DNA of 54,701 nucleotides from Herpetosiphonaceae bacterium (GTDB lineage Bacteria > Chloroflexota > Chloroflexia > Chloroflexales > Kallotenuaceae). The notes below the pieces were generated by a model. The model did not search any database, was not told the DNA's origin, and worked only from the letters and a program-made list of their open reading frames with translations. This document shows, piece after piece, positions 1 through 54,701 of this stretch. The position numbers and the translations under genes are program-made. The stretch spans positions 1-54,701 of the forward strand of contig DASUTC010000332.1 in NCBI GenBank assembly GCA_036374795.1, in the 5' to 3' direction. Within the stretch, counting starts at the first letter, position 1. Every line of letters starts with the position of its first letter.

Positions 1-27
1 TTTCTCCCCCCATCACGATTCGATCGA

Positions 28-954
28 TTACCTCGTTACATAGTCGAGCCAGCCGTGCCGATCCTCGGTCGAGCCGTCGAACAGGCCGAAGAAGACCTTT
101 TGGATCTGCGCGGTGATCGGCCCGCGACCACCGGCCTTGACCGGAATGCCGTCGACTGAGCGGATCGGCGATACCTCGGCGGCGGTGCCGGTGAAGAATA
201 GCTCGTCCGCGACATACAGCGCCTCGCGCAGAATTGCCTGCTCGCGCACCTCATAGCCCAGCTCGCGCGCGATGGTGATCACCGTGTCGCGGGTGATGCC
301 CGGCAGCAGCGAGGCGGTCAGCGGCGGCGTGAAGAGCATGCCGTTGCGGATCAGAAACAGGTTCTCGGCAGAGCCTTCGCTCAGGGTGCCGTTGCTGTCG
401 AGCGCGATGCCTTCGACGTAGCCGTTGTTCTGCGCCTCCATCACGATCAACTGCGACGACAGATAGTTGCCGCCAGCCTTCGCCATCGTCGGCAGCGTGT
501 TGGGCGCTGGCCGGTTCCAGCTCGACACGCACACGTCGATCCCGCGCTCCATGCCGTCATCGCCCAGGAAGCGATCCCAGGCGATGGCCGCAACCGCCAC
601 CTCGACGGGCGTTTCTTTGGGCGCGGGGCTGATCTCCCCGAAGCCACGGAACGCGAAAGGCCGCAGATAGGCGCTCTTCAATCCGTTGGCGCGAATCACC
701 TCGTGACAGGCCGCCGACAACTGCTCAGGCGTGTAGCCGATCGGCATGCGGTAGATGCGCGCCGAATCGTAGAAGCGCTCGATGTGCGGCGGCAGGCGGA
801 AGATCGCGGGGCCTAGCGGCGTGGCATAGGCCCGAATGCCCTCAAAAATACTGGACCCGTAGTGGATCGCGTGCGCCATGATGTGGACCGTCGCGTGCTG
901 CCATTCGACTAGCTCACCGTTGAACCAGACAAACTTCGTTGGCGTCATGGGCAT
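28..954 (-). CDS. ilvE: Branched-chain amino acid aminotransferase
   Basis: This is a 308-residue fold-type IV PLP enzyme that does the final transamination giving Val, Leu and Ile (and the reverse reaction) in the cytoplasm. The N-terminus carries the family pattern FVWFNGELVEW followed by HYGSSIFEGIRAY. The PLP Lys lies in the AKAGGNYLSSQ stretch near residue 160, and the phosphate-binding GTLSEGSAENLF motif follows near 190. Length is normal for the family. The start is supported by AAGGAG about 8 nt upstream. It is the last gene of the operon that begins with ilvD at 11485, and 84 bp separate it from cimA. The gene is intact. Confidence 0.95.
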   Translation of the reverse strand: MPMTPTKFVWFNGELVEWQHATVHIMAHAIHYGSSIFEGIRAYATPLGPAIFRLPPHIERFYDSARIYRMPIGYTPEQLSAACHEVIRANGLKSAYLRPFAFRGFGEISPAPKETPVEVAVAAIAWDRFLGDDGMERGIDVCVSSWNRPAPNTLPTMAKAGGNYLSSQLIVMEAQNNGYVEGIALDSNGTLSEGSAENLFLIRNGMLFTPPLTASLLPGITRDTVITIARELGYEVREQAILREALYVADELFFTGTAAEVSPIRSVDGIPVKAGGRGPITAQIQKVFFGLFDGSTEDRHGWLDYVTR

Positions 955-1038
955 GGGAAGTGCTCCTTGGTGTGATACATGTAGCCGGATGCTGAACGGG
1001 TCTGCGCCATGAATCGCGCGCAGGCCCAGGTGGATGTA

Positions 1039-2688
<1,650 letters not shown>

Positions 2689-2703
2689 AGAAACTCCAGG
2701 GGA

Positions 2704-2790
2704 GTTCAAAGTTCCGAGTTCCGAGTTTCACGTTCTACGTTTCAAGTTTCACGTTCCAGGCCCTTGGCGCGCAGCCCTTTGTTCTTTGTG
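2704..2790. repeat. Heptad repeat array between pheA and cimA
   Basis: Consecutive 7-bp units on the plus strand read GTTCAAA, GTTCCGA, GTTCCGA, GTTTCAC, GTTCTAC, GTTTCAA, GTTTCAC, GTTCCAG, then more diverged units and GTTCTTT. The period of 7 is exact. The array is followed by a GGGTGCCCC element and fills almost the whole gap between the two genes. Confidence 0.85.
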
Positions 2791-2811
2791 CGCCCACCGG
2801 GTGCCCCTTCT

Positions 2812-3636
2812 CTAGCCCCGCCAGACCGGATACGAGCCAAAGACCTTGAAGCCCTCGGTGAGCATCGAGACTCGTTCGAGCGCGTCGGCGATGTGCGGCT
2901 GCTCGCGGTGGCCCTCAAGGTCGCACAGAAAGATGTACTGGCCCAGGCGCTCGCGCGCCGGACGCGACTCAAGCTTGGTCAGGTTGATGCTGTGCGCGGC
3001 AAAGACCTGAAGCACGTCGAGCAGCGAGCCGGGCCGGTTCTGTCGCACCGCGAAGCAGATCGAGGTCTTATCATTGCCGGTCGGCGGCACCTGCGTGGGC
3101 GCGATGACCAGAAAGCGTGTCTCGTTGATCTGCTTATCCTGGATATTGCGCGCCAGGATCTGCACCGGGTACAGCTCTGCGGCGCGCGGCGTGCCGATCG
3201 CGGCGCTATGCTCCTCGCTCAGAATCTCCTCGACCGCCGCCGTGGTGCTGAGCGTAGCCGCCATCGTCGCCTTCGGCAGCACGCGCTCGATAAAGCGGCG
3301 GCACTGCGCCAGCGCCTGAGGATGCGAGCGAATGACCTGAATGTCGGCGAGCGATGTCTCCGGCCTGGCGAGCAGCATATGCTGCACCGGCACGACCACC
3401 TCGGCCACAATCGGCAGGTCAGTCTCGTGAATCAGCAGGTCGAGCGTCGTGCCGACCGCGCCTTCGAGCGAGTTTTCCACAGGCAGCACGCCCTGCTCGG
3501 CCACAGCGGTTTCTACCGCCGAGACAACAGCCGGGATGCTGCCCATCGGCAGCAGGGTAGCGCCTGGACCGGCGTGCAGCAGCGCGGCTGCCTCGCTCCA
3601 GGTGCTAGGCGGTCCAAGATAGGCTAGCGTGGTCAT
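2812..3636 (-). CDS. pheA: Prephenate dehydratase
   Basis: This 274-residue monofunctional prephenate dehydratase converts prephenate to phenylpyruvate for phenylalanine synthesis. The substrate-binding PDT domain covers about residues 1-180 and includes [18 protein letters not shown] and a TRFLVIA motif. The C-terminal ACT domain, expected to bind Phe, includes [24 protein letters not shown]. No chorismate mutase domain is fused. The start codon overlaps the leuA stop as ATGA, so translation is probably coupled. Its place inside a branched-chain amino acid operon is unusual and suggests that Phe output follows branched-chain control. Confidence 0.93.
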
Positions 3637-5312
3637 GCGTCGCGTCCGAGTGTTGAGTTGCCAAAAAGATCGACGGCGTAGGCGGGCGTGTTGGTGTGGG
3701 CGTAGCTTGTGGCTCTGGCGCGCATGCGCTCCTGACGGGCGGCGATCAGCTTATTCAGCGCGCCCATGTACGCATGCGCCGCCGCGACGATGATGTCGGT
3801 ATGAACACCGTGGCCGCTGTACGTTGGCCTGCGCGCATCAGGCTCATCGCGATCAGGCTCGCCGCTGTGATGATGAGCGTTGCCATGGGTCGTTGCCTCC
3901 TCGATTCGAATCGTAACGTTTCCAACCGCGTCGATGCCCTCGGTGATCGCCTGAATCGAGAACTCGGTCAGCACGTTGGCCTGGCCGACTACCCGATTGA
4001 TCGCACGATAGACCGCATCGATCGGCCCGGTGCCCTGGCCCGAGTCGGTACGGATCTCGCCGTCAGGTCCGCGCAGCCGCACGGTCGCGGTGGGGATCGC
4101 CTGGGTGCCGCACGCGACCTGTACGTGCTCCAGGTGCCAGATCGGCGGCGGCTGGTGCAACTGATCGTCGAGCAGCGCCACGATGTCGCGGTCGTCGACG
4201 AACTTCTTTTTGTCGGCCAGGTCTTTGAAGCGGGCGAAGGCGAGCTGCAACTCCTGATCGTTCAGGCTGTAGCCCAGGCGCTCAAGATGCTTGCGGAAGG
4301 CGTGTCGTCCTGAGAGCTTGCCCAGCACCAGCGTCGAGTCTCTGCCGATCGTCTCAGGCCGCATGATCTCGTAGGTCAGGTGGTTCTTGAGCATGCCGTC
4401 CTGGTGAATGCCCGACTCGTGTGAGAATGCGTTCGCGCCGATGATCGCCTTGTTGGGCTGGACCGTCAGGCCGGTGATCGCGCTGACCATACGGCTGGTA
4501 CGCGCGATCTGCGTCGTGTCGATGCGCGTGCCGACGCCGTAGAACTGCCGCCGGGTATGCAGCGCCATCACGATCTCTTCCAGCGCCGCGTTGCCCGCGC
4601 GCTCGCCGATGCCGTTGATCGTACACTCGACCTGCCGCGCGCCGTTGTTGACGCCCGCCAGGCTGTTCGCGACGGCAAAGCCCAGGTCGTCGTGGCAGTG
4701 CGTCGAGATCGTCACGCCGTCCACGCCCGGCACGTGCTCGCGGATGCCCCGGATCAGCGCGCCGTACTCGTCGGGCGTCAGGTAGCCGACCGTATCGGGG
4801 ATGTTGAGGGTGGTCGCGCCCGCCTCGATCGCCACTGCCAGCACCGCGTGGAGAAATGTAGGATCGCTGCGGCCCGCGTCCTCAGGCGAGAACTCGACAT
4901 CAGCGCACAGCGAGCGGGCATAGCCGACCATCTCGCGGACGGTCTGGAGCACCTGCTCGCGGCTCATGCGCAACTTGTGCTCAAGGTGGATGTCTGAGGT
5001 GGCGAGAAAGGTATGAATCCGAGGCTTCGCGGCGGCTTTGACGGCGCTCCAGCAGCGCTCGATGTCCTTGCGGTTGGCGCGGGCCAGACCCGCGATCACC
5101 GGGCCGTCGGGCGTGCCCACGTTCCTGGCGATGGTGTGGACCGCCTCCCAGTCGCCGGTTGAGGCGGCGGGAAATCCGGCCTCGATGATGTCGACACCCA
5201 GCCGCGCAAGCTGCCCCGCGATCTCCAGCTTCTCGGCGGCGGTCATCGTCGCGCCCGGCGATTGCTCGCCGTCGCGCAATGTGGTGTCGAAGATCTTAAC
5301 GTGATCCTCCAT
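3633..5312 (-). CDS. leuA: 2-isopropylmalate synthase
   Basis: This 559-residue enzyme catalyses the first committed step of leucine synthesis, from acetyl-CoA and 2-ketoisovalerate. The barrel begins [18 protein letters not shown], the metal-binding [13 protein letters not shown] lies near residue 205, and [14 protein letters not shown] follows. The C-terminal Leu-sensing domain (about 395-540) contains [19 protein letters not shown]. In that domain, a His- and Asp-rich stretch of about 24 residues (starting [10 protein letters not shown]) replaces what is usually a short loop. AAGGAG lies about 6 nt upstream of the start. The next gene, pheA, overlaps its stop. Confidence 0.95.
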
Positions 5313-5328
5313 GACGACTCCTTATGTA

Positions 5329-5382
5329 GAACAAATGAACAACGGAACAAAGAACAAAGGAGAACGACGAACAACACAACGT
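5329..5382. repeat. Heptad-like repeat array upstream of leuA
   Basis: GAACAAA-type units lie on the plus strand with spacing of 7-8 nt. This is the one array whose purine-rich strand is opposite to the coding strand of its neighbours. Confidence 0.65.
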
Positions 5383-5862
5383 TCATGGCTCGACCTGATA
5401 ATCCGCATCCATAAATGGGAAGATCGGCTGATCGTCTACGCCAGGAGCCGCATAAGGCACGAGCTCTTCTCGCACCTGGGTGTCGGACTCACGCTTTATA
5501 CGATCCAGATCAAGCATTTTGCTGGTCAAGATCGCCATAATCTCCAAACATTCAGCATGCAGTGCAGCTTCCTCTTCGGCTGTTATCCAACCTGATCGCC
5601 GCAGCAGATCGAGCCAACTGTCGGTTTCCGCCGTTGAGCCACGCGCGATCGAAAGATAGTTGCGGTATGCCCCAGGTACATACCGTCCGTGGCCTTCAGC
5701 GATGTTCGCGCCGATCGATGTGGCTGAGCTAACGATCTGCCGTACCACTACAGCATTTGCCCAGCTTTGGGGAACTTGCTGCACAAGCTGGATGATCTGA
5801 AAGGCCAGTTGTTGCGCCCGCTGCCACACGATCAAGTTGCGATAGGTGTAATTCTTCGCCAC
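5383..5862 (-). CDS. Four-helix-bundle protein (23S rRNA intervening-sequence type)
   Basis: The product is about 160 residues, using a GTG start at 5862 just before KNYTYRNLIVWQRAQQLAF. It matches the small four-helix-bundle family first described from 23S rRNA intervening sequences: YRNLIVWQRA near the N-terminus, then SSATSIGANIAEGHGRY and YRNYLSIARGSTAETDSWLDLL. The biochemical role of the family is not known. An in-frame ATG at 6072 would place the start inside ilvC and run through heptad-repeat DNA, so I rejected it. The SD is not obvious and ATT at 5865 is an alternative start. It sits between ilvC and leuA in the biosynthetic operon and looks like an insertion. Confidence 0.8.
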   Translation of the reverse strand: MAKNYTYRNLIVWQRAQQLAFQIIQLVQQVPQSWANAVVVRQIVSSATSIGANIAEGHGRYVPGAYRNYLSIARGSTAETDSWLDLLRRSGWITAEEEAALHAECLEIMAILTSKMLDLDRIKRESDTQVREELVPYAAPGVDDQPIFPFMDADYQVEP

Positions 5863-5885
5863 AATACAGCCCTCGAATCCATATC

Positions 5886-5918
5886 CTTTGCTCTTTGTTC
5901 TCTGTTCTTTGTTCTCCG

Positions 5919-5920
<2 letters not shown>
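5886..5920. repeat. Heptad repeat array downstream of ilvC
   Basis: Five 7-bp units on the plus strand: CTTTGCT, CTTTGTT, CTCTGTT, CTTTGTT, CTCCGCT. It fills the gap between ilvC and the four-helix-bundle gene. Confidence 0.8.
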
Positions 5921-6956
<1,036 letters not shown>

Positions 6957-7017
6957 CTAGCCTCAGCGTGGAGGAAACGATCGGCGGATGCTCACCGCCC
7001 CGCTGTGCGCGATGCGC

Positions 7018-7140
7018 TTACTTCCACGTCTCGGCGTACTCGCGCCACCAATCGGTCCAAAACTGATCGTCGTCGCGGCGCGTCGTGCTCGTGGTGGTCG
7101 GCTGTTTGCGATCGTCGTTCGTCTTTGTATTGGCGTTCAT
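7018..7140 (-). CDS. Small Trp-rich protein in the ilv operon
   Basis: A 40-codon ORF starts with ATG at 7140 and ends with TAA at 7018. A strong AAGGAG lies 7 nt upstream. The N-terminal half is polar and rich in Thr, Asn, Asp and Arg (begins MNANTKTNDDRK). The C-terminal half is acidic and aromatic, ending FWTDWWREYAETWK with four Trp, which could form an amphipathic helix. It has no run of branched-chain codons, so it is not a leader peptide. It lies between ilvN and ilvC, whose products act in succession. I do not recognise the family. A role as a small partner of AHAS or KARI is only a guess. Confidence 0.65.
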   Translation of the reverse strand: MNANTKTNDDRKQPTTTSTTRRDDDQFWTDWWREYAETWK

Positions 7141-7176
7141 CGCTGTACTCCTTATCGAGTTTCAAGTTTCGAGGTG

Positions 7177-7233
7177 AGGCCCTCACCGGGCCCAGAGGGC
7201 GCCCGCCCTCTCCCGCTGCGGCAGGCGAGGGGG
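7177..7233. repeat. REP-like hairpin repeat
   Basis: It begins GGCCCTCACC and contains CCCTCTCCCGCTGCGGCAGGCGAGGG, a GC-rich imperfect hairpin. Related copies lie at 22420, 25939, 27570 and 27645. It is flanked on both sides by heptad-type sequence. Confidence 0.7.
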
Positions 7234-7239
7234 AGCTTT

Positions 7240-7302
7240 GGTTCTCGGTTCTCGGTTCTCCCCTTTGTTCTCTTGTTCTCTTGTTCCTTTGTTCCTTCGT
7301 CC
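7240..7302. repeat. Heptad repeat array downstream of ilvN
   Basis: On the plus strand it reads GGTTCTC three times, then diverged units with TTGTTCT and TTGTTCC cores, in exact 7-bp register. It ends immediately at the ilvN stop codon. Confidence 0.85.
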
Positions 7303-7303
7303 C

Positions 7304-7816
7304 CTACGCCGCCCGAACGTACGCCTCAGCGCCATGCGCGCCGCCGCCCCGCACCATCGCCACCCGCCCGGTGCGGACCATCTCACGGATGCCGAACGGA
7401 CGCACCAGCTCGATGAACGACTCCACTTTGTCCGCTCCGGCGCTCAGCTCGAAGATCAGCGAGTCGTGCGCGACATCGACGATCTTGGCGCCGAAGACAT
7501 CGGCCAGGCTGTTCAGCTCGGCGCGACGGCTGGGCGGCGCGTGGACCTTGAGCAGCACCAGCTCGCGGGCGACATTCGGGTCGGCGGTGACATCGCTGAC
7601 CTTGAGCACCTCGATCAGGCGGTAGAGCTGCTTGATCACCTGCTCCACGCTGGTCTGGCTGCCGTCCACGACGATCGTCATGCGCGAGACGCCGGACGTT
7701 TCGGTATGGCCGACGGTCAGGCTCTCGATGTTGAAGCCGCGCCGCCGGAAGAGACTTGCCACCCGGTTCAGAACGCCGGGATGATCTTGCATCAGTGCGA
7801 CAAGTGTATGTTTCAT
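7304..7816 (-). CDS. ilvN: Acetolactate synthase small (regulatory) subunit
   Basis: The 170-residue regulatory subunit of AHAS binds the large subunit IlvB and confers valine feedback inhibition. The N-terminal ACT domain is visible as HTLVALMQDHPGVLNRVASL, followed by GFNIESLTVGHTE and SRMTIVVDG. The C-terminal ALS_ss_C domain includes IVDVAHDSLIFELSAGADKV. I chose the ATG at 7816, which has AGGAG close upstream and matches the family N-terminus. A longer in-frame ORF to 7963 runs through heptad-repeat DNA and is rejected. Confidence 0.95.
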   Translation of the reverse strand: MKHTLVALMQDHPGVLNRVASLFRRRGFNIESLTVGHTETSGVSRMTIVVDGSQTSVEQVIKQLYRLIEVLKVSDVTADPNVARELVLLKVHAPPSRRAELNSLADVFGAKIVDVAHDSLIFELSAGADKVESFIELVRPFGIREMVRTGRVAMVRGGGAHGAEAYVRAA

Positions 7817-7850
7817 AGCTGCTCCTGAGTGAACCAAGAGCCAAAGGTCA

Positions 7851-7920
7851 GTTTCTCGGTTCTTGGTTCTTGGTTCTTGGTGCTCCGTGCCCGGCCCTGT
7901 GTTCTCTATTCTTTGTTCTT
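7851..7920. repeat. Heptad repeat array between ilvB and ilvN
   Basis: The plus strand carries GGTTCTT in tandem, then GTGTTCTC, ATTCTTT and GTTCTTC, mostly in 7-bp register. It lies in the 179-bp gap between the two AHAS subunit genes. Confidence 0.85.
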
Positions 7921-7995
7921 CCTGCCACCCCGTGTGGAGAGGAGAAGAACTGGCGGGGGACACTCACACACCCCCGGCCTTCGCGATGCGCGGCC

Positions 7996-9702
7996 CTACA
8001 CCTCAACCATCGGCGACTCGGTGATCATCTCGCCGATCGACGCGCCGGGAGCGACCATCGGATACACGTTGACCTCGCGCTCGACCTGGAACTCGATCAG
8101 CAGCGGGCCGGGCGTATCGTAGGCCGCGTTGATCGCGTCGGCGACCTGCGACTGGTGCGTGACGCGCACGCCGGGAATGCCGTACGCCTCGGCAACTTTG
8201 ATGAAGTCGGGGCTCCACATCGGCGTGGCCGAGTAGCGCCGATCGTGGAACAGCTCCTGCCACTGGCGCACCATGCCGAGGTAGCCGTTGTTGATGATCG
8301 CAATCTTGACCGGCAGGCCCTCCTGCACCACCGTCGCCAACTCCTGCATATTCATCTGGAAGCCGCCGTCTCCGGCGATAACCCAGACCGTCTCGCCGGG
8401 CTGCGCCATCTGCGCGCCGATCGCCGCCGGAAGCGCAAAGCCCATCGTGCCGAGGCCGCCGCTCGTGATCTGCGTGTGCGGATGGAGCCAGTCGATCAAC
8501 TGCGCCGCCCACATCTGATGCTGGCCCACGTCGGTGCAGACGCGGTACGCGCCGCGCTGGTTGACGATCTCGGTAAAGGTGGCGAAGACATCGTGCGGCA
8601 TGAACATCTGCGTATCGGGGCGGTGGTACTGCTGCCGGTGCAGGTGCTCGTCGCGGATCGCATGGATATGGCGGACCCAGGCGGTACACTCGCGCGGCGG
8701 CAGCTCTTCGAGCATCGTCCGCAGCACCAGTTGCGCGTCGCCCACGATCGGCACATCTGCACGAATATTCTTGCCAATCTCCGAAGGATCGATGTCGATG
8801 TGGATGATCTTGGCGTGCGGCGCGAACGACGAGGTCTTGCCGGTGACGCGGTCGTCGAAGCGGCTGCCGATGTTGAGGATCAGATCGCACTCCTGAATCG
8901 CGCGATTGTTGTGGACCCAGCCGTGCATACCGGGCATGCCCAGCGCCAGCGGATGATCTTCGGGGAAACAGCCGATGCCGAGCAGCGTCGTGATCACCGG
9001 CATGCCCGTGCGCTCGGCCAGCTCGCGCAGCTCGGCGAACGCGCCTGAGAGTTGCACGCCGCGTCCGGCCAGGATCAGCGGCTTCTGCGCCGCGCCGATC
9101 AGCTTGATCGCCTCGCGAACCTGGCGGCGATTGCCCTCGTAGGTCGGCCTGTAGCCGGGCAGCGAGACGCTTTCGGGCCAGCGCGGCGTGGTGCGGGCCT
9201 GCTGCGCGTTCTTCGCCACATCGATCAGCACCGGGCCGGGCCGCCCCGTCCGCGCGATATGAAACGCCTCTTTGAAGACCGCCGCCAGATCGTCGATCTC
9301 GGTGACGAGGTAGTTATGCTTGGTGATCGGCTGCGTAATGCCGGTGACATCAGTCTCCTGAAAGGCATCCTTGCCGATGAACTGCGCGGCCACCTGGCCG
9401 GTGATCGCCACGATCGGCACGCTGTCCATCATCGCATCGGCCAGCGCCGTCACCAGATTGGTCGCGCCGGGGCCGCTGGTCGCCACGCACACGCCGACCT
9501 TACCCGATGCGCGGGCGTAGCCCTCGGCGGCATGGCCCGCCGCCTGCTCATGCCGCACCAGCACGTGCTTCAGTTCGGGATACTCCGGCAGCGCATGATA
9601 GAAGGGCATAATCGCGCCGCCGGGATAGCCGAACATAATCTCCACACCCTCGCGGATGAGCGCCTCGCACATAATCTGGGCGCCGGTTCGTGTTTCTGAC
9701 AT
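7996..9702 (-). CDS. ilvB: Acetolactate synthase large (catalytic) subunit
   Basis: This 568-residue ThDP- and FAD-dependent catalytic subunit forms acetolactate or acetohydroxybutyrate. The N-terminal PYR domain has FGYPGGAIMPFYHAL and the catalytic Glu in LVRHEQAAGHAAEGYARASG. The central domain contains the FAD-contacting region, and the C-terminal PP domain carries the ThDP motif GDGGFQMNMQELATV with NNGYLGMVRQWQ. The start at 9702 has TTAGGAGC about 6 nt upstream. The longer in-frame ORF to 9819 is repeat-derived. It lies downstream of ilvD and upstream of its partner ilvN. Confidence 0.97.
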   Translation of the reverse strand: MSETRTGAQIMCEALIREGVEIMFGYPGGAIMPFYHALPEYPELKHVLVRHEQAAGHAAEGYARASGKVGVCVATSGPGATNLVTALADAMMDSVPIVAITGQVAAQFIGKDAFQETDVTGITQPITKHNYLVTEIDDLAAVFKEAFHIARTGRPGPVLIDVAKNAQQARTTPRWPESVSLPGYRPTYEGNRRQVREAIKLIGAAQKPLILAGRGVQLSGAFAELRELAERTGMPVITTLLGIGCFPEDHPLALGMPGMHGWVHNNRAIQECDLILNIGSRFDDRVTGKTSSFAPHAKIIHIDIDPSEIGKNIRADVPIVGDAQLVLRTMLEELPPRECTAWVRHIHAIRDEHLHRQQYHRPDTQMFMPHDVFATFTEIVNQRGAYRVCTDVGQHQMWAAQLIDWLHPHTQITSGGLGTMGFALPAAIGAQMAQPGETVWVIAGDGGFQMNMQELATVVQEGLPVKIAIINNGYLGMVRQWQELFHDRRYSATPMWSPDFIKVAEAYGIPGVRVTHQSQVADAINAAYDTPGPLLIEFQVEREVNVYPMVAPGASIGEMITESPMVEV

Positions 9703-9713
9703 GGTATTGCTCC

Positions 9714-9796
9714 TAAGAACAGAGAACAAAGAACATTGGGAATGCACAAAGAACAGATTCGGAGAACTCCGTTGTTCTCTGTTTTCTCTTAGTTCT
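9714..9796. repeat. Inverted heptad array between ilvD and ilvB
   Basis: AAGAACAGAGAACAAAGAAC on the plus strand is followed after about 40 nt by the complementary GTTGTTCTCTG and TAGTTCTT. The gap transcript can fold back on itself, as in the copy inside cimA. Confidence 0.75.
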
Positions 9797-11485
9797 TCAG
9801 ACCTCCAACACAGCGCCATTGCTTGCGTTCGTCACCATCTGGGTGTAGCGGGCCAGCCAGCCACGGGCGTACTTGCGCGCGGGAGCCTGCCAGTCCGCTC
9901 GCCGTGCCGCCAGCTCATCGTCGCCTAGCTCGACGATCATTGAGCGCGCGGGCAGGTCGATCGTGATCATGTCGCCGTCGCGCAGCAGCGCCAGCGGGCC
10001 GCCCTCGGCAGCTTCAGGGGAGGCATGCCCGATGCACAGGCCGCGCGTGCCGCCCGAAAAGCGGCCATCGGTGATCAGCGCGACCGTCGAGCTGAGCGCG
10101 GGCATGCCCTTGATCATGCTGGTCAGCGCCAGCATCTCGCGCATGCCGGGACCGCCGCGCGGCCCCTCGTAGCGCACGATCACCACGTCGCCGGGCTGAA
10201 TACCGCCGTTGATCGCGGCGTTGGTGGCAATCTCTTCGCTGTCGAAGCAGCGCGCGGGGCCGCGAAAGGTCATCTGATGCTGATCGACCGCGCCGACCTT
10301 GACCACCGCTCCCGCAGGCGCGAGATTGCCGAAGAGCACGCACAGGCCGCCGCGCGCCGAGTGCGGCTGCTCGATCGGGCGGATACATTCGGGGTTGGCG
10401 TTGCGCGCGACTTCGAGGTTCTCGCCCAGCGTGCGGCCCGTAACCGTCAGCGCGTCAAGCGCCAGCGCGTCGGGCTTGTGCGCAAGCTCTTTCAAGATCG
10501 CGGGAATACCGCCCGCCAGGTGTACATCCTCGATATGCCACTGCCGATCGCCGTCCCACGCGGGGCTGACCTTCGCCAGATGCGGCACGCGCTCGGCTAC
10601 CTCGTTGAAGCGCGCCACGGGATAGTCTACGTCGGCCTCACGGGCCAGCGCCAGCACATGCAGCACCGTGTTGGTGCTGCCGCCCATCGCCACATCCAGC
10701 GCCACCGCGTTATCGATCGCCGCAGGCGTGACGATCGCGCGAAAGGTGATCTGCGCCTTGATCAGCTCCATCAGTTGCCGCGCCGCGCGCTGCGCCAGAT
10801 CGCGACGCTCAGGGCTGACCGCGAGGATCGTGCCGTTGCCGGGCAGCGCCACGCCGAGCGCCTCGCACAGGCAGTTCATGCTGTTGGCGGTGAACATGCC
10901 GGAGCACGAGCCGCAGGTGGGGCAGCCGTTGCGCTCCAGATCGAGCAGCCGCTGGTCGTCGATCTTGCCGCTGGCATACGCGCCCACGCCCTCGAAGACA
11001 CTGATCAGATCGACCTTCTGGCCGGTCGAGTCGACACCCGCTTTCATCGGCCCGCCCGACACGAAGATCGTCGGGATGTTGACGCGAGCCGCGCCCATCA
11101 GCATGCCGGGCACGATCTTGTCGCAGTTGGGAATGCAGATCAGGCCGTCGAAGCAGTGCGCTGCGACCACCGTCTCGACCGAGTCGGCGATCAGCTCGCG
11201 CGACGGCAGCGAGTAGCGCATGCCCTCATGGCCCATCACGATGCCGTCGTCCACGCCGATCGTGTTGAACTCGAACGGCACGCCGCCCGCCGCGCGGATC
11301 GCCTCCTTGACGATGCGCCCGAACTCTTGCAGATGCACATGCCCCGGAATAATATCGATGTACGAGTTACAGACCGCAATAAACGGCTTGCCAAAATCCT
11401 GCTCGTCGCGGATTGCGCCGGTTGCGCGTAAGAGTGAGCGATGAGGGGCGCGCTCAAAGCCGCGTTTGATCGTGTCCGACCGCAT
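9797..11485 (-). CDS. ilvD: Dihydroxy-acid dehydratase
   Basis: This 562-residue Fe-S dehydratase makes 2-ketoisovalerate and 2-keto-3-methylvalerate. Cluster cysteines lie in [12 protein letters not shown] and [18 protein letters not shown], and the substrate/metal region is in [14 protein letters not shown]. The C-terminal [15 protein letters not shown] and [19 protein letters not shown] motifs are intact. GGAGGAACT precedes the ATG. It is the first structural gene after the leader and attenuator at 11732-11907, with about 245 nt between terminator and start codon in which I see no further gene. Confidence 0.97.
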
Positions 11486-11731
11486 AGTTCCTCCCCCGGC
11501 GGCCTGCCGTGGGTCAAAGGGCGATTGATAGCGCCAGCCAAAGCCATGCCTCAGGTGCAGGCTGCTGAACGATCGACATCAAAGCATCAGCGCTGTGGTC
11601 GGTGCGCCGTCGTGGCGCGGGTGTTTGGGAAGAGCCGTCCGCGGCATTGTGGACAACAGGCGCAGAGGAGTGCGGCTGTTGGTGCGACTCTGGTTCTGTT
11701 ATCGGCGGTGCGACATTGCCTGCCGGGTACT

Positions 11732-11763
11732 AAAAAACCCTTCCGCGCTCTGCGGAAGGGTTT
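11732..11763 (-). terminator. Attenuator terminator of the ilv operon
   Basis: On the minus strand a perfect 12-bp stem (AAACCCTTCCGC / GCGGAAGGGTTT) with a 5-nt loop runs into a TTTTTT tract, which partly overlaps the 3' arm. It lies between the leader peptide stop and ilvD. It is therefore positioned to end transcription before the structural genes. Confidence 0.88.
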
Positions 11764-11788
11764 GAACGTTGCCTTGGTTCTGTTCGCG

Positions 11789-11881
11789 CTAGTGCCTTCC
11801 GCACGCTAAATTGTCCTTGGTAATCAGGACCAGGACTAGAAGGACTAGAATAATAATCGAGCTGTGCGCGAACTTGTTCAT
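11789..11881 (-). CDS. ilvL: ilv operon leader peptide
   Basis: A 30-residue peptide starting MNKFAHSS, followed by twelve consecutive branched-chain residues IIILVLLVLVLI (codons at 11822-11857), then a short tail to TAG at 11789. The control codons include CTA and ATT, which are out of keeping with the GC-rich codon use of the neighbours. This is expected if translation of the run senses charged tRNA levels. An in-frame ATG at 11893 could give 34 residues. The SD is weak in both cases. Family comparison: it functions like enterobacterial ilv leaders but I infer no homology. Confidence 0.85.
   Translation of the reverse strand: MNKFAHSSIIILVLLVLVLITKDNLACGRH
11795..11802 (-). promoter_or_regulatory. 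Antiterminator segment in the leader
   Basis: The minus-strand sequence GCGGAAGG lies within the last codons of the leader peptide and is repeated exactly in the terminator 3' arm. It can pair with the terminator 5' arm CCTTCCGC (9 bp counting the adjacent T-A), preventing the terminator. A ribosome at the leader stop codon (11789) would cover it. A ribosome stalled at the Ile/Leu/Val codons (11822-11857) would leave it free. Confidence 0.8.
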
Positions 11882-11913
11882 ATCGTTAAACATCCAGCTT
11901 TTAGCTTGGCGAC

Positions 11914-11943
11914 ACTGTACCACAGCTTTGTTAAGGATGTCAA
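11914..11943 (-). promoter_or_regulatory. Sigma-70-type promoter of the ilv operon
   Basis: On the minus strand there is a perfect -35 TTGACA (11938-11943), an 18-bp spacer and -10 TACAGT (11914-11919, 4 of 6). This predicts a start near 11907, about 26 nt before the leader ATG. Confidence 0.7.
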
Positions 11944-12131
11944 CCTCGATTCGCAGCCTCGACGCGATCCGTTGGTCCCACGTATCGGCGGCGATGGGTT
12001 GTGCAACGATCCGGGCTGGAAACGGATACGATAGATTCATCTACACTGTTTGCTTCGTATGAGAAGAGTAAGAGCAGATCCACGCTGCTTGTGTGCTCGT
12101 CGGATGAATTGTGCGGTACGAGGAGGTTCCC

Positions 12132-12572
12132 ATGCGGAAGGTTGCGAAGATGTGGTTTGTGCTGGCGGCTGCGTTCGCGCTGATGCTCTTTGGCAGCGTG
12201 CTGGCCGATGACGGCGGACGGCCTTTTTCGACAACGCTGACCGGCGCGGCTGAGGTGCCGGGGCCGGGCGATCCTGACGGCAGCGGAACGGCAACGCTCA
12301 CGCTCAATCCCGGCCAGGGAGAGATCTGCTATGAGCTGACTGTTACCGGTATTGCTCCGGCGCGTGCGGCGCATATCCATGTCGGCGGGGCGGATGTCGC
12401 CGGCCCGGTCGTCGTGCCTCTTGCAGCGCCGACGAGCGGCGTCTCCAGCGGCTGTGCTACCGTCGATCGCGATCTGATCCTGGCGATCATCATGAATCCT
12501 GAGCTGTACTACGTCAACGTCCACAACGCCGAATTCCCGGCTGGCGCGCTGCGCGGACAGCTCGCGAAGTAG
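12132..12572 (+). CDS. Secreted CHRD-domain protein
   Basis: The 146-residue protein has a signal peptide (MRKVAKMW, then a hydrophobic stretch ending near VLADDGG). A single CHRD domain follows, seen as FSTTLTGAAEVPGPGDPDGSG, HIHVGGADVAGPVVV and YYVNVHNAEFPAGALRGQL at the end. CHRD domains occur in many secreted bacterial proteins; their role is not known, although the fold relates to chordin repeats. AGGAGG lies 5-6 nt before the ATG at 12132, favouring it over an upstream in-frame ATG at 12111. A strong terminator follows. Confidence 0.88.
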   Translation: MRKVAKMWFVLAAAFALMLFGSVLADDGGRPFSTTLTGAAEVPGPGDPDGSGTATLTLNPGQGEICYELTVTGIAPARAAHIHVGGADVAGPVVVPLAAPTSGVSSGCATVDRDLILAIIMNPELYYVNVHNAEFPAGALRGQLAK

Positions 12573-12596
12573 CTCCCAGCTCGAATCTGCACAGAC

Positions 12597-12628
12597 AGGT
12601 CCGGCCAGAGTGGCCGGACCTTTGTGTT
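12597..12628 (+). terminator. Intrinsic terminator after the CHRD gene
   Basis: AGGTCCGGCCA pairs with TGGCCGGACCT (11 bp, GAG loop), followed by TTTGTGTT. Confidence 0.85.
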
Positions 12629-12663
12629 GCACACGTTGACGCTGGCGGCGGTTCGTTTGTAGA

Positions 12664-13335
12664 ATGAAGGCCGGTCTGCACCCACAGGAGGACAAGCCGC
12701 TGATCACGATTGCGCCGACCCGGCCTGAGCACGCCGCCGCGCTGGAAGCGCTCCAGCAGGCGGTCTATCCCACGCTCGATCCGGCGCACTGGCTGCGCCG
12801 CGAGCATATCGAGTCGCACCTGCGCATCTTTCCGGCGGGCCAGTTTGTCGCGCTCGACGGCGACCGTCCCGTCGGGATGACGGCGACATTGCGCGTGGCC
12901 TACGACTTCGCGCAGCCCGATCACACCTTTGACGAGATCATCGCCGGGGGCTTCTTCACCACCCACGATCCGCAGGGTCCGTGGCTCTACGGCGCGGACA
13001 TCAGCGTGCTGCCGGAGTATCGCGGGCAGGGCATTGCGCGGCGGCTCTACGCGGCGCGGCACGGCCTGGTGCAGCGGCTCAACCTGCGCGGACAGATTAT
13101 CGGCGGCATGCTGCCCGGCTTTCGCCACTACCGCGATCGAATGGCGGTCGATGCGTATGTGGCGCGGGTGGTGGCAGGCGAGATCTTCGATCCAACGCTC
13201 AGCGTGCAGCTTCGCAACGGCTTCGAGGTGCGCGGCATCCTGCGCGGCTACCTCCACGACGCCGCGCTAGGCGACGACGCGGCGCTGCTGGTCTGGCCCA
13301 ATCCAGCCTATCGCTCAATCGGCACAGCGATCTAG
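12664..13335 (+). CDS. GNAT-family N-acetyltransferase
   Basis: The 223-residue product has the GNAT acetyl-CoA-binding signature in ADISVLPEYRGQGIARRLY (about residues 115-133). An N-terminal ITIAPTRPEHAAALEALQ strand-helix is also typical. The substrate is not known. The ATG at 12664 has no clear SD. An AGGAGG at 12686-12691 lies inside the ORF, 8 nt before an in-frame CTG at 12700, exactly where the family fold begins. The true start may therefore be that CTG. No co-transcribed neighbour suggests a substrate. Confidence 0.85.
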   Translation: MKAGLHPQEDKPLITIAPTRPEHAAALEALQQAVYPTLDPAHWLRREHIESHLRIFPAGQFVALDGDRPVGMTATLRVAYDFAQPDHTFDEIIAGGFFTTHDPQGPWLYGADISVLPEYRGQGIARRLYAARHGLVQRLNLRGQIIGGMLPGFRHYRDRMAVDAYVARVVAGEIFDPTLSVQLRNGFEVRGILRGYLHDAALGDDAALLVWPNPAYRSIGTAI

Positions 13336-13418
13336 ACAGTCGAGCGCAGCACCGTATGCGACAGGCTGGTGCGCGCTGGCCGTTTACAACGCTACGGCAA
13401 GGGGCTGGCGTCCCGCTG

Positions 13419-14714
13419 TTACAGTGGCCGCCCGCCGCGATTGTAGCCCGTTGTGTTCAAGACAGCCAGCCAATCGAAGTCGGTAACGCTTTGCGGCGTT
13501 AGCGCGACGTAGGTCGGGTTCTTCGTGCTAGCGGAGCGCGTCGGCAGCGCGGCGATCTCTGCGCCCGGCAACCCCTCGCCCCTATGCGTCGGAATAAATC
13601 GGGCTGCTCCTGGCGATGCCGTGAGCCGTGCCTCAAGCGTGCCAGCTTCGGGCGGTCCAATGCCATTGGCTTCCGAAACGCCTACCGCCGAGCCGATGAC
13701 GGCATAGCGCGATCCCAACATCTCGTTGAGATGCGATCCCGCCACCCACCATGCGGGTACTTCAGCGCCGATCCGCACGTTTGCCTTCCCACGCTGCAAA
13801 TGAGCATTGTGCGCGAAGGCCAGCACCTTCCCTCGGCCATGCTCGCGCGCCACGATATACGCAAGATTGTCGGCCATGATCAGATCGCGCCTACCGAGCA
13901 GCTCGGCATAGCTGGATGGTCGCGCTACCGCCGCGTGGTAGCTCAGCAATTGCCGGGCGGCTAAGGCATGGTGCAGCGCCTCGGCATAGCGCTCCTGGCC
14001 GCTCCTGGCGACCAGCTCCGGGCGACGTGTCCGCAGCTCCGTAATCAGATCCTCCGTCTCGATGCGCAGCGCGGCTGCGTCGGGCGAAAGACCAATCGCC
14101 TGTGCCGGATCGATCAAGGCTGCCGGGTTCTCCCACGGTGAGTCGTGTCCAAGCAGCGAGGTCATCCGCTGGCGACGCTCCTGCACGCTGCTGCTGTCGA
14201 TGGACGAGAGATACTCCAGAGCGAATTCGAGCACCCGCCTGGGGCTGGCAAGTCCTCCGGCGAGGCCCGGCATATCGAAGCCATAGAACCGGATTTTGAC
14301 CGGGTGCGAAGGATCGGCATTGTAGCACCGCATCCACTCAACCAGCTCGCGGTTCGCCTCAAGCCGGCCAAAGCCGTGCGCAAATCCGGCATCCTGCACC
14401 TCGTCATAGGATGCGGGGCCGCGACCGGCGATGTACTCGTTCACGATCTGCGCGCTGGGGAAGCTGCTCTCGATGGCGATAGCGCTGTAGCCATGCGCCG
14501 CAACCAGGCGCTCGAACAGGCGATTGCGCAGGATGAGCGTCTCCTCGCTGCCGTGGAGCGCCTCTCCAAAGCCAAGCAGCTCCACCGCATCGCCCAGTGC
14601 GGCGATCATCGTATCGACTACAGCATCGAGCGTTGCGGGCGCATCGACAGAAAACGGGATCGCCTCGCGTGCAATCCAGTCGTCCAGCGTAGCATGTACG
14701 ACTCCTTGTTCCAT
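13419..14714 (-). CDS. Erythromycin-esterase-family protein
   Basis: A 431-residue member of the EreA/EreB-like family. The catalytic-type motifs are visible: GFGEALHGSEETLILRNRL (usual form GEATHGxxE), the AIESSFPSAQIVNEYI segment, and the second His motif LAFAHNAHLQRG. Characterised members hydrolyse macrolide lactones, but many family members have other or unknown roles, so macrolide resistance is not shown here. No signal peptide is evident. It is divergent from the flavoprotein gene at 15043 across a 328-bp gap. Confidence 0.85.
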   Translation of the reverse strand: MEQGVVHATLDDWIAREAIPFSVDAPATLDAVVDTMIAALGDAVELLGFGEALHGSEETLILRNRLFERLVAAHGYSAIAIESSFPSAQIVNEYIAGRGPASYDEVQDAGFAHGFGRLEANRELVEWMRCYNADPSHPVKIRFYGFDMPGLAGGLASPRRVLEFALEYLSSIDSSSVQERRQRMTSLLGHDSPWENPAALIDPAQAIGLSPDAAALRIETEDLITELRTRRPELVARSGQERYAEALHHALAARQLLSYHAAVARPSSYAELLGRRDLIMADNLAYIVAREHGRGKVLAFAHNAHLQRGKANVRIGAEVPAWWVAGSHLNEMLGSRYAVIGSAVGVSEANGIGPPEAGTLEARLTASPGAARFIPTHRGEGLPGAEIAALPTRSASTKNPTYVALTPQSVTDFDWLAVLNTTGYNRGGRPL

Positions 14715-15042
14715 GGTTGGCCTCAGATATTATTTTACCATCAGTTCAGTGCCGACACGCGCCGCCTACCACAAGCTGTAGCAAGCAGCGCGCGCAGCAC
14801 GTGATCATGCTTATCCACTGCCATATGCCGATCTGCTCCTGGTGCTTGAGCACTATTGAGCTCATCGATTGTCCGATGTACGTTTGCAGGCGGACTCGCA
14901 GTACGCTGCTGTTCAGGATCGACCAGGTGCCCGCGTCGGCCATACCATCGCCTCGCTCGAACGTATGGCCTTGCACCCGGAAGATCCTGTTTCCGCGCGT
15001 ATACACCCAGTCGTCATCCCTCCAACAGATAAGGAAGTAGCC
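14715..15042. other. Divergent intergenic region
   Basis: This 328-bp gap separates the erythromycin-esterase-like gene and the flavoprotein gene. It should contain both promoters, but I cannot place one confidently. Open frames cross it on both strands (for example minus 14746-15087). Their starts lack an SD, so I do not call a gene. A decayed gene fragment on the minus strand is possible. Confidence 0.4.
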
Positions 15043-16293
15043 GTGAAACAGATTGGAATCGTCGGAGCAGGAATCGCCGGACTCCACCTCGGCCTGTTAC
15101 TTCAGCAGCAGCGCGTGCGGGTAACGCTCTACGCTGAGCGCACGCCAGAACAGCATCTTGCCGGATGGCTATCGAGCGTCGTCACGCGCTTCGGCCCGAC
15201 ACGCGAGCGCGAGCGGGCGCTGGGCGTTAACCATTGGGACCTGCCCGATTTCGGCGTCTTTTGCTTTTATGTCAATATCGTCGGCGAGCAACCGCTCACC
15301 TTCTGCGGTCATCTCTCGCAGCCTGCGGCGGTGGTGGACATGCGGATCTATCACGCGACGCTGCTCCAGGACTTCGTCGGGCGGGGTGGTCAGGTGGAGT
15401 ACGGCACGCTGGAGCCCGCCGATCTTGAGCGGCTTTCAGAGGAGCACGATCTGGTGGTGGTTGCGACGGGACGCGGCAGCCTGACCGATCTTTTCCCGCG
15501 TATCGAAGAATACTCGCCGTTCAGCGCGCCGCAGCGCCATCTATTCGGCGGGCTATTTCGCGGCGTCAGCTATCCCGATCCGCTGGGCGTCACCTATGCG
15601 ATCGTCCCAGGACAGGGCGAGATCTCGGCCATTCCTTTCTACTCGTTCGAGGGGCGGCAGAGCGCGCTTTTCTGCGAGGCAATTCCGGGCGGAGCCTTCG
15701 ACGTTCTCACGCAGATGTCCTACGCGGACGATCCGCAGCACTTCGAGGCCACCCTGCTCGATCTGATTCGCGTCCACGCGCCGCCGATCTACGAGCGGAT
15801 CAACCCTGCGGAGTTCGGCCTGACGCGACCGCTCGATCTGATTCAAGGCGCGATCACGCCGGTTGTGCGGCGCGGCTACGCACAGTTGCCCAACGGTAAA
15901 TGGGTGGTGGCGCTCGGCGACGCGCACGCGCTCAACGATCCATGCATCGCGCAGGGCGCGAACGCGGCCTCACATGCGGCCTGGATGCTCGGCGATGCGA
16001 TTCTGCAGCGCGCCAGCTATGACGAGGCATTCTGCCGCGAGGTCGAACAGCGCGTGTGGGAGTATCTCGGCGCGGCGACCGCGTGGACCAACGAGACGCT
16101 AGCGCCGACATTCGCGCACGTGGGCGAGCTATTCGCCGCCGCCGGGCAGAGTCAGACGATCGCAAACGCCGTCGTGGACAACTTCGCCGATCCGCAGGGC
16201 GGCTGGGCGATCACATGCGATGCCGAAGCGATGGCAGCCTTCCTCCAGCAGCGCGGCTGGAGCATGTCGTCGGATAGCCTGACGGTCGGATGA
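15043..16293 (+). CDS. Styrene/indole monooxygenase-like FAD-dependent oxygenase
   Basis: The product is 416 residues from a GTG at 15043 with AAGGA 8 nt upstream, so that the FAD-binding fingerprint IGIVGAGIAGLHLGLLLQQQ starts almost at residue 1. The body resembles StyA-type group E flavin monooxygenases: RFGPTRERERALG, VVVATGRGSL and ALGDAHALNDPCIAQGANAA near the C-terminus. Such enzymes use FADH2 supplied by a separate reductase (StyB). No reductase gene is next to it, so the reductant source and substrate are unknown. A longer ATG-started ORF to 14869 lacks SD and adds 58 non-family residues. Confidence 0.85.
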   Translation: MKQIGIVGAGIAGLHLGLLLQQQRVRVTLYAERTPEQHLAGWLSSVVTRFGPTRERERALGVNHWDLPDFGVFCFYVNIVGEQPLTFCGHLSQPAAVVDMRIYHATLLQDFVGRGGQVEYGTLEPADLERLSEEHDLVVVATGRGSLTDLFPRIEEYSPFSAPQRHLFGGLFRGVSYPDPLGVTYAIVPGQGEISAIPFYSFEGRQSALFCEAIPGGAFDVLTQMSYADDPQHFEATLLDLIRVHAPPIYERINPAEFGLTRPLDLIQGAITPVVRRGYAQLPNGKWVVALGDAHALNDPCIAQGANAASHAAWMLGDAILQRASYDEAFCREVEQRVWEYLGAATAWTNETLAPTFAHVGELFAAAGQSQTIANAVVDNFADPQGGWAITCDAEAMAAFLQQRGWSMSSDSLTVG

Positions 16294-16326
16294 GGGCGTA
16301 CAACGAAACATTGGGTGATTAAGCCA

Positions 16327-16355
16327 CGCGGCGGAGATCGTTGATCTCCGCCGCG
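16327..16355. terminator. Bidirectional hairpin between convergent genes
   Basis: CGCGGCGGAGATC pairs with GATCTCCGCCGCG (13 bp, GTT loop) between the convergent flavoprotein and protease genes. The T tracts on either side are weak. Confidence 0.7.
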
Positions 16356-16376
16356 CGCCGTTTGTGCCGATGACTC

Positions 16377-17600
16377 TTACCAGCTACCGTTGGACTTGTC
16401 GGTCGGGATCGGGTGGCCCTTGGGGTAGATCAGATAGACCGTGCCGCCGGAGTGCGTCAGCCACAGCCGCTCCAGCGTCGCCCGATCGTACACGATCCGC
16501 ACCGCATCGTCTGATGCGGCGGCAGGATCGTTGGTGATCACATTGCCCTGAGCGTCGAAGCCGCGCACCACCATGATATGGCCGTCGGTCGACGAGATCG
16601 GCGCTCCCGGCAGCTCGCCCTCGGCGAAGGCATAGCTCATGATCACAGGCACGCCCGCGCTGATCCACTCCTCCATCTGCGACATCGAGCTCATGCGCGT
16701 GACATACGCCTCAAGGCCGAAGGTGCCCGCCCAGGCGGTGTTGAACGGCCAGTTGCCGTTGCCCTCATACACATAGTCGTAGGTTGCGGCGGCAGCCTCC
16801 GGCACGGGCACGCTGTAGCCCCAGTAGGCCAGCACCATCGAGGTCGATGTGGGCGAGCACCAGACCGGGCCACCGCCCTTGTAGATCATCTGCGAGCGCA
16901 TCGGCACGTTGAGATCCTGGCCCCACGCCTCGCGATCTGAGGCAATATCAAGGCCCGCCGCCTCTTTGTACGAGTCGGAGGTCATCACCGAGATCAGGCG
17001 GACGCTGGGCGACGCGCGCAGATCGGTAGTGAAGAGCGTGACGCGATACTGATAGCGCGTGTAGGCCGGAGCGCCGCGCAGAAAGAGCGTATCGGTGGCG
17101 ACATAGCCGTCGGTATCGCCCTGCGCGTTGACGCTGTGCCGCTGGATCGTCTCGGTGCCGGAGGCCCAGATGCCCATGTTGTAGTACTTGGTCCAGTGCG
17201 CGTCGCCGGGCCGGAAGACGCGCAGCTCCACCTGCACCCAGGTGCCCAGCGGCGTCAGTGCGTTCCACGAGGCAATCGCCGTATCGAAGGGCTGCGCCGC
17301 GTCGTACACGGGCGACTCCAGCGAGCCGTACCAGTAGCTCTTCTTGGCACCGTAGAGCTTCTTGTTATCGCCGAACGCCAGGCCGCTTGCCGCGAGGTTG
17401 ATGTCGGCAGCGCCGTCGCGGCTCTGGATCTCGACGCCCACCAGCCTGCTACCGGCAAAATCGGCGGCGGTGGTCTGCTTGCGCAGGCCGACGTAGGGCT
17501 GCGTGCCGGTGGCAGCGCTGGTGGTAGACAGCGGAACGGCCAGGCCGGACACGAGAATCGTCAGGACAAGGAGGAGCTTAATAGCGCGGAATGTGAGCAT
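16377..17600 (-). CDS. Secreted C39-like peptidase
   Basis: The product is 407 residues with a signal peptide (MLTFRAIKLLLVLTILVSG, cleavage near STTSAATG). A beta-rich N-terminal domain of about 190 residues precedes a C39_2-type papain-like domain. The catalytic Cys lies in GPVWCSPTSTSMVLAYWG, the His in STDGHIMVVRGF and a likely Asp/Asn in NVITNDPAA. The ATG at 17600 is preferred because AAGGAA lies upstream of it. An in-frame ATG at 17618 has no SD. It is probably extracellular. A promoter and palindrome lie upstream at 17703-17750. Confidence 0.87.
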   Translation of the reverse strand: MLTFRAIKLLLVLTILVSGLAVPLSTTSAATGTQPYVGLRKQTTAADFAGSRLVGVEIQSRDGAADINLAASGLAFGDNKKLYGAKKSYWYGSLESPVYDAAQPFDTAIASWNALTPLGTWVQVELRVFRPGDAHWTKYYNMGIWASGTETIQRHSVNAQGDTDGYVATDTLFLRGAPAYTRYQYRVTLFTTDLRASPSVRLISVMTSDSYKEAAGLDIASDREAWGQDLNVPMRSQMIYKGGGPVWCSPTSTSMVLAYWGYSVPVPEAAAATYDYVYEGNGNWPFNTAWAGTFGLEAYVTRMSSMSQMEEWISAGVPVIMSYAFAEGELPGAPISSTDGHIMVVRGFDAQGNVITNDPAAASDDAVRIVYDRATLERLWLTHSGGTVYLIYPKGHPIPTDKSNGSW

Positions 17601-17702
17601 TGGGGGTGTTCCTTTCATGTTCTGTTCACGGCAGCGCGATCGATGTGACCGGCAATATCAAACATGTGGGGGCCGATAGAACACAATGGCGAGCAGTGGA
17701 TC

Positions 17703-17714
17703 ACCAATATTGGT
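17703..17714. promoter_or_regulatory. Palindrome at the C39 protease start site
   Basis: ACCAATATTGGT is a perfect 12-bp palindrome placed directly downstream of the predicted transcription start (about 17715, minus). It is a candidate operator. Confidence 0.4.
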
Positions 17715-17721
17715 CAACAAT

Positions 17722-17750
17722 AGGATAAAGCCTGCGCGATCGATTGTCAA
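17722..17750 (-). promoter_or_regulatory. Promoter of the C39 protease gene
   Basis: On the minus strand there is a perfect TTGACA (17745-17750), a 17-bp spacer and TATCCT (17722-17727). Confidence 0.6.
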
Positions 17751-17785
17751 CGTGTTGCTCACGATTCCAGCCTGATTGTCATCGA

Positions 17786-19138
17786 TTATTCATGTGTCTC
17801 TGCCACGGAGGCCAGCGCGTCGCCGAGCACATCCAGACCCTCGTGGAGCTGCTCGTCGCCGATGACCAGCGGCGGGAGCAGCCGGATGCAGTTGGAGTAC
17901 AGCCCGGCGCGCATCACCAACAGGCCGCGCTCGACGCAACGCCTGACGACCGCCAGCGTCTCCTCGACGGCAGGCTCCTGCGTGGCGCGGTCGCGCACCA
18001 GCTCGATCGCGATCATCGCGCCCAGGCCGCGCACATCGCCCACCAGCTCCAGATCGCGCTGCCAGTGCGCCGCTCGATCGCGGATCATGCCGCCGATCAC
18101 GTGGGCGCGCTGGCACAGATTCTCCTGCTCGATCTGCCGCAGCACCTCCAGCGCGGCGACACAGGCCAGCGGATTGCCGCCATACGTTCCGCCGATCCCG
18201 CCGAGATGCGGCGCGTCCATCAGGCGGGCGCGTCCGGTGACGGCGCTGAGGGGCAGGCCCGCCGCCAGCGACTTGGCCGACACCAGCAGGTCGGGCTCGA
18301 CGCCCATCTGCTCGATCGCGAAGAGCGTGCCGGTGCGCCCCATGCCACACTGGACCTCATCGGCGATCAGCACGATCCCATGCCGATCGCAGACCGCGCG
18401 GAGGCGGCGCATAAACTCGGCGGGCACCGGCAGAAAGCCGCCCTCGCCCTGCACCGGCTCGATGATGATCGCGGCGACATCCCCAGGATCGACGTGCGCC
18501 ACCAGCACGCGCTCGAAGGCCCGCCAGGTATTCTCCACCGCCAGCGCCTCGTCGCCGCCCAGCCGATAGACGTACGGAAACGGCGCACGATAGACCTCCG
18601 GCAGGAACGGCCCGAACTGCTTTTTGAACAGGCCATACTTCGAGGTCAGCGAAAGCGTGGCGAGCGTGCGACCGTGGTACGCGCCCTCGAAGGCGATGAT
18701 CGCGGCGCGCCCCGTGGCGGCGCGGGCGATCTTGATCGCGTTCTCGACCGACTCCGCGCCGGAGTTGGCGAGCAGCGTTTTGTTCGGCCCGCCGATCGGC
18801 GCCAGCGCGTTGAGTCGCTCGGCCAGCGCAATGTACGGCTCGTAGGTTCCCACCAGCGCCGACAGATGGATCAGCTCGGCAGCCTGCTGCTGCACGGCGG
18901 CGACGATCGCGGCGGGCGTGTGGCCCGTGGCGAGCACGCCGATGCCGCCGATAAAATCGAGCAGCAGGTTGCCGTCCAGATCCTCGACGATCGCGCCATG
19001 CGCGCGGGCAATGCCGACCTGCGTGGCGTTGCCCAGGCCGCCGGGCACCGCCTGCATCCGACGCTCGTGCAGCGCGCGGCTTTGCGGGCCGGGAATCTCG
19101 GTTGTCAGGCGGATCGATGGCGCGTGTGGAGCGTGCAT
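17786..19138 (-). CDS. gabT: 4-aminobutyrate aminotransferase-like class III aminotransferase
   Basis: A 450-residue fold-type I PLP enzyme. Family motifs include NATQVGIARAHGA, NSGAESVENAIKIARAATG, AFEGAYHGRTLATLSLT and IADEVQCGMGRTG. The PLP Lys lies in LVSAKSLAAGLPLSAVTGRA, and GGTYGGNPLACVAALEVL follows. This set is typical of GabT, which transfers the amino group of GABA to 2-oxoglutarate. The gene lies 63 bp after another class III aminotransferase. The pair may act on different omega-amino acids, but substrate is inferred only from motif similarity. Confidence 0.82.
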   Translation of the reverse strand: MHAPHAPSIRLTTEIPGPQSRALHERRMQAVPGGLGNATQVGIARAHGAIVEDLDGNLLLDFIGGIGVLATGHTPAAIVAAVQQQAAELIHLSALVGTYEPYIALAERLNALAPIGGPNKTLLANSGAESVENAIKIARAATGRAAIIAFEGAYHGRTLATLSLTSKYGLFKKQFGPFLPEVYRAPFPYVYRLGGDEALAVENTWRAFERVLVAHVDPGDVAAIIIEPVQGEGGFLPVPAEFMRRLRAVCDRHGIVLIADEVQCGMGRTGTLFAIEQMGVEPDLLVSAKSLAAGLPLSAVTGRARLMDAPHLGGIGGTYGGNPLACVAALEVLRQIEQENLCQRAHVIGGMIRDRAAHWQRDLELVGDVRGLGAMIAIELVRDRATQEPAVEETLAVVRRCVERGLLVMRAGLYSNCIRLLPPLVIGDEQLHEGLDVLGDALASVAETHE

Positions 19139-19201
19139 GATGGTCCTCTACAAAATAATGCCGATCGTAGGGTCGCGGCCCCCTGGGCGCGACGCGGACC
19201 C

Positions 19202-20494
19202 TTAAGCCACGGCGGCAGTCGCGCGATCGGCGATGCGTTCGAGCGCCCGGCCAAAGATGCGCAGCGCCTCGTCGATCTGCTCGTCAGAGACGATCAGCGG
19301 CGGAATCCAGCGCACCACCTGCCCGTACGCGCCGCAGGTCAGCAGCAGCAGGCCATCCGCGAAGCACGCCTGTGTCAGCGCCTTCGCCGTCGCGCCGTCG
19401 GGCTGTCCCGCCGCGTCGGTACACTCGATCGCGATCATCGCGCCCAGGCCGCGCACATCGCCGATGACGGGATAGCGCGCTTGCAGCGCTTGCAGCCCGG
19501 CCCGCAGGTATTGGCCGCGCGCGGCAGCGTTGGCGACCAGGCCCTCATCGCGCAGCACGCGGATCGTCGCCTCGGCAGCGGCGCACGCCACCGCGTTACC
19601 GCCGTAGGTGCCGCCGTGCGAGTTGGGCGGCCACTGTGCCATCAGCTCGCGCCGCGCGGCGATCCCCGACAGCGGAAAGCCCGACGCCAGGCCCTTCGCC
19701 ATCACCAGCACGTCCGGCTCGACGCCCATCTGCTCCATCGCCCAGAAGCTGCCGGTCCGTCCAAAGCCGGTCTGCACCTCGTCGGCGATCAGCAGCATGC
19801 CGTGGCGATCGGCAATGGCGCGCAAGCCCTGGATAAACGCGGCGGGCGCGGGAACGTAGCCGCCCTCGCCCAGCACCGGCTCGATCAGCAGCGCGGCGGT
19901 TTCTTCGGGCGCGGTCTGCGTGTGCAGCAGATGCTCAAGCTCGCGCAGGCAAAACCGCACCGTCTCTGCCTCGCTCCAGCCGTAGTGGTAGCTGTAGGGG
20001 TAGGGCGCGACGAACACACCCGGCATGAGTGGCTGGTAGCCCGCGCGATAAGCCGTCTTGGAGGTGGTCAGCGACATCGCGCCGACCGTGCGGCCATGAA
20101 ACGAGCCCGTGAACACCACGACATTCGTGCGCCTGGTCGCCTGCCGCGCCAGCTTCACCGACGCCTCGACCGCCTCCGCGCCGCTGTTGGAGAAGAAGAA
20201 CGTGTCGAGCGTGGGCGGCATGACCTCCTTGAGCGCCGCGACCAGCCGCAGCATCGGCTGGTGATAGACGATGTTGGCCTGTCCGTGAATCAGTTGGGCG
20301 GTCTGCGCCTGCGCCGCCGCGACGATCGCGGGATGGCAGTGGCCGGTGTTGGTGACGCCGATGCCGCAGGTGAAGTCGAGGTAGCGCCGCCCGCCGGTGT
20401 CGAAGAGGTACGCGCCCTCCCCGCGCTGCGCGTGCAGCGTCCACGAGCGCGCCCACACGGGCGCGAGCGATTCGCGTGCCTGCTGGAGATCCAT
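19202..20494 (-). CDS. Class III (omega-amino acid type) aminotransferase
   Basis: A 430-residue PLP enzyme related to but distinct from the neighbouring GabT. Motifs are FTCGIGVTNTGHCHPAIVAA, FFFSNSGAEAVEASVKLARQ, FTGSFHGRTVGAMSLTTSK and IADEVQTGFGRTG, with the PLP Lys in LVMAKGLASGFPLSGIAAR. AAGGAG lies 6-7 nt before the ATG. It is transcribed between the methyltransferase gene (13-bp gap) and gabT, so the three probably form one unit. Substrate unknown; acetylornithine-, GABA- or beta-alanine-type activity are all possible. Confidence 0.82.
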   Translation of the reverse strand: MDLQQARESLAPVWARSWTLHAQRGEGAYLFDTGGRRYLDFTCGIGVTNTGHCHPAIVAAAQAQTAQLIHGQANIVYHQPMLRLVAALKEVMPPTLDTFFFSNSGAEAVEASVKLARQATRRTNVVVFTGSFHGRTVGAMSLTTSKTAYRAGYQPLMPGVFVAPYPYSYHYGWSEAETVRFCLRELEHLLHTQTAPEETAALLIEPVLGEGGYVPAPAAFIQGLRAIADRHGMLLIADEVQTGFGRTGSFWAMEQMGVEPDVLVMAKGLASGFPLSGIAARRELMAQWPPNSHGGTYGGNAVACAAAEATIRVLRDEGLVANAAARGQYLRAGLQALQARYPVIGDVRGLGAMIAIECTDAAGQPDGATAKALTQACFADGLLLLTCGAYGQVVRWIPPLIVSDEQIDEALRIFGRALERIADRATAAVA

Positions 20495-20507
20495 AGGTTA
20501 CTCCTTG

Positions 20508-21767
20508 TCAAAGCTGTTTATTGACGCGGCGAGTGTCGTACACCTGCCGGATCAGCCGCAGCGCTCGCATGATCCGGCCCGACTGGATCTGCTCGATCAA
20601 GCCTTCCAGGTACCGAATATGCTCGTCTTTGCGGGCGATCGTCGCCTGGAGCGCGGCAATCGGGTGCTGAGCACCCTGCTCTTTGAGGCGCTGCTCGCGC
20701 TCCCGGTCGGGAATGTGGCTAAAATCCGGCTCGACCACCTCGGCTGGCAGGTGATGGTCCTGGGCAGCGCCCATGTCTGCATGCTTCTGGAACGGGCGTA
20801 GCTCGGCAAAATAGCGCTCGATCGCCGCGTCCTGCTGCCGCCCGCCGGTTTTGGCCCACTGCATGATGTTGCGCGCGGTGCCAAGATTCAAGAGCGCCGG
20901 ATACTGACGCTGAAGCGCGGGCGTGCTCCGCCAGGCCGCCTGCACCACCTCCGGGATCACATCCGACGTGCCGTGCGGCGACTTAACGCCGAAGAAAAAG
21001 GTTCCGGCGGCAGTGTACAGCGCGGCAGACTCGGAGAAGCGGCGATCGTAGGTGCTCAGCGGCAGATCGAGGATGCGATCGATCAGCACGTGCAGCTCGC
21101 GCACGTCGGGCTGGCCCTCGGTGCCGAGATCGCGGCGATAGCTTTCGAGCAGCGAGCGCACGGCGAACGACGGCATCTGGTATGGCGCGACGCCCGATCG
21201 CAGCCTGGTGAACGGCGTAAAGACCTGCTCCATGCCCTGCTGCGTGGCGTTGAAGTAGTGGTGCGGATAGCCGTGATAGGCAAAGACAAAGTTGCACTCG
21301 CCATAGACATAGCCGCCGTTGCGCAGCGCATCGTACATCTCCTGCGCGGCCACGAACGGCTGGCGCAGATGCTCGATCACCGCCAGCGAGAAGATAAAAT
21401 CGAAGCTCTCCGGCAGAAACGGCAGCGCGTGCGTATCGCCGACCACATCGACGTATGGCGTCAGCGTCACGTCCATGCGGATCACGTTGGGCAGGTTGAG
21501 CGCCATGTTGCCCGATCCCATATCGAGGATGATCGCGCTGGCGGGCAGCGATTGCAAGACAACGCGGTGCAGCCACGGATCGTAGCCCTGGCGAATGTCC
21601 AGCTCGTGCTGATACTGCGTTTCGGGAATGCTAGCGTCGGGCAGCATCACCGGAACGCCGCCGACGATCGGATAGGCGCGCTGGCACTGCGGACAGACCA
21701 GCGTTTCTTCCTGACGCGCCACGGCGACTTTGCACGTGGGACAGGCAAGAATATCGAACAGGTCCAT
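20508..21767 (-). CDS. SAM-dependent methyltransferase with N-terminal zinc ribbon
   Basis: The 419-residue product opens with a Trm112-like zinc ribbon: ILACPTCKVAVAR and LVCPQCQRAYPIVGGVPVML supply four Cys. A class I methyltransferase domain follows (IILDMGSGNMALNLP as motif I, FDFIFSLAVIEHL further on). The C-terminal 100 residues are charged and partly coiled-coil, ending in a segment with IQSGRIMRALRLI, which is seen in proteins of surface polysaccharide clusters. The substrate is not known. It leads the two aminotransferase genes. Confidence 0.8.
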   Translation of the reverse strand: MDLFDILACPTCKVAVARQEETLVCPQCQRAYPIVGGVPVMLPDASIPETQYQHELDIRQGYDPWLHRVVLQSLPASAIILDMGSGNMALNLPNVIRMDVTLTPYVDVVGDTHALPFLPESFDFIFSLAVIEHLRQPFVAAQEMYDALRNGGYVYGECNFVFAYHGYPHHYFNATQQGMEQVFTPFTRLRSGVAPYQMPSFAVRSLLESYRRDLGTEGQPDVRELHVLIDRILDLPLSTYDRRFSESAALYTAAGTFFFGVKSPHGTSDVIPEVVQAAWRSTPALQRQYPALLNLGTARNIMQWAKTGGRQQDAAIERYFAELRPFQKHADMGAAQDHHLPAEVVEPDFSHIPDREREQRLKEQGAQHPIAALQATIARKDEHIRYLEGLIEQIQSGRIMRALRLIRQVYDTRRVNKQL

Positions 21768-21829
21768 GCTCTCGATGCCTTTCCGTTAGCTAGGAGTTGG
21801 CAATTATAGAGTATCGCGGGCTGATCTGG

Positions 21830-22390
21830 CTACAAACTGCTGTAGGTGCGCTCCTCGCGCCAGGCCCGCGCTTTGACGACGATCGCCTCGATGAACTCGC
21901 TTTTGCCCAGGGTATAGCTCTCGATGTCGCCGGGAAACTGACGGGCTAGCTGCTCTTTCAAGCGGCTGTACGCCTCCGCCGCGTCGGGATGGGCGCGCAG
22001 ATAATCGCGCAGGTTGAGCATGCGCTCGATCTCGGGATGGCCCGTCTGAAAGACATGCACATTGTGCGTGCGGGCCATGTCGCTGGTTTTGGTGAAGTAG
22101 CGCCGCCCCGCGATGCCCAGCTCGCCACGCGGCGCGTAGCCCAGCTCGCTCATCGCGCCATCGTGGGCATCGATCGCGTCGATCTGCCGCGCCTCGATCA
22201 GGATGTCGATCGTGGGCTTGGCTTTGATGCCAGGGATCGATGTGCTGCCCGCGTGATGGATCGCGACCAGCTCAGGCGCAAGCGCTGCGGCGATCGGCTC
22301 CGCCGCAGCGCGAAACGCACTTGCCCAGGCCGGATCGTGCGGCACGACGGCAACGGTGGCGCTCGGCTGCGATCCATTCGGCTGAGACAT
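21830..22390 (-). CDS. GrpB-family protein
   Basis: The 186-residue product shows the GrpB (UPF0157) nucleotidyltransferase-like core: VVPHDPAWASAFRAAA, IHHAGSTSIPGIKAKPTIDIL and THNVHVFQTGHPEI. The GST and D-x-D-type pattern in KPTIDILIE suggests a nucleotidyltransferase fold. The function of this family is poorly defined. The ATG at 22390 has GGAGGAAG upstream and is preferred to one at 22429. It is followed by nothing on the same operon within 60 bp other than the methyltransferase gene. Confidence 0.85.
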   Translation of the reverse strand: MSQPNGSQPSATVAVVPHDPAWASAFRAAAEPIAAALAPELVAIHHAGSTSIPGIKAKPTIDILIEARQIDAIDAHDGAMSELGYAPRGELGIAGRRYFTKTSDMARTHNVHVFQTGHPEIERMLNLRDYLRAHPDAAEAYSRLKEQLARQFPGDIESYTLGKSEFIEAIVVKARAWREERTYSSL

Positions 22391-22419
22391 GGGAGCTTCC
22401 TCCACTTGCTGCGAGTTCC

Positions 22420-22480
22420 AGGCCCTCACCCCGGCGCTGCCGCGCCTTCCCCTCTCCCACTAACGCAGGAGAGGGGAGAA
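22420..22480. repeat. REP-like hairpin repeat
   Basis: GGCCCTCACCCCGGCGCTGC, then CCCCTCTCCCACTAACGCAGGAGAGGGG, which folds as a hairpin. A heptad-type array follows directly. Confidence 0.75.
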
Positions 22481-22488
22481 TCTGTGCC

Positions 22489-22545
22489 TGGTTCTTGGTG
22501 CTCGTCCCTTTGATCGCCCGCATGGCACCCGGTTCTTTGGTCTTC
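22489..22545. repeat. Heptad array with GGCACCCGG element downstream of carB
   Basis: GGTTCTTGG units, diverged sequence containing GGCACCCGG (reverse of the CCGGGTGCC element), then GGTTCTTTGG. It lies just after the carB stop. Confidence 0.6.
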
Positions 22546-22550
22546 GCCCC

Positions 22551-25832
<3,282 letters not shown>

Positions 25833-25938
25833 CTCAATCACCGTATAGGCGAAAGCCCCGCGCCATCCGTTTAACGCAGGGCCTTGTCGCATCGGGGGTA
25901 TTATACGCGATTGTGCGGTGTGGTGCTGCGAGGGGATC

Positions 25939-25999
25939 AGGCCCTCACCCCGCTTCGCTGCGCTCAGCACCCCGCTCCCGCTGCCGTAGGAGAGGGGAA
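25939..25999. repeat. REP-like hairpin repeat upstream of carB
   Basis: GGCCCTCACCCCGCTTCGCT, then a CCGCTCCCGCTGCCGTAGGAGAGGGG hairpin. It is nearly identical over about 55 nt to the copy at 27570. A short GTTCCTTGTTATGCTTGGTTCTTG heptad-like tail follows (26005-26040). Confidence 0.8.
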
Positions 26000-26040
26000 G
26001 CAACGTTCCTTGTTATGCTTGGTTCTTGCCTCTTAGTTCC

Positions 26041-26261
26041 GATCTACGCTTAAGCGCACTGCGTGACTTTACAGCTTGTTTATGCGTCTTGTTTCAGGGC
26101 AGGTTATCTGTTTGGCTGTGACGATCGCTGCTGGAAACTTCTCATTTTGATGACCAAAAAGGAGGTTCCGCTTAGTAAGCGCTCATTCTCGTAATCATAC
26201 ACTGATCGGTATGGGAAATCGCGTCCTCGCTTCTGTTTTATACTTGAAAGGGCTCCTTACC
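26041..26261. other. Intergenic region before the metalloprotease pseudogene
   Basis: This is lower-GC sequence. An AAGGAGG at about 26159 has no credible start after it (stop codons follow within a few triplets). I see no gene or clear promoter here. Confidence 0.4.
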
Positions 26262-26860
26262 ATGCACACACCTCGTCGGACAACACTGATCATCAGCGTG
26301 CTGGTATTTATGGCAACGTTTGTCGTCTCATTTCTACGACACTCTCTGCGCAAGCCCATGAATATTCTGTACCATTCAGATGGTATCGATCAAATGCGAA
26401 TTTTACCGATCTTGGCACCGCCTGGAGCGCAGAGATCCGTAGTACAGCGGAAGACTACAACGCTACTGATTTGACAACCACCTTTATTCCCTATGGCGCT
26501 CCCTGTAGCAGCGCATGCATCTACTATCAATCGCTAAACCTTGGCACGGAACTCTTAGGACGTGCGCGCCCTTACTTCAACGGCGATCCTTGCTTTGACG
26601 CCAATAGTGTGCTGCGCCCTGGTGTCTGCAACACGACGGATCGACGGGCGAATCTAGGCTATGTGGATTTTAATAGCTACTACTCGATCGAAATAACGAG
26701 CCGCGCGCATTTTCTCGCCCGGCATGAAGCGGGGCATATATTTGGGATGAACGGAGCCTTCAACTGCGTCGATGTCACGGTGATGAACGAGACGGGCTGC
26801 GGCTATCAATACACTCGGCTTCAGGCGCACGACATCGGCCATCTGAATGCCTGGTATTAA
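26262..26860 (+). pseudogene. Frameshifted secreted metalloprotease (HEXXH type)
   Basis: An ATG at 26262 opens a signal-peptide-like segment (MHTPRRTTLIISVLVFMATF). The reading frame is then lost around 26320-26345. The next frame continues without stop through TTLSAQAHEYSVPFRWYRSN, LGTAWSAEIRSTAEDYN, FIPYGAPC and the zinc-binding motif FLARHEAGHIFGM (HEXXH plus G, metzincin-like), to a stop at 26860. Joined, the product would be about 200 residues with a signal peptide cleaved near AQA/HEY. This looks like a matrixin-type extracellular protease with one indel. It could be a real pseudogene or a sequencing error. Confidence 0.75.
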
Positions 26861-26896
26861 GACGTACACATTGCTCATTATGTGCATCGAGGAGTC

Positions 26897-27568
26897 ATGA
26901 TTGTGCTTTCCAACATAGCCCGATCGCGTCGCGTACTCCTGCTCATCGCCGTCGCAATCCTCGGCTTGATCGGCGGACGCTTGGCTGCGACGCCCGAAGA
27001 CTCAGAGGCAGAATCAGGAGCATCCGCCGCCCATCACAACAGCAATGCCTTCCTGATGCCCACGCCCAACACGCTCGGCGAATTAGTGGAGAAAGCGGAC
27101 ATCATCGTTGTAGGAACGATCGGCGAGGAGCTTCGGCAGCAATCGTTCGTCGGCTACGACGAGCAGGGGCGCGCGATCACCGCCAGCGACCAGCGCCTGC
27201 CCGCCGAGGCAGAGACGCTCTTTCATGATTTTGCGGTCAACGTGGAAGAGGTGATCAAGGACGACGGCACCATTCAGGCGCAACAGCCGCTGGTGCTACG
27301 AACGATCTTCGCCCGCAACACGAAAGAGATCGATCCCGCACAACACTATCCGGGTGTCTTCCCCGGTGATCGCTACCTCTTGCTGCTGTCGCGCAACCCC
27401 GATCATGCGACATACGGGTTTTACTACGCGGCGGCAAGTCGGCTGCTGATCGACGGCGATGCGGTAACACTGTCGGACGGCGCGCGAACGCCGCTGCCGT
27501 TTTCTAAAGGCGTCGCGCCGCAGGCGTTTCTTGGGCAGCTTCGGCGCATGGTTAGGCAGCAGCAATAG
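26897..27568 (+). CDS. Predicted secreted protein of unknown function
   Basis: The 223-residue product begins MIVLSNIARSRRVLLLIAVA with a hydrophobic segment to about residue 30, so it is exported or membrane-anchored. The rest is a soluble domain including ADIIVVGTIGEELRQQSF and GDRYLLLLSRNPDHATYGFYY. This pattern (a 'risk of export' domain that tracks VGTV..., then V-x-V-E-E-V-I-K, then GxxYLLFL) recurs in secreted proteins of Firmicutes and Chloroflexota whose role I cannot name. GAGGAG lies 3-4 nt before the ATG at 26897. It starts 36 bp after the protease pseudogene, suggesting they were once a pair. Confidence 0.7.
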   Translation: MIVLSNIARSRRVLLLIAVAILGLIGGRLAATPEDSEAESGASAAHHNSNAFLMPTPNTLGELVEKADIIVVGTIGEELRQQSFVGYDEQGRAITASDQRLPAEAETLFHDFAVNVEEVIKDDGTIQAQQPLVLRTIFARNTKEIDPAQHYPGVFPGDRYLLLLSRNPDHATYGFYYAAASRLLIDGDAVTLSDGARTPLPFSKGVAPQAFLGQLRRMVRQQQ

Positions 27569-27569
27569 C

Positions 27570-27627
27570 AGGCCCTCACCCCGCTTCGCTGCGCTCAGCA
27601 CCCCTCTCCCACTGCGTAGGAGAGGGG
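27570..27627. repeat. REP-like hairpin repeat (copy A)
   Basis: It matches the copy at 25939 over about 55 nt, with the hairpin CCCCTCTCCC...GGAGAGGGG. Copy B follows in inverted orientation. Confidence 0.8.
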
Positions 27628-27644
27628 CGCGATGCTCCCGATCA

Positions 27645-27693
27645 CTCCCCCTCTCCTATCGCAATGGGAGAGGGGGCCGGGGGGTGAGGGCCG
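27645..27693. repeat. REP-like hairpin repeat (copy B, inverted)
   Basis: CTCCCCCTCTCCTATCGCAA then TGGGAGAGGGGG and GGGGTGAGGGCC, the reverse orientation of copy A. The pair can fold into a larger stem between the convergent genes at 27568 and 27740. A short GGAACCAAGCACCACGCACC tail follows. Confidence 0.75.
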
Positions 27694-27739
27694 GAACCAA
27701 GCACCACGCACCACCTGCTCCCGTGGGTGAGGGCCTGTA

Positions 27740-28213
27740 CTATCTTGAGCGAAAGACCGGACGAATACTGGGATGCAGCAGGTACAGCATCAGCGTGATC
27801 GGTATCACGCTGCGGCTGAGCGCGATCATCAAGCTGGGTACGAGCACCGGCGCGAGCAGCGCCTCGACGACAAACCGCGCGACGTTGAGCGCCAGAAAGG
27901 CCAGCGCAAGGTAGCGCCCCCACTCTTTGAGCCGCCACAGCCCGATCGCCGTCACCGCGTAGAACGGAAGCTGCGCCAGCGCCAGGGCCAGCGCGAGCTG
28001 CGCATTCGAGCGCGCGTCAGCGCTCGTACCAGCGGCACTCAGCAGTTGAAACGCCTCGACGGCGGTGAGCGCCATAAACACCACGTAGAGCACGAACAGC
28101 GCTGCGATAATCATCACGCCGACCGGACGCCCGCGCGGCTGGGCTGGCTGCGCGCCAGGATGCTTGAGCGTGCCTGAGGGTTGCGAATCACTCATCTTGT
28201 TAGGTTCTTTCAT
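27740..28213 (-). CDS. Small integral membrane protein
   Basis: The 157-residue product has a polar N-terminal 30 residues and about four hydrophobic helices: GVMIIAALFVLYVVFMAL, ALALALAQLPFYAVTAIG, YLALAFLALNVARFVVEALL and IALSRSVIPITLMLYLL. I do not recognise the family. The ATG at 28213 and that at 28195 (MSDSQPSG) are both possible; neither has a strong SD. It lies 41 bp downstream of the UbiD gene and could be co-transcribed with it. Confidence 0.6.
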   Translation of the reverse strand: MKEPNKMSDSQPSGTLKHPGAQPAQPRGRPVGVMIIAALFVLYVVFMALTAVEAFQLLSAAGTSADARSNAQLALALALAQLPFYAVTAIGLWRLKEWGRYLALAFLALNVARFVVEALLAPVLVPSLMIALSRSVIPITLMLYLLHPSIRPVFRSR

Positions 28214-28254
28214 GAGGTTTATGTGATCGGTTCAGATGCCATCGTCCACCTCGA

Positions 28255-29736
28255 TCAGCGCTCGATGCCGTAGCTGCGCCACTTGCGGCTGACCAGATCC
28301 ACGATCTCTGGCGTCATCCGAATGTCCTCCGGCCACTCGCGTGGAAACCGATCCAGCACCGGATCTTTGCGCGTCGCGTCGATGCCCATCTTCGCGCCGT
28401 AGGCAAAATGGTCGGCGGAGTGATCCAGCGCGTCTAGCGGCCCGTCGACGATCACCGTGTCGCGGCGCGGATCGACGTTGGAGCCGACGTGGAACAGCAC
28501 GGCGTTGAGATCCTGCACGTTCACATCCTCATCCACGACGATCAGGAACTTGGAGAGCGACATCAGCATCAGGCCCCACAGGCCATACATCACCTTGCGC
28601 GCCTGGCCTGGAAAGCGCTTCTTGATCGACACGATCACGACGTTGTGGAAAACACCCTCGGCGGGCATATTCACGTCGACCAGCTCCGGGATCACAAGCT
28701 GCATCAGCGGCAGAAAAAGGCGCTCGGTCGCTTTGCCCAGCCAGTAATCCTCCTGCGGCGGGTAGCCGACGATCGTCGTGGCGTAGATCGGCTTGCGGCG
28801 GCGGGTGATCGCCGTGATATGCATCACCGGATACTGATCGGCCAGCGAGTAGTAGCCGGTATGATCCCCGAAGGGGCCTTCGAGCCGCTTTTCGCTCGGA
28901 TCGACGTAGCCCTCCAGCACGATCTCGGCGTTGGCGGGCACCTCAAGGTCGATCGTCTTGCATTTGACCATCTCGACCCGCTCGCGCCTGAGCCAGCCCG
29001 CAAACATAATCTCGTCGATGCCGGGCGGCAGCGGCGCTGAGCCTGCGTAGATCGAGGCGGGATCGCTGCCGATCGCCACCGCCACCGGCATACGGCCCGT
29101 GTTGTGGCGCAGCGCCTCGCGCTGCTGCTCCGCGCCGCCCTTGTGGATCTGCCAGTGCATGCCGACGGTCGTCTTGTCGTACACCTGGATGCGATACATC
29201 CCGACGTTGCGAAAGCGGCGGACGGGATCGCGCGAGATGACCATCGGCAGCGTGATGTAGCGCCCGCCGTCGTGGGGCCAGCACGTGAGCACCGGCAGCC
29301 GCGTCACATCGACCTGATCGCCGGTCAGCACCACCTCCTGGCACGGCGCGCTATCGACCGTCTTGGGGCGGTACCGCACCACCTCCGACAGCTCGCTCAG
29401 CTTGCGCAGCGCGTCGAACGGGCCGGACGGAATCTCCGGCTTGACCAGCGAGGCCATCCGCTGGCGCAACTCCTCCAGCGAGTGCAGACCCAGCGCCCAG
29501 GCCATGCGCTGCTCGGTGCCCATCGCGTTGATCAGCACGGGCATGTCGTAGCCCTGCACGTTCTCGAAGAGCAGCGCGTAGTTGTGGGTCTTGCTCTTGG
29601 AAACCCGATCGGTAATCTCTGTGATCTCCAGGTCATTCGAGACGGGCGTTTTGATCCGTCTCAGTTGACCGCGCTTATCCAGATAGTTGACGAACTCTCG
29701 CAAATCGCGAAATGTATGCGGCACGCGCTCAGCCAT
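28255..29736 (-). CDS. UbiD-family decarboxylase
   Basis: The 493-residue product belongs to the prenylated-FMN-dependent UbiD decarboxylases. Visible features are FRDLREFVNYLDKRGQLRRI at the N-terminus, FENVQGYDMPVLINAMGT, LPMVISRDPVRRFRNVGMYR, EGPFGDHTGYYS (carrying a catalytic-type Glu) and ITRRRKPIYATTIVGYP. Members act on 3-polyprenyl-4-hydroxybenzoate, in menaquinone (futalosine) synthesis or on aromatic acids. No UbiX flavin prenyltransferase is adjacent, so the exact substrate is not determined; quinone biosynthesis is most likely. AAGGTG lies upstream of the ATG. Confidence 0.88.
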   Translation of the reverse strand: MAERVPHTFRDLREFVNYLDKRGQLRRIKTPVSNDLEITEITDRVSKSKTHNYALLFENVQGYDMPVLINAMGTEQRMAWALGLHSLEELRQRMASLVKPEIPSGPFDALRKLSELSEVVRYRPKTVDSAPCQEVVLTGDQVDVTRLPVLTCWPHDGGRYITLPMVISRDPVRRFRNVGMYRIQVYDKTTVGMHWQIHKGGAEQQREALRHNTGRMPVAVAIGSDPASIYAGSAPLPPGIDEIMFAGWLRRERVEMVKCKTIDLEVPANAEIVLEGYVDPSEKRLEGPFGDHTGYYSLADQYPVMHITAITRRRKPIYATTIVGYPPQEDYWLGKATERLFLPLMQLVIPELVDVNMPAEGVFHNVVIVSIKKRFPGQARKVMYGLWGLMLMSLSKFLIVVDEDVNVQDLNAVLFHVGSNVDPRRDTVIVDGPLDALDHSADHFAYGAKMGIDATRKDPVLDRFPREWPEDIRMTPEIVDLVSRKWRSYGIER

Positions 29737-29915
29737 AGCATCACCTTAATCTGTGAAGAAATACGCAATCTCCGCTTAAGTATAGCATGGCTTGTGGCGG
29801 ACCACCGAGGGGCTGCGATTTCAGATCTTGGTGCTCTTCTTGCTACCTCTGCGCAGCGCTACGACGGACGTGGCCGGGTCCATTCCCGATACAGTCTCAT
29901 CGAGGAGGCGAGATC

Positions 29916-30197
29916 ATGGATCGCAACCAGAACACGGGCAGCGGCGAGTCGGTCAGCGGCACTGGCCTCGACAGCGACATGAGCGGCATGACCGACACCG
30001 GCAGCCGCGATCAGAGCACGATGAGCGGCTACGACACCGGCACCGTCCGGGGCATGGATAGTGCTACCAGCGGTGGCACGGCGATGGGCAACACTGGCTC
30101 TACAGGCGCGGGCATGAGTACGTCGAGAGGTGGAGGGACGAACACGGATTTGAATGTGAGCGGAGACGACGAGGATAACACGGCACGAAAAGGCTAG
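29916..30197 (+). CDS. Low-complexity Gly/Ser/Thr/Met protein
   Basis: A 93-residue product beginning MDRNQNTGSGESVSG, dominated by Gly, Ser, Thr, Asp and Met with repeated DSxMSGM/GMDSAT-like units. It has no membrane segment and is probably disordered. GAGGAGG lies about 8 nt before the ATG, a strong SD that supports the gene being expressed. An upstream in-frame ATG at 29787 is not supported. I recognise no family. Similar short disordered proteins occur among stress-response proteins, but nothing here shows that. Confidence 0.65.
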   Translation: MDRNQNTGSGESVSGTGLDSDMSGMTDTGSRDQSTMSGYDTGTVRGMDSATSGGTAMGNTGSTGAGMSTSRGGGTNTDLNVSGDDEDNTARKG

Positions 30198-30230
30198 GCA
30201 GCGCGGAGTCGGGGACCATCGATAGCCTTA

Positions 30231-30256
30231 GGGGGCGTACACGCAGGTACGCCCCC
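30231..30256. terminator. Bidirectional hairpin between convergent genes
   Basis: GGGGGCGTAC pairs with GTACGCCCCC (10 bp, 6-nt loop). It lies between the convergent low-complexity gene and the SelW-like gene. Confidence 0.75.
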
Positions 30257-30271
30257 GATCTTTGCCGAGGC

Positions 30272-30517
30272 TCAGGCTGTGACCGGCGCGCGGTTTTTGA
30301 CCGCATCGAGCACTTCTTCGGGCTTGGCGTGCCGTCCCAGCGCTGCTTTCGAGAAGAGCAGCTGGCCGTCGCACGTCACCTCAAACCGCCCGCCACCCGA
30401 TGGGATCAGGCTCAGATCGGTGATTTGGTCTTCGTAGGCTGCTAAGAGCTTGTCCGCCAAACTGACGGCGCGTGGAGTGTAGTTTCATTCCCGGCAGTAT
30501 TCGATCGAAATCCGCAT
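30272..30517 (-). CDS. SelW/Rdx-family protein, probable selenoprotein (in-frame TGA)
   Basis: Read through one in-frame TGA, this is an 81-residue Rdx (SelW/SelT/SelH-like) thioredoxin-fold protein. The ATG at 30517 has AGGAGG 5-6 nt upstream. The sequence runs MRISIEYCRE, then TGA at codon 11 (30485-30487), then NYTPRAVSLADKLLAAYE, LIPSGGGRFEVTCDGQLLFS and ALGRHAKPEEVLDAVKN. In the family this is a CxxC (or CxxU) redox motif, and the TGA falls exactly on its second position: C8-R-E-U11. The part after the TGA is full length and undecayed. Conventional calling would start at a TTG (30460) and lose the active site. Two hairpins are possible within 45 nt after the TGA. A Cys-to-stop mutation is the alternative. 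Confidence 0.75.
30447..30470 (-). promoter_or_regulatory. Candidate bacterial SECIS hairpin
   Basis: Downstream of the TGA the mRNA can form AGTTT/AAGCT around the loop GGCGGAC (loop starts with GG, 27 nt after the TGA), or CGCC/GGCG around GTCAGTTT (loop starts with G, 19 nt after). Both fit the spacing and loop-G rule for bacterial SECIS elements, but the stems are short. Confidence 0.4.
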
Positions 30518-30556
30518 AGGTCCTCCTCGATCAGACGTTTGATCAACACGGATCAG

Positions 30557-30585
30557 TGTATCAGAAATCATGCCAGCCGTGGCAA
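30557..30585 (-). promoter_or_regulatory. Promoter of the SelW-like gene
   Basis: On the minus strand there is TTGCCA (5 of 6), a 17-bp spacer and GATACA (3 of 6), about 40 nt before the ATG. Confidence 0.4.
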
Positions 30586-30647
30586 CAGCGTACGTTCGAC
30601 CTGCTGCCAATACGCCACACAGCGATCGAACGTTTCATGGAGCACGT

Positions 30648-30676
30648 TTGCGGTGCATGAGAGCAGCGCCTATAAT
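30648..30676 (+). promoter_or_regulatory. Promoter giving a leaderless transcript
   Basis: The -35 is TTGCGG (30648-30653, 3 of 6), with a 17-bp spacer and a perfect -10 TATAAT (30671-30676). The predicted start falls at 30683, which is the A of the ATG of the next gene. Confidence 0.6.
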
Positions 30677-30682
30677 GCGCGT

Positions 30683-31006
30683 ATGCATGATGAAGGTCGC
30701 TTTTCGATTGCCGTGCGGCTGCTGCTGACCGCGAACGAGCGGGAGCGCTTGCTGGCGCTGTGCCAGCAGGAGCAGGCCGACGTGAGCGATGTGGTGACAA
30801 AGATTATCGCCAGCTACCTTGATCGCCGGGATGACCTGACCGTCGCCGCCGTGGCAGAGCCGCCCGCGTCGCCGGACGAGCACAGCGCGCTGCAACGGCA
30901 TATCCGCCAGCTCCGTATGCAGGCCAGCCACATGGGCACGGAGACACCGCCCTGGCTGCGCCACTATATCGCCGAGCTAGAGCAAGAGCTGCGCGGCAAA
31001 CGCTAG
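30683..31006 (+). CDS. Small ribbon-helix-helix-like protein
   Basis: The 107-residue product starts MHDEGRFSIAVRLLLTANER. A short beta-like segment is followed by helices ERERLLALCQQEQADVSDVV and TKIIASYLDRRD, the outline of a ribbon-helix-helix DNA-binding protein. The C-terminal half (SALQRHIRQLRMQ, LRHYIAELEQELRGKR) is helical and may dimerise. There is no SD; the ATG coincides with the predicted transcription start, so it is probably leaderless. A longer ATG ORF from 30539 is not supported. DNA-binding is inferred only from the pattern. Confidence 0.65.
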   Translation: MHDEGRFSIAVRLLLTANERERLLALCQQEQADVSDVVTKIIASYLDRRDDLTVAAVAEPPASPDEHSALQRHIRQLRMQASHMGTETPPWLRHYIAELEQELRGKR

Positions 31007-31010
31007 CGGA

Positions 31011-31104
31011 CGAAGGAACAAAGGGCCGTCAGGCCGGGAGTGTGGGGGCCTGACGCAGAACAAAGAACAACTCGAAACCCGAAACTTGAAGCTTGAACCT
31101 TGGA
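31011..31104. repeat. Heptad repeat array upstream of tlyA
   Basis: The plus strand carries GAACAAAGAACAA and then AACTCGA, AACCCGA, AACTTGA, AGCTTGA, ACCTTGG in exact 7-bp register. A GGCC-containing hairpin (GTCAGGCCGGGAGTGTGGGGGCCTGAC) lies within it. Here the purine-rich strand is plus, as are the genes. Confidence 0.8.
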
Positions 31105-31127
31105 ACGGGCGCTAGCGGCATAAACCG

Positions 31128-31946
31128 ATGAAACAACGACTCGATCTGGTATTAGTTGAGCGCAACCTGGTGCCGACGCGCGCGAAAGCGCAGGCATTGA
31201 TTCTGGCCGGGAGCGTCTTCGTCAACGGGCAGAAGCGCACCAAAGCAGGCGAGCAGATCGATGTCGAGGCCGCGATCGAGGTGCGCGGCGCGCTGCCCTT
31301 CGTCGGGCGGGGCGGCTTCAAGCTGGCACACGCGCTGACGACCTTTGGGCTGGATGTGCAGGGCCGATCAGCGATCGATGTGGGCGCGTGTACCGGCGGC
31401 TTTACCGATGTGCTGCTGCAACGCGGTGCGCGTCAGGTCGTCGCGATCGACGTGGGCTATGGTCAGCTAGACTACCGCCTGCGGACCGATGAGCGCGTGG
31501 TCGTGCTGGAGCGCACCAACATTCGCCAGCTTACGGCGCTGCCCGGCGGCGCGCTGGCCGATTGCGGCGTGGTCGATGTGTCGTTTATCTCGCTGAAGCT
31601 GGTGCTGCCCGCGATGCAGCAGCTCTTGCAGCCGAACGCCTGGATCGTCGCGCTGATCAAGCCGCAGTTCGAGGCCGGGCCGCAGGATGTCGGGCGCGGC
31701 GGCGTGGTGCGCGAGCCACGTGTCCATCGCCGGGTGCTGCACGACGTGCTGGCGTTTGCCGCCGGAAGGCATCTTCCGCCGCACGGCCTGACCGTCTCGC
31801 CGATCACCGGACCGGCGGGCAACCGCGAGTTCCTGGCCTGGCTCGGCGGAGCGGGTCCGGCGCTCAACCTCGACCGGGCGATCGATGACGCTGTGGCAGC
31901 GCCACTGCCCACCCCCAGTGACAGCGCCGACGCCGACGAGATCTAA
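31128..31946 (+). CDS. tlyA: TlyA-family rRNA 2'-O-methyltransferase
   Basis: The 272-residue product has an N-terminal S4 RNA-binding domain ([33 protein letters not shown]) and a C-terminal FtsJ/Rossmann methyltransferase ([20 protein letters not shown] as motif [17 protein letters not shown], and a late [20 protein letters not shown]). TlyA enzymes 2'-O-methylate cytidines in 16S/23S rRNA, and some affect capreomycin sensitivity. Length is normal. It is followed after 3 bp by a histidine kinase gene. Confidence 0.93.
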
Positions 31947-31949
31947 CGG

Positions 31950-34136
31950 ATGCGTATGGCAAAACGGAAACTTCCAGCCGAGCCGCTGCTGGAGCGCGAA
32001 CTACTGGCCGACCGCGCGCGCGAACTGATGGTCCTGAACGCCATCGCCGCTGCCGTCGCCGCGTCGCTTGAGCCGCAGCCGCTGCTGGCGTCGGCGCTCG
32101 ATCACGTGCTCGATCTGCTCGATTTCGACGCCGGAGCGATCTACACCCGCGAGGATGGAAAGCTGGAGCTGATCGTCCATCGCGGCATCGACGCGGCGCT
32201 GATCGACGAGCGCGGCGTGCTGAGAATGGAGCAGCCGCAGATCGCCACGCTGGTCGCTGAGCACAAGCCGCTGGCGCTCGTCGATCTACGCGCCACGCCG
32301 GGCCTTGAGCCGCTGGCGACCGATGCGGGCTTTCACTCGCTGCTGGCCCTGCCGCTCTTTGCGCGCGGCGATGTCGCCGGGATTCTGGTGGTGCTGCGCG
32401 CGGCAGCCCACGCCTTGAGCGCCCGCGAGATCACGCTGCTGGAGGCAATCGCCGACCATATCGCGCTGGCGCTTGACAACGCGCGGCTCTTCGCCGCCGA
32501 GCAGCAGCGCCGTCGGCAGGCCGAAACACTGCGTGTCGCGGCAACTGCGGTCGGCTCGACGCTCGATCTCTCCGCCGTGCTCGAAACGATCCTCGCGCAG
32601 CTTCAGGAGGTCGTCAGCTACTATAGCGCCACGGTCCAACTGCGCGAGGGGCACGAGGTGCGCGTGATCGCCGTGCGCGGCTTTGTCACCGATCAGGATC
32701 TGCGCGGCATTCGCTTCCCGCTCACCGACGATTATCCCAACCGCCGCGTGATCGAGGAGGCGCGCACCGTGCTGCTGCCCGACGCGCCCGCCGCCTATCC
32801 AAACTTCGACGCCGACCACATGCTGCATATCCGCTCGTGGATGGGCGTGCCGCTCTGCTACGCGGGCCAGGCGGTCGGCATGATTACGCTCGACCGGACG
32901 GAGCCGAATGCATTTACGGCGGCGGAGGCGCAGCTTGCCGAGAGCTTTGCACAGCAGGCGGCGCTCGCGATCGAGAACGCGCGGCTCTTCGCCGCCGAGC
33001 AGCAGCGCCGTCGCCAGTCGGAGGCGCTGCGTAAGGGCGCGCTGGCCCTGACCGAGGCGCTGGGCCTCGACGCGGTGCTGCGGCGGATCGTGCAGCAGGC
33101 GACCGAGCTGATGGAGACGCCGATGTGCGCGCTCTATGAGCTTGACCCCGGCAGCGGCCAGCTGACGCTGCGCAACACCTGGGATATTCCGGGCGCGTCC
33201 GGCGCGTCCGGCGCGCAGATCGGCGAGCAGATCGTCAGTATCGCGATCAAGGCCAATCGGACCGTGACCGTGCCCGACATCGGCGATGCCGACTGGCGGC
33301 AAAAGCATGATCTGGCCGTGCCGGAGCGTACCCGGCTTTCCTTCCAGAGTATGCTGGCCGCGCCGCTGCTGGTCAAAGGCCGGATCTATGGCGGCATCGT
33401 GGTCTTCTACGAGCACGCGCGCAACTTCAGCGCCGACGAGGTGCAACTGCTGGATATTTTCGCGGACCAGGCGGCGCTGGCGCTGGAGCACGCGCGGCTC
33501 GTCGATCAGTCGCGGCAGCTAGCAGCCCTGGAAGAGCGCCAGCGTATCGCGCGCGATCTGCACGACTCGGTGACACAGACGCTTTTTTCGCTGACGCTGG
33601 CCGCCCAGGCGGCGCGTACCACCGCCACCAACGATCTTGCCGCCGCCGATGCGATGCTGCAAACCGTGCAAGACCTGGCGAGCGGCGCGCTGGCAGAGAT
33701 GCGCGCGCTGATCTTCGAGCTACGTCCGGGCGCACTGCGTGAGGCCGGGCTGGCCGCCGCGATCGAGCGATTCGTGGGCGCGTTCCGCTCGCGTACCGGG
33801 ATCAAGGTCGAGCTGGAGCTTGACAGCCAGCGCTTGCCGGATGCCGTCGAGGAGGCGCTGTACCGCATTACCAGCGAGGCGCTCGCCAACGTGGGCAAGC
33901 ACGCCTGCGCCAGCCAGGTCAAGATTACATTATGTCACGCAACCACCCATGTCGAGCTGCACGTGCGGGACAACGGCGTCGGCTTCGATCCGTGCCAGCC
34001 GGCGGCGGGCGATCACATGGGCCAGCGCACGATGCAGGAGCGCGCTGCGGCGCTTGGCGGCTCATGTGTCGTGCAGAGCGCTCCCGGCCAGGGAACGGAC
34101 GTTGTCGTAAAGGTGCCACTGGTACAAAGCGAGTAA
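31950..34136 (+). CDS. GAF-domain sensor histidine kinase (NarL/LiaS type)
   Basis: The 728-residue kinase has no clear membrane segment and three GAF domains (about 25-185, 200-350 and 375-520). A HisKA_3 dimerisation domain follows with the phosphoacceptor His in RIARDLHDSVTQTLFSLTLA, then the HATPase_c domain (ITSEALANVGKHACASQV as N-box, VRDNGVGFDP as G-box). The linkers after GAF1 and GAF2 are near-identical (NARLFAAEQQRRRQ), pointing to tandem domain duplication. It is presumably a cytoplasmic sensor of an unknown signal. It lies 3 bp after tlyA and 3 bp before its response regulator, so the pair should work together. Confidence 0.92.
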   Translation: MRMAKRKLPAEPLLERELLADRARELMVLNAIAAAVAASLEPQPLLASALDHVLDLLDFDAGAIYTREDGKLELIVHRGIDAALIDERGVLRMEQPQIATLVAEHKPLALVDLRATPGLEPLATDAGFHSLLALPLFARGDVAGILVVLRAAAHALSAREITLLEAIADHIALALDNARLFAAEQQRRRQAETLRVAATAVGSTLDLSAVLETILAQLQEVVSYYSATVQLREGHEVRVIAVRGFVTDQDLRGIRFPLTDDYPNRRVIEEARTVLLPDAPAAYPNFDADHMLHIRSWMGVPLCYAGQAVGMITLDRTEPNAFTAAEAQLAESFAQQAALAIENARLFAAEQQRRRQSEALRKGALALTEALGLDAVLRRIVQQATELMETPMCALYELDPGSGQLTLRNTWDIPGASGASGAQIGEQIVSIAIKANRTVTVPDIGDADWRQKHDLAVPERTRLSFQSMLAAPLLVKGRIYGGIVVFYEHARNFSADEVQLLDIFADQAALALEHARLVDQSRQLAALEERQRIARDLHDSVTQTLFSLTLAAQAARTTATNDLAAADAMLQTVQDLASGALAEMRALIFELRPGALREAGLAAAIERFVGAFRSRTGIKVELELDSQRLPDAVEEALYRITSEALANVGKHACASQVKITLCHATTHVELHVRDNGVGFDPCQPAAGDHMGQRTMQERAAALGGSCVVQSAPGQGTDVVVKVPLVQSE

Positions 34137-34139
34137 AAC

Positions 34140-34796
34140 ATGGACCGGATTAAGATCTTGTTGGTCGACGATCATAATGTGGTGCGGCAGGGATTGAAGC
34201 TCTTTCTCGCCACGCAGCCCGACATCGAGGTAGTGGGCGAGGCCGATAACGGCATGGCGGCGGTGGCGGCGGTGGCGAAATACCAGCCCGACGTGGTGCT
34301 GATGGATCTGGTCATGCCGCAGCTCGACGGCATCGCGGCCACGCAGCAGATCAAAACGCGCTACCCCGACGTAGAGGTGATCGCGCTCACGTCGTTCGTG
34401 GAGGACGCGCAGGTCGCGGCGGTGGTCAAGGCGGGCGCGATCGGCTATCTGCTCAAGGACGTGCAGCCCGCCGAACTGGCGGCGGCGATCCGGGCGGCTC
34501 AGCGCGGCGAGGTGCATCTTCATCCACAGGCGGCGCGCAGGCTGATGCAGGCGATCGGCCCGAAAGAGCAGCCGCCGGTCGCCGAGCCGCTGACCGAGCG
34601 CGAGATCGAGGTGCTCAAAGCGCTGGCGCGGGGCGAGAGCAACAAGCAGATCGCCGACACGCTGGTGGTGAGCGAAAAGACCGTCAAAGCGCACGTCTCG
34701 AATATTTTGGGCAAGCTTGGGCTGCAAAGCCGGACCCAGGCGGTGCTCTATGCGCTGCGGCACGGCATGGTTTCGCTTGAAGATATTCCGCTGTAG
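34140..34796 (+). CDS. NarL/FixJ-family response regulator
   Basis: The 218-residue regulator partners the kinase before it. The receiver domain starts IKILLVDDHNVVRQGLKLFL, with the phosphorylated Asp56 in DVVLMDLVMPQLDG, Thr/Ser in VIALTSF and Lys in GYLLKDVQPAEL. The C-terminal LuxR-type helix-turn-helix (LTEREIEVLKALARGESNKQ, then VSEKTVKAHVSNILGKL) is intact. The target genes are not known. A terminator follows at 34826-34852. Confidence 0.94.
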   Translation: MDRIKILLVDDHNVVRQGLKLFLATQPDIEVVGEADNGMAAVAAVAKYQPDVVLMDLVMPQLDGIAATQQIKTRYPDVEVIALTSFVEDAQVAAVVKAGAIGYLLKDVQPAELAAAIRAAQRGEVHLHPQAARRLMQAIGPKEQPPVAEPLTEREIEVLKALARGESNKQIADTLVVSEKTVKAHVSNILGKLGLQSRTQAVLYALRHGMVSLEDIPL

Positions 34797-34825
34797 GCAG
34801 CCCTTCGCCGATGAGCCTCTGCGCG

Positions 34826-34852
34826 GAGGATGGGCTACCCCAGCCCATCCTC
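34826..34852 (+). terminator. Terminator after the two-component operon
   Basis: GAGGATGGGCT pairs with AGCCCATCCTC (11 bp, ACCCC loop), followed by a moderately T-rich stretch. Confidence 0.75.
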
Positions 34853-34920
34853 TACCGTTATTGCTGGTGTGCTATCATTCTCATCAGAAACGGTTGATAA
34901 GAGAGTGGGTAGGTTATGTT

Positions 34921-35070
34921 ATGGGTAACTCACTGACAATCCATGAGCTTGATACTGCTATGAGGGAATGGATCAACCAGGAGGCGCGGAGCGCGGGCGT
35001 TTCCGTTGAAACGGTTGTACGGCATCTGATTTATTGTGGTATAGCGGTTGCGGATTTTAACCGCGTCTAG
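34921..35070 (+). CDS. Short ribbon-helix-helix (antitoxin-like) protein
   Basis: A 49-residue product begins MGNSLTIHELDTAMREWINQ and continues with EARSAGVSVETVVRHLIYCG. This is the FitA/Arc-like ribbon-helix-helix pattern seen in VapB-type antitoxins. No PIN-domain or other toxin gene follows, so it would be an orphan. The SD is weak. Confidence in the coding call comes from the amino acid pattern rather than from the upstream sequence. Confidence 0.6.
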   Translation: MGNSLTIHELDTAMREWINQEARSAGVSVETVVRHLIYCGIAVADFNRV

Positions 35071-35137
35071 CGCCTCATCGCTTGTTGGGCGGCACGCAAC
35101 ATCAACCACAATCAATCACCAAAGGAGGTATAAACGT

Positions 35138-35713
35138 ATGAACACCATTGATAGCAACAAAAAGGCGTTGCCGCCAGAACAACGTGAAGAACTCCTCAGC
35201 GTATTAAAAGCCCGTTTTGAGAAAAACATGAACCGCCATACAGGTCTTGCATGGACCAACGTACAAGCAAAGCTGGAAGCTAACCCTGAAAAACTGTGGT
35301 CGCTCAATGAAATGGAACGAACTGGCGGTGAACCGGATGTTATTGGTCATGATACAAAGACGGGTGAATACATCTTTTGTGATTGTTCAGCAGAAAGTCC
35401 CAAAGGCCGCAGAAGTGTTTGTTACGACCGTGAAGCACTGGAGTCACGGAAAGAACATAAACCAGAAGATAGCGCTCTTGATATGGCAGCGGCCATGGGC
35501 ATTGAGCTGCTAGCGGAAGAACACTATCGAGAGCTACAGAAACTTGGAAACTTCGATTTGAAAACATCGAGCTGGGTGAAAACACCAATTCATATTAGAA
35601 AGCTTGGCGGCGCCCTCTTTTGTGATCGCCGCTACGACAGGGTCTTTGTGTATCACAACGGAGCAGAATCTTACTATGCCGCCAGGGGTTTTCGCGGCTC
35701 GCTAAGGGTCTGA
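35138..35713 (+). CDS. DUF4256-family protein
   Basis: The 191-residue product (MNTIDSNKKALPPEQREELL, later GLAWTNVQAKLEANPEKLWS, VIGHDTKTGEYIFCDCSAES and ALDMAAAMGIELLAEEHYRE) matches the DUF4256 family, whose function is unknown. A strong AAAGGAGG lies about 9 nt before the ATG. GC content and codon choice (AAA, GAA, TTT, ATT) are far lower in GC than the neighbouring genes, suggesting recent transfer. It is intact. Confidence 0.88.
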   Translation: MNTIDSNKKALPPEQREELLSVLKARFEKNMNRHTGLAWTNVQAKLEANPEKLWSLNEMERTGGEPDVIGHDTKTGEYIFCDCSAESPKGRRSVCYDREALESRKEHKPEDSALDMAAAMGIELLAEEHYRELQKLGNFDLKTSSWVKTPIHIRKLGGALFCDRRYDRVFVYHNGAESYYAARGFRGSLRV

Positions 35714-35732
35714 ATTTCGCACTGACAGAAGG

Positions 35733-35909
35733 ATATTGGTGGCGAAAGGTGGACGACGGGAAGGCATCGCGTCGAGCGTTAGGACCGCGCTTGGTGGTCT
35801 TGTGCATGTGCTTGCCGCTGCACTCAGCGTGTCTGCGATTCTGGCAACATCCGCGCTGGCCTTTACGATTGTCAAATATCTTGGGGCAGCGTCTTTGATC
35901 TTCCTGTGA
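35733..35909 (+). pseudogene. LysE-family transporter remnant
   Basis: An open stretch without its own start reads VAKGGRREGIASS, RTALGGLVHVLAAALS, SAILATSALAFTIVKYLGAA and ends in TGA. This matches an internal segment of LysE/RhtB amino-acid exporters (the loop plus transmembrane helices 2-3). Both ends of the gene are missing, so it is a fragment of about 58 codons. It lies just after the DUF4256 gene. Confidence 0.75.
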
Positions 35910-35966
35910 CATCCCTTGGAACCCAACGTCAACAATCCCTCGATCTCACACCACGAAATTGTGTAG

Positions 35967-35996
35967 CGGCGGCCCGATCGCGCGATCGGGCCGCCG
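35967..35996 (-). terminator. Palindrome after the NRPS operon
   Basis: CGGCGGCCCGATCG pairs with CGATCGGGCCGCCG (14 bp, CG loop), 15 nt past the final NRPS stop. It has no T tract, so it may act as a 3' stabiliser or a factor-dependent terminator. Confidence 0.55.
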
Positions 35997-36011
35997 TGCT
36001 GCGCGGCAGCG

Positions 36012-39000
36012 CTAGATCAGCCGCAGCAGATCGCCGAGACGCTGCTCAGGCCGCGCGATCATGCCCTCCAAGATCGCCTGGAAATCGTGCAGCATGCGCT
36101 GGACCGTGGCGCTGTCGAAGTAGCGCCGGTAGTACGACATGACCAGCCCGATCTCGTCCACGCCGGGAAAGGCATCGACCCGCATCGGATACTCCATCTG
36201 CGCCAGCAGCGTCTCCGCCGAGCGCGACGAGTTGGACTGTTTGAAGCTCGTGCCGGGAATCTCGAAGGTCGGCAGGTTCTGGAACGCCAGGTAGCTCTCG
36301 AAGAGCGGCTGATCGCTCAGCACATCGCTCCACTCGCGGATCGCCCGCAGCGGCGTGTACTCGTACTGGCTCATCTCGACCTGCTGCGCCCGAAGCTCTT
36401 TGAGCCAGCCCAGCAGCGGCGTCTCCGGCGCGATGCGCACCCGCACCGGCAGGACGTTGGCGATCGGCCCGACCATGTACTCGATCCCCGGCAGCGTCGC
36501 GGGACGGCCCGTGAGGATGATGCCAAACATGATGTCGTCGAGGCCGGTGTAGCGGCTCTGCAACAGCGCCCACGTGCCCTGGATCAGCGTGTTCAACGTA
36601 AGCTGGTGCTGCCGCACGAGCGCTTCGAGGCCATTGGCGATCGACGCGGGCACATAGAGATGCTCCTTGGCAAAGCCCTCCTGCGGCGTGACAGCTCCGG
36701 GCGCGTGCGCCACCAGCGGCGTCGCTCGCCGAAAGCCTTTGAGCAGCGGTCGCCAGAACGTCTCGGCCTCCGCCATATCCTGCTGCTCAAGCCAGGCCAC
36801 ATAGTCGCGGTACGAGCAGGACTGGATCAGACGGAGCTCGCGGCCCGTGGCGAGCGCGACATAGAAGCCGGTAAACTCGCTCAGCAGCAGCCGGAAGCTC
36901 CAGCCGTCCAGGCGCATGTAGTGAACCGTCACGATCATGTGGTAGGTGTTATCGCCGACCTGGCCCAGGAAAACCCGCACCGACATCGGATCGTCGATGT
37001 CGAAGCCGCGCGTCCGATCGGCCTCCAGGCAGGCATCGATCCGGCTGCGCTGCTCGTCGGGCGAGAGTCCGCGCCAGTCTTCCTGCGTGAGCGGCACGCG
37101 CACGCCACCGTAAGCGATCTGCAACGGTCGCTCCAGCCCCTTCCAGGCAATCGCCGTGCGCAAGAACGGATGCCGATCGACGACCTGCTGCCAGGCGCGC
37201 TCAAGCGTCGGGACGTGAAGCTGCTGATCGTATGTCACCTCCTGCACCACGTACAGGCCCGGCGTTGGTGTGTGGATATGCCGCGCCAGCATATGCTCTT
37301 GCAGCGGCGAAACGGGGTATAGATCCTCGACCTGCCGCCGACCGCCCAGCAGCCGATCCAACTCCTGTTGATCCAGACCGGCCAGCGGAAAATCAGACGG
37401 CGTGTACCCGCCCGCCGACGGCGACACACAGTGGTCGATCAGCAGACGCAGCGCGGCGTCGTAGCGCTCGGCCAGATGCTCGACTGTCGCGCGGCGGTAG
37501 GCGCGTGGATTGTAGCGCCAGAGCACTTCGAGCCGCTCCCCGACGACGCTGGCGGTGATCTGCAAGCCTCGCGGCTGCGGCGCTCCATCCGGCTGGCCGC
37601 TGTAGCTCCGTGTAAGCGCGAAGTCCGCCGCAGCCGGCGACGAGATGGCTTCGGCGTACGCGAACTGAATGTCCGGCTGCGGCAGCGATGCCAGCCGCTC
37701 GGTAATCGCCGGATCGTCGCGCATGAAGCGCAGCGCGCTGTAGCCCAGCGCATGGCGGGCTGCCTCGCGAGCCTGCTCTTTGATCGCCTTGATCGCCGCG
37801 CCGGGATCGGGAGCGTCCAGGCTCAGCAGCAGCGGGACAACATGCGTGAAGCGGCCCACGGTGCGCGACAGATCGGCCAGCTCCGACGCGCGGCCAGGCT
37901 CCTCCAGCTCCACCAGCACCGCGCGCGATCCGGCCCAGCCGGTGAACGTCCGCGCCAGGGCTGCCAGCAGAATCTCGGCGGTCTGCGTGCGATACGCCTG
38001 GGGCACATCGCGCAGGAGCGTCGTTGTCGCCTCGGCGTCGAGCGTCAGCGTAACGGGCGCGGCCTCGTCCAGCGGCTCGTCTTCGATCGCCTCGCGTGGC
38101 ACGCCGCCAGCCTGCACAAAGCGCTGCACGGTCCAGTAGGCCAGATCTTGCTCCACGGCGGCGGATTGCGCGTAGCTCGCCAGGCGATGCGTCCACTGGG
38201 CGCATGAGATCGGCGCGGACGGCAGATCGATCGGCTGGCCCTGGCTGCGCTGAGCATAGGCCGCCCGCAGATCGTCGAGCAGCAGCGACCACGATGCGTC
38301 GTCCAGCAGCAGCGGGTGGATCGCCAGCAGCAGGCGGCCCGGCGCATCCGCGCCACAGGTGAACAGCATCGCTCGTGCGAGCGGCCCGTTGGACAGATCC
38401 AGACGCGATTGAATCTGCTCCGCCGCTGCCTCGATCGCCGCATCCTGCTCCCTGGCCGCGCGGCCTGCCAGATCAACGGCCTCGAACGCCAGGGCTGCGT
38501 CGGGCATGATGCTGACCTGCTGCCAGCCGGAGGCGTCGTGGACCGGACGCAGCGTGAGCGCGTCGTGATGGCCGACGAGGTGCTGTAAGGCTGCGTGAAG
38601 CGCGTCGGCGTCGAGATCGGCGGGCGTTGCGAGCAGCGCCGCTCGTCGCCAGTGCCGTGGCACGGCCCGGCCCTCCACCACAAACCGGCACTGGACCGGC
38701 GTGAGCGGCAGCGGCCCTGAGACAGCGCGATCGTGCTCGTCGGCGATCACCTCGGCGACCTGCGCCAGATCGGCGATCGTCTGGTGCTGGAACATCTGCT
38801 TGGGCGTGATGCGAATCCCGGCCAGATTGGCGCGGGCAACAACCTGAATACTGGCGATCGAGTCGCCGCCGATGGCGAAGAAGTTATTGTTGATGCCGAC
38901 CTTTTCCAGGCCCAGCAGGTGCGCCCAGATCTCGGCCAGCGTCTGCTCGACGGGCGTGCGCGGCGGCGCGAAATCGTCTTCCAGATCGGGCAGCGCTGGC

Positions 39001-42000
39001 GGCGGCGCGGGCAGCGCCTTGCGATCGAGCTTGCCGTTGGGCGTCAGCGGCAGCGTATCGAGCAGCACAAACGCCGTCGGGATCATATACTCCGGCAACT
39101 GCGCCTTGAGATAGCTGCGGATCTCCGGCACCAACTGCTGCGCCAGCTTTTCGCGCAGCGGATCGTTAGCGTATGCGCTCCACGGGCGGCGCTCGTCGAG
39201 CTGGTCGGCGGGCGGATCGAAGGCGGCGGGTAGATGACCGTTCGTGCGGCGCTGCAAAACCACGTCGAAGCAGCCGTCCGCGCCGTCGCCGGACCAGCGA
39301 ATGCTGACGGCGTAGGATAGCTCGTCGGCCAGCGCCCAGATCGCCTCAGGATCGACCGCGCCATCCACCGGAGCCAGGGCCGCGCGCAGATCTGCAACCG
39401 TCGTGTCCCGATCGCGGCGGTCGAGCAGCTCCAGCAGGCGCGTCTCAGTATGCAGCCGCGCGTTGTGGACGCGGCGAATGCCGAGCGTCACGGGCCGCGT
39501 CTCGACCAGCCGCCGCCGTAGCGCATCCAATGTCAGATGATCGCGCTGCCAGTCGAGCCAATCCTGCACGCGCTGCCGCTCCTGAGCCTGGCCCACATGC
39601 AGCGTGACATCGTAGCGGAAGCGCGTTAGCTCGTTGTGATGCCGCCCGCGCTTGAGCTGCGCATCCACGTAGTCGATCGCGGGATAGTGCCGTTGCAGCG
39701 CGCTGAACAGCGCCGGATCGAGCGCCAGCTCCTGCTCCTGGCTGAGCCGCTTCTGCGCCCGCTGGTAAAGATGATCGGCGGAGAGCGTCGGCTGGGCGCG
39801 GTGCAGATCGACCGACGTGTGAAACGCTTCGAGCAGCGGCAGGCTGCGCAGATCGCCCAGGAAGATCGCGCCGCCAGGCGCGACAACGCGCAGCGCGCCT
39901 TCCAGCACATGCAGCAGATAGTCCACGCTTGGAAAATACTGCACCACCGAGTTGACGACGATCACATCGAACGCTCCGGCCTCGAAGCCGCCGAAGTTGT
40001 CGGCGGAGCGCTGGAAGAGCCGCACCTGGGGCCACTGCCCCACCTGTGCTTGCAGATCGCGGATCGCACGCTCGGAGAAATCGGTAGCCCAGTACGCATC
40101 GCAGTGCGGCGCGATCCGCGCCAGCAGCAGGCCCGTGCCGCAGCCGATCTCCAGCACTCGCCGGGGTTGCAGCCCCAGAATCCGCGCCACGGTCTGATCG
40201 ACCCACTCGCGCATCTCTTCGGGAGCCAGCGGCTCGCCCGTGTAGCTACTGTTCCAGCCGACGATGTTGAAGAGCGGATCGCTCTGCTCGCCCGCGTCGC
40301 CATAGGTGCTGTCGAAGACCTGCTGCCAGTGTGTCACCTGTTCCGAGTTCGGAGCTTCGAGTTCCGAGTTCGGAGTTTCAATTTCCTGGTTCCCGCTTTG
40401 TTCTTTGTTTGCGACTACATACGCCACCAGCCGCCGCGCCCCAAGGGCACCCGCGCCATCCTCACGCGCCACCACGACGGCATCGCGCAGCCGGGGATAG
40501 CGCCGCAGCGTGGCCTCGATCTCGCCTAGCTCGATGCGGAAGCCGCGCAGCTTGACCTGATCGTCGAGTCGGCCAAGGAAATCGACGTTGCCATCGGGCA
40601 GATAGCGCGCCAGATCGCCCGTCTTGTACAGCCGCGCGCCGGGAGTCGCTGCGAACGGATCGGGCACGAAGCGATCGGCGGTCAGATCAGGGCGATTGAG
40701 GTAGCCGCGCGCCAGTTGCACCCCGCCGATATGGAGCTCGCCGGGGACGCCCACGGGCACCGGATTGCCGTATCGATCGAGCAGATGGATCTGCGTGTTG
40801 GCGATCGGACGCCCAATCGGCACGATGCGCCGGTCGTCGTCGCGCCGACACTCCCAGGCGGTGACATCGATCGCCGCCTCGGTGGGGCCGTACAGATTGT
40901 GCAGCCGGGCATTGAGCCGCGCAAAGAAACGCTCCTGAAACTCGAACGGCAGCGCCTCGCCGCTACAGATCACCTGACGCAGGCTGGTACACGCCTCAAG
41001 GCCGGGCTCCTCCAAAAAGACCTGCAACATCGACGGCACGAAATGCAGCGTCGTGATGCGCTGCTCCTGAATCAGGCGCACCAGATACGCGGCGTCGCGA
41101 TGGCCGCCCGGCTGCGCCAGCACCAGCCGCGCGCCCGTGAGCAGCGGCCAGAAAAACTCCCAGACCGAGACATCGAAGCTGAACGGCGTTTTTTGCAGCA
41201 CCGCGTCGGCGGCGGTCAGACCGTAGGCAGCCTGCATCCACTGCAAGCGGTTGATAATCGCGCGATGGCTATTGATCGCGCCCTTGGGCCTGCCGGTCGA
41301 GCCGGAGGTGTAGATCATATAGGCCGCGCTGGCGGCGTCGAGAGCGAGCGCCGGATTGGTCGTCGGCGCGGCGGCAATCGCGGACCAGTCGGCGTCGAGG
41401 CAGAGCACATGCGCGGCGTGGCGGGTACCGGGTGCCCCTTGGACGTGGTGCAGGCTCGCCACGAGATCGGCCTGGGTCAGCAGCACGGAAACCCGCGAGT
41501 CGGCAAGCATAAACGCCAACCGATCGTTCGGATACTCAGGGTCGAGCGGGACGTACGCGCCGCCCGCTTTGAGAATACCGAGCAGCCCGACCACCAGATC
41601 GAGCGAGCGCTCGACACAGATCCCGACCAGCGTCTCGCCCTGCGGGCACCCGCCCACGCCCAGCACTTGCAGATGATGCGCAAGCTGATTGGCCCGCTGG
41701 TTCAGCTCGCGGTAGGTCAGCGCCGCGTCCTCGAACTGCACCGCCACCGCGTCGGGCGTGCGCGCGACCTGCGCCTCGATCAGGCTGTGGAGGCTGGCGG
41801 CGGGCGGATACTCCGTCGTCGTCGCGTTCCATTCGGCCAGTTGCCGCCGCTCGGCCTGCGTCATGAGCTCGATCGCGAAAAGACGCTGCTCAGGATTGGC
41901 GACCATGCCCGCGAGCACCGTCTCGAAATGGCCGATCATGCGCTGGATCGTGGCCTCCTCGAAGAGATCGGTGTTGTACTCGACGATCCCGCCGAGGCCA

Positions 42001-43361
42001 TCGCTGCGCTCTTCGAGCGAAAACCAGACATCGAACTTGGCGGTGCCGCTGCTGGCCTCGACATAGCGCAGCGTCAGATCGGTGAGCTTCTGCGCCTGCG
42101 AGGGCACATTTTGCAGCACAAACATCGCCTGGAACAGTGGATTACGGCTCATATCGCGCTCAGGATGCAGCTCCTCGACCAGTTGCTCGAAGGGCAGGTC
42201 CTGATGCGCGTACGCGCCGAGCGTCACTTTGCGCACCCGTTGCAGCAGCTCGCGGACGGTCGGATTGCCCGACAGGTCGGTCCGCAGCACCAGCGTGTTG
42301 ACGAAGAAGCCGATCAAGCCTTCCAGCTCAGGCCGCGTCCGCCCGGCGATCGGCGAGCCGATCAGCAGCTCCTCCTGGCTGGTGTAGCGCGCCAGCACGA
42401 TCTGAAACGCCGCCAGCAGCGTCATAAAGAGCGTCACATCTTCGCTGCGGCTCAGCCCGGCCAGCGCATCGCTCAGCGACTTGGGCAGCGCAAAGTAGAG
42501 CGTCGCGCCGTGGAAGGTCTGCACGGGCGGTCGCGGATGATCGGTCGGCAGCTCCAGCACGGGCAGATCGCCGCCGAGCTGCTCTTTCCAGTAGGCCATC
42601 TGCCGGTCGAGCACATCGCCCTTGAGCCACTCGCGCTGCCAGGCCGCGAAGTCGACGTACTGGATCGGCAGATCCGGCAGCCCGGTACCATGCGGGTGCC
42701 CTTTGGGCATGGGCACTCGCTGTGGCCGATCGTGGGCGAAGGACTCGTAGAGCGTGGCTAGCTCGCGCACGAACACGCCCATCGACCAGCCATCCGAGAC
42801 GATATGATGCATCGTCAGCAGGAAAACATGCTCGTCGTCGGCGACGCGCAGCAGCCGTGCGCGCAGCAGCGGGCCGTGCGCCAGATCGAAGGGCTGCTGC
42901 ACCTCGGCATCGGTCAGCTCGCGCACGCGCTCCTCGCGCTCGGCGGCCGACAGCCGGGTACCCTCTGGGTGCAGGTCGATCGACGGCAGCGGCAGCGTGA
43001 GCGCGGGCGCGATCACCTGCACCGGCTGCTCATCGGCCAGCGCAAAAGTCGTGCGCAGTGTCGCGTGCCGCCTGACGATCTCGTTCAGGCTGCGATGCAG
43101 CGCCGCCACGTCCAGCCGCCCGATCAGCCGCACGGTCGTCGGCAGATTATAGGCCGGACTCCCCGGCACAAGCTGATCGAGAAACCAGAGCCGCTGCTGC
43201 GCAAACGAGAGCGGGGCCGGGCCATCCTCCGACCGACGCGGAATGCGGTCGGCCTTCGCGCCGAGCTTGCCCTCGGTCCATTTTTCCAGCAGCGCGCGCT
43301 TGGCGGGCGAGAGTTGAGCGCCGCGAAGCGCGCGATCGTCGGGCGCTGACGATTCAGACAT
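36012..43361 (-). CDS. NRPS, C-A(MT)-T-E-C (predicted N-methyl-Ser)
   Basis: The 2449-residue synthetase has the following domains: C1 about 48-480 (LLTMHHIVSDGWSMG); A about 500-1430 (YTSGSTGRPKG, NLYGPTEAAIDVTAW, GFRIELGEIEA); a methyltransferase inserted at about 1010-1250 (VLEIGCGTGLLLARI); T near 1500 (GGDSIASIQ, the form before E domains); an E-like domain about 1545-1980; and a terminal C domain about 2005-2449. Specificity residues read from the alignment (D-V-W-H-I-S-L-I-D-K) are those of serine. In the E domain the motif is IHPLLLDDASW where IHHLVVDGVSW is usual. In the last C domain it is VHYMRLDGW where HHxxxDG is usual. No thioesterase is present. The start at 43361 has GAGG upstream. 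It follows the PKS gene. Confidence 0.9.
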   Translation of the reverse strand: MSESSAPDDRALRGAQLSPAKRALLEKWTEGKLGAKADRIPRRSEDGPAPLSFAQQRLWFLDQLVPGSPAYNLPTTVRLIGRLDVAALHRSLNEIVRRHATLRTTFALADEQPVQVIAPALTLPLPSIDLHPEGTRLSAAEREERVRELTDAEVQQPFDLAHGPLLRARLLRVADDEHVFLLTMHHIVSDGWSMGVFVRELATLYESFAHDRPQRVPMPKGHPHGTGLPDLPIQYVDFAAWQREWLKGDVLDRQMAYWKEQLGGDLPVLELPTDHPRPPVQTFHGATLYFALPKSLSDALAGLSRSEDVTLFMTLLAAFQIVLARYTSQEELLIGSPIAGRTRPELEGLIGFFVNTLVLRTDLSGNPTVRELLQRVRKVTLGAYAHQDLPFEQLVEELHPERDMSRNPLFQAMFVLQNVPSQAQKLTDLTLRYVEASSGTAKFDVWFSLEERSDGLGGIVEYNTDLFEEATIQRMIGHFETVLAGMVANPEQRLFAIELMTQAERRQLAEWNATTTEYPPAASLHSLIEAQVARTPDAVAVQFEDAALTYRELNQRANQLAHHLQVLGVGGCPQGETLVGICVERSLDLVVGLLGILKAGGAYVPLDPEYPNDRLAFMLADSRVSVLLTQADLVASLHHVQGAPGTRHAAHVLCLDADWSAIAAAPTTNPALALDAASAAYMIYTSGSTGRPKGAINSHRAIINRLQWMQAAYGLTAADAVLQKTPFSFDVSVWEFFWPLLTGARLVLAQPGGHRDAAYLVRLIQEQRITTLHFVPSMLQVFLEEPGLEACTSLRQVICSGEALPFEFQERFFARLNARLHNLYGPTEAAIDVTAWECRRDDDRRIVPIGRPIANTQIHLLDRYGNPVPVGVPGELHIGGVQLARGYLNRPDLTADRFVPDPFAATPGARLYKTGDLARYLPDGNVDFLGRLDDQVKLRGFRIELGEIEATLRRYPRLRDAVVVAREDGAGALGARRLVAYVVANKEQSGNQEIETPNSELEAPNSEQVTHWQQVFDSTYGDAGEQSDPLFNIVGWNSSYTGEPLAPEEMREWVDQTVARILGLQPRRVLEIGCGTGLLLARIAPHCDAYWATDFSERAIRDLQAQVGQWPQVRLFQRSADNFGGFEAGAFDVIVVNSVVQYFPSVDYLLHVLEGALRVVAPGGAIFLGDLRSLPLLEAFHTSVDLHRAQPTLSADHLYQRAQKRLSQEQELALDPALFSALQRHYPAIDYVDAQLKRGRHHNELTRFRYDVTLHVGQAQERQRVQDWLDWQRDHLTLDALRRRLVETRPVTLGIRRVHNARLHTETRLLELLDRRDRDTTVADLRAALAPVDGAVDPEAIWALADELSYAVSIRWSGDGADGCFDVVLQRRTNGHLPAAFDPPADQLDERRPWSAYANDPLREKLAQQLVPEIRSYLKAQLPEYMIPTAFVLLDTLPLTPNGKLDRKALPAPPPALPDLEDDFAPPRTPVEQTLAEIWAHLLGLEKVGINNNFFAIGGDSIASIQVVARANLAGIRITPKQMFQHQTIADLAQVAEVIADEHDRAVSGPLPLTPVQCRFVVEGRAVPRHWRRAALLATPADLDADALHAALQHLVGHHDALTLRPVHDASGWQQVSIMPDAALAFEAVDLAGRAAREQDAAIEAAAEQIQSRLDLSNGPLARAMLFTCGADAPGRLLLAIHPLLLDDASWSLLLDDLRAAYAQRSQGQPIDLPSAPISCAQWTHRLASYAQSAAVEQDLAYWTVQRFVQAGGVPREAIEDEPLDEAAPVTLTLDAEATTTLLRDVPQAYRTQTAEILLAALARTFTGWAGSRAVLVELEEPGRASELADLSRTVGRFTHVVPLLLSLDAPDPGAAIKAIKEQAREAARHALGYSALRFMRDDPAITERLASLPQPDIQFAYAEAISSPAAADFALTRSYSGQPDGAPQPRGLQITASVVGERLEVLWRYNPRAYRRATVEHLAERYDAALRLLIDHCVSPSAGGYTPSDFPLAGLDQQELDRLLGGRRQVEDLYPVSPLQEHMLARHIHTPTPGLYVVQEVTYDQQLHVPTLERAWQQVVDRHPFLRTAIAWKGLERPLQIAYGGVRVPLTQEDWRGLSPDEQRSRIDACLEADRTRGFDIDDPMSVRVFLGQVGDNTYHMIVTVHYMRLDGWSFRLLLSEFTGFYVALATGRELRLIQSCSYRDYVAWLEQQDMAEAETFWRPLLKGFRRATPLVAHAPGAVTPQEGFAKEHLYVPASIANGLEALVRQHQLTLNTLIQGTWALLQSRYTGLDDIMFGIILTGRPATLPGIEYMVGPIANVLPVRVRIAPETPLLGWLKELRAQQVEMSQYEYTPLRAIREWSDVLSDQPLFESYLAFQNLPTFEIPGTSFKQSNSSRSAETLLAQMEYPMRVDAFPGVDEIGLVMSYYRRYFDSATVQRMLHDFQAILEGMIARPEQRLGDLLRLI
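40339..40411. repeat. Heptad repeat array inside the NRPS A domain
   Basis: The plus strand reads CTGTTCCGAGTTCGGAGCTT and continues in 7-bp register to TTTGTTCTTTG. In the sense direction it encodes ETPNSELEAPNSEQ-like residues, directly after RRLVAYVVA and before the methyltransferase domain. Confidence 0.85.
42956..42976. repeat. GGTACC/GGGTGC short element in NRPS C domain
   Basis: 21 nt (GGGTACCCTCTGGGTGCAGGT, two parts: GGGTACC and GGGTGCAGG) identical to 44861-44881 inside the PKS. In both genes it encodes LHPEGTR. In the homologous C domain of the other NRPS this position reads ALPEAAR, without the motif. Confidence 0.65.
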
Positions 43362-43487
43362 AGTGTGCCTCGTATAGATTGATTGAACTGGTAGGGGCGA
43401 GGCGCTGCCTCGTCCTGGGCGATCCGGCGGTTCGGCCCTGCGGTTCAATTCGGATTGATCGGTCGTGTGGAAGCAACATTGATCGGG

Positions 43488-46400
43488 TTAATCTTCCAGG
43501 GTTTCAAGGAGAAGCTGCGCCTCTTCTTCGGGCAGCGCTTCCAGCTTCAGGATCAGCTCGTCCTGAATCATCTCGGCAAGCTGCGCGATCGTCGTCGTCT
43601 CGAACATCCGCTCCAGCGGCAGATCGATCTGGAAGATCTGGCGCAGCCGGGAGAGCACCTGCGTCGCCATCAGCGAGTGGCCGCCGAGATCAAAGAAGTT
43701 GTCGTGGATGCCGATCTGCTCGACACCCAGTAGCTCCTGCCAGATCGCGGCGATCTTGCGCTCAAGCTTGCTGCCGGGCGGCACGTACGTCGTCAGCAGA
43801 TCGGGACGCGGATGCAGCGAGAACGGCACTGCCTCCGATGATTCCGTCGCCTCCGGCGCTGCGGTCGGCTCGACCGGCTCCGACGCGATCGGGCGGATCT
43901 GCTGCGCGGCCACCCAGTAGCGCTGCCGGTCGAAGGCATAGAGCGGCAGCGGCACGCGGTAGCGGCGCTCTGCCCCGTGGGCACCCGCGTAGAGCGCGGG
44001 CCAGCTCACGGGCACGCCCAGTAGCCAGAGCTTGCCGATGCTGTTCAGCAAAAACGCCTCGTCCGCTTGCTGATCCTGCGGGTGACGCATCGACGACAGC
44101 ACGATCCGGCTTCCGGCGCGGCCCGGCTGCTGCTGCGCCAACGTGCTGAGCGTGCGGCCCGGCCCGACTTCCAGCAGAATCCGGCCCGGCGTGGTGCCGT
44201 CCGGTCCCAGCAATGTTTGCAGGCCATCCGCGAAGCGCACCGTCTGGCGCAGATGCCGCGCCCAGTATTCGGGATCGGTCGCGGCGGCGGCGGTGATCCA
44301 GGTGCCGGTCACGTTCGAGATGTACGGGATCTTGGGCGCTTTCCGCTCGAACTTGCCGACCTGCTCGGCAAACCTGATCATGATCGGCGACATCATCGCC
44401 GAGTGGAAGGCGTGCGACGTGTGCAGGCGGCGGCAATCCACGCCGCGCGCGATCAGCCGCTCATGGAGCGCGTCGATCGCCCCGTGCGCGCCCGACACCA
44501 CACACAGCGACGGACCGTTGACCGCCGCCAGCGCAAGCTGTGGATCGAGCAGATCGAGCACCTCGTGCTCCGGCAGCGGCACGCTCAGCATCGCGCCTGA
44601 CGGCAGCTCGTCGATCAGTCGCCCACGCAGCGCGACCAGCGCCAGCGCGTCCTCCAGGCTGAACACGCCAGCGAGCGTCGCCGCGACATACTCGCCGATC
44701 GAGTGGCCGATCATCGCCTGGGGCTTGATCCCCCAGGCCATCAGCAGCCGCGCCAGCGCGTACTCGATCACGAACAGCGCGGGCTGCGTCAGCCGCGTCC
44801 GGCTCAGATCCTCGGCGGCGCGCGTCTCGTCGTCGGGAAACAGCACAGCGCGCAGGTCCCGGGTACCCTCTGGGTGCAGGTGCGGCCTCAGCAGCGCGCA
44901 GCAGCGATCGACGGTCGCCCGAAACTTCGGCTCGACCTCGTACAGCTCGCGGGCCATGTTGGGATACTGCGCGCCCTGGCCGGGAAACAGAAAGACCACC
45001 GAGCGAGCGCCCGGCTCGCGCACCCGCGACAGCACCCGCTCAGGATGCATCTGCTCCAGCGCATCGAGCGCGTCCTGGCGGTCGCGGCAGACCAGCATCC
45101 GGCGGTGGTCGAACGCCTGCCGCCCGACCTGAAGCGTGTAGGCGACATCGGCCAGACTCACGTCGGGCGTGGCCTTGAGCAGCGCCAGCAGGTTAGCGGT
45201 CGCCGCATCCAGCGCGGCGCTCGTCTTCGCCGACAGCGGCAGCAGATGCCAGGGACGGCCCGGATCGGCGGGTTCGGGCACGGGCGCTGCTTCGAGCACC
45301 ACATGCGCGTTCGTGCCGCCGATGCCAAACGAGCTCACGCCCGCCCGGCGCGGCTCGTCGCGCTCCGGCCAGTCGTGCAGCCTGGCGCTGACATAGAACG
45401 GGCTGCGCGCAAGATCGAGCCTGGGATTGGGCCGCTCGAAGTGCAGGCTGGGCGGAATCTGGCGATGCTTGAGCGCCTGGACCGCCTTGATCAGCCCGGC
45501 AACGCCGGCAGCCGCGCCCAGATGCCCGATGTTGGTCTTGACCGAGCCGACCGCGCAGCAGCCGATACCGTCGGTCTTAGCGCGAAAGACCTGCGTCAGC
45601 GCGGCGATCTCGATCGGATCGCCCAGCGGCGTGCCCGTGCCGTGCGCTTCCACGTAGTCGATCATGTCGGGCACTACCCCGGCGACCGCCAGCGCCTCCT
45701 CGATCACCGCCGCCTGGCCGTCCACGCTGGGCGCGGTAAAGCCGACTTTGCCCGCGCCGTCGTTGTTGATCGCCGAGCCACGAATGATCGCGTGGATCGT
45801 ATCGCCGTCGTTGAGCGCATCCTCCAGCCGCCTGAGCACCACGATGCCCACGCCGCTGCCGTCGACCGTGCCGCGCGCCGCTGCGTCGAAGGCCCGACAG
45901 TGGCCGTCGGGTGACGACACGCCGCCCTCGCGGTACCAGTAGCCTACGCGCTGCGGCACCGTGATCGAGACGCCGCCGGCCAGCGCCAGATCGCACTCGC
46001 CGTTGAGCAGGCTCTGGCAGGCGATATGCACCGCCACCAGTGAGGTCGAGCAGGCCGTGTTGATGTTGAGGCTCGGCCCGCGCAGGTTGAGCTTGTACGA
46101 GACGCGCGTCGGCAGATAGTCTTTGTCGTTGGCGATGATCGTCTGGTAGCCGCTGAATGACGCGACCAGCTCAGGATTCGACGCCAGATTGACCAGCAGA
46201 TAGGTGCTGATGTTGCTGCCCGCGTAGACGCCGATCAGCCCGCCGTAGGTCGCGGGATCGTATCCGGCGTGCTCCAGCGCGTGCCAGGCGCACTCAAGAA
46301 AGATCCGCTGCTGCGGATCGAGCATCTCCGCCTCGCGCGGCGTGTACTCGAAAAACCCGGCGTCGAATAGCTCGATCTCGTCGAGCGCGCCGCTGGCTTT

Positions 46401-46589
46401 GACGTACGACGGATCGCGCAGTATCCGCTCGTCGATGCCCGCCGCCTGCAATTCCTCGTCGGAGTAAAACGCGATCGACTCCTGGCCGTCACGGATATTG
46501 CGCCAGAACGTCTCCACGTCCGCCGCGCCCGGAAAGCGGCCACTCATCCCGACGATCGCAATGCCCTGCTCCCGATCCTCACTCGTCAT
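43488..46589 (-). CDS. Type I polyketide synthase module (KS-AT-ACP)
   Basis: The 1033-residue module carries a ketosynthase at about 9-430 (GMSGRFPGAADVETFW; active Cys in NTACSTSLVAVH; His in VEAHGTGTPLGDP and SVKTNIGHLGAAAG). An acyltransferase at about 530-830 (FLFPGQGAQYPNM, GHSIGEYVAATLAG) carries the HAFH motif in SHAFHSAMMSP, typical of malonyl-CoA specificity. An ACP sits near 970 (FFDLGGHSLMATQVLSRL). There are no KR, DH or ER domains, so the added two-carbon unit should remain a beta-keto group unless modified in trans. It overlaps the upstream NRPS gene by 11 bp and receives its peptidyl chain. Confidence 0.93.
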   Translation of the reverse strand: MTSEDREQGIAIVGMSGRFPGAADVETFWRNIRDGQESIAFYSDEELQAAGIDERILRDPSYVKASGALDEIELFDAGFFEYTPREAEMLDPQQRIFLECAWHALEHAGYDPATYGGLIGVYAGSNISTYLLVNLASNPELVASFSGYQTIIANDKDYLPTRVSYKLNLRGPSLNINTACSTSLVAVHIACQSLLNGECDLALAGGVSITVPQRVGYWYREGGVSSPDGHCRAFDAAARGTVDGSGVGIVVLRRLEDALNDGDTIHAIIRGSAINNDGAGKVGFTAPSVDGQAAVIEEALAVAGVVPDMIDYVEAHGTGTPLGDPIEIAALTQVFRAKTDGIGCCAVGSVKTNIGHLGAAAGVAGLIKAVQALKHRQIPPSLHFERPNPRLDLARSPFYVSARLHDWPERDEPRRAGVSSFGIGGTNAHVVLEAAPVPEPADPGRPWHLLPLSAKTSAALDAATANLLALLKATPDVSLADVAYTLQVGRQAFDHRRMLVCRDRQDALDALEQMHPERVLSRVREPGARSVVFLFPGQGAQYPNMARELYEVEPKFRATVDRCCALLRPHLHPEGTRDLRAVLFPDDETRAAEDLSRTRLTQPALFVIEYALARLLMAWGIKPQAMIGHSIGEYVAATLAGVFSLEDALALVALRGRLIDELPSGAMLSVPLPEHEVLDLLDPQLALAAVNGPSLCVVSGAHGAIDALHERLIARGVDCRRLHTSHAFHSAMMSPIMIRFAEQVGKFERKAPKIPYISNVTGTWITAAAATDPEYWARHLRQTVRFADGLQTLLGPDGTTPGRILLEVGPGRTLSTLAQQQPGRAGSRIVLSSMRHPQDQQADEAFLLNSIGKLWLLGVPVSWPALYAGAHGAERRYRVPLPLYAFDRQRYWVAAQQIRPIASEPVEPTAAPEATESSEAVPFSLHPRPDLLTTYVPPGSKLERKIAAIWQELLGVEQIGIHDNFFDLGGHSLMATQVLSRLRQIFQIDLPLERMFETTTIAQLAEMIQDELILKLEALPEEEAQLLLETLED
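44861..44881. repeat. GGTACC/GGGTGC short element in the PKS AT domain
   Basis: 21-nt exact copy of the element at 42956-42976, encoding the same LHPEGTR in the linker before the AT. Confidence 0.6.
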
Positions 46590-49500
46590 CCTGATCTCCT
46601 ACCTGCTGCTTGTTTGCGCGATGGCGCTGGCGTAGATCCTTCTGGCGGCGCACACCCTCGCGCCGTAGCTCGGAGCGCTGCGGCGTCGGCTCCTGCGCTG
46701 ACTCGACCACGTCGACCGGCGCGGCTCCCTCGTGGCTCAGGTGCTCCGAGAGCGCGCTGATCGTCGGGTACTTGAACAAATCGATCACCGAGATCTCGCG
46801 GCTGAGCGCGTCGCGCAGCCTGCTGTGAAGCTGCACCAGCAGCAGCGAGTGGCCGCCTAGGTCGAAAAAGTTGTCGTTCATGCCGACGCGATCGATCTGG
46901 AGCAGATCCGACCAGATCGCGGCCGCCGTCTGCTCGAGCTCGGTGCGCGGCGCGACATAGCCCGTATCGAGTGTCGGACGCAGGCTCTCCGGCTCCGGTA
47001 GCGCCCGCCGCTCGATTTTACCATTGGGCGTCAGCGGCAGCGCGTCGAGCAGCACGAACGCGGCGGGCAGCATATATTCAGGCAGCCGCGCATCCAGAAA
47101 GCGGCGCAACTGCGGCACCAGCCGCCGGGCAAAGCGGCCTTGCAGCGGATTGTTGACGTAGCCGCTCCACGGCTTGAGCTGTGCCAGATCGACGGTGTAG
47201 CCGGTGCTCGCCTCGGTGTCGTGCTCCGCTGCGGCGCGGCGGCGAAACGTAACGTCGAAGCGGTCGGGCGTGTCCGACCAGCTGATGCCGACGGCGTAGG
47301 GCAGCGCATCGCCGAGCGACCAGAGATCCTCAGGATCGACGCCGCCGGAGGATAGCGCCCGCCTGAGATCGCCCACGGTCGCGGCTCCATCGCTCGCCGC
47401 CAGCAGCGCCGCCAGCCGAACATCCGACTGAACGCGCGCATTCGGCACGTGCGCGATCGTCAGCGCTTCGGGCGCGTGCGCGGCCAGCAGCTCGCGCACG
47501 GCGGCGACGCTCAGCCCGTCCTGCTGCCAGTCGAGGTGCTGGCCCGCTGTGTGCGCTGTCGGACGCTTGCCGACGTGCAGCGTGACATCGTAGCGGAAGC
47601 GCGTTAGCTCGTTGTCGTTGCGTCCGCGCTTGAGCCGCACATCGACCATCCCGATCTGCGGTAGATGCTGCCTGAGCGCGACGAAGAAGGCCGGATCGAT
47701 CAGCAGCTCCTCCTCCTGGGCGATCCGCGCCCGCACCCGCTGCTGCAACTGGGCTTTGGTCAGCGACGACGCCGCCTGGTAGAGCTGCACCGAGGCATGG
47801 AGCGCCTCAAGCAGCGGCAGGCTGCGCACATCGCCGATGAAGATCTGGCCGCCCTCGGCCACGGCCTCCACCGCGCCTTCGAGCACCCGCAGCAGATACT
47901 CGCCGCTCGGAAAGTACTGTACCACCGAGTTAATGATCACCGTGTCGAACGAGCCTGGCTCGATGCCGCTGAAGTCGTCCGCCGTGCGCTGCAAGAGCGT
48001 CACCTGGGGTAGACTCTGCGCCGCCTGCTGCTGAACCGAGTGCAGCGCGGCTCGCGAGAAATCGGTGCCGACGTAGCGCTCGCACTCCGGCGCGATGCGG
48101 AAGAGCAGCAGGCCGGTGCCGCAGCCAAGCTCCAGCACCCGGCGCGGACGCAGCGCTTTGATCCGCGTCACGGTCTGCTCGACCCAGACGCGCATCTGGG
48201 CGTCGGGGATCGGCAGGCCGCTGTAGCTGCTATTCCAACCGCTGGTATTAAAGGTCGGATCTTGCTGCGGCCCGACCTCGCGGTAGGTTTCCTCGAAGAG
48301 CTGCTGCCACTGGGTGATCTGCTCCGCGTTTTGAGTTTCGAGCTCGGAGCTTCGAGTTTCGAGTTCCTGGCGCTCGCTTTGTTCTTTGAACGTTGTTCTT
48401 TGTTCTGCTACGACGTACGCCACCAGCCGCCGCTCGCCCGACTCCGCGCCGTGCGTCGTGACCACCGCCTCGCGCACGGCGGGATGCTGGCGCAGCGCCG
48501 CCGCGATCTCGTCAAGCTCGATCCGGAAGCCGCGCACCTTGACCTGATCGTCGATCCGGCCAAGGTATTCGAGATTGCCGTCGGGCAGCAGCCGCACGCG
48601 ATCACCCGTGCGATACAGGCGCGATCCAGGCTCGCCGCCGAACGGATCGGGGATGAAGCGCTCGGCGGTCAGCGCAGGCCGGTTGTGGTAGCCGCGCGCC
48701 AGGCCCACCCCGCCGATGTGTAGCTCGCCGGGCACGCCCAGCGGCACCGGCTCTCCGTACGGATCGAGCACATACGCGCGGATATTGGCGATCGGACGAC
48801 CGATCGGCACGGTCGTCACGTCGGCGGGCAGCGCGGTGACATGATACAGCGTCGGGCCGATCGTCGCCTCGGTCGGGCCATAGGCGTTGACGAACCGGTG
48901 CCCCGCCGACCACTGCCGCGCCAGCTCCGCCGGGCAGCTCTCGCCCGCCGAGATCACCGTCTGGAGTCCAGGCACCTCCTCGGACGGCAGCAGCGTCAGC
49001 ATCGACGGCGGCAGCGTCGCCACGGTGATCGCACTGTCGCGCAGGAATTGTAGCAGCGCAGGCCGCGACAGGATCAGCTCGCGCTCGGCCAGGTGCAGGC
49101 TCGCCCCGGCGACCAGCGTGGTGAAGATCTCGGAGGCCGAGGCGTCGAAGCTGAGCGACGCGAATTGCAGCACGCGGCTCTCCGGCACGATCCCAAAGGC
49201 CGCGATCTGTTCCCACACCAGGTTGCACAGCCCGCGATGCGCGATCAGCACGCCCTTGGGCCAGCCCGTCGAGCCGGAGGTGTAGATCACATACGCCAGA
49301 TGGTAGGGATCGACGTGGCACACCGGATTAGTCGCGGGCTGCCCCGCGATGCGCTCCCACTCGGTATCCAGACAGACAATCCGCGACTCGGTCTGCGGCA
49401 GCGTCGGCTGGAGCCGCGACTGTGTCAGCAGCACGGGCGCCTGTGCGTCGTCGAGCATGAACTGAATGCGCTCGCGGGGATAGGCCGGATCGATCGGCAC

Positions 49501-52500
49501 GTACGCGCCGCCCGCCTTCAGCACGCCCAGCACGCCGACGACCATCTCGATCGAGCGCTCGACGCATACGCCTACCCGCGTATCCGGCCCGACGCCCAGC
49601 GCGCGCAGCTCGTGCGCCAGGTGATTGGCACGCCGATTCAGCTCATCGTACGATAGGAAGCGATCGTGGAAGACTACCGCCCGCGCCGCCGGTGTGCGCT
49701 CTGCCTGCGCCTCGATCAGCGCGTGGATCGGCTGCACCGCGCGATCGGCCTGCATCGCGTTCCAGGCGGTCAGCACGCGCTCGCGCTCCGGCTCTGCCAG
49801 CAGCGGCAGCCTGCCGATCGGCTGTGCGGGATCGGCGACGATGCCCTCCAGCAGCGTCTGGAAATGGCGCAGCATACGCGCGATCGTCGCGTCGTCGAAG
49901 AGATCGGTGCTGTACTCAAGCGCGCCGCCCAGGCCGTCCGCACGCTCCCACATGAACATCGTCAGATCGAACTTGGACGTGCCGCTGTCCACATCCAGCG
50001 CCATAAAGGTCAGATCTTCGACGTTGAGCGGCGGCAGCGGCGCGTTCTGGAGCGCGAACGCCACCTGGAAGATCGGCTGGCGGCTCAGATCGCGATCGGG
50101 ATGCAACTGCTCGACCAGATACTCGAAGGGCAAGTCCTGATGCATGTACGCGCCCAGCGCCACCTCGCGCACGCGCAGCAGCAGCTCGCGGAAGCTCGGA
50201 TTGCCCGACAGATCCGTGCGCAGCACCAGCGTGTTGACGAAAAAGCCGATCAGCGGCTCGGTTTCCTGGCGCGTGCGGTTGGCGATCGGCGAGCTGACCA
50301 GCAGATCATCCTGGCCGCTGTAGCGGTAGAGCAAGGTCTGCCAGGCCGCCAGCAGCGTCATGTAGAGCGTGGCCGACTCGCGCTGGCTCAGCGCGATCAG
50401 CGCATCGTGGAGCGCCCTGGGCATGACGAAGCGCTGCGTGCTGCCCCGGAACGATTGGACCGGCGGGCGCGGATGATCGGTCGGCAGCTCCAGCACCGGC
50501 AGCTCGCCGCCGAGATGCTCTTTCCAGTAGCTAAGCTGCTGCTCAAGCACCGCGCCCTGCAACCACTGGCGCTGCCAGACGGCAAAATCGGCGTACTGGA
50601 TCAACAGCGGCGGCAGATCGTTCGCGCCATGCGGGCTGATGATCCCGGCAAAGGTCGAGTAGAGCGCCGCCAGCTCGCGGATCAAAATGCCCATCGACCA
50701 GCCATCCGAGACGATATGATGCATCGTCAGCAGCACGATATGGTCGGTATCGCTCAGGCGCAGCAGCGTGGCGCGCAGCACCGGGCCGTGGGCCAGATCA
50801 AAGGGCTGCTGCGCCTCGGCGGTGGCAAGCTGCCGCGCACGGTCGTCGCGCGCGGCCTCCGGCAGCGCGCGCAGATCAACGACCGGCAGCGGGATCGGCA
50901 TGTCGGGCGTGATCACCTGCACCGGCGCGCCATCTCGCGCCATGAAAGTCGTGCGCAGCGCCTCATGCCGCCGCACAATCTGGCTGAGACTTCGCGCCAG
51001 GGCTGCCTCGTCCAGCCGCCCGATCAGCCGCACGGCGGCGGGCACGTTATAGAATGGATTGCCGGGCACAAGCTGATCGAGAAACCAGAGCCGCTGCTGG
51101 GCAAACGAGAGCGGCAGCGGCTGCTCGCGCGGCACTGGCACCAGCGGCGGCGCGGCGGCGATCACCGCCGCTGTGCGCGCGGCATCGATGCGCTCGGCCA
51201 GGCCCGCGACGGTCGGCGCTTCAAAGACCGCGCGCAGCGGCAGCTCGACCTCGAACGCATCGCGCACGCGGGTGATCACCTGGGTGGCGAGCAGCGAGTG
51301 ACCGCCGAGCTCGAAGAAGTTGTCGTGCAGCCCGGCGCGCTCGACGCCCAGGATGCTGGCCCAGATCCCCGCAACCATCTGCTCGGTCGGCGTGCGCGGC
51401 GCGACGAACGCGCCTGTTGTCTCGAAGCTGCCCTGGTCGGGCGCCGGCAAGGCTTTGCGATCGACCTTGCCGCTGGGCGTGACCGGCAGCGCGGGCAGCA
51501 CCACAAACACACTCGGCACCATGTACTCCGGCAGATGCTCCTTCAGGTAGGCGCGGAGTTCGGAGTTTCGAGTTCCACGTTCCACGTTCCACGTTTCAGG
51601 TTCCGGCTGCCCAGTTCCTTTGTGCTTTTGTTCCGGTGTTCCTTTGTTCCCCTGTTCTACCACGTACGCTACCAACCGTTTCTGCGGGTGCCCGCCTGCG
51701 GGCGACAGATCCTCCCGCGCCACGACCACCGCGTCCTGTATCGCAGGATGCCGGTTGAGCACGGCCTCGACCTCGCCCAGCTCGACGCGGAAGCCGCGAA
51801 TCTTGACCTGATGGTCGATCCGGCCCAGGAATTGAATCGTGCCGTCTGGCCGGTAGCGCGCCAGATCGCCGCTCTTGTAGAGCCGCCCGCCCGATCCGCC
51901 GAACGGATCGGGAACGTACTTCTCGGCGGTCAGATCGGGCCGGTTGCAGTAGTCGCGCGCCAGGCACACGCCGCCGATATAGACCTCGCCCGCCACGCCG
52001 ACCGGCACCGGCTGAAGCTGCCGATCCAGCAGATAGATCTGCGTGTTGGCGATCGGACGACCGATCGGCGGCAGCGCGGGCCACTCGTGTGGATCGCCCG
52101 CCAGAATATGCGCGGTACAGACATGCGTCTCGGACGGGCCGTAGTAGTTCTGCAAGCGCGCGCCCGGAAGCTGTTCAAAGAGCCTGACGATCTGCCGTGT
52201 CACCTGCAACTGCTCGCCCGCCGTCAGCAGATCGCGGATACCGCCGGGCACCGTGCCATAGCTATCGGCGACCTCGGCCAGTTGTTGCAGCGCGACAAAC
52301 GGCAGGAACATCCACTCCACCGCGTGCTCGCGCAGCACATGCAGCAGCGCCACCGAATCGCGGCGGATCTCCTCGCTGATCATCACCAGCCTGCCGCCCC
52401 GATACCACGTGGCAAACATCTCCTGAAACGAGGCGTCGAAGCTGATCGGCGCGAACTGCACGGTCGTCGGCGGATGCTGCCCCGGCGTCGAGTCGCGCAG

Positions 52501-54402
52501 CCCCCAGGCGATCAGGTTCATCAGCGCGCGATGCGGCATGCTGATCCCTTTGGGCCAGCCCGTCGAGCCGGAGGTGTAGATCACATACGCCAGATGGTCG
52601 GGGTCCACGTCGCGGCGGGGATTATCGTCCGGCTGCTCCGCGATCGTCGGCCAGTCGGTATCCAGGCAGCGCACGTGCAGGCCGTGGCTGGGCAGGCGCT
52701 CCCGCAGCCGCTCCTGGGTCAGCAGCACCAGCGCCCGCGCGTCGTGGAGCATATACTCCAGCCGCTCCAGCGGATAGGCCGGATCGAGCGGCAGGTACGC
52801 GCCGCCCGCCTTGAGGATGCCCAGCACGCCGATCATCAGGTCCGGCGAGCGCTCGACGCACAGGCCGACGCAGACATCGGGGCCAACGCCCAGGGCACGA
52901 AGCTGATGTGCGAGCTGGTTGGATCGGCGATTCAGCTCGGCGTAGCTCAGCGACCGGTCCGCGCCGACCACGGCAATCGCGTCGGGCGTGCGCGCCGCCT
53001 GCGCCTCGAAGGGATCGCACACGTCGCCGCGCTGCGGATACTCCGCCGTCGTCGCGTTCCACTCCACGAGCAACTGGTGCCGCTCTTCGACAGTCAGGAT
53101 CGAGATGTCGCCAAGGCGCTGCATCGGATCGGCGATCAGCGCGTCCAGCACCGTCCGCAGATGGCCCAGCACCCGCGCGATCGTCGCGTCGTCGAAGCGC
53201 TGGCGATCGTAGGAAATATCCACGATCAGGTTCGGACGGGACTCGGCGATGATCGTCAGCGGATAGTTGGTGCGGCGCAGCAGTTGTAGGCTCCGGTTGC
53301 GCTCGGCGCTCTCGAAGGGAAAGTTTTCAATGACGACGATGCTTTCAAAGAGCGACGTGCCGCGCGGCAGATCGCTCCACTGCTGCACGTCGAGCAGCGG
53401 GCTGTGCTCGTACTGGCGCAGCTCGGCCAGATGGCCCTGAATCTGCTCCAGCCAGGTCGCCAGCGCTGCCGCAGGCTGGATCTGCACCCGCAGCGGCAGC
53501 GTGTTGATGAATACGCCGATCATCGCGTCGCTGCCCGCCAGCTTCGGCGAGCGCCCGGAGACGGTCACGCCGTACACGATGTCGCTCTCGCCGCTGTAGC
53601 GGCTGAGCAGCAGCGCCCACGCGCCCTGGACGATCGTGCTGAGCGTGAGATGGTGCTGCCGCGCCGCCTCTAGCAGCGCCGCCGTGCTCTCCAGCGAGAA
53701 GACAAGACTCTGCTCCGTATAGCGCGTGGACTCGTCGATCGGCGCTGGCACGGGTGTGTCGATGCCAAGCGGCGTAGGCGTGCGAAAGCCGCGCAGCGTG
53801 TCGCGCCAGAACTCCTCGGCGCGATCAAGATCTTGCTCCCGCAGCCAGGTGATGTAGTCGCGGTACGGACGTACACGTTTCGCCTGGGGCTGCTGACGAT
53901 TGTGCAGCGCCTCGTAGACCGCCAGAACCTCGCCGAGCAGCAAGGACACCGACCAGCCATCCAATAAAATATGGTGGTAGCTCCAGACAAACCGAAACTC
54001 GTCGTCAGCAAGCTGGATCAGCGACAGCCGCAGCAGCGGCGGCGCGTTGAACTGAAAGCCTTTGCGCCGGTCGGCAGCGAGATACGCTTCGATCCGCGAC
54101 TCCTGCTCGTCGGAGGGCAGATCCCGCCAGTCCAGAAAAACAAACGGCACGTCGACCCGTCGATGAACCACCTGGAGCGGCTCGTCCAGATCTTCCCAGA
54201 AGAACGATGTGCGCAGCACTGCATGACGCTCGATCAGCCGCTGCCAGGCCCGCGCAAAGGCCGCGATGTCGATCGCGTAGGGCAGCGGCCAGATATACTG
54301 CTCGACATAGACGCCTGTCTCCGGGGTGTAGAGGCTATGGAAAAGGATGCCTTGCTGGATCGGTGAGAGCCGATAAATATCGACAATATCCTCTTGATTC
54401 AC
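46579..54402 (-). CDS. NRPS, C-A-T-C-A(MT)-T (second residue N-methyl aromatic)
   Basis: The 2607-residue synthetase begins with a C domain (about 8-440, YRLSPIQQGILFHSL, intact YHHILLDGWS). A1 follows (about 460-990, YTSGSTGWPKG, NYYGPSETHVCTA) and T1 near 1033 (LGGHSLLATQ). C2 covers about 1100-1540 (MHHIVSDGWSMG). A2 (about 1560-2450) carries an inserted methyltransferase at about 2040-2280 (VLELGCGTGLLLFRI), and T2 lies near 2520. A2 specificity residues read D-A-S-T-I-A-A-I-G-K, close to the Tyr code DASTVAAVCK and the Phe code DAWTIAAVCK. A1 reads D-A-Q-M-L-A-Y-V-C-K, which I cannot assign. The GTG start at 54402 has AGGAG 8-9 nt upstream. A C domain at the very N-terminus suggests acyl-chain initiation or an upstream module outside the window. 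Confidence 0.9.
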   Translation of the reverse strand: MNQEDIVDIYRLSPIQQGILFHSLYTPETGVYVEQYIWPLPYAIDIAAFARAWQRLIERHAVLRTSFFWEDLDEPLQVVHRRVDVPFVFLDWRDLPSDEQESRIEAYLAADRRKGFQFNAPPLLRLSLIQLADDEFRFVWSYHHILLDGWSVSLLLGEVLAVYEALHNRQQPQAKRVRPYRDYITWLREQDLDRAEEFWRDTLRGFRTPTPLGIDTPVPAPIDESTRYTEQSLVFSLESTAALLEAARQHHLTLSTIVQGAWALLLSRYSGESDIVYGVTVSGRSPKLAGSDAMIGVFINTLPLRVQIQPAAALATWLEQIQGHLAELRQYEHSPLLDVQQWSDLPRGTSLFESIVVIENFPFESAERNRSLQLLRRTNYPLTIIAESRPNLIVDISYDRQRFDDATIARVLGHLRTVLDALIADPMQRLGDISILTVEERHQLLVEWNATTAEYPQRGDVCDPFEAQAARTPDAIAVVGADRSLSYAELNRRSNQLAHQLRALGVGPDVCVGLCVERSPDLMIGVLGILKAGGAYLPLDPAYPLERLEYMLHDARALVLLTQERLRERLPSHGLHVRCLDTDWPTIAEQPDDNPRRDVDPDHLAYVIYTSGSTGWPKGISMPHRALMNLIAWGLRDSTPGQHPPTTVQFAPISFDASFQEMFATWYRGGRLVMISEEIRRDSVALLHVLREHAVEWMFLPFVALQQLAEVADSYGTVPGGIRDLLTAGEQLQVTRQIVRLFEQLPGARLQNYYGPSETHVCTAHILAGDPHEWPALPPIGRPIANTQIYLLDRQLQPVPVGVAGEVYIGGVCLARDYCNRPDLTAEKYVPDPFGGSGGRLYKSGDLARYRPDGTIQFLGRIDHQVKIRGFRVELGEVEAVLNRHPAIQDAVVVAREDLSPAGGHPQKRLVAYVVEQGNKGTPEQKHKGTGQPEPETWNVERGTRNSELRAYLKEHLPEYMVPSVFVVLPALPVTPSGKVDRKALPAPDQGSFETTGAFVAPRTPTEQMVAGIWASILGVERAGLHDNFFELGGHSLLATQVITRVRDAFEVELPLRAVFEAPTVAGLAERIDAARTAAVIAAAPPLVPVPREQPLPLSFAQQRLWFLDQLVPGNPFYNVPAAVRLIGRLDEAALARSLSQIVRRHEALRTTFMARDGAPVQVITPDMPIPLPVVDLRALPEAARDDRARQLATAEAQQPFDLAHGPVLRATLLRLSDTDHIVLLTMHHIVSDGWSMGILIRELAALYSTFAGIISPHGANDLPPLLIQYADFAVWQRQWLQGAVLEQQLSYWKEHLGGELPVLELPTDHPRPPVQSFRGSTQRFVMPRALHDALIALSQRESATLYMTLLAAWQTLLYRYSGQDDLLVSSPIANRTRQETEPLIGFFVNTLVLRTDLSGNPSFRELLLRVREVALGAYMHQDLPFEYLVEQLHPDRDLSRQPIFQVAFALQNAPLPPLNVEDLTFMALDVDSGTSKFDLTMFMWERADGLGGALEYSTDLFDDATIARMLRHFQTLLEGIVADPAQPIGRLPLLAEPERERVLTAWNAMQADRAVQPIHALIEAQAERTPAARAVVFHDRFLSYDELNRRANHLAHELRALGVGPDTRVGVCVERSIEMVVGVLGVLKAGGAYVPIDPAYPRERIQFMLDDAQAPVLLTQSRLQPTLPQTESRIVCLDTEWERIAGQPATNPVCHVDPYHLAYVIYTSGSTGWPKGVLIAHRGLCNLVWEQIAAFGIVPESRVLQFASLSFDASASEIFTTLVAGASLHLAERELILSRPALLQFLRDSAITVATLPPSMLTLLPSEEVPGLQTVISAGESCPAELARQWSAGHRFVNAYGPTEATIGPTLYHVTALPADVTTVPIGRPIANIRAYVLDPYGEPVPLGVPGELHIGGVGLARGYHNRPALTAERFIPDPFGGEPGSRLYRTGDRVRLLPDGNLEYLGRIDDQVKVRGFRIELDEIAAALRQHPAVREAVVTTHGAESGERRLVAYVVAEQRTTFKEQSERQELETRSSELETQNAEQITQWQQLFEETYREVGPQQDPTFNTSGWNSSYSGLPIPDAQMRVWVEQTVTRIKALRPRRVLELGCGTGLLLFRIAPECERYVGTDFSRAALHSVQQQAAQSLPQVTLLQRTADDFSGIEPGSFDTVIINSVVQYFPSGEYLLRVLEGAVEAVAEGGQIFIGDVRSLPLLEALHASVQLYQAASSLTKAQLQQRVRARIAQEEELLIDPAFFVALRQHLPQIGMVDVRLKRGRNDNELTRFRYDVTLHVGKRPTAHTAGQHLDWQQDGLSVAAVRELLAAHAPEALTIAHVPNARVQSDVRLAALLAASDGAATVGDLRRALSSGGVDPEDLWSLGDALPYAVGISWSDTPDRFDVTFRRRAAAEHDTEASTGYTVDLAQLKPWSGYVNNPLQGRFARRLVPQLRRFLDARLPEYMLPAAFVLLDALPLTPNGKIERRALPEPESLRPTLDTGYVAPRTELEQTAAAIWSDLLQIDRVGMNDNFFDLGGHSLLLVQLHSRLRDALSREISVIDLFKYPTISALSEHLSHEGAAPVDVVESAQEPTPQRSELRREGVRRQKDLRQRHRANKQQVGDQDDE
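48327..48407. repeat. Heptad repeat array inside the second A domain
   Basis: The plus strand reads TTTTGAGTTTCGAGCTCGGA and continues in 7-bp register to TTTGTTCTG. In the sense direction it encodes KEQSERQELETRSSELETQN, after RRLVAYVVAEQ and before the methyltransferase domain. Confidence 0.85.
51554..51659. repeat. Heptad repeat array inside the first A domain
   Basis: The plus strand reads GCGGAGTTCGGAGTTTCGAG, then GTTCCAC repeated, then TTGTTCC-type units. In the sense direction it encodes KGTPEQKHKGTGQPEPETWN and ERGTRNSELRAYLKEHL, after KRLVAYVVEQ. No methyltransferase follows in this A domain. Confidence 0.85.
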
Positions 54403-54701
54403 GGCGCGCGCTCCTGACGCTGGTGATAGACATATCGAGGGCTACCGGTGCAAGTTTCTGGACCTTGAGGATCTCAAGGTTCGGTGAGTGCTCAACCTGC
54501 GGTGGCAGAAAGATGCAATGAATGTGGAGATGTATAATTTTAATATAACACTCTGCGCTCATCGGCACAAGCCGCACCGATCGCCCCTTTTTCGTCAGCG
54601 ATCTTACTACTCCTTAACCTGACAGGACGTACGCAGTGGTCTTAACGGCCTTCGGCAGAGCGGTACCGCATTGGTCAAGGTTGTGTGGTTTTGTGCCCTT
54701 C
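54403..54701. other. Non-coding flank upstream of the NRPS-PKS operon
   Basis: About 300 bp with no credible gene. The AT-rich patch at 54523-54550 contains the possible promoter. The sequence runs off the window. Confidence 0.45.
54542..54570 (-). promoter_or_regulatory. Possible promoter of the NRPS-PKS operon
   Basis: On the minus strand there is TTGTGC (3 of 6), a 17-bp spacer and TATATT (5 of 6), in an AT-rich patch about 140 nt before the GTG start. Confidence 0.4.

Follow-up and report, generated by a model that had tools for sequence, protein, structure and literature searches.

A probable SelW-like selenoprotein gene of Chloroflexota, with a conserved in-frame TGA followed by a minimal SECIS-type hairpin

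The window (the whole stretch of 54,701 nucleotides that was analysed) contains on its minus strand a small redox-protein gene whose reading frame is crossed by a TGA close to its start. Does this TGA end the gene, or does it encode selenocysteine (Sec)? As set out below, the apparent stop almost certainly encodes selenocysteine. The features concerned are the following.

30272..30517, minus strand: selW-like gene of the Rdx family; product of 81 residues, Sec as residue 11 (C8-R-E-U11)
30485..30487, minus strand: in-frame TGA, putative selenocysteine codon (U11); TGA also at the same codon in related CxxU loci
30522..30527, minus strand: Shine-Dalgarno AGGAGG with a 4-nt spacing to the ATG, seen directly

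The frame runs from the ATG at 30517 to a final TGA at 30274-30272. The peptide from this ATG reads MRISIEYCRE-TGA-NYTPRAVSLADK... (the same stretch is given as NYTPRAVSLADKLL), with the motif C-R-E-U, in which the TGA replaces the second Cys of CxxC. The first-pass annotation, made from the letters of the window, had placed the TGA at this position of a SelW/Rdx frame and described a strong Shine-Dalgarno sequence before the ATG, and both statements proved exact (AGGAGG at 30527-30522). With the TGA read through, the Pfam Rdx profile PF10262 was covered over positions 1-74 of 74 (E = 1.7e-21). Scoring Cys for Sec, the protein reached 92.3 bits against the NCBIfam model NF041051, ‘SelT/SelW/SelH family (seleno)protein’ (cut-off 88), and 61.7 bits against TIGR02174 (cut-off 34.2). 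A search of the window's own genome gave one match only to the SelW-like protein.

If the TGA were a true stop, the locus would be a pseudogene, or would encode a 62-residue fragment from the TTG at 30460. That is indeed where the standard-code ORF list begins the frame, 57 nt downstream of the ATG, so the CxxU motif is lost, as had been foreseen for an ordinary annotation. However, the shortened product would lose both redox residues. The gene is also otherwise undecayed, as first described: the TGA at 30487-30485 is the single internal TGA, no further internal stop is present and the whole Rdx profile is matched. Identical TGA codons in independent genomes and phyla, and the synonymous constraint and invariant loop G found downstream of the TGA (both below), likewise speak against a true stop, which we regard as very improbable.

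Conservation of the codon was followed in 59 relatives and the window's own genome, 60 genomes in all. Rdx matches were found in 23 of these, and 11 of the 23, the window's own genome included, had exactly one internal TGA, always at the second motif position. In a twelfth CxxU genome (G015) the contig ends immediately ahead of the TGA and cuts the gene. In the remaining 11 matching genomes the gene had the CxxC form, a distinct and more remote type with 31-36% identity. In a wider set of 400 genomes of the phylum, 185 had an Rdx match, and an in-frame TGA was present in all of the best 64 of the 185. The CxxU position was confirmed in all 38 matches checked (32 of the best 64 and six lower-ranked TGA-bearing matches). 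All 13 loci from other bacteria were also CxxU; their titles named Actinobacteria, Acidimicrobiia, Gemmatimonadetes, Verrucomicrobia, Planctomycetes, Chloroflexi, Deltaproteobacteria/Desulfuromonas, Dormibacterota and Peptostreptococcaceae. Alignment to homologues thus gave TGA or Cys at this codon, and the TGA recurred in relatives at family, order and phylum level and also outside the phylum. The loci read comprised 62 CxxU and 15 CxxC cases, with some genes fetched more than once, and the distinct sequences compared numbered 48 and 13, respectively. Extra in-frame stops in some relatives (one TAG or two TGA) raised the possibility of a UxxU motif or double recoding, which was rejected when six such loci were fetched (L100-L105) and the extra stop was found to be the natural stop at the match end.

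As judged from these comparisons, a chance TGA is excluded, because 62 loci (48 distinct downstream sequences) share a TGA at this codon. If a TGC or TGT had been misread or misassembled as TGA, a single-base change would restore CxxC. The same TGA was found at this codon in loci of many different, independently assembled genomes, which makes such an error exceedingly unlikely, its probability being close to negligible, and the hairpin described next, present in CxxU loci and absent from CxxC homologues, also argues against it.

The first-pass annotation had proposed that the region after the TGA folds into SECIS stems, with their shortness as a weak point. A bacterial SECIS-type hairpin was found there.

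30454..30468, minus strand: bacterial SECIS hairpin, from comparative pairing; the centroid of the single-sequence fold agrees
30463..30468, minus strand: 5′ arm CCGUCA (30468-30463)
30460..30462, minus strand: loop GUU (30462-30460)
30454..30459, minus strand: 3′ arm UGGCGG (30459-30454)

Numbered from the first base after the TGA, positions 17-22 pair with 26-31 around a 3-nt loop, forming a 6-bp stem. The folding energy of this one sequence was not unusually stable (z = 0.30); because this value was uninformative, comparative tests were used instead. The consensus fold of a 21-sequence alignment recovered exactly this 6-bp helix. Paired cells made up 96% in the true register, against 20-47% in slid registers. 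Synonymous recoding of the same peptides with pooled codon usage gave an expectation of 202 +/- 6 pairs, while 259 of 288 were seen; complete stems numbered 29, against 3.8 under synonymous recoding. The first loop base, G23, was present in 48 of 48 distinct CxxU sequences and in 2 of 13 CxxC sequences, and at codons +7 and +8 GTC and AGT were used far beyond the need of Val and Ser.

Pair 18-30 joins two third codon positions, those of an alanine codon and of an alanine or threonine codon. It has undergone a silent double change, from GCC..GCG or GCC..ACG (C-G) to GCT..GCA (U-A). The U-A version was found in the group-f2 relatives from the order, in Deltaproteobacteria/Desulfuromusa loci, in one Peptostreptococcaceae locus and in a further Chloroflexota sequence, L084. 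The covariation gave a 2x2 table of 30/4/0/6 (Fisher p = 5e-5, with kinship of the sequences ignored) and is the strongest single point for the hairpin. In 19 of the 48 distinct CxxU sequences the stem lacked at least one of its six pairs, and a few CxxU loci, for example L029, may use another hairpin. The stem is therefore short, as had been noted, but its shortness did not stand as a weakness, since one conserved and covarying hairpin recurs across phyla.

The window lies in contig C332 of a 7.75-Mb assembly of 373 contigs (100% complete, 4.9% contaminated). All four components of the Sec pathway were present in this assembly: a tRNA-Sec (selC) with anticodon UCA at 67.7 bits (cut-off 47), a SelB gene on the same contig as the tRNA-Sec, SelA at 554.6 bits and SelD at 372.9 bits. 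The SelD gene has an in-frame TGA of its own.

L018 2586-1405 (G000:C18:27476-28402), minus strand: SelD gene with active-site TGA; single in-frame TGA, ...SCAGUASKMGPG...

This SelD is predicted to be a second selenoprotein of the genome, of a known type, and since it carries its own active-site TGA, a second gene of the genome would use the same recoding. Because the assembly is 4.9% contaminated, an independent check in another genome of the same family matters. In that genome (G005; four contigs, 99% complete, 1% contaminated) the CxxU gene, tRNA-Sec, SelA and SelB were all present.

Some bacteria recode TGA, and in principle suppression or an altered genetic code could place Trp or Cys at this codon. 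We consider this highly improbable, as the genome has a complete Sec pathway, the gene has one internal TGA only and uses TGA as its normal stop, and the internal TGA lies at the redox position and is followed by a SelB-type hairpin.

The CxxU form was also compared with the Sec pathway across the 60-genome set. SelA was over the cut-off in 11 of the 12 CxxU genomes. It was absent from 14 of the 60 genomes, and among these CxxU was found in G027 only, a genome that is 76% complete and has tRNA-Sec. Seven selA-less genomes, which serve as a negative control, had CxxC only (G010, G013, G016, G022, G025, G031 and G044), and G010 also had no SelB over the cut-off. A tRNA-Sec over the Rfam cut-off was absent in G012 and G052, both of which have CxxU selW, SelA and SelB (selA and selB at L066 and L112 in G012 and at L065 and L111 in G052); an assembly gap or a divergent tRNA is possible in these two. 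Together with G027, in which no selA was found, these two genomes count against the Sec reading. A DNA query with tRNA-Sec gave no match anywhere, genomes known to have tRNA-Sec included, and is thus uninformative. In G052, ARAGORN identified a weak match to tRNA-Sec next to selA as tRNA-Ser. G012 carries two Rdx genes, one CxxU and one of the distant CxxC type (G012:C27, G012:C146; L035, L056). Since they occur together, CxxU and CxxC genes seem to form separate paralogous groups and not to be simple replacements.

The initial suggestion of a probable selenoprotein is supported by tRNA-Sec, SelA, SelB and SelD and by the conserved codon and hairpin; these genes and this conservation were observed directly, as were the frame and the motif. 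We have little doubt that this is a SelW-like (Rdx) selenoprotein gene of Chloroflexota, with hairpin-directed Sec insertion and a C-x-x-U thioredoxin-fold oxidoreductase as the predicted product. Ribosomes would start at ATG 30517, and SelB with Sec-tRNA(Sec) would bind the hairpin 17-31 nt downstream of UGA 30487-30485 through the G that opens its loop, selenocysteine presumably being inserted at this UGA. The product would be small, with a thioredoxin fold and a C-x-x-U redox centre, and its most likely activity is that of a thiol/selenol oxidoreductase that may work through glutathione or another low-molecular thiol.

The existence of SelW-like proteins with CxxU, which the first-pass annotation had given as family knowledge, is borne out by NF041051 and by two earlier surveys, which described bacterial members in 2005-2006 (PMC1088965, PMC1794560). 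With 48 genes and a CXXU motif, the SelW-like family outnumbered every other selenoprotein family in the Sargasso Sea data. In this family the conserved CXXU points to a redox role, and an interaction of SelW with glutathione was reported, the function of the family being unclear (PMC1088965). The 2006 count of bacterial genomes listed ten SelW-like genes, and three selenoproteins of three families in Chloroflexi. Few Cys homologues of SelW-like proteins were found in Sec-containing organisms, and Sec may be the original form (PMC1794560). A literature search of partial coverage found no paper on SelW-like selenoproteins in Chloroflexales, which is weak evidence.

The gene described here is an additional example of this known bacterial family. 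It shares the small Rdx domain, the CxxU motif with U second, the loop-G hairpin just after the UGA and a genomic Sec pathway; it differs in its host, a member of Chloroflexota, but not in mechanism. CxxC Rdx proteins with solved structures (for example 2fa8, 3dex and 2obk) are homologous over nearly the full length (best E = 3.5e-12). Unlike the present protein they have Cys for Sec, and the CxxC homologues that we read lacked the SECIS hairpin at that place. Eukaryotic selenoprotein W has CxxU at the same place, but its SECIS lies in the 3′ UTR and not just after the UGA.

The minimal SECIS was also found in loci of Actinobacteriota, Desulfuromonas-like bacteria, Planctomycetes, Verrucomicrobia and Peptostreptococcaceae. 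We suggest tentatively, and with more doubt than conviction, that in Chloroflexota the Sec form is common and probably older and has been kept by a near-fixed minimal SECIS of 6 bp whose loop opens with G, this single recoding cassette either predating the split of these phyla or having moved between them with the gene. A gene otherwise truncated by standard annotation is now corrected, and the many Chloroflexota CxxU genes with their very constant hairpin provide clean comparative data on the mRNA needs of SelB.

Three further features lie near the gene.

30231..30256, minus strand: 10-bp perfect inverted repeat, a possible transcript end, 15 nt after the stop, seen directly; without a T-run
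30620..31006, plus strand: divergent ORF, function unassigned; kept beside selW in the same-family genome, 56% identity
31128..31946, plus strand: tlyA-like gene (name given on sequence grounds); also a neighbour in the same-family genome, at 75% identity

The inverted repeat (GGGGGCGTAC/GTACGCCCCC) lies between two convergent genes and was not picked up by a terminator scan. The convergent ORF at 29787-30197 (plus strand, 136 residues) has a second half that is rich in Gly, Ser, Thr and Met and repeat-like, and had no match within the syntenic region of G005. Among the gene neighbours examined there was no conserved partner pointing to a substrate, and synteny was seen within the family only. 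The order selW - divergent ORF - tlyA - kinase was common to the window and G005.
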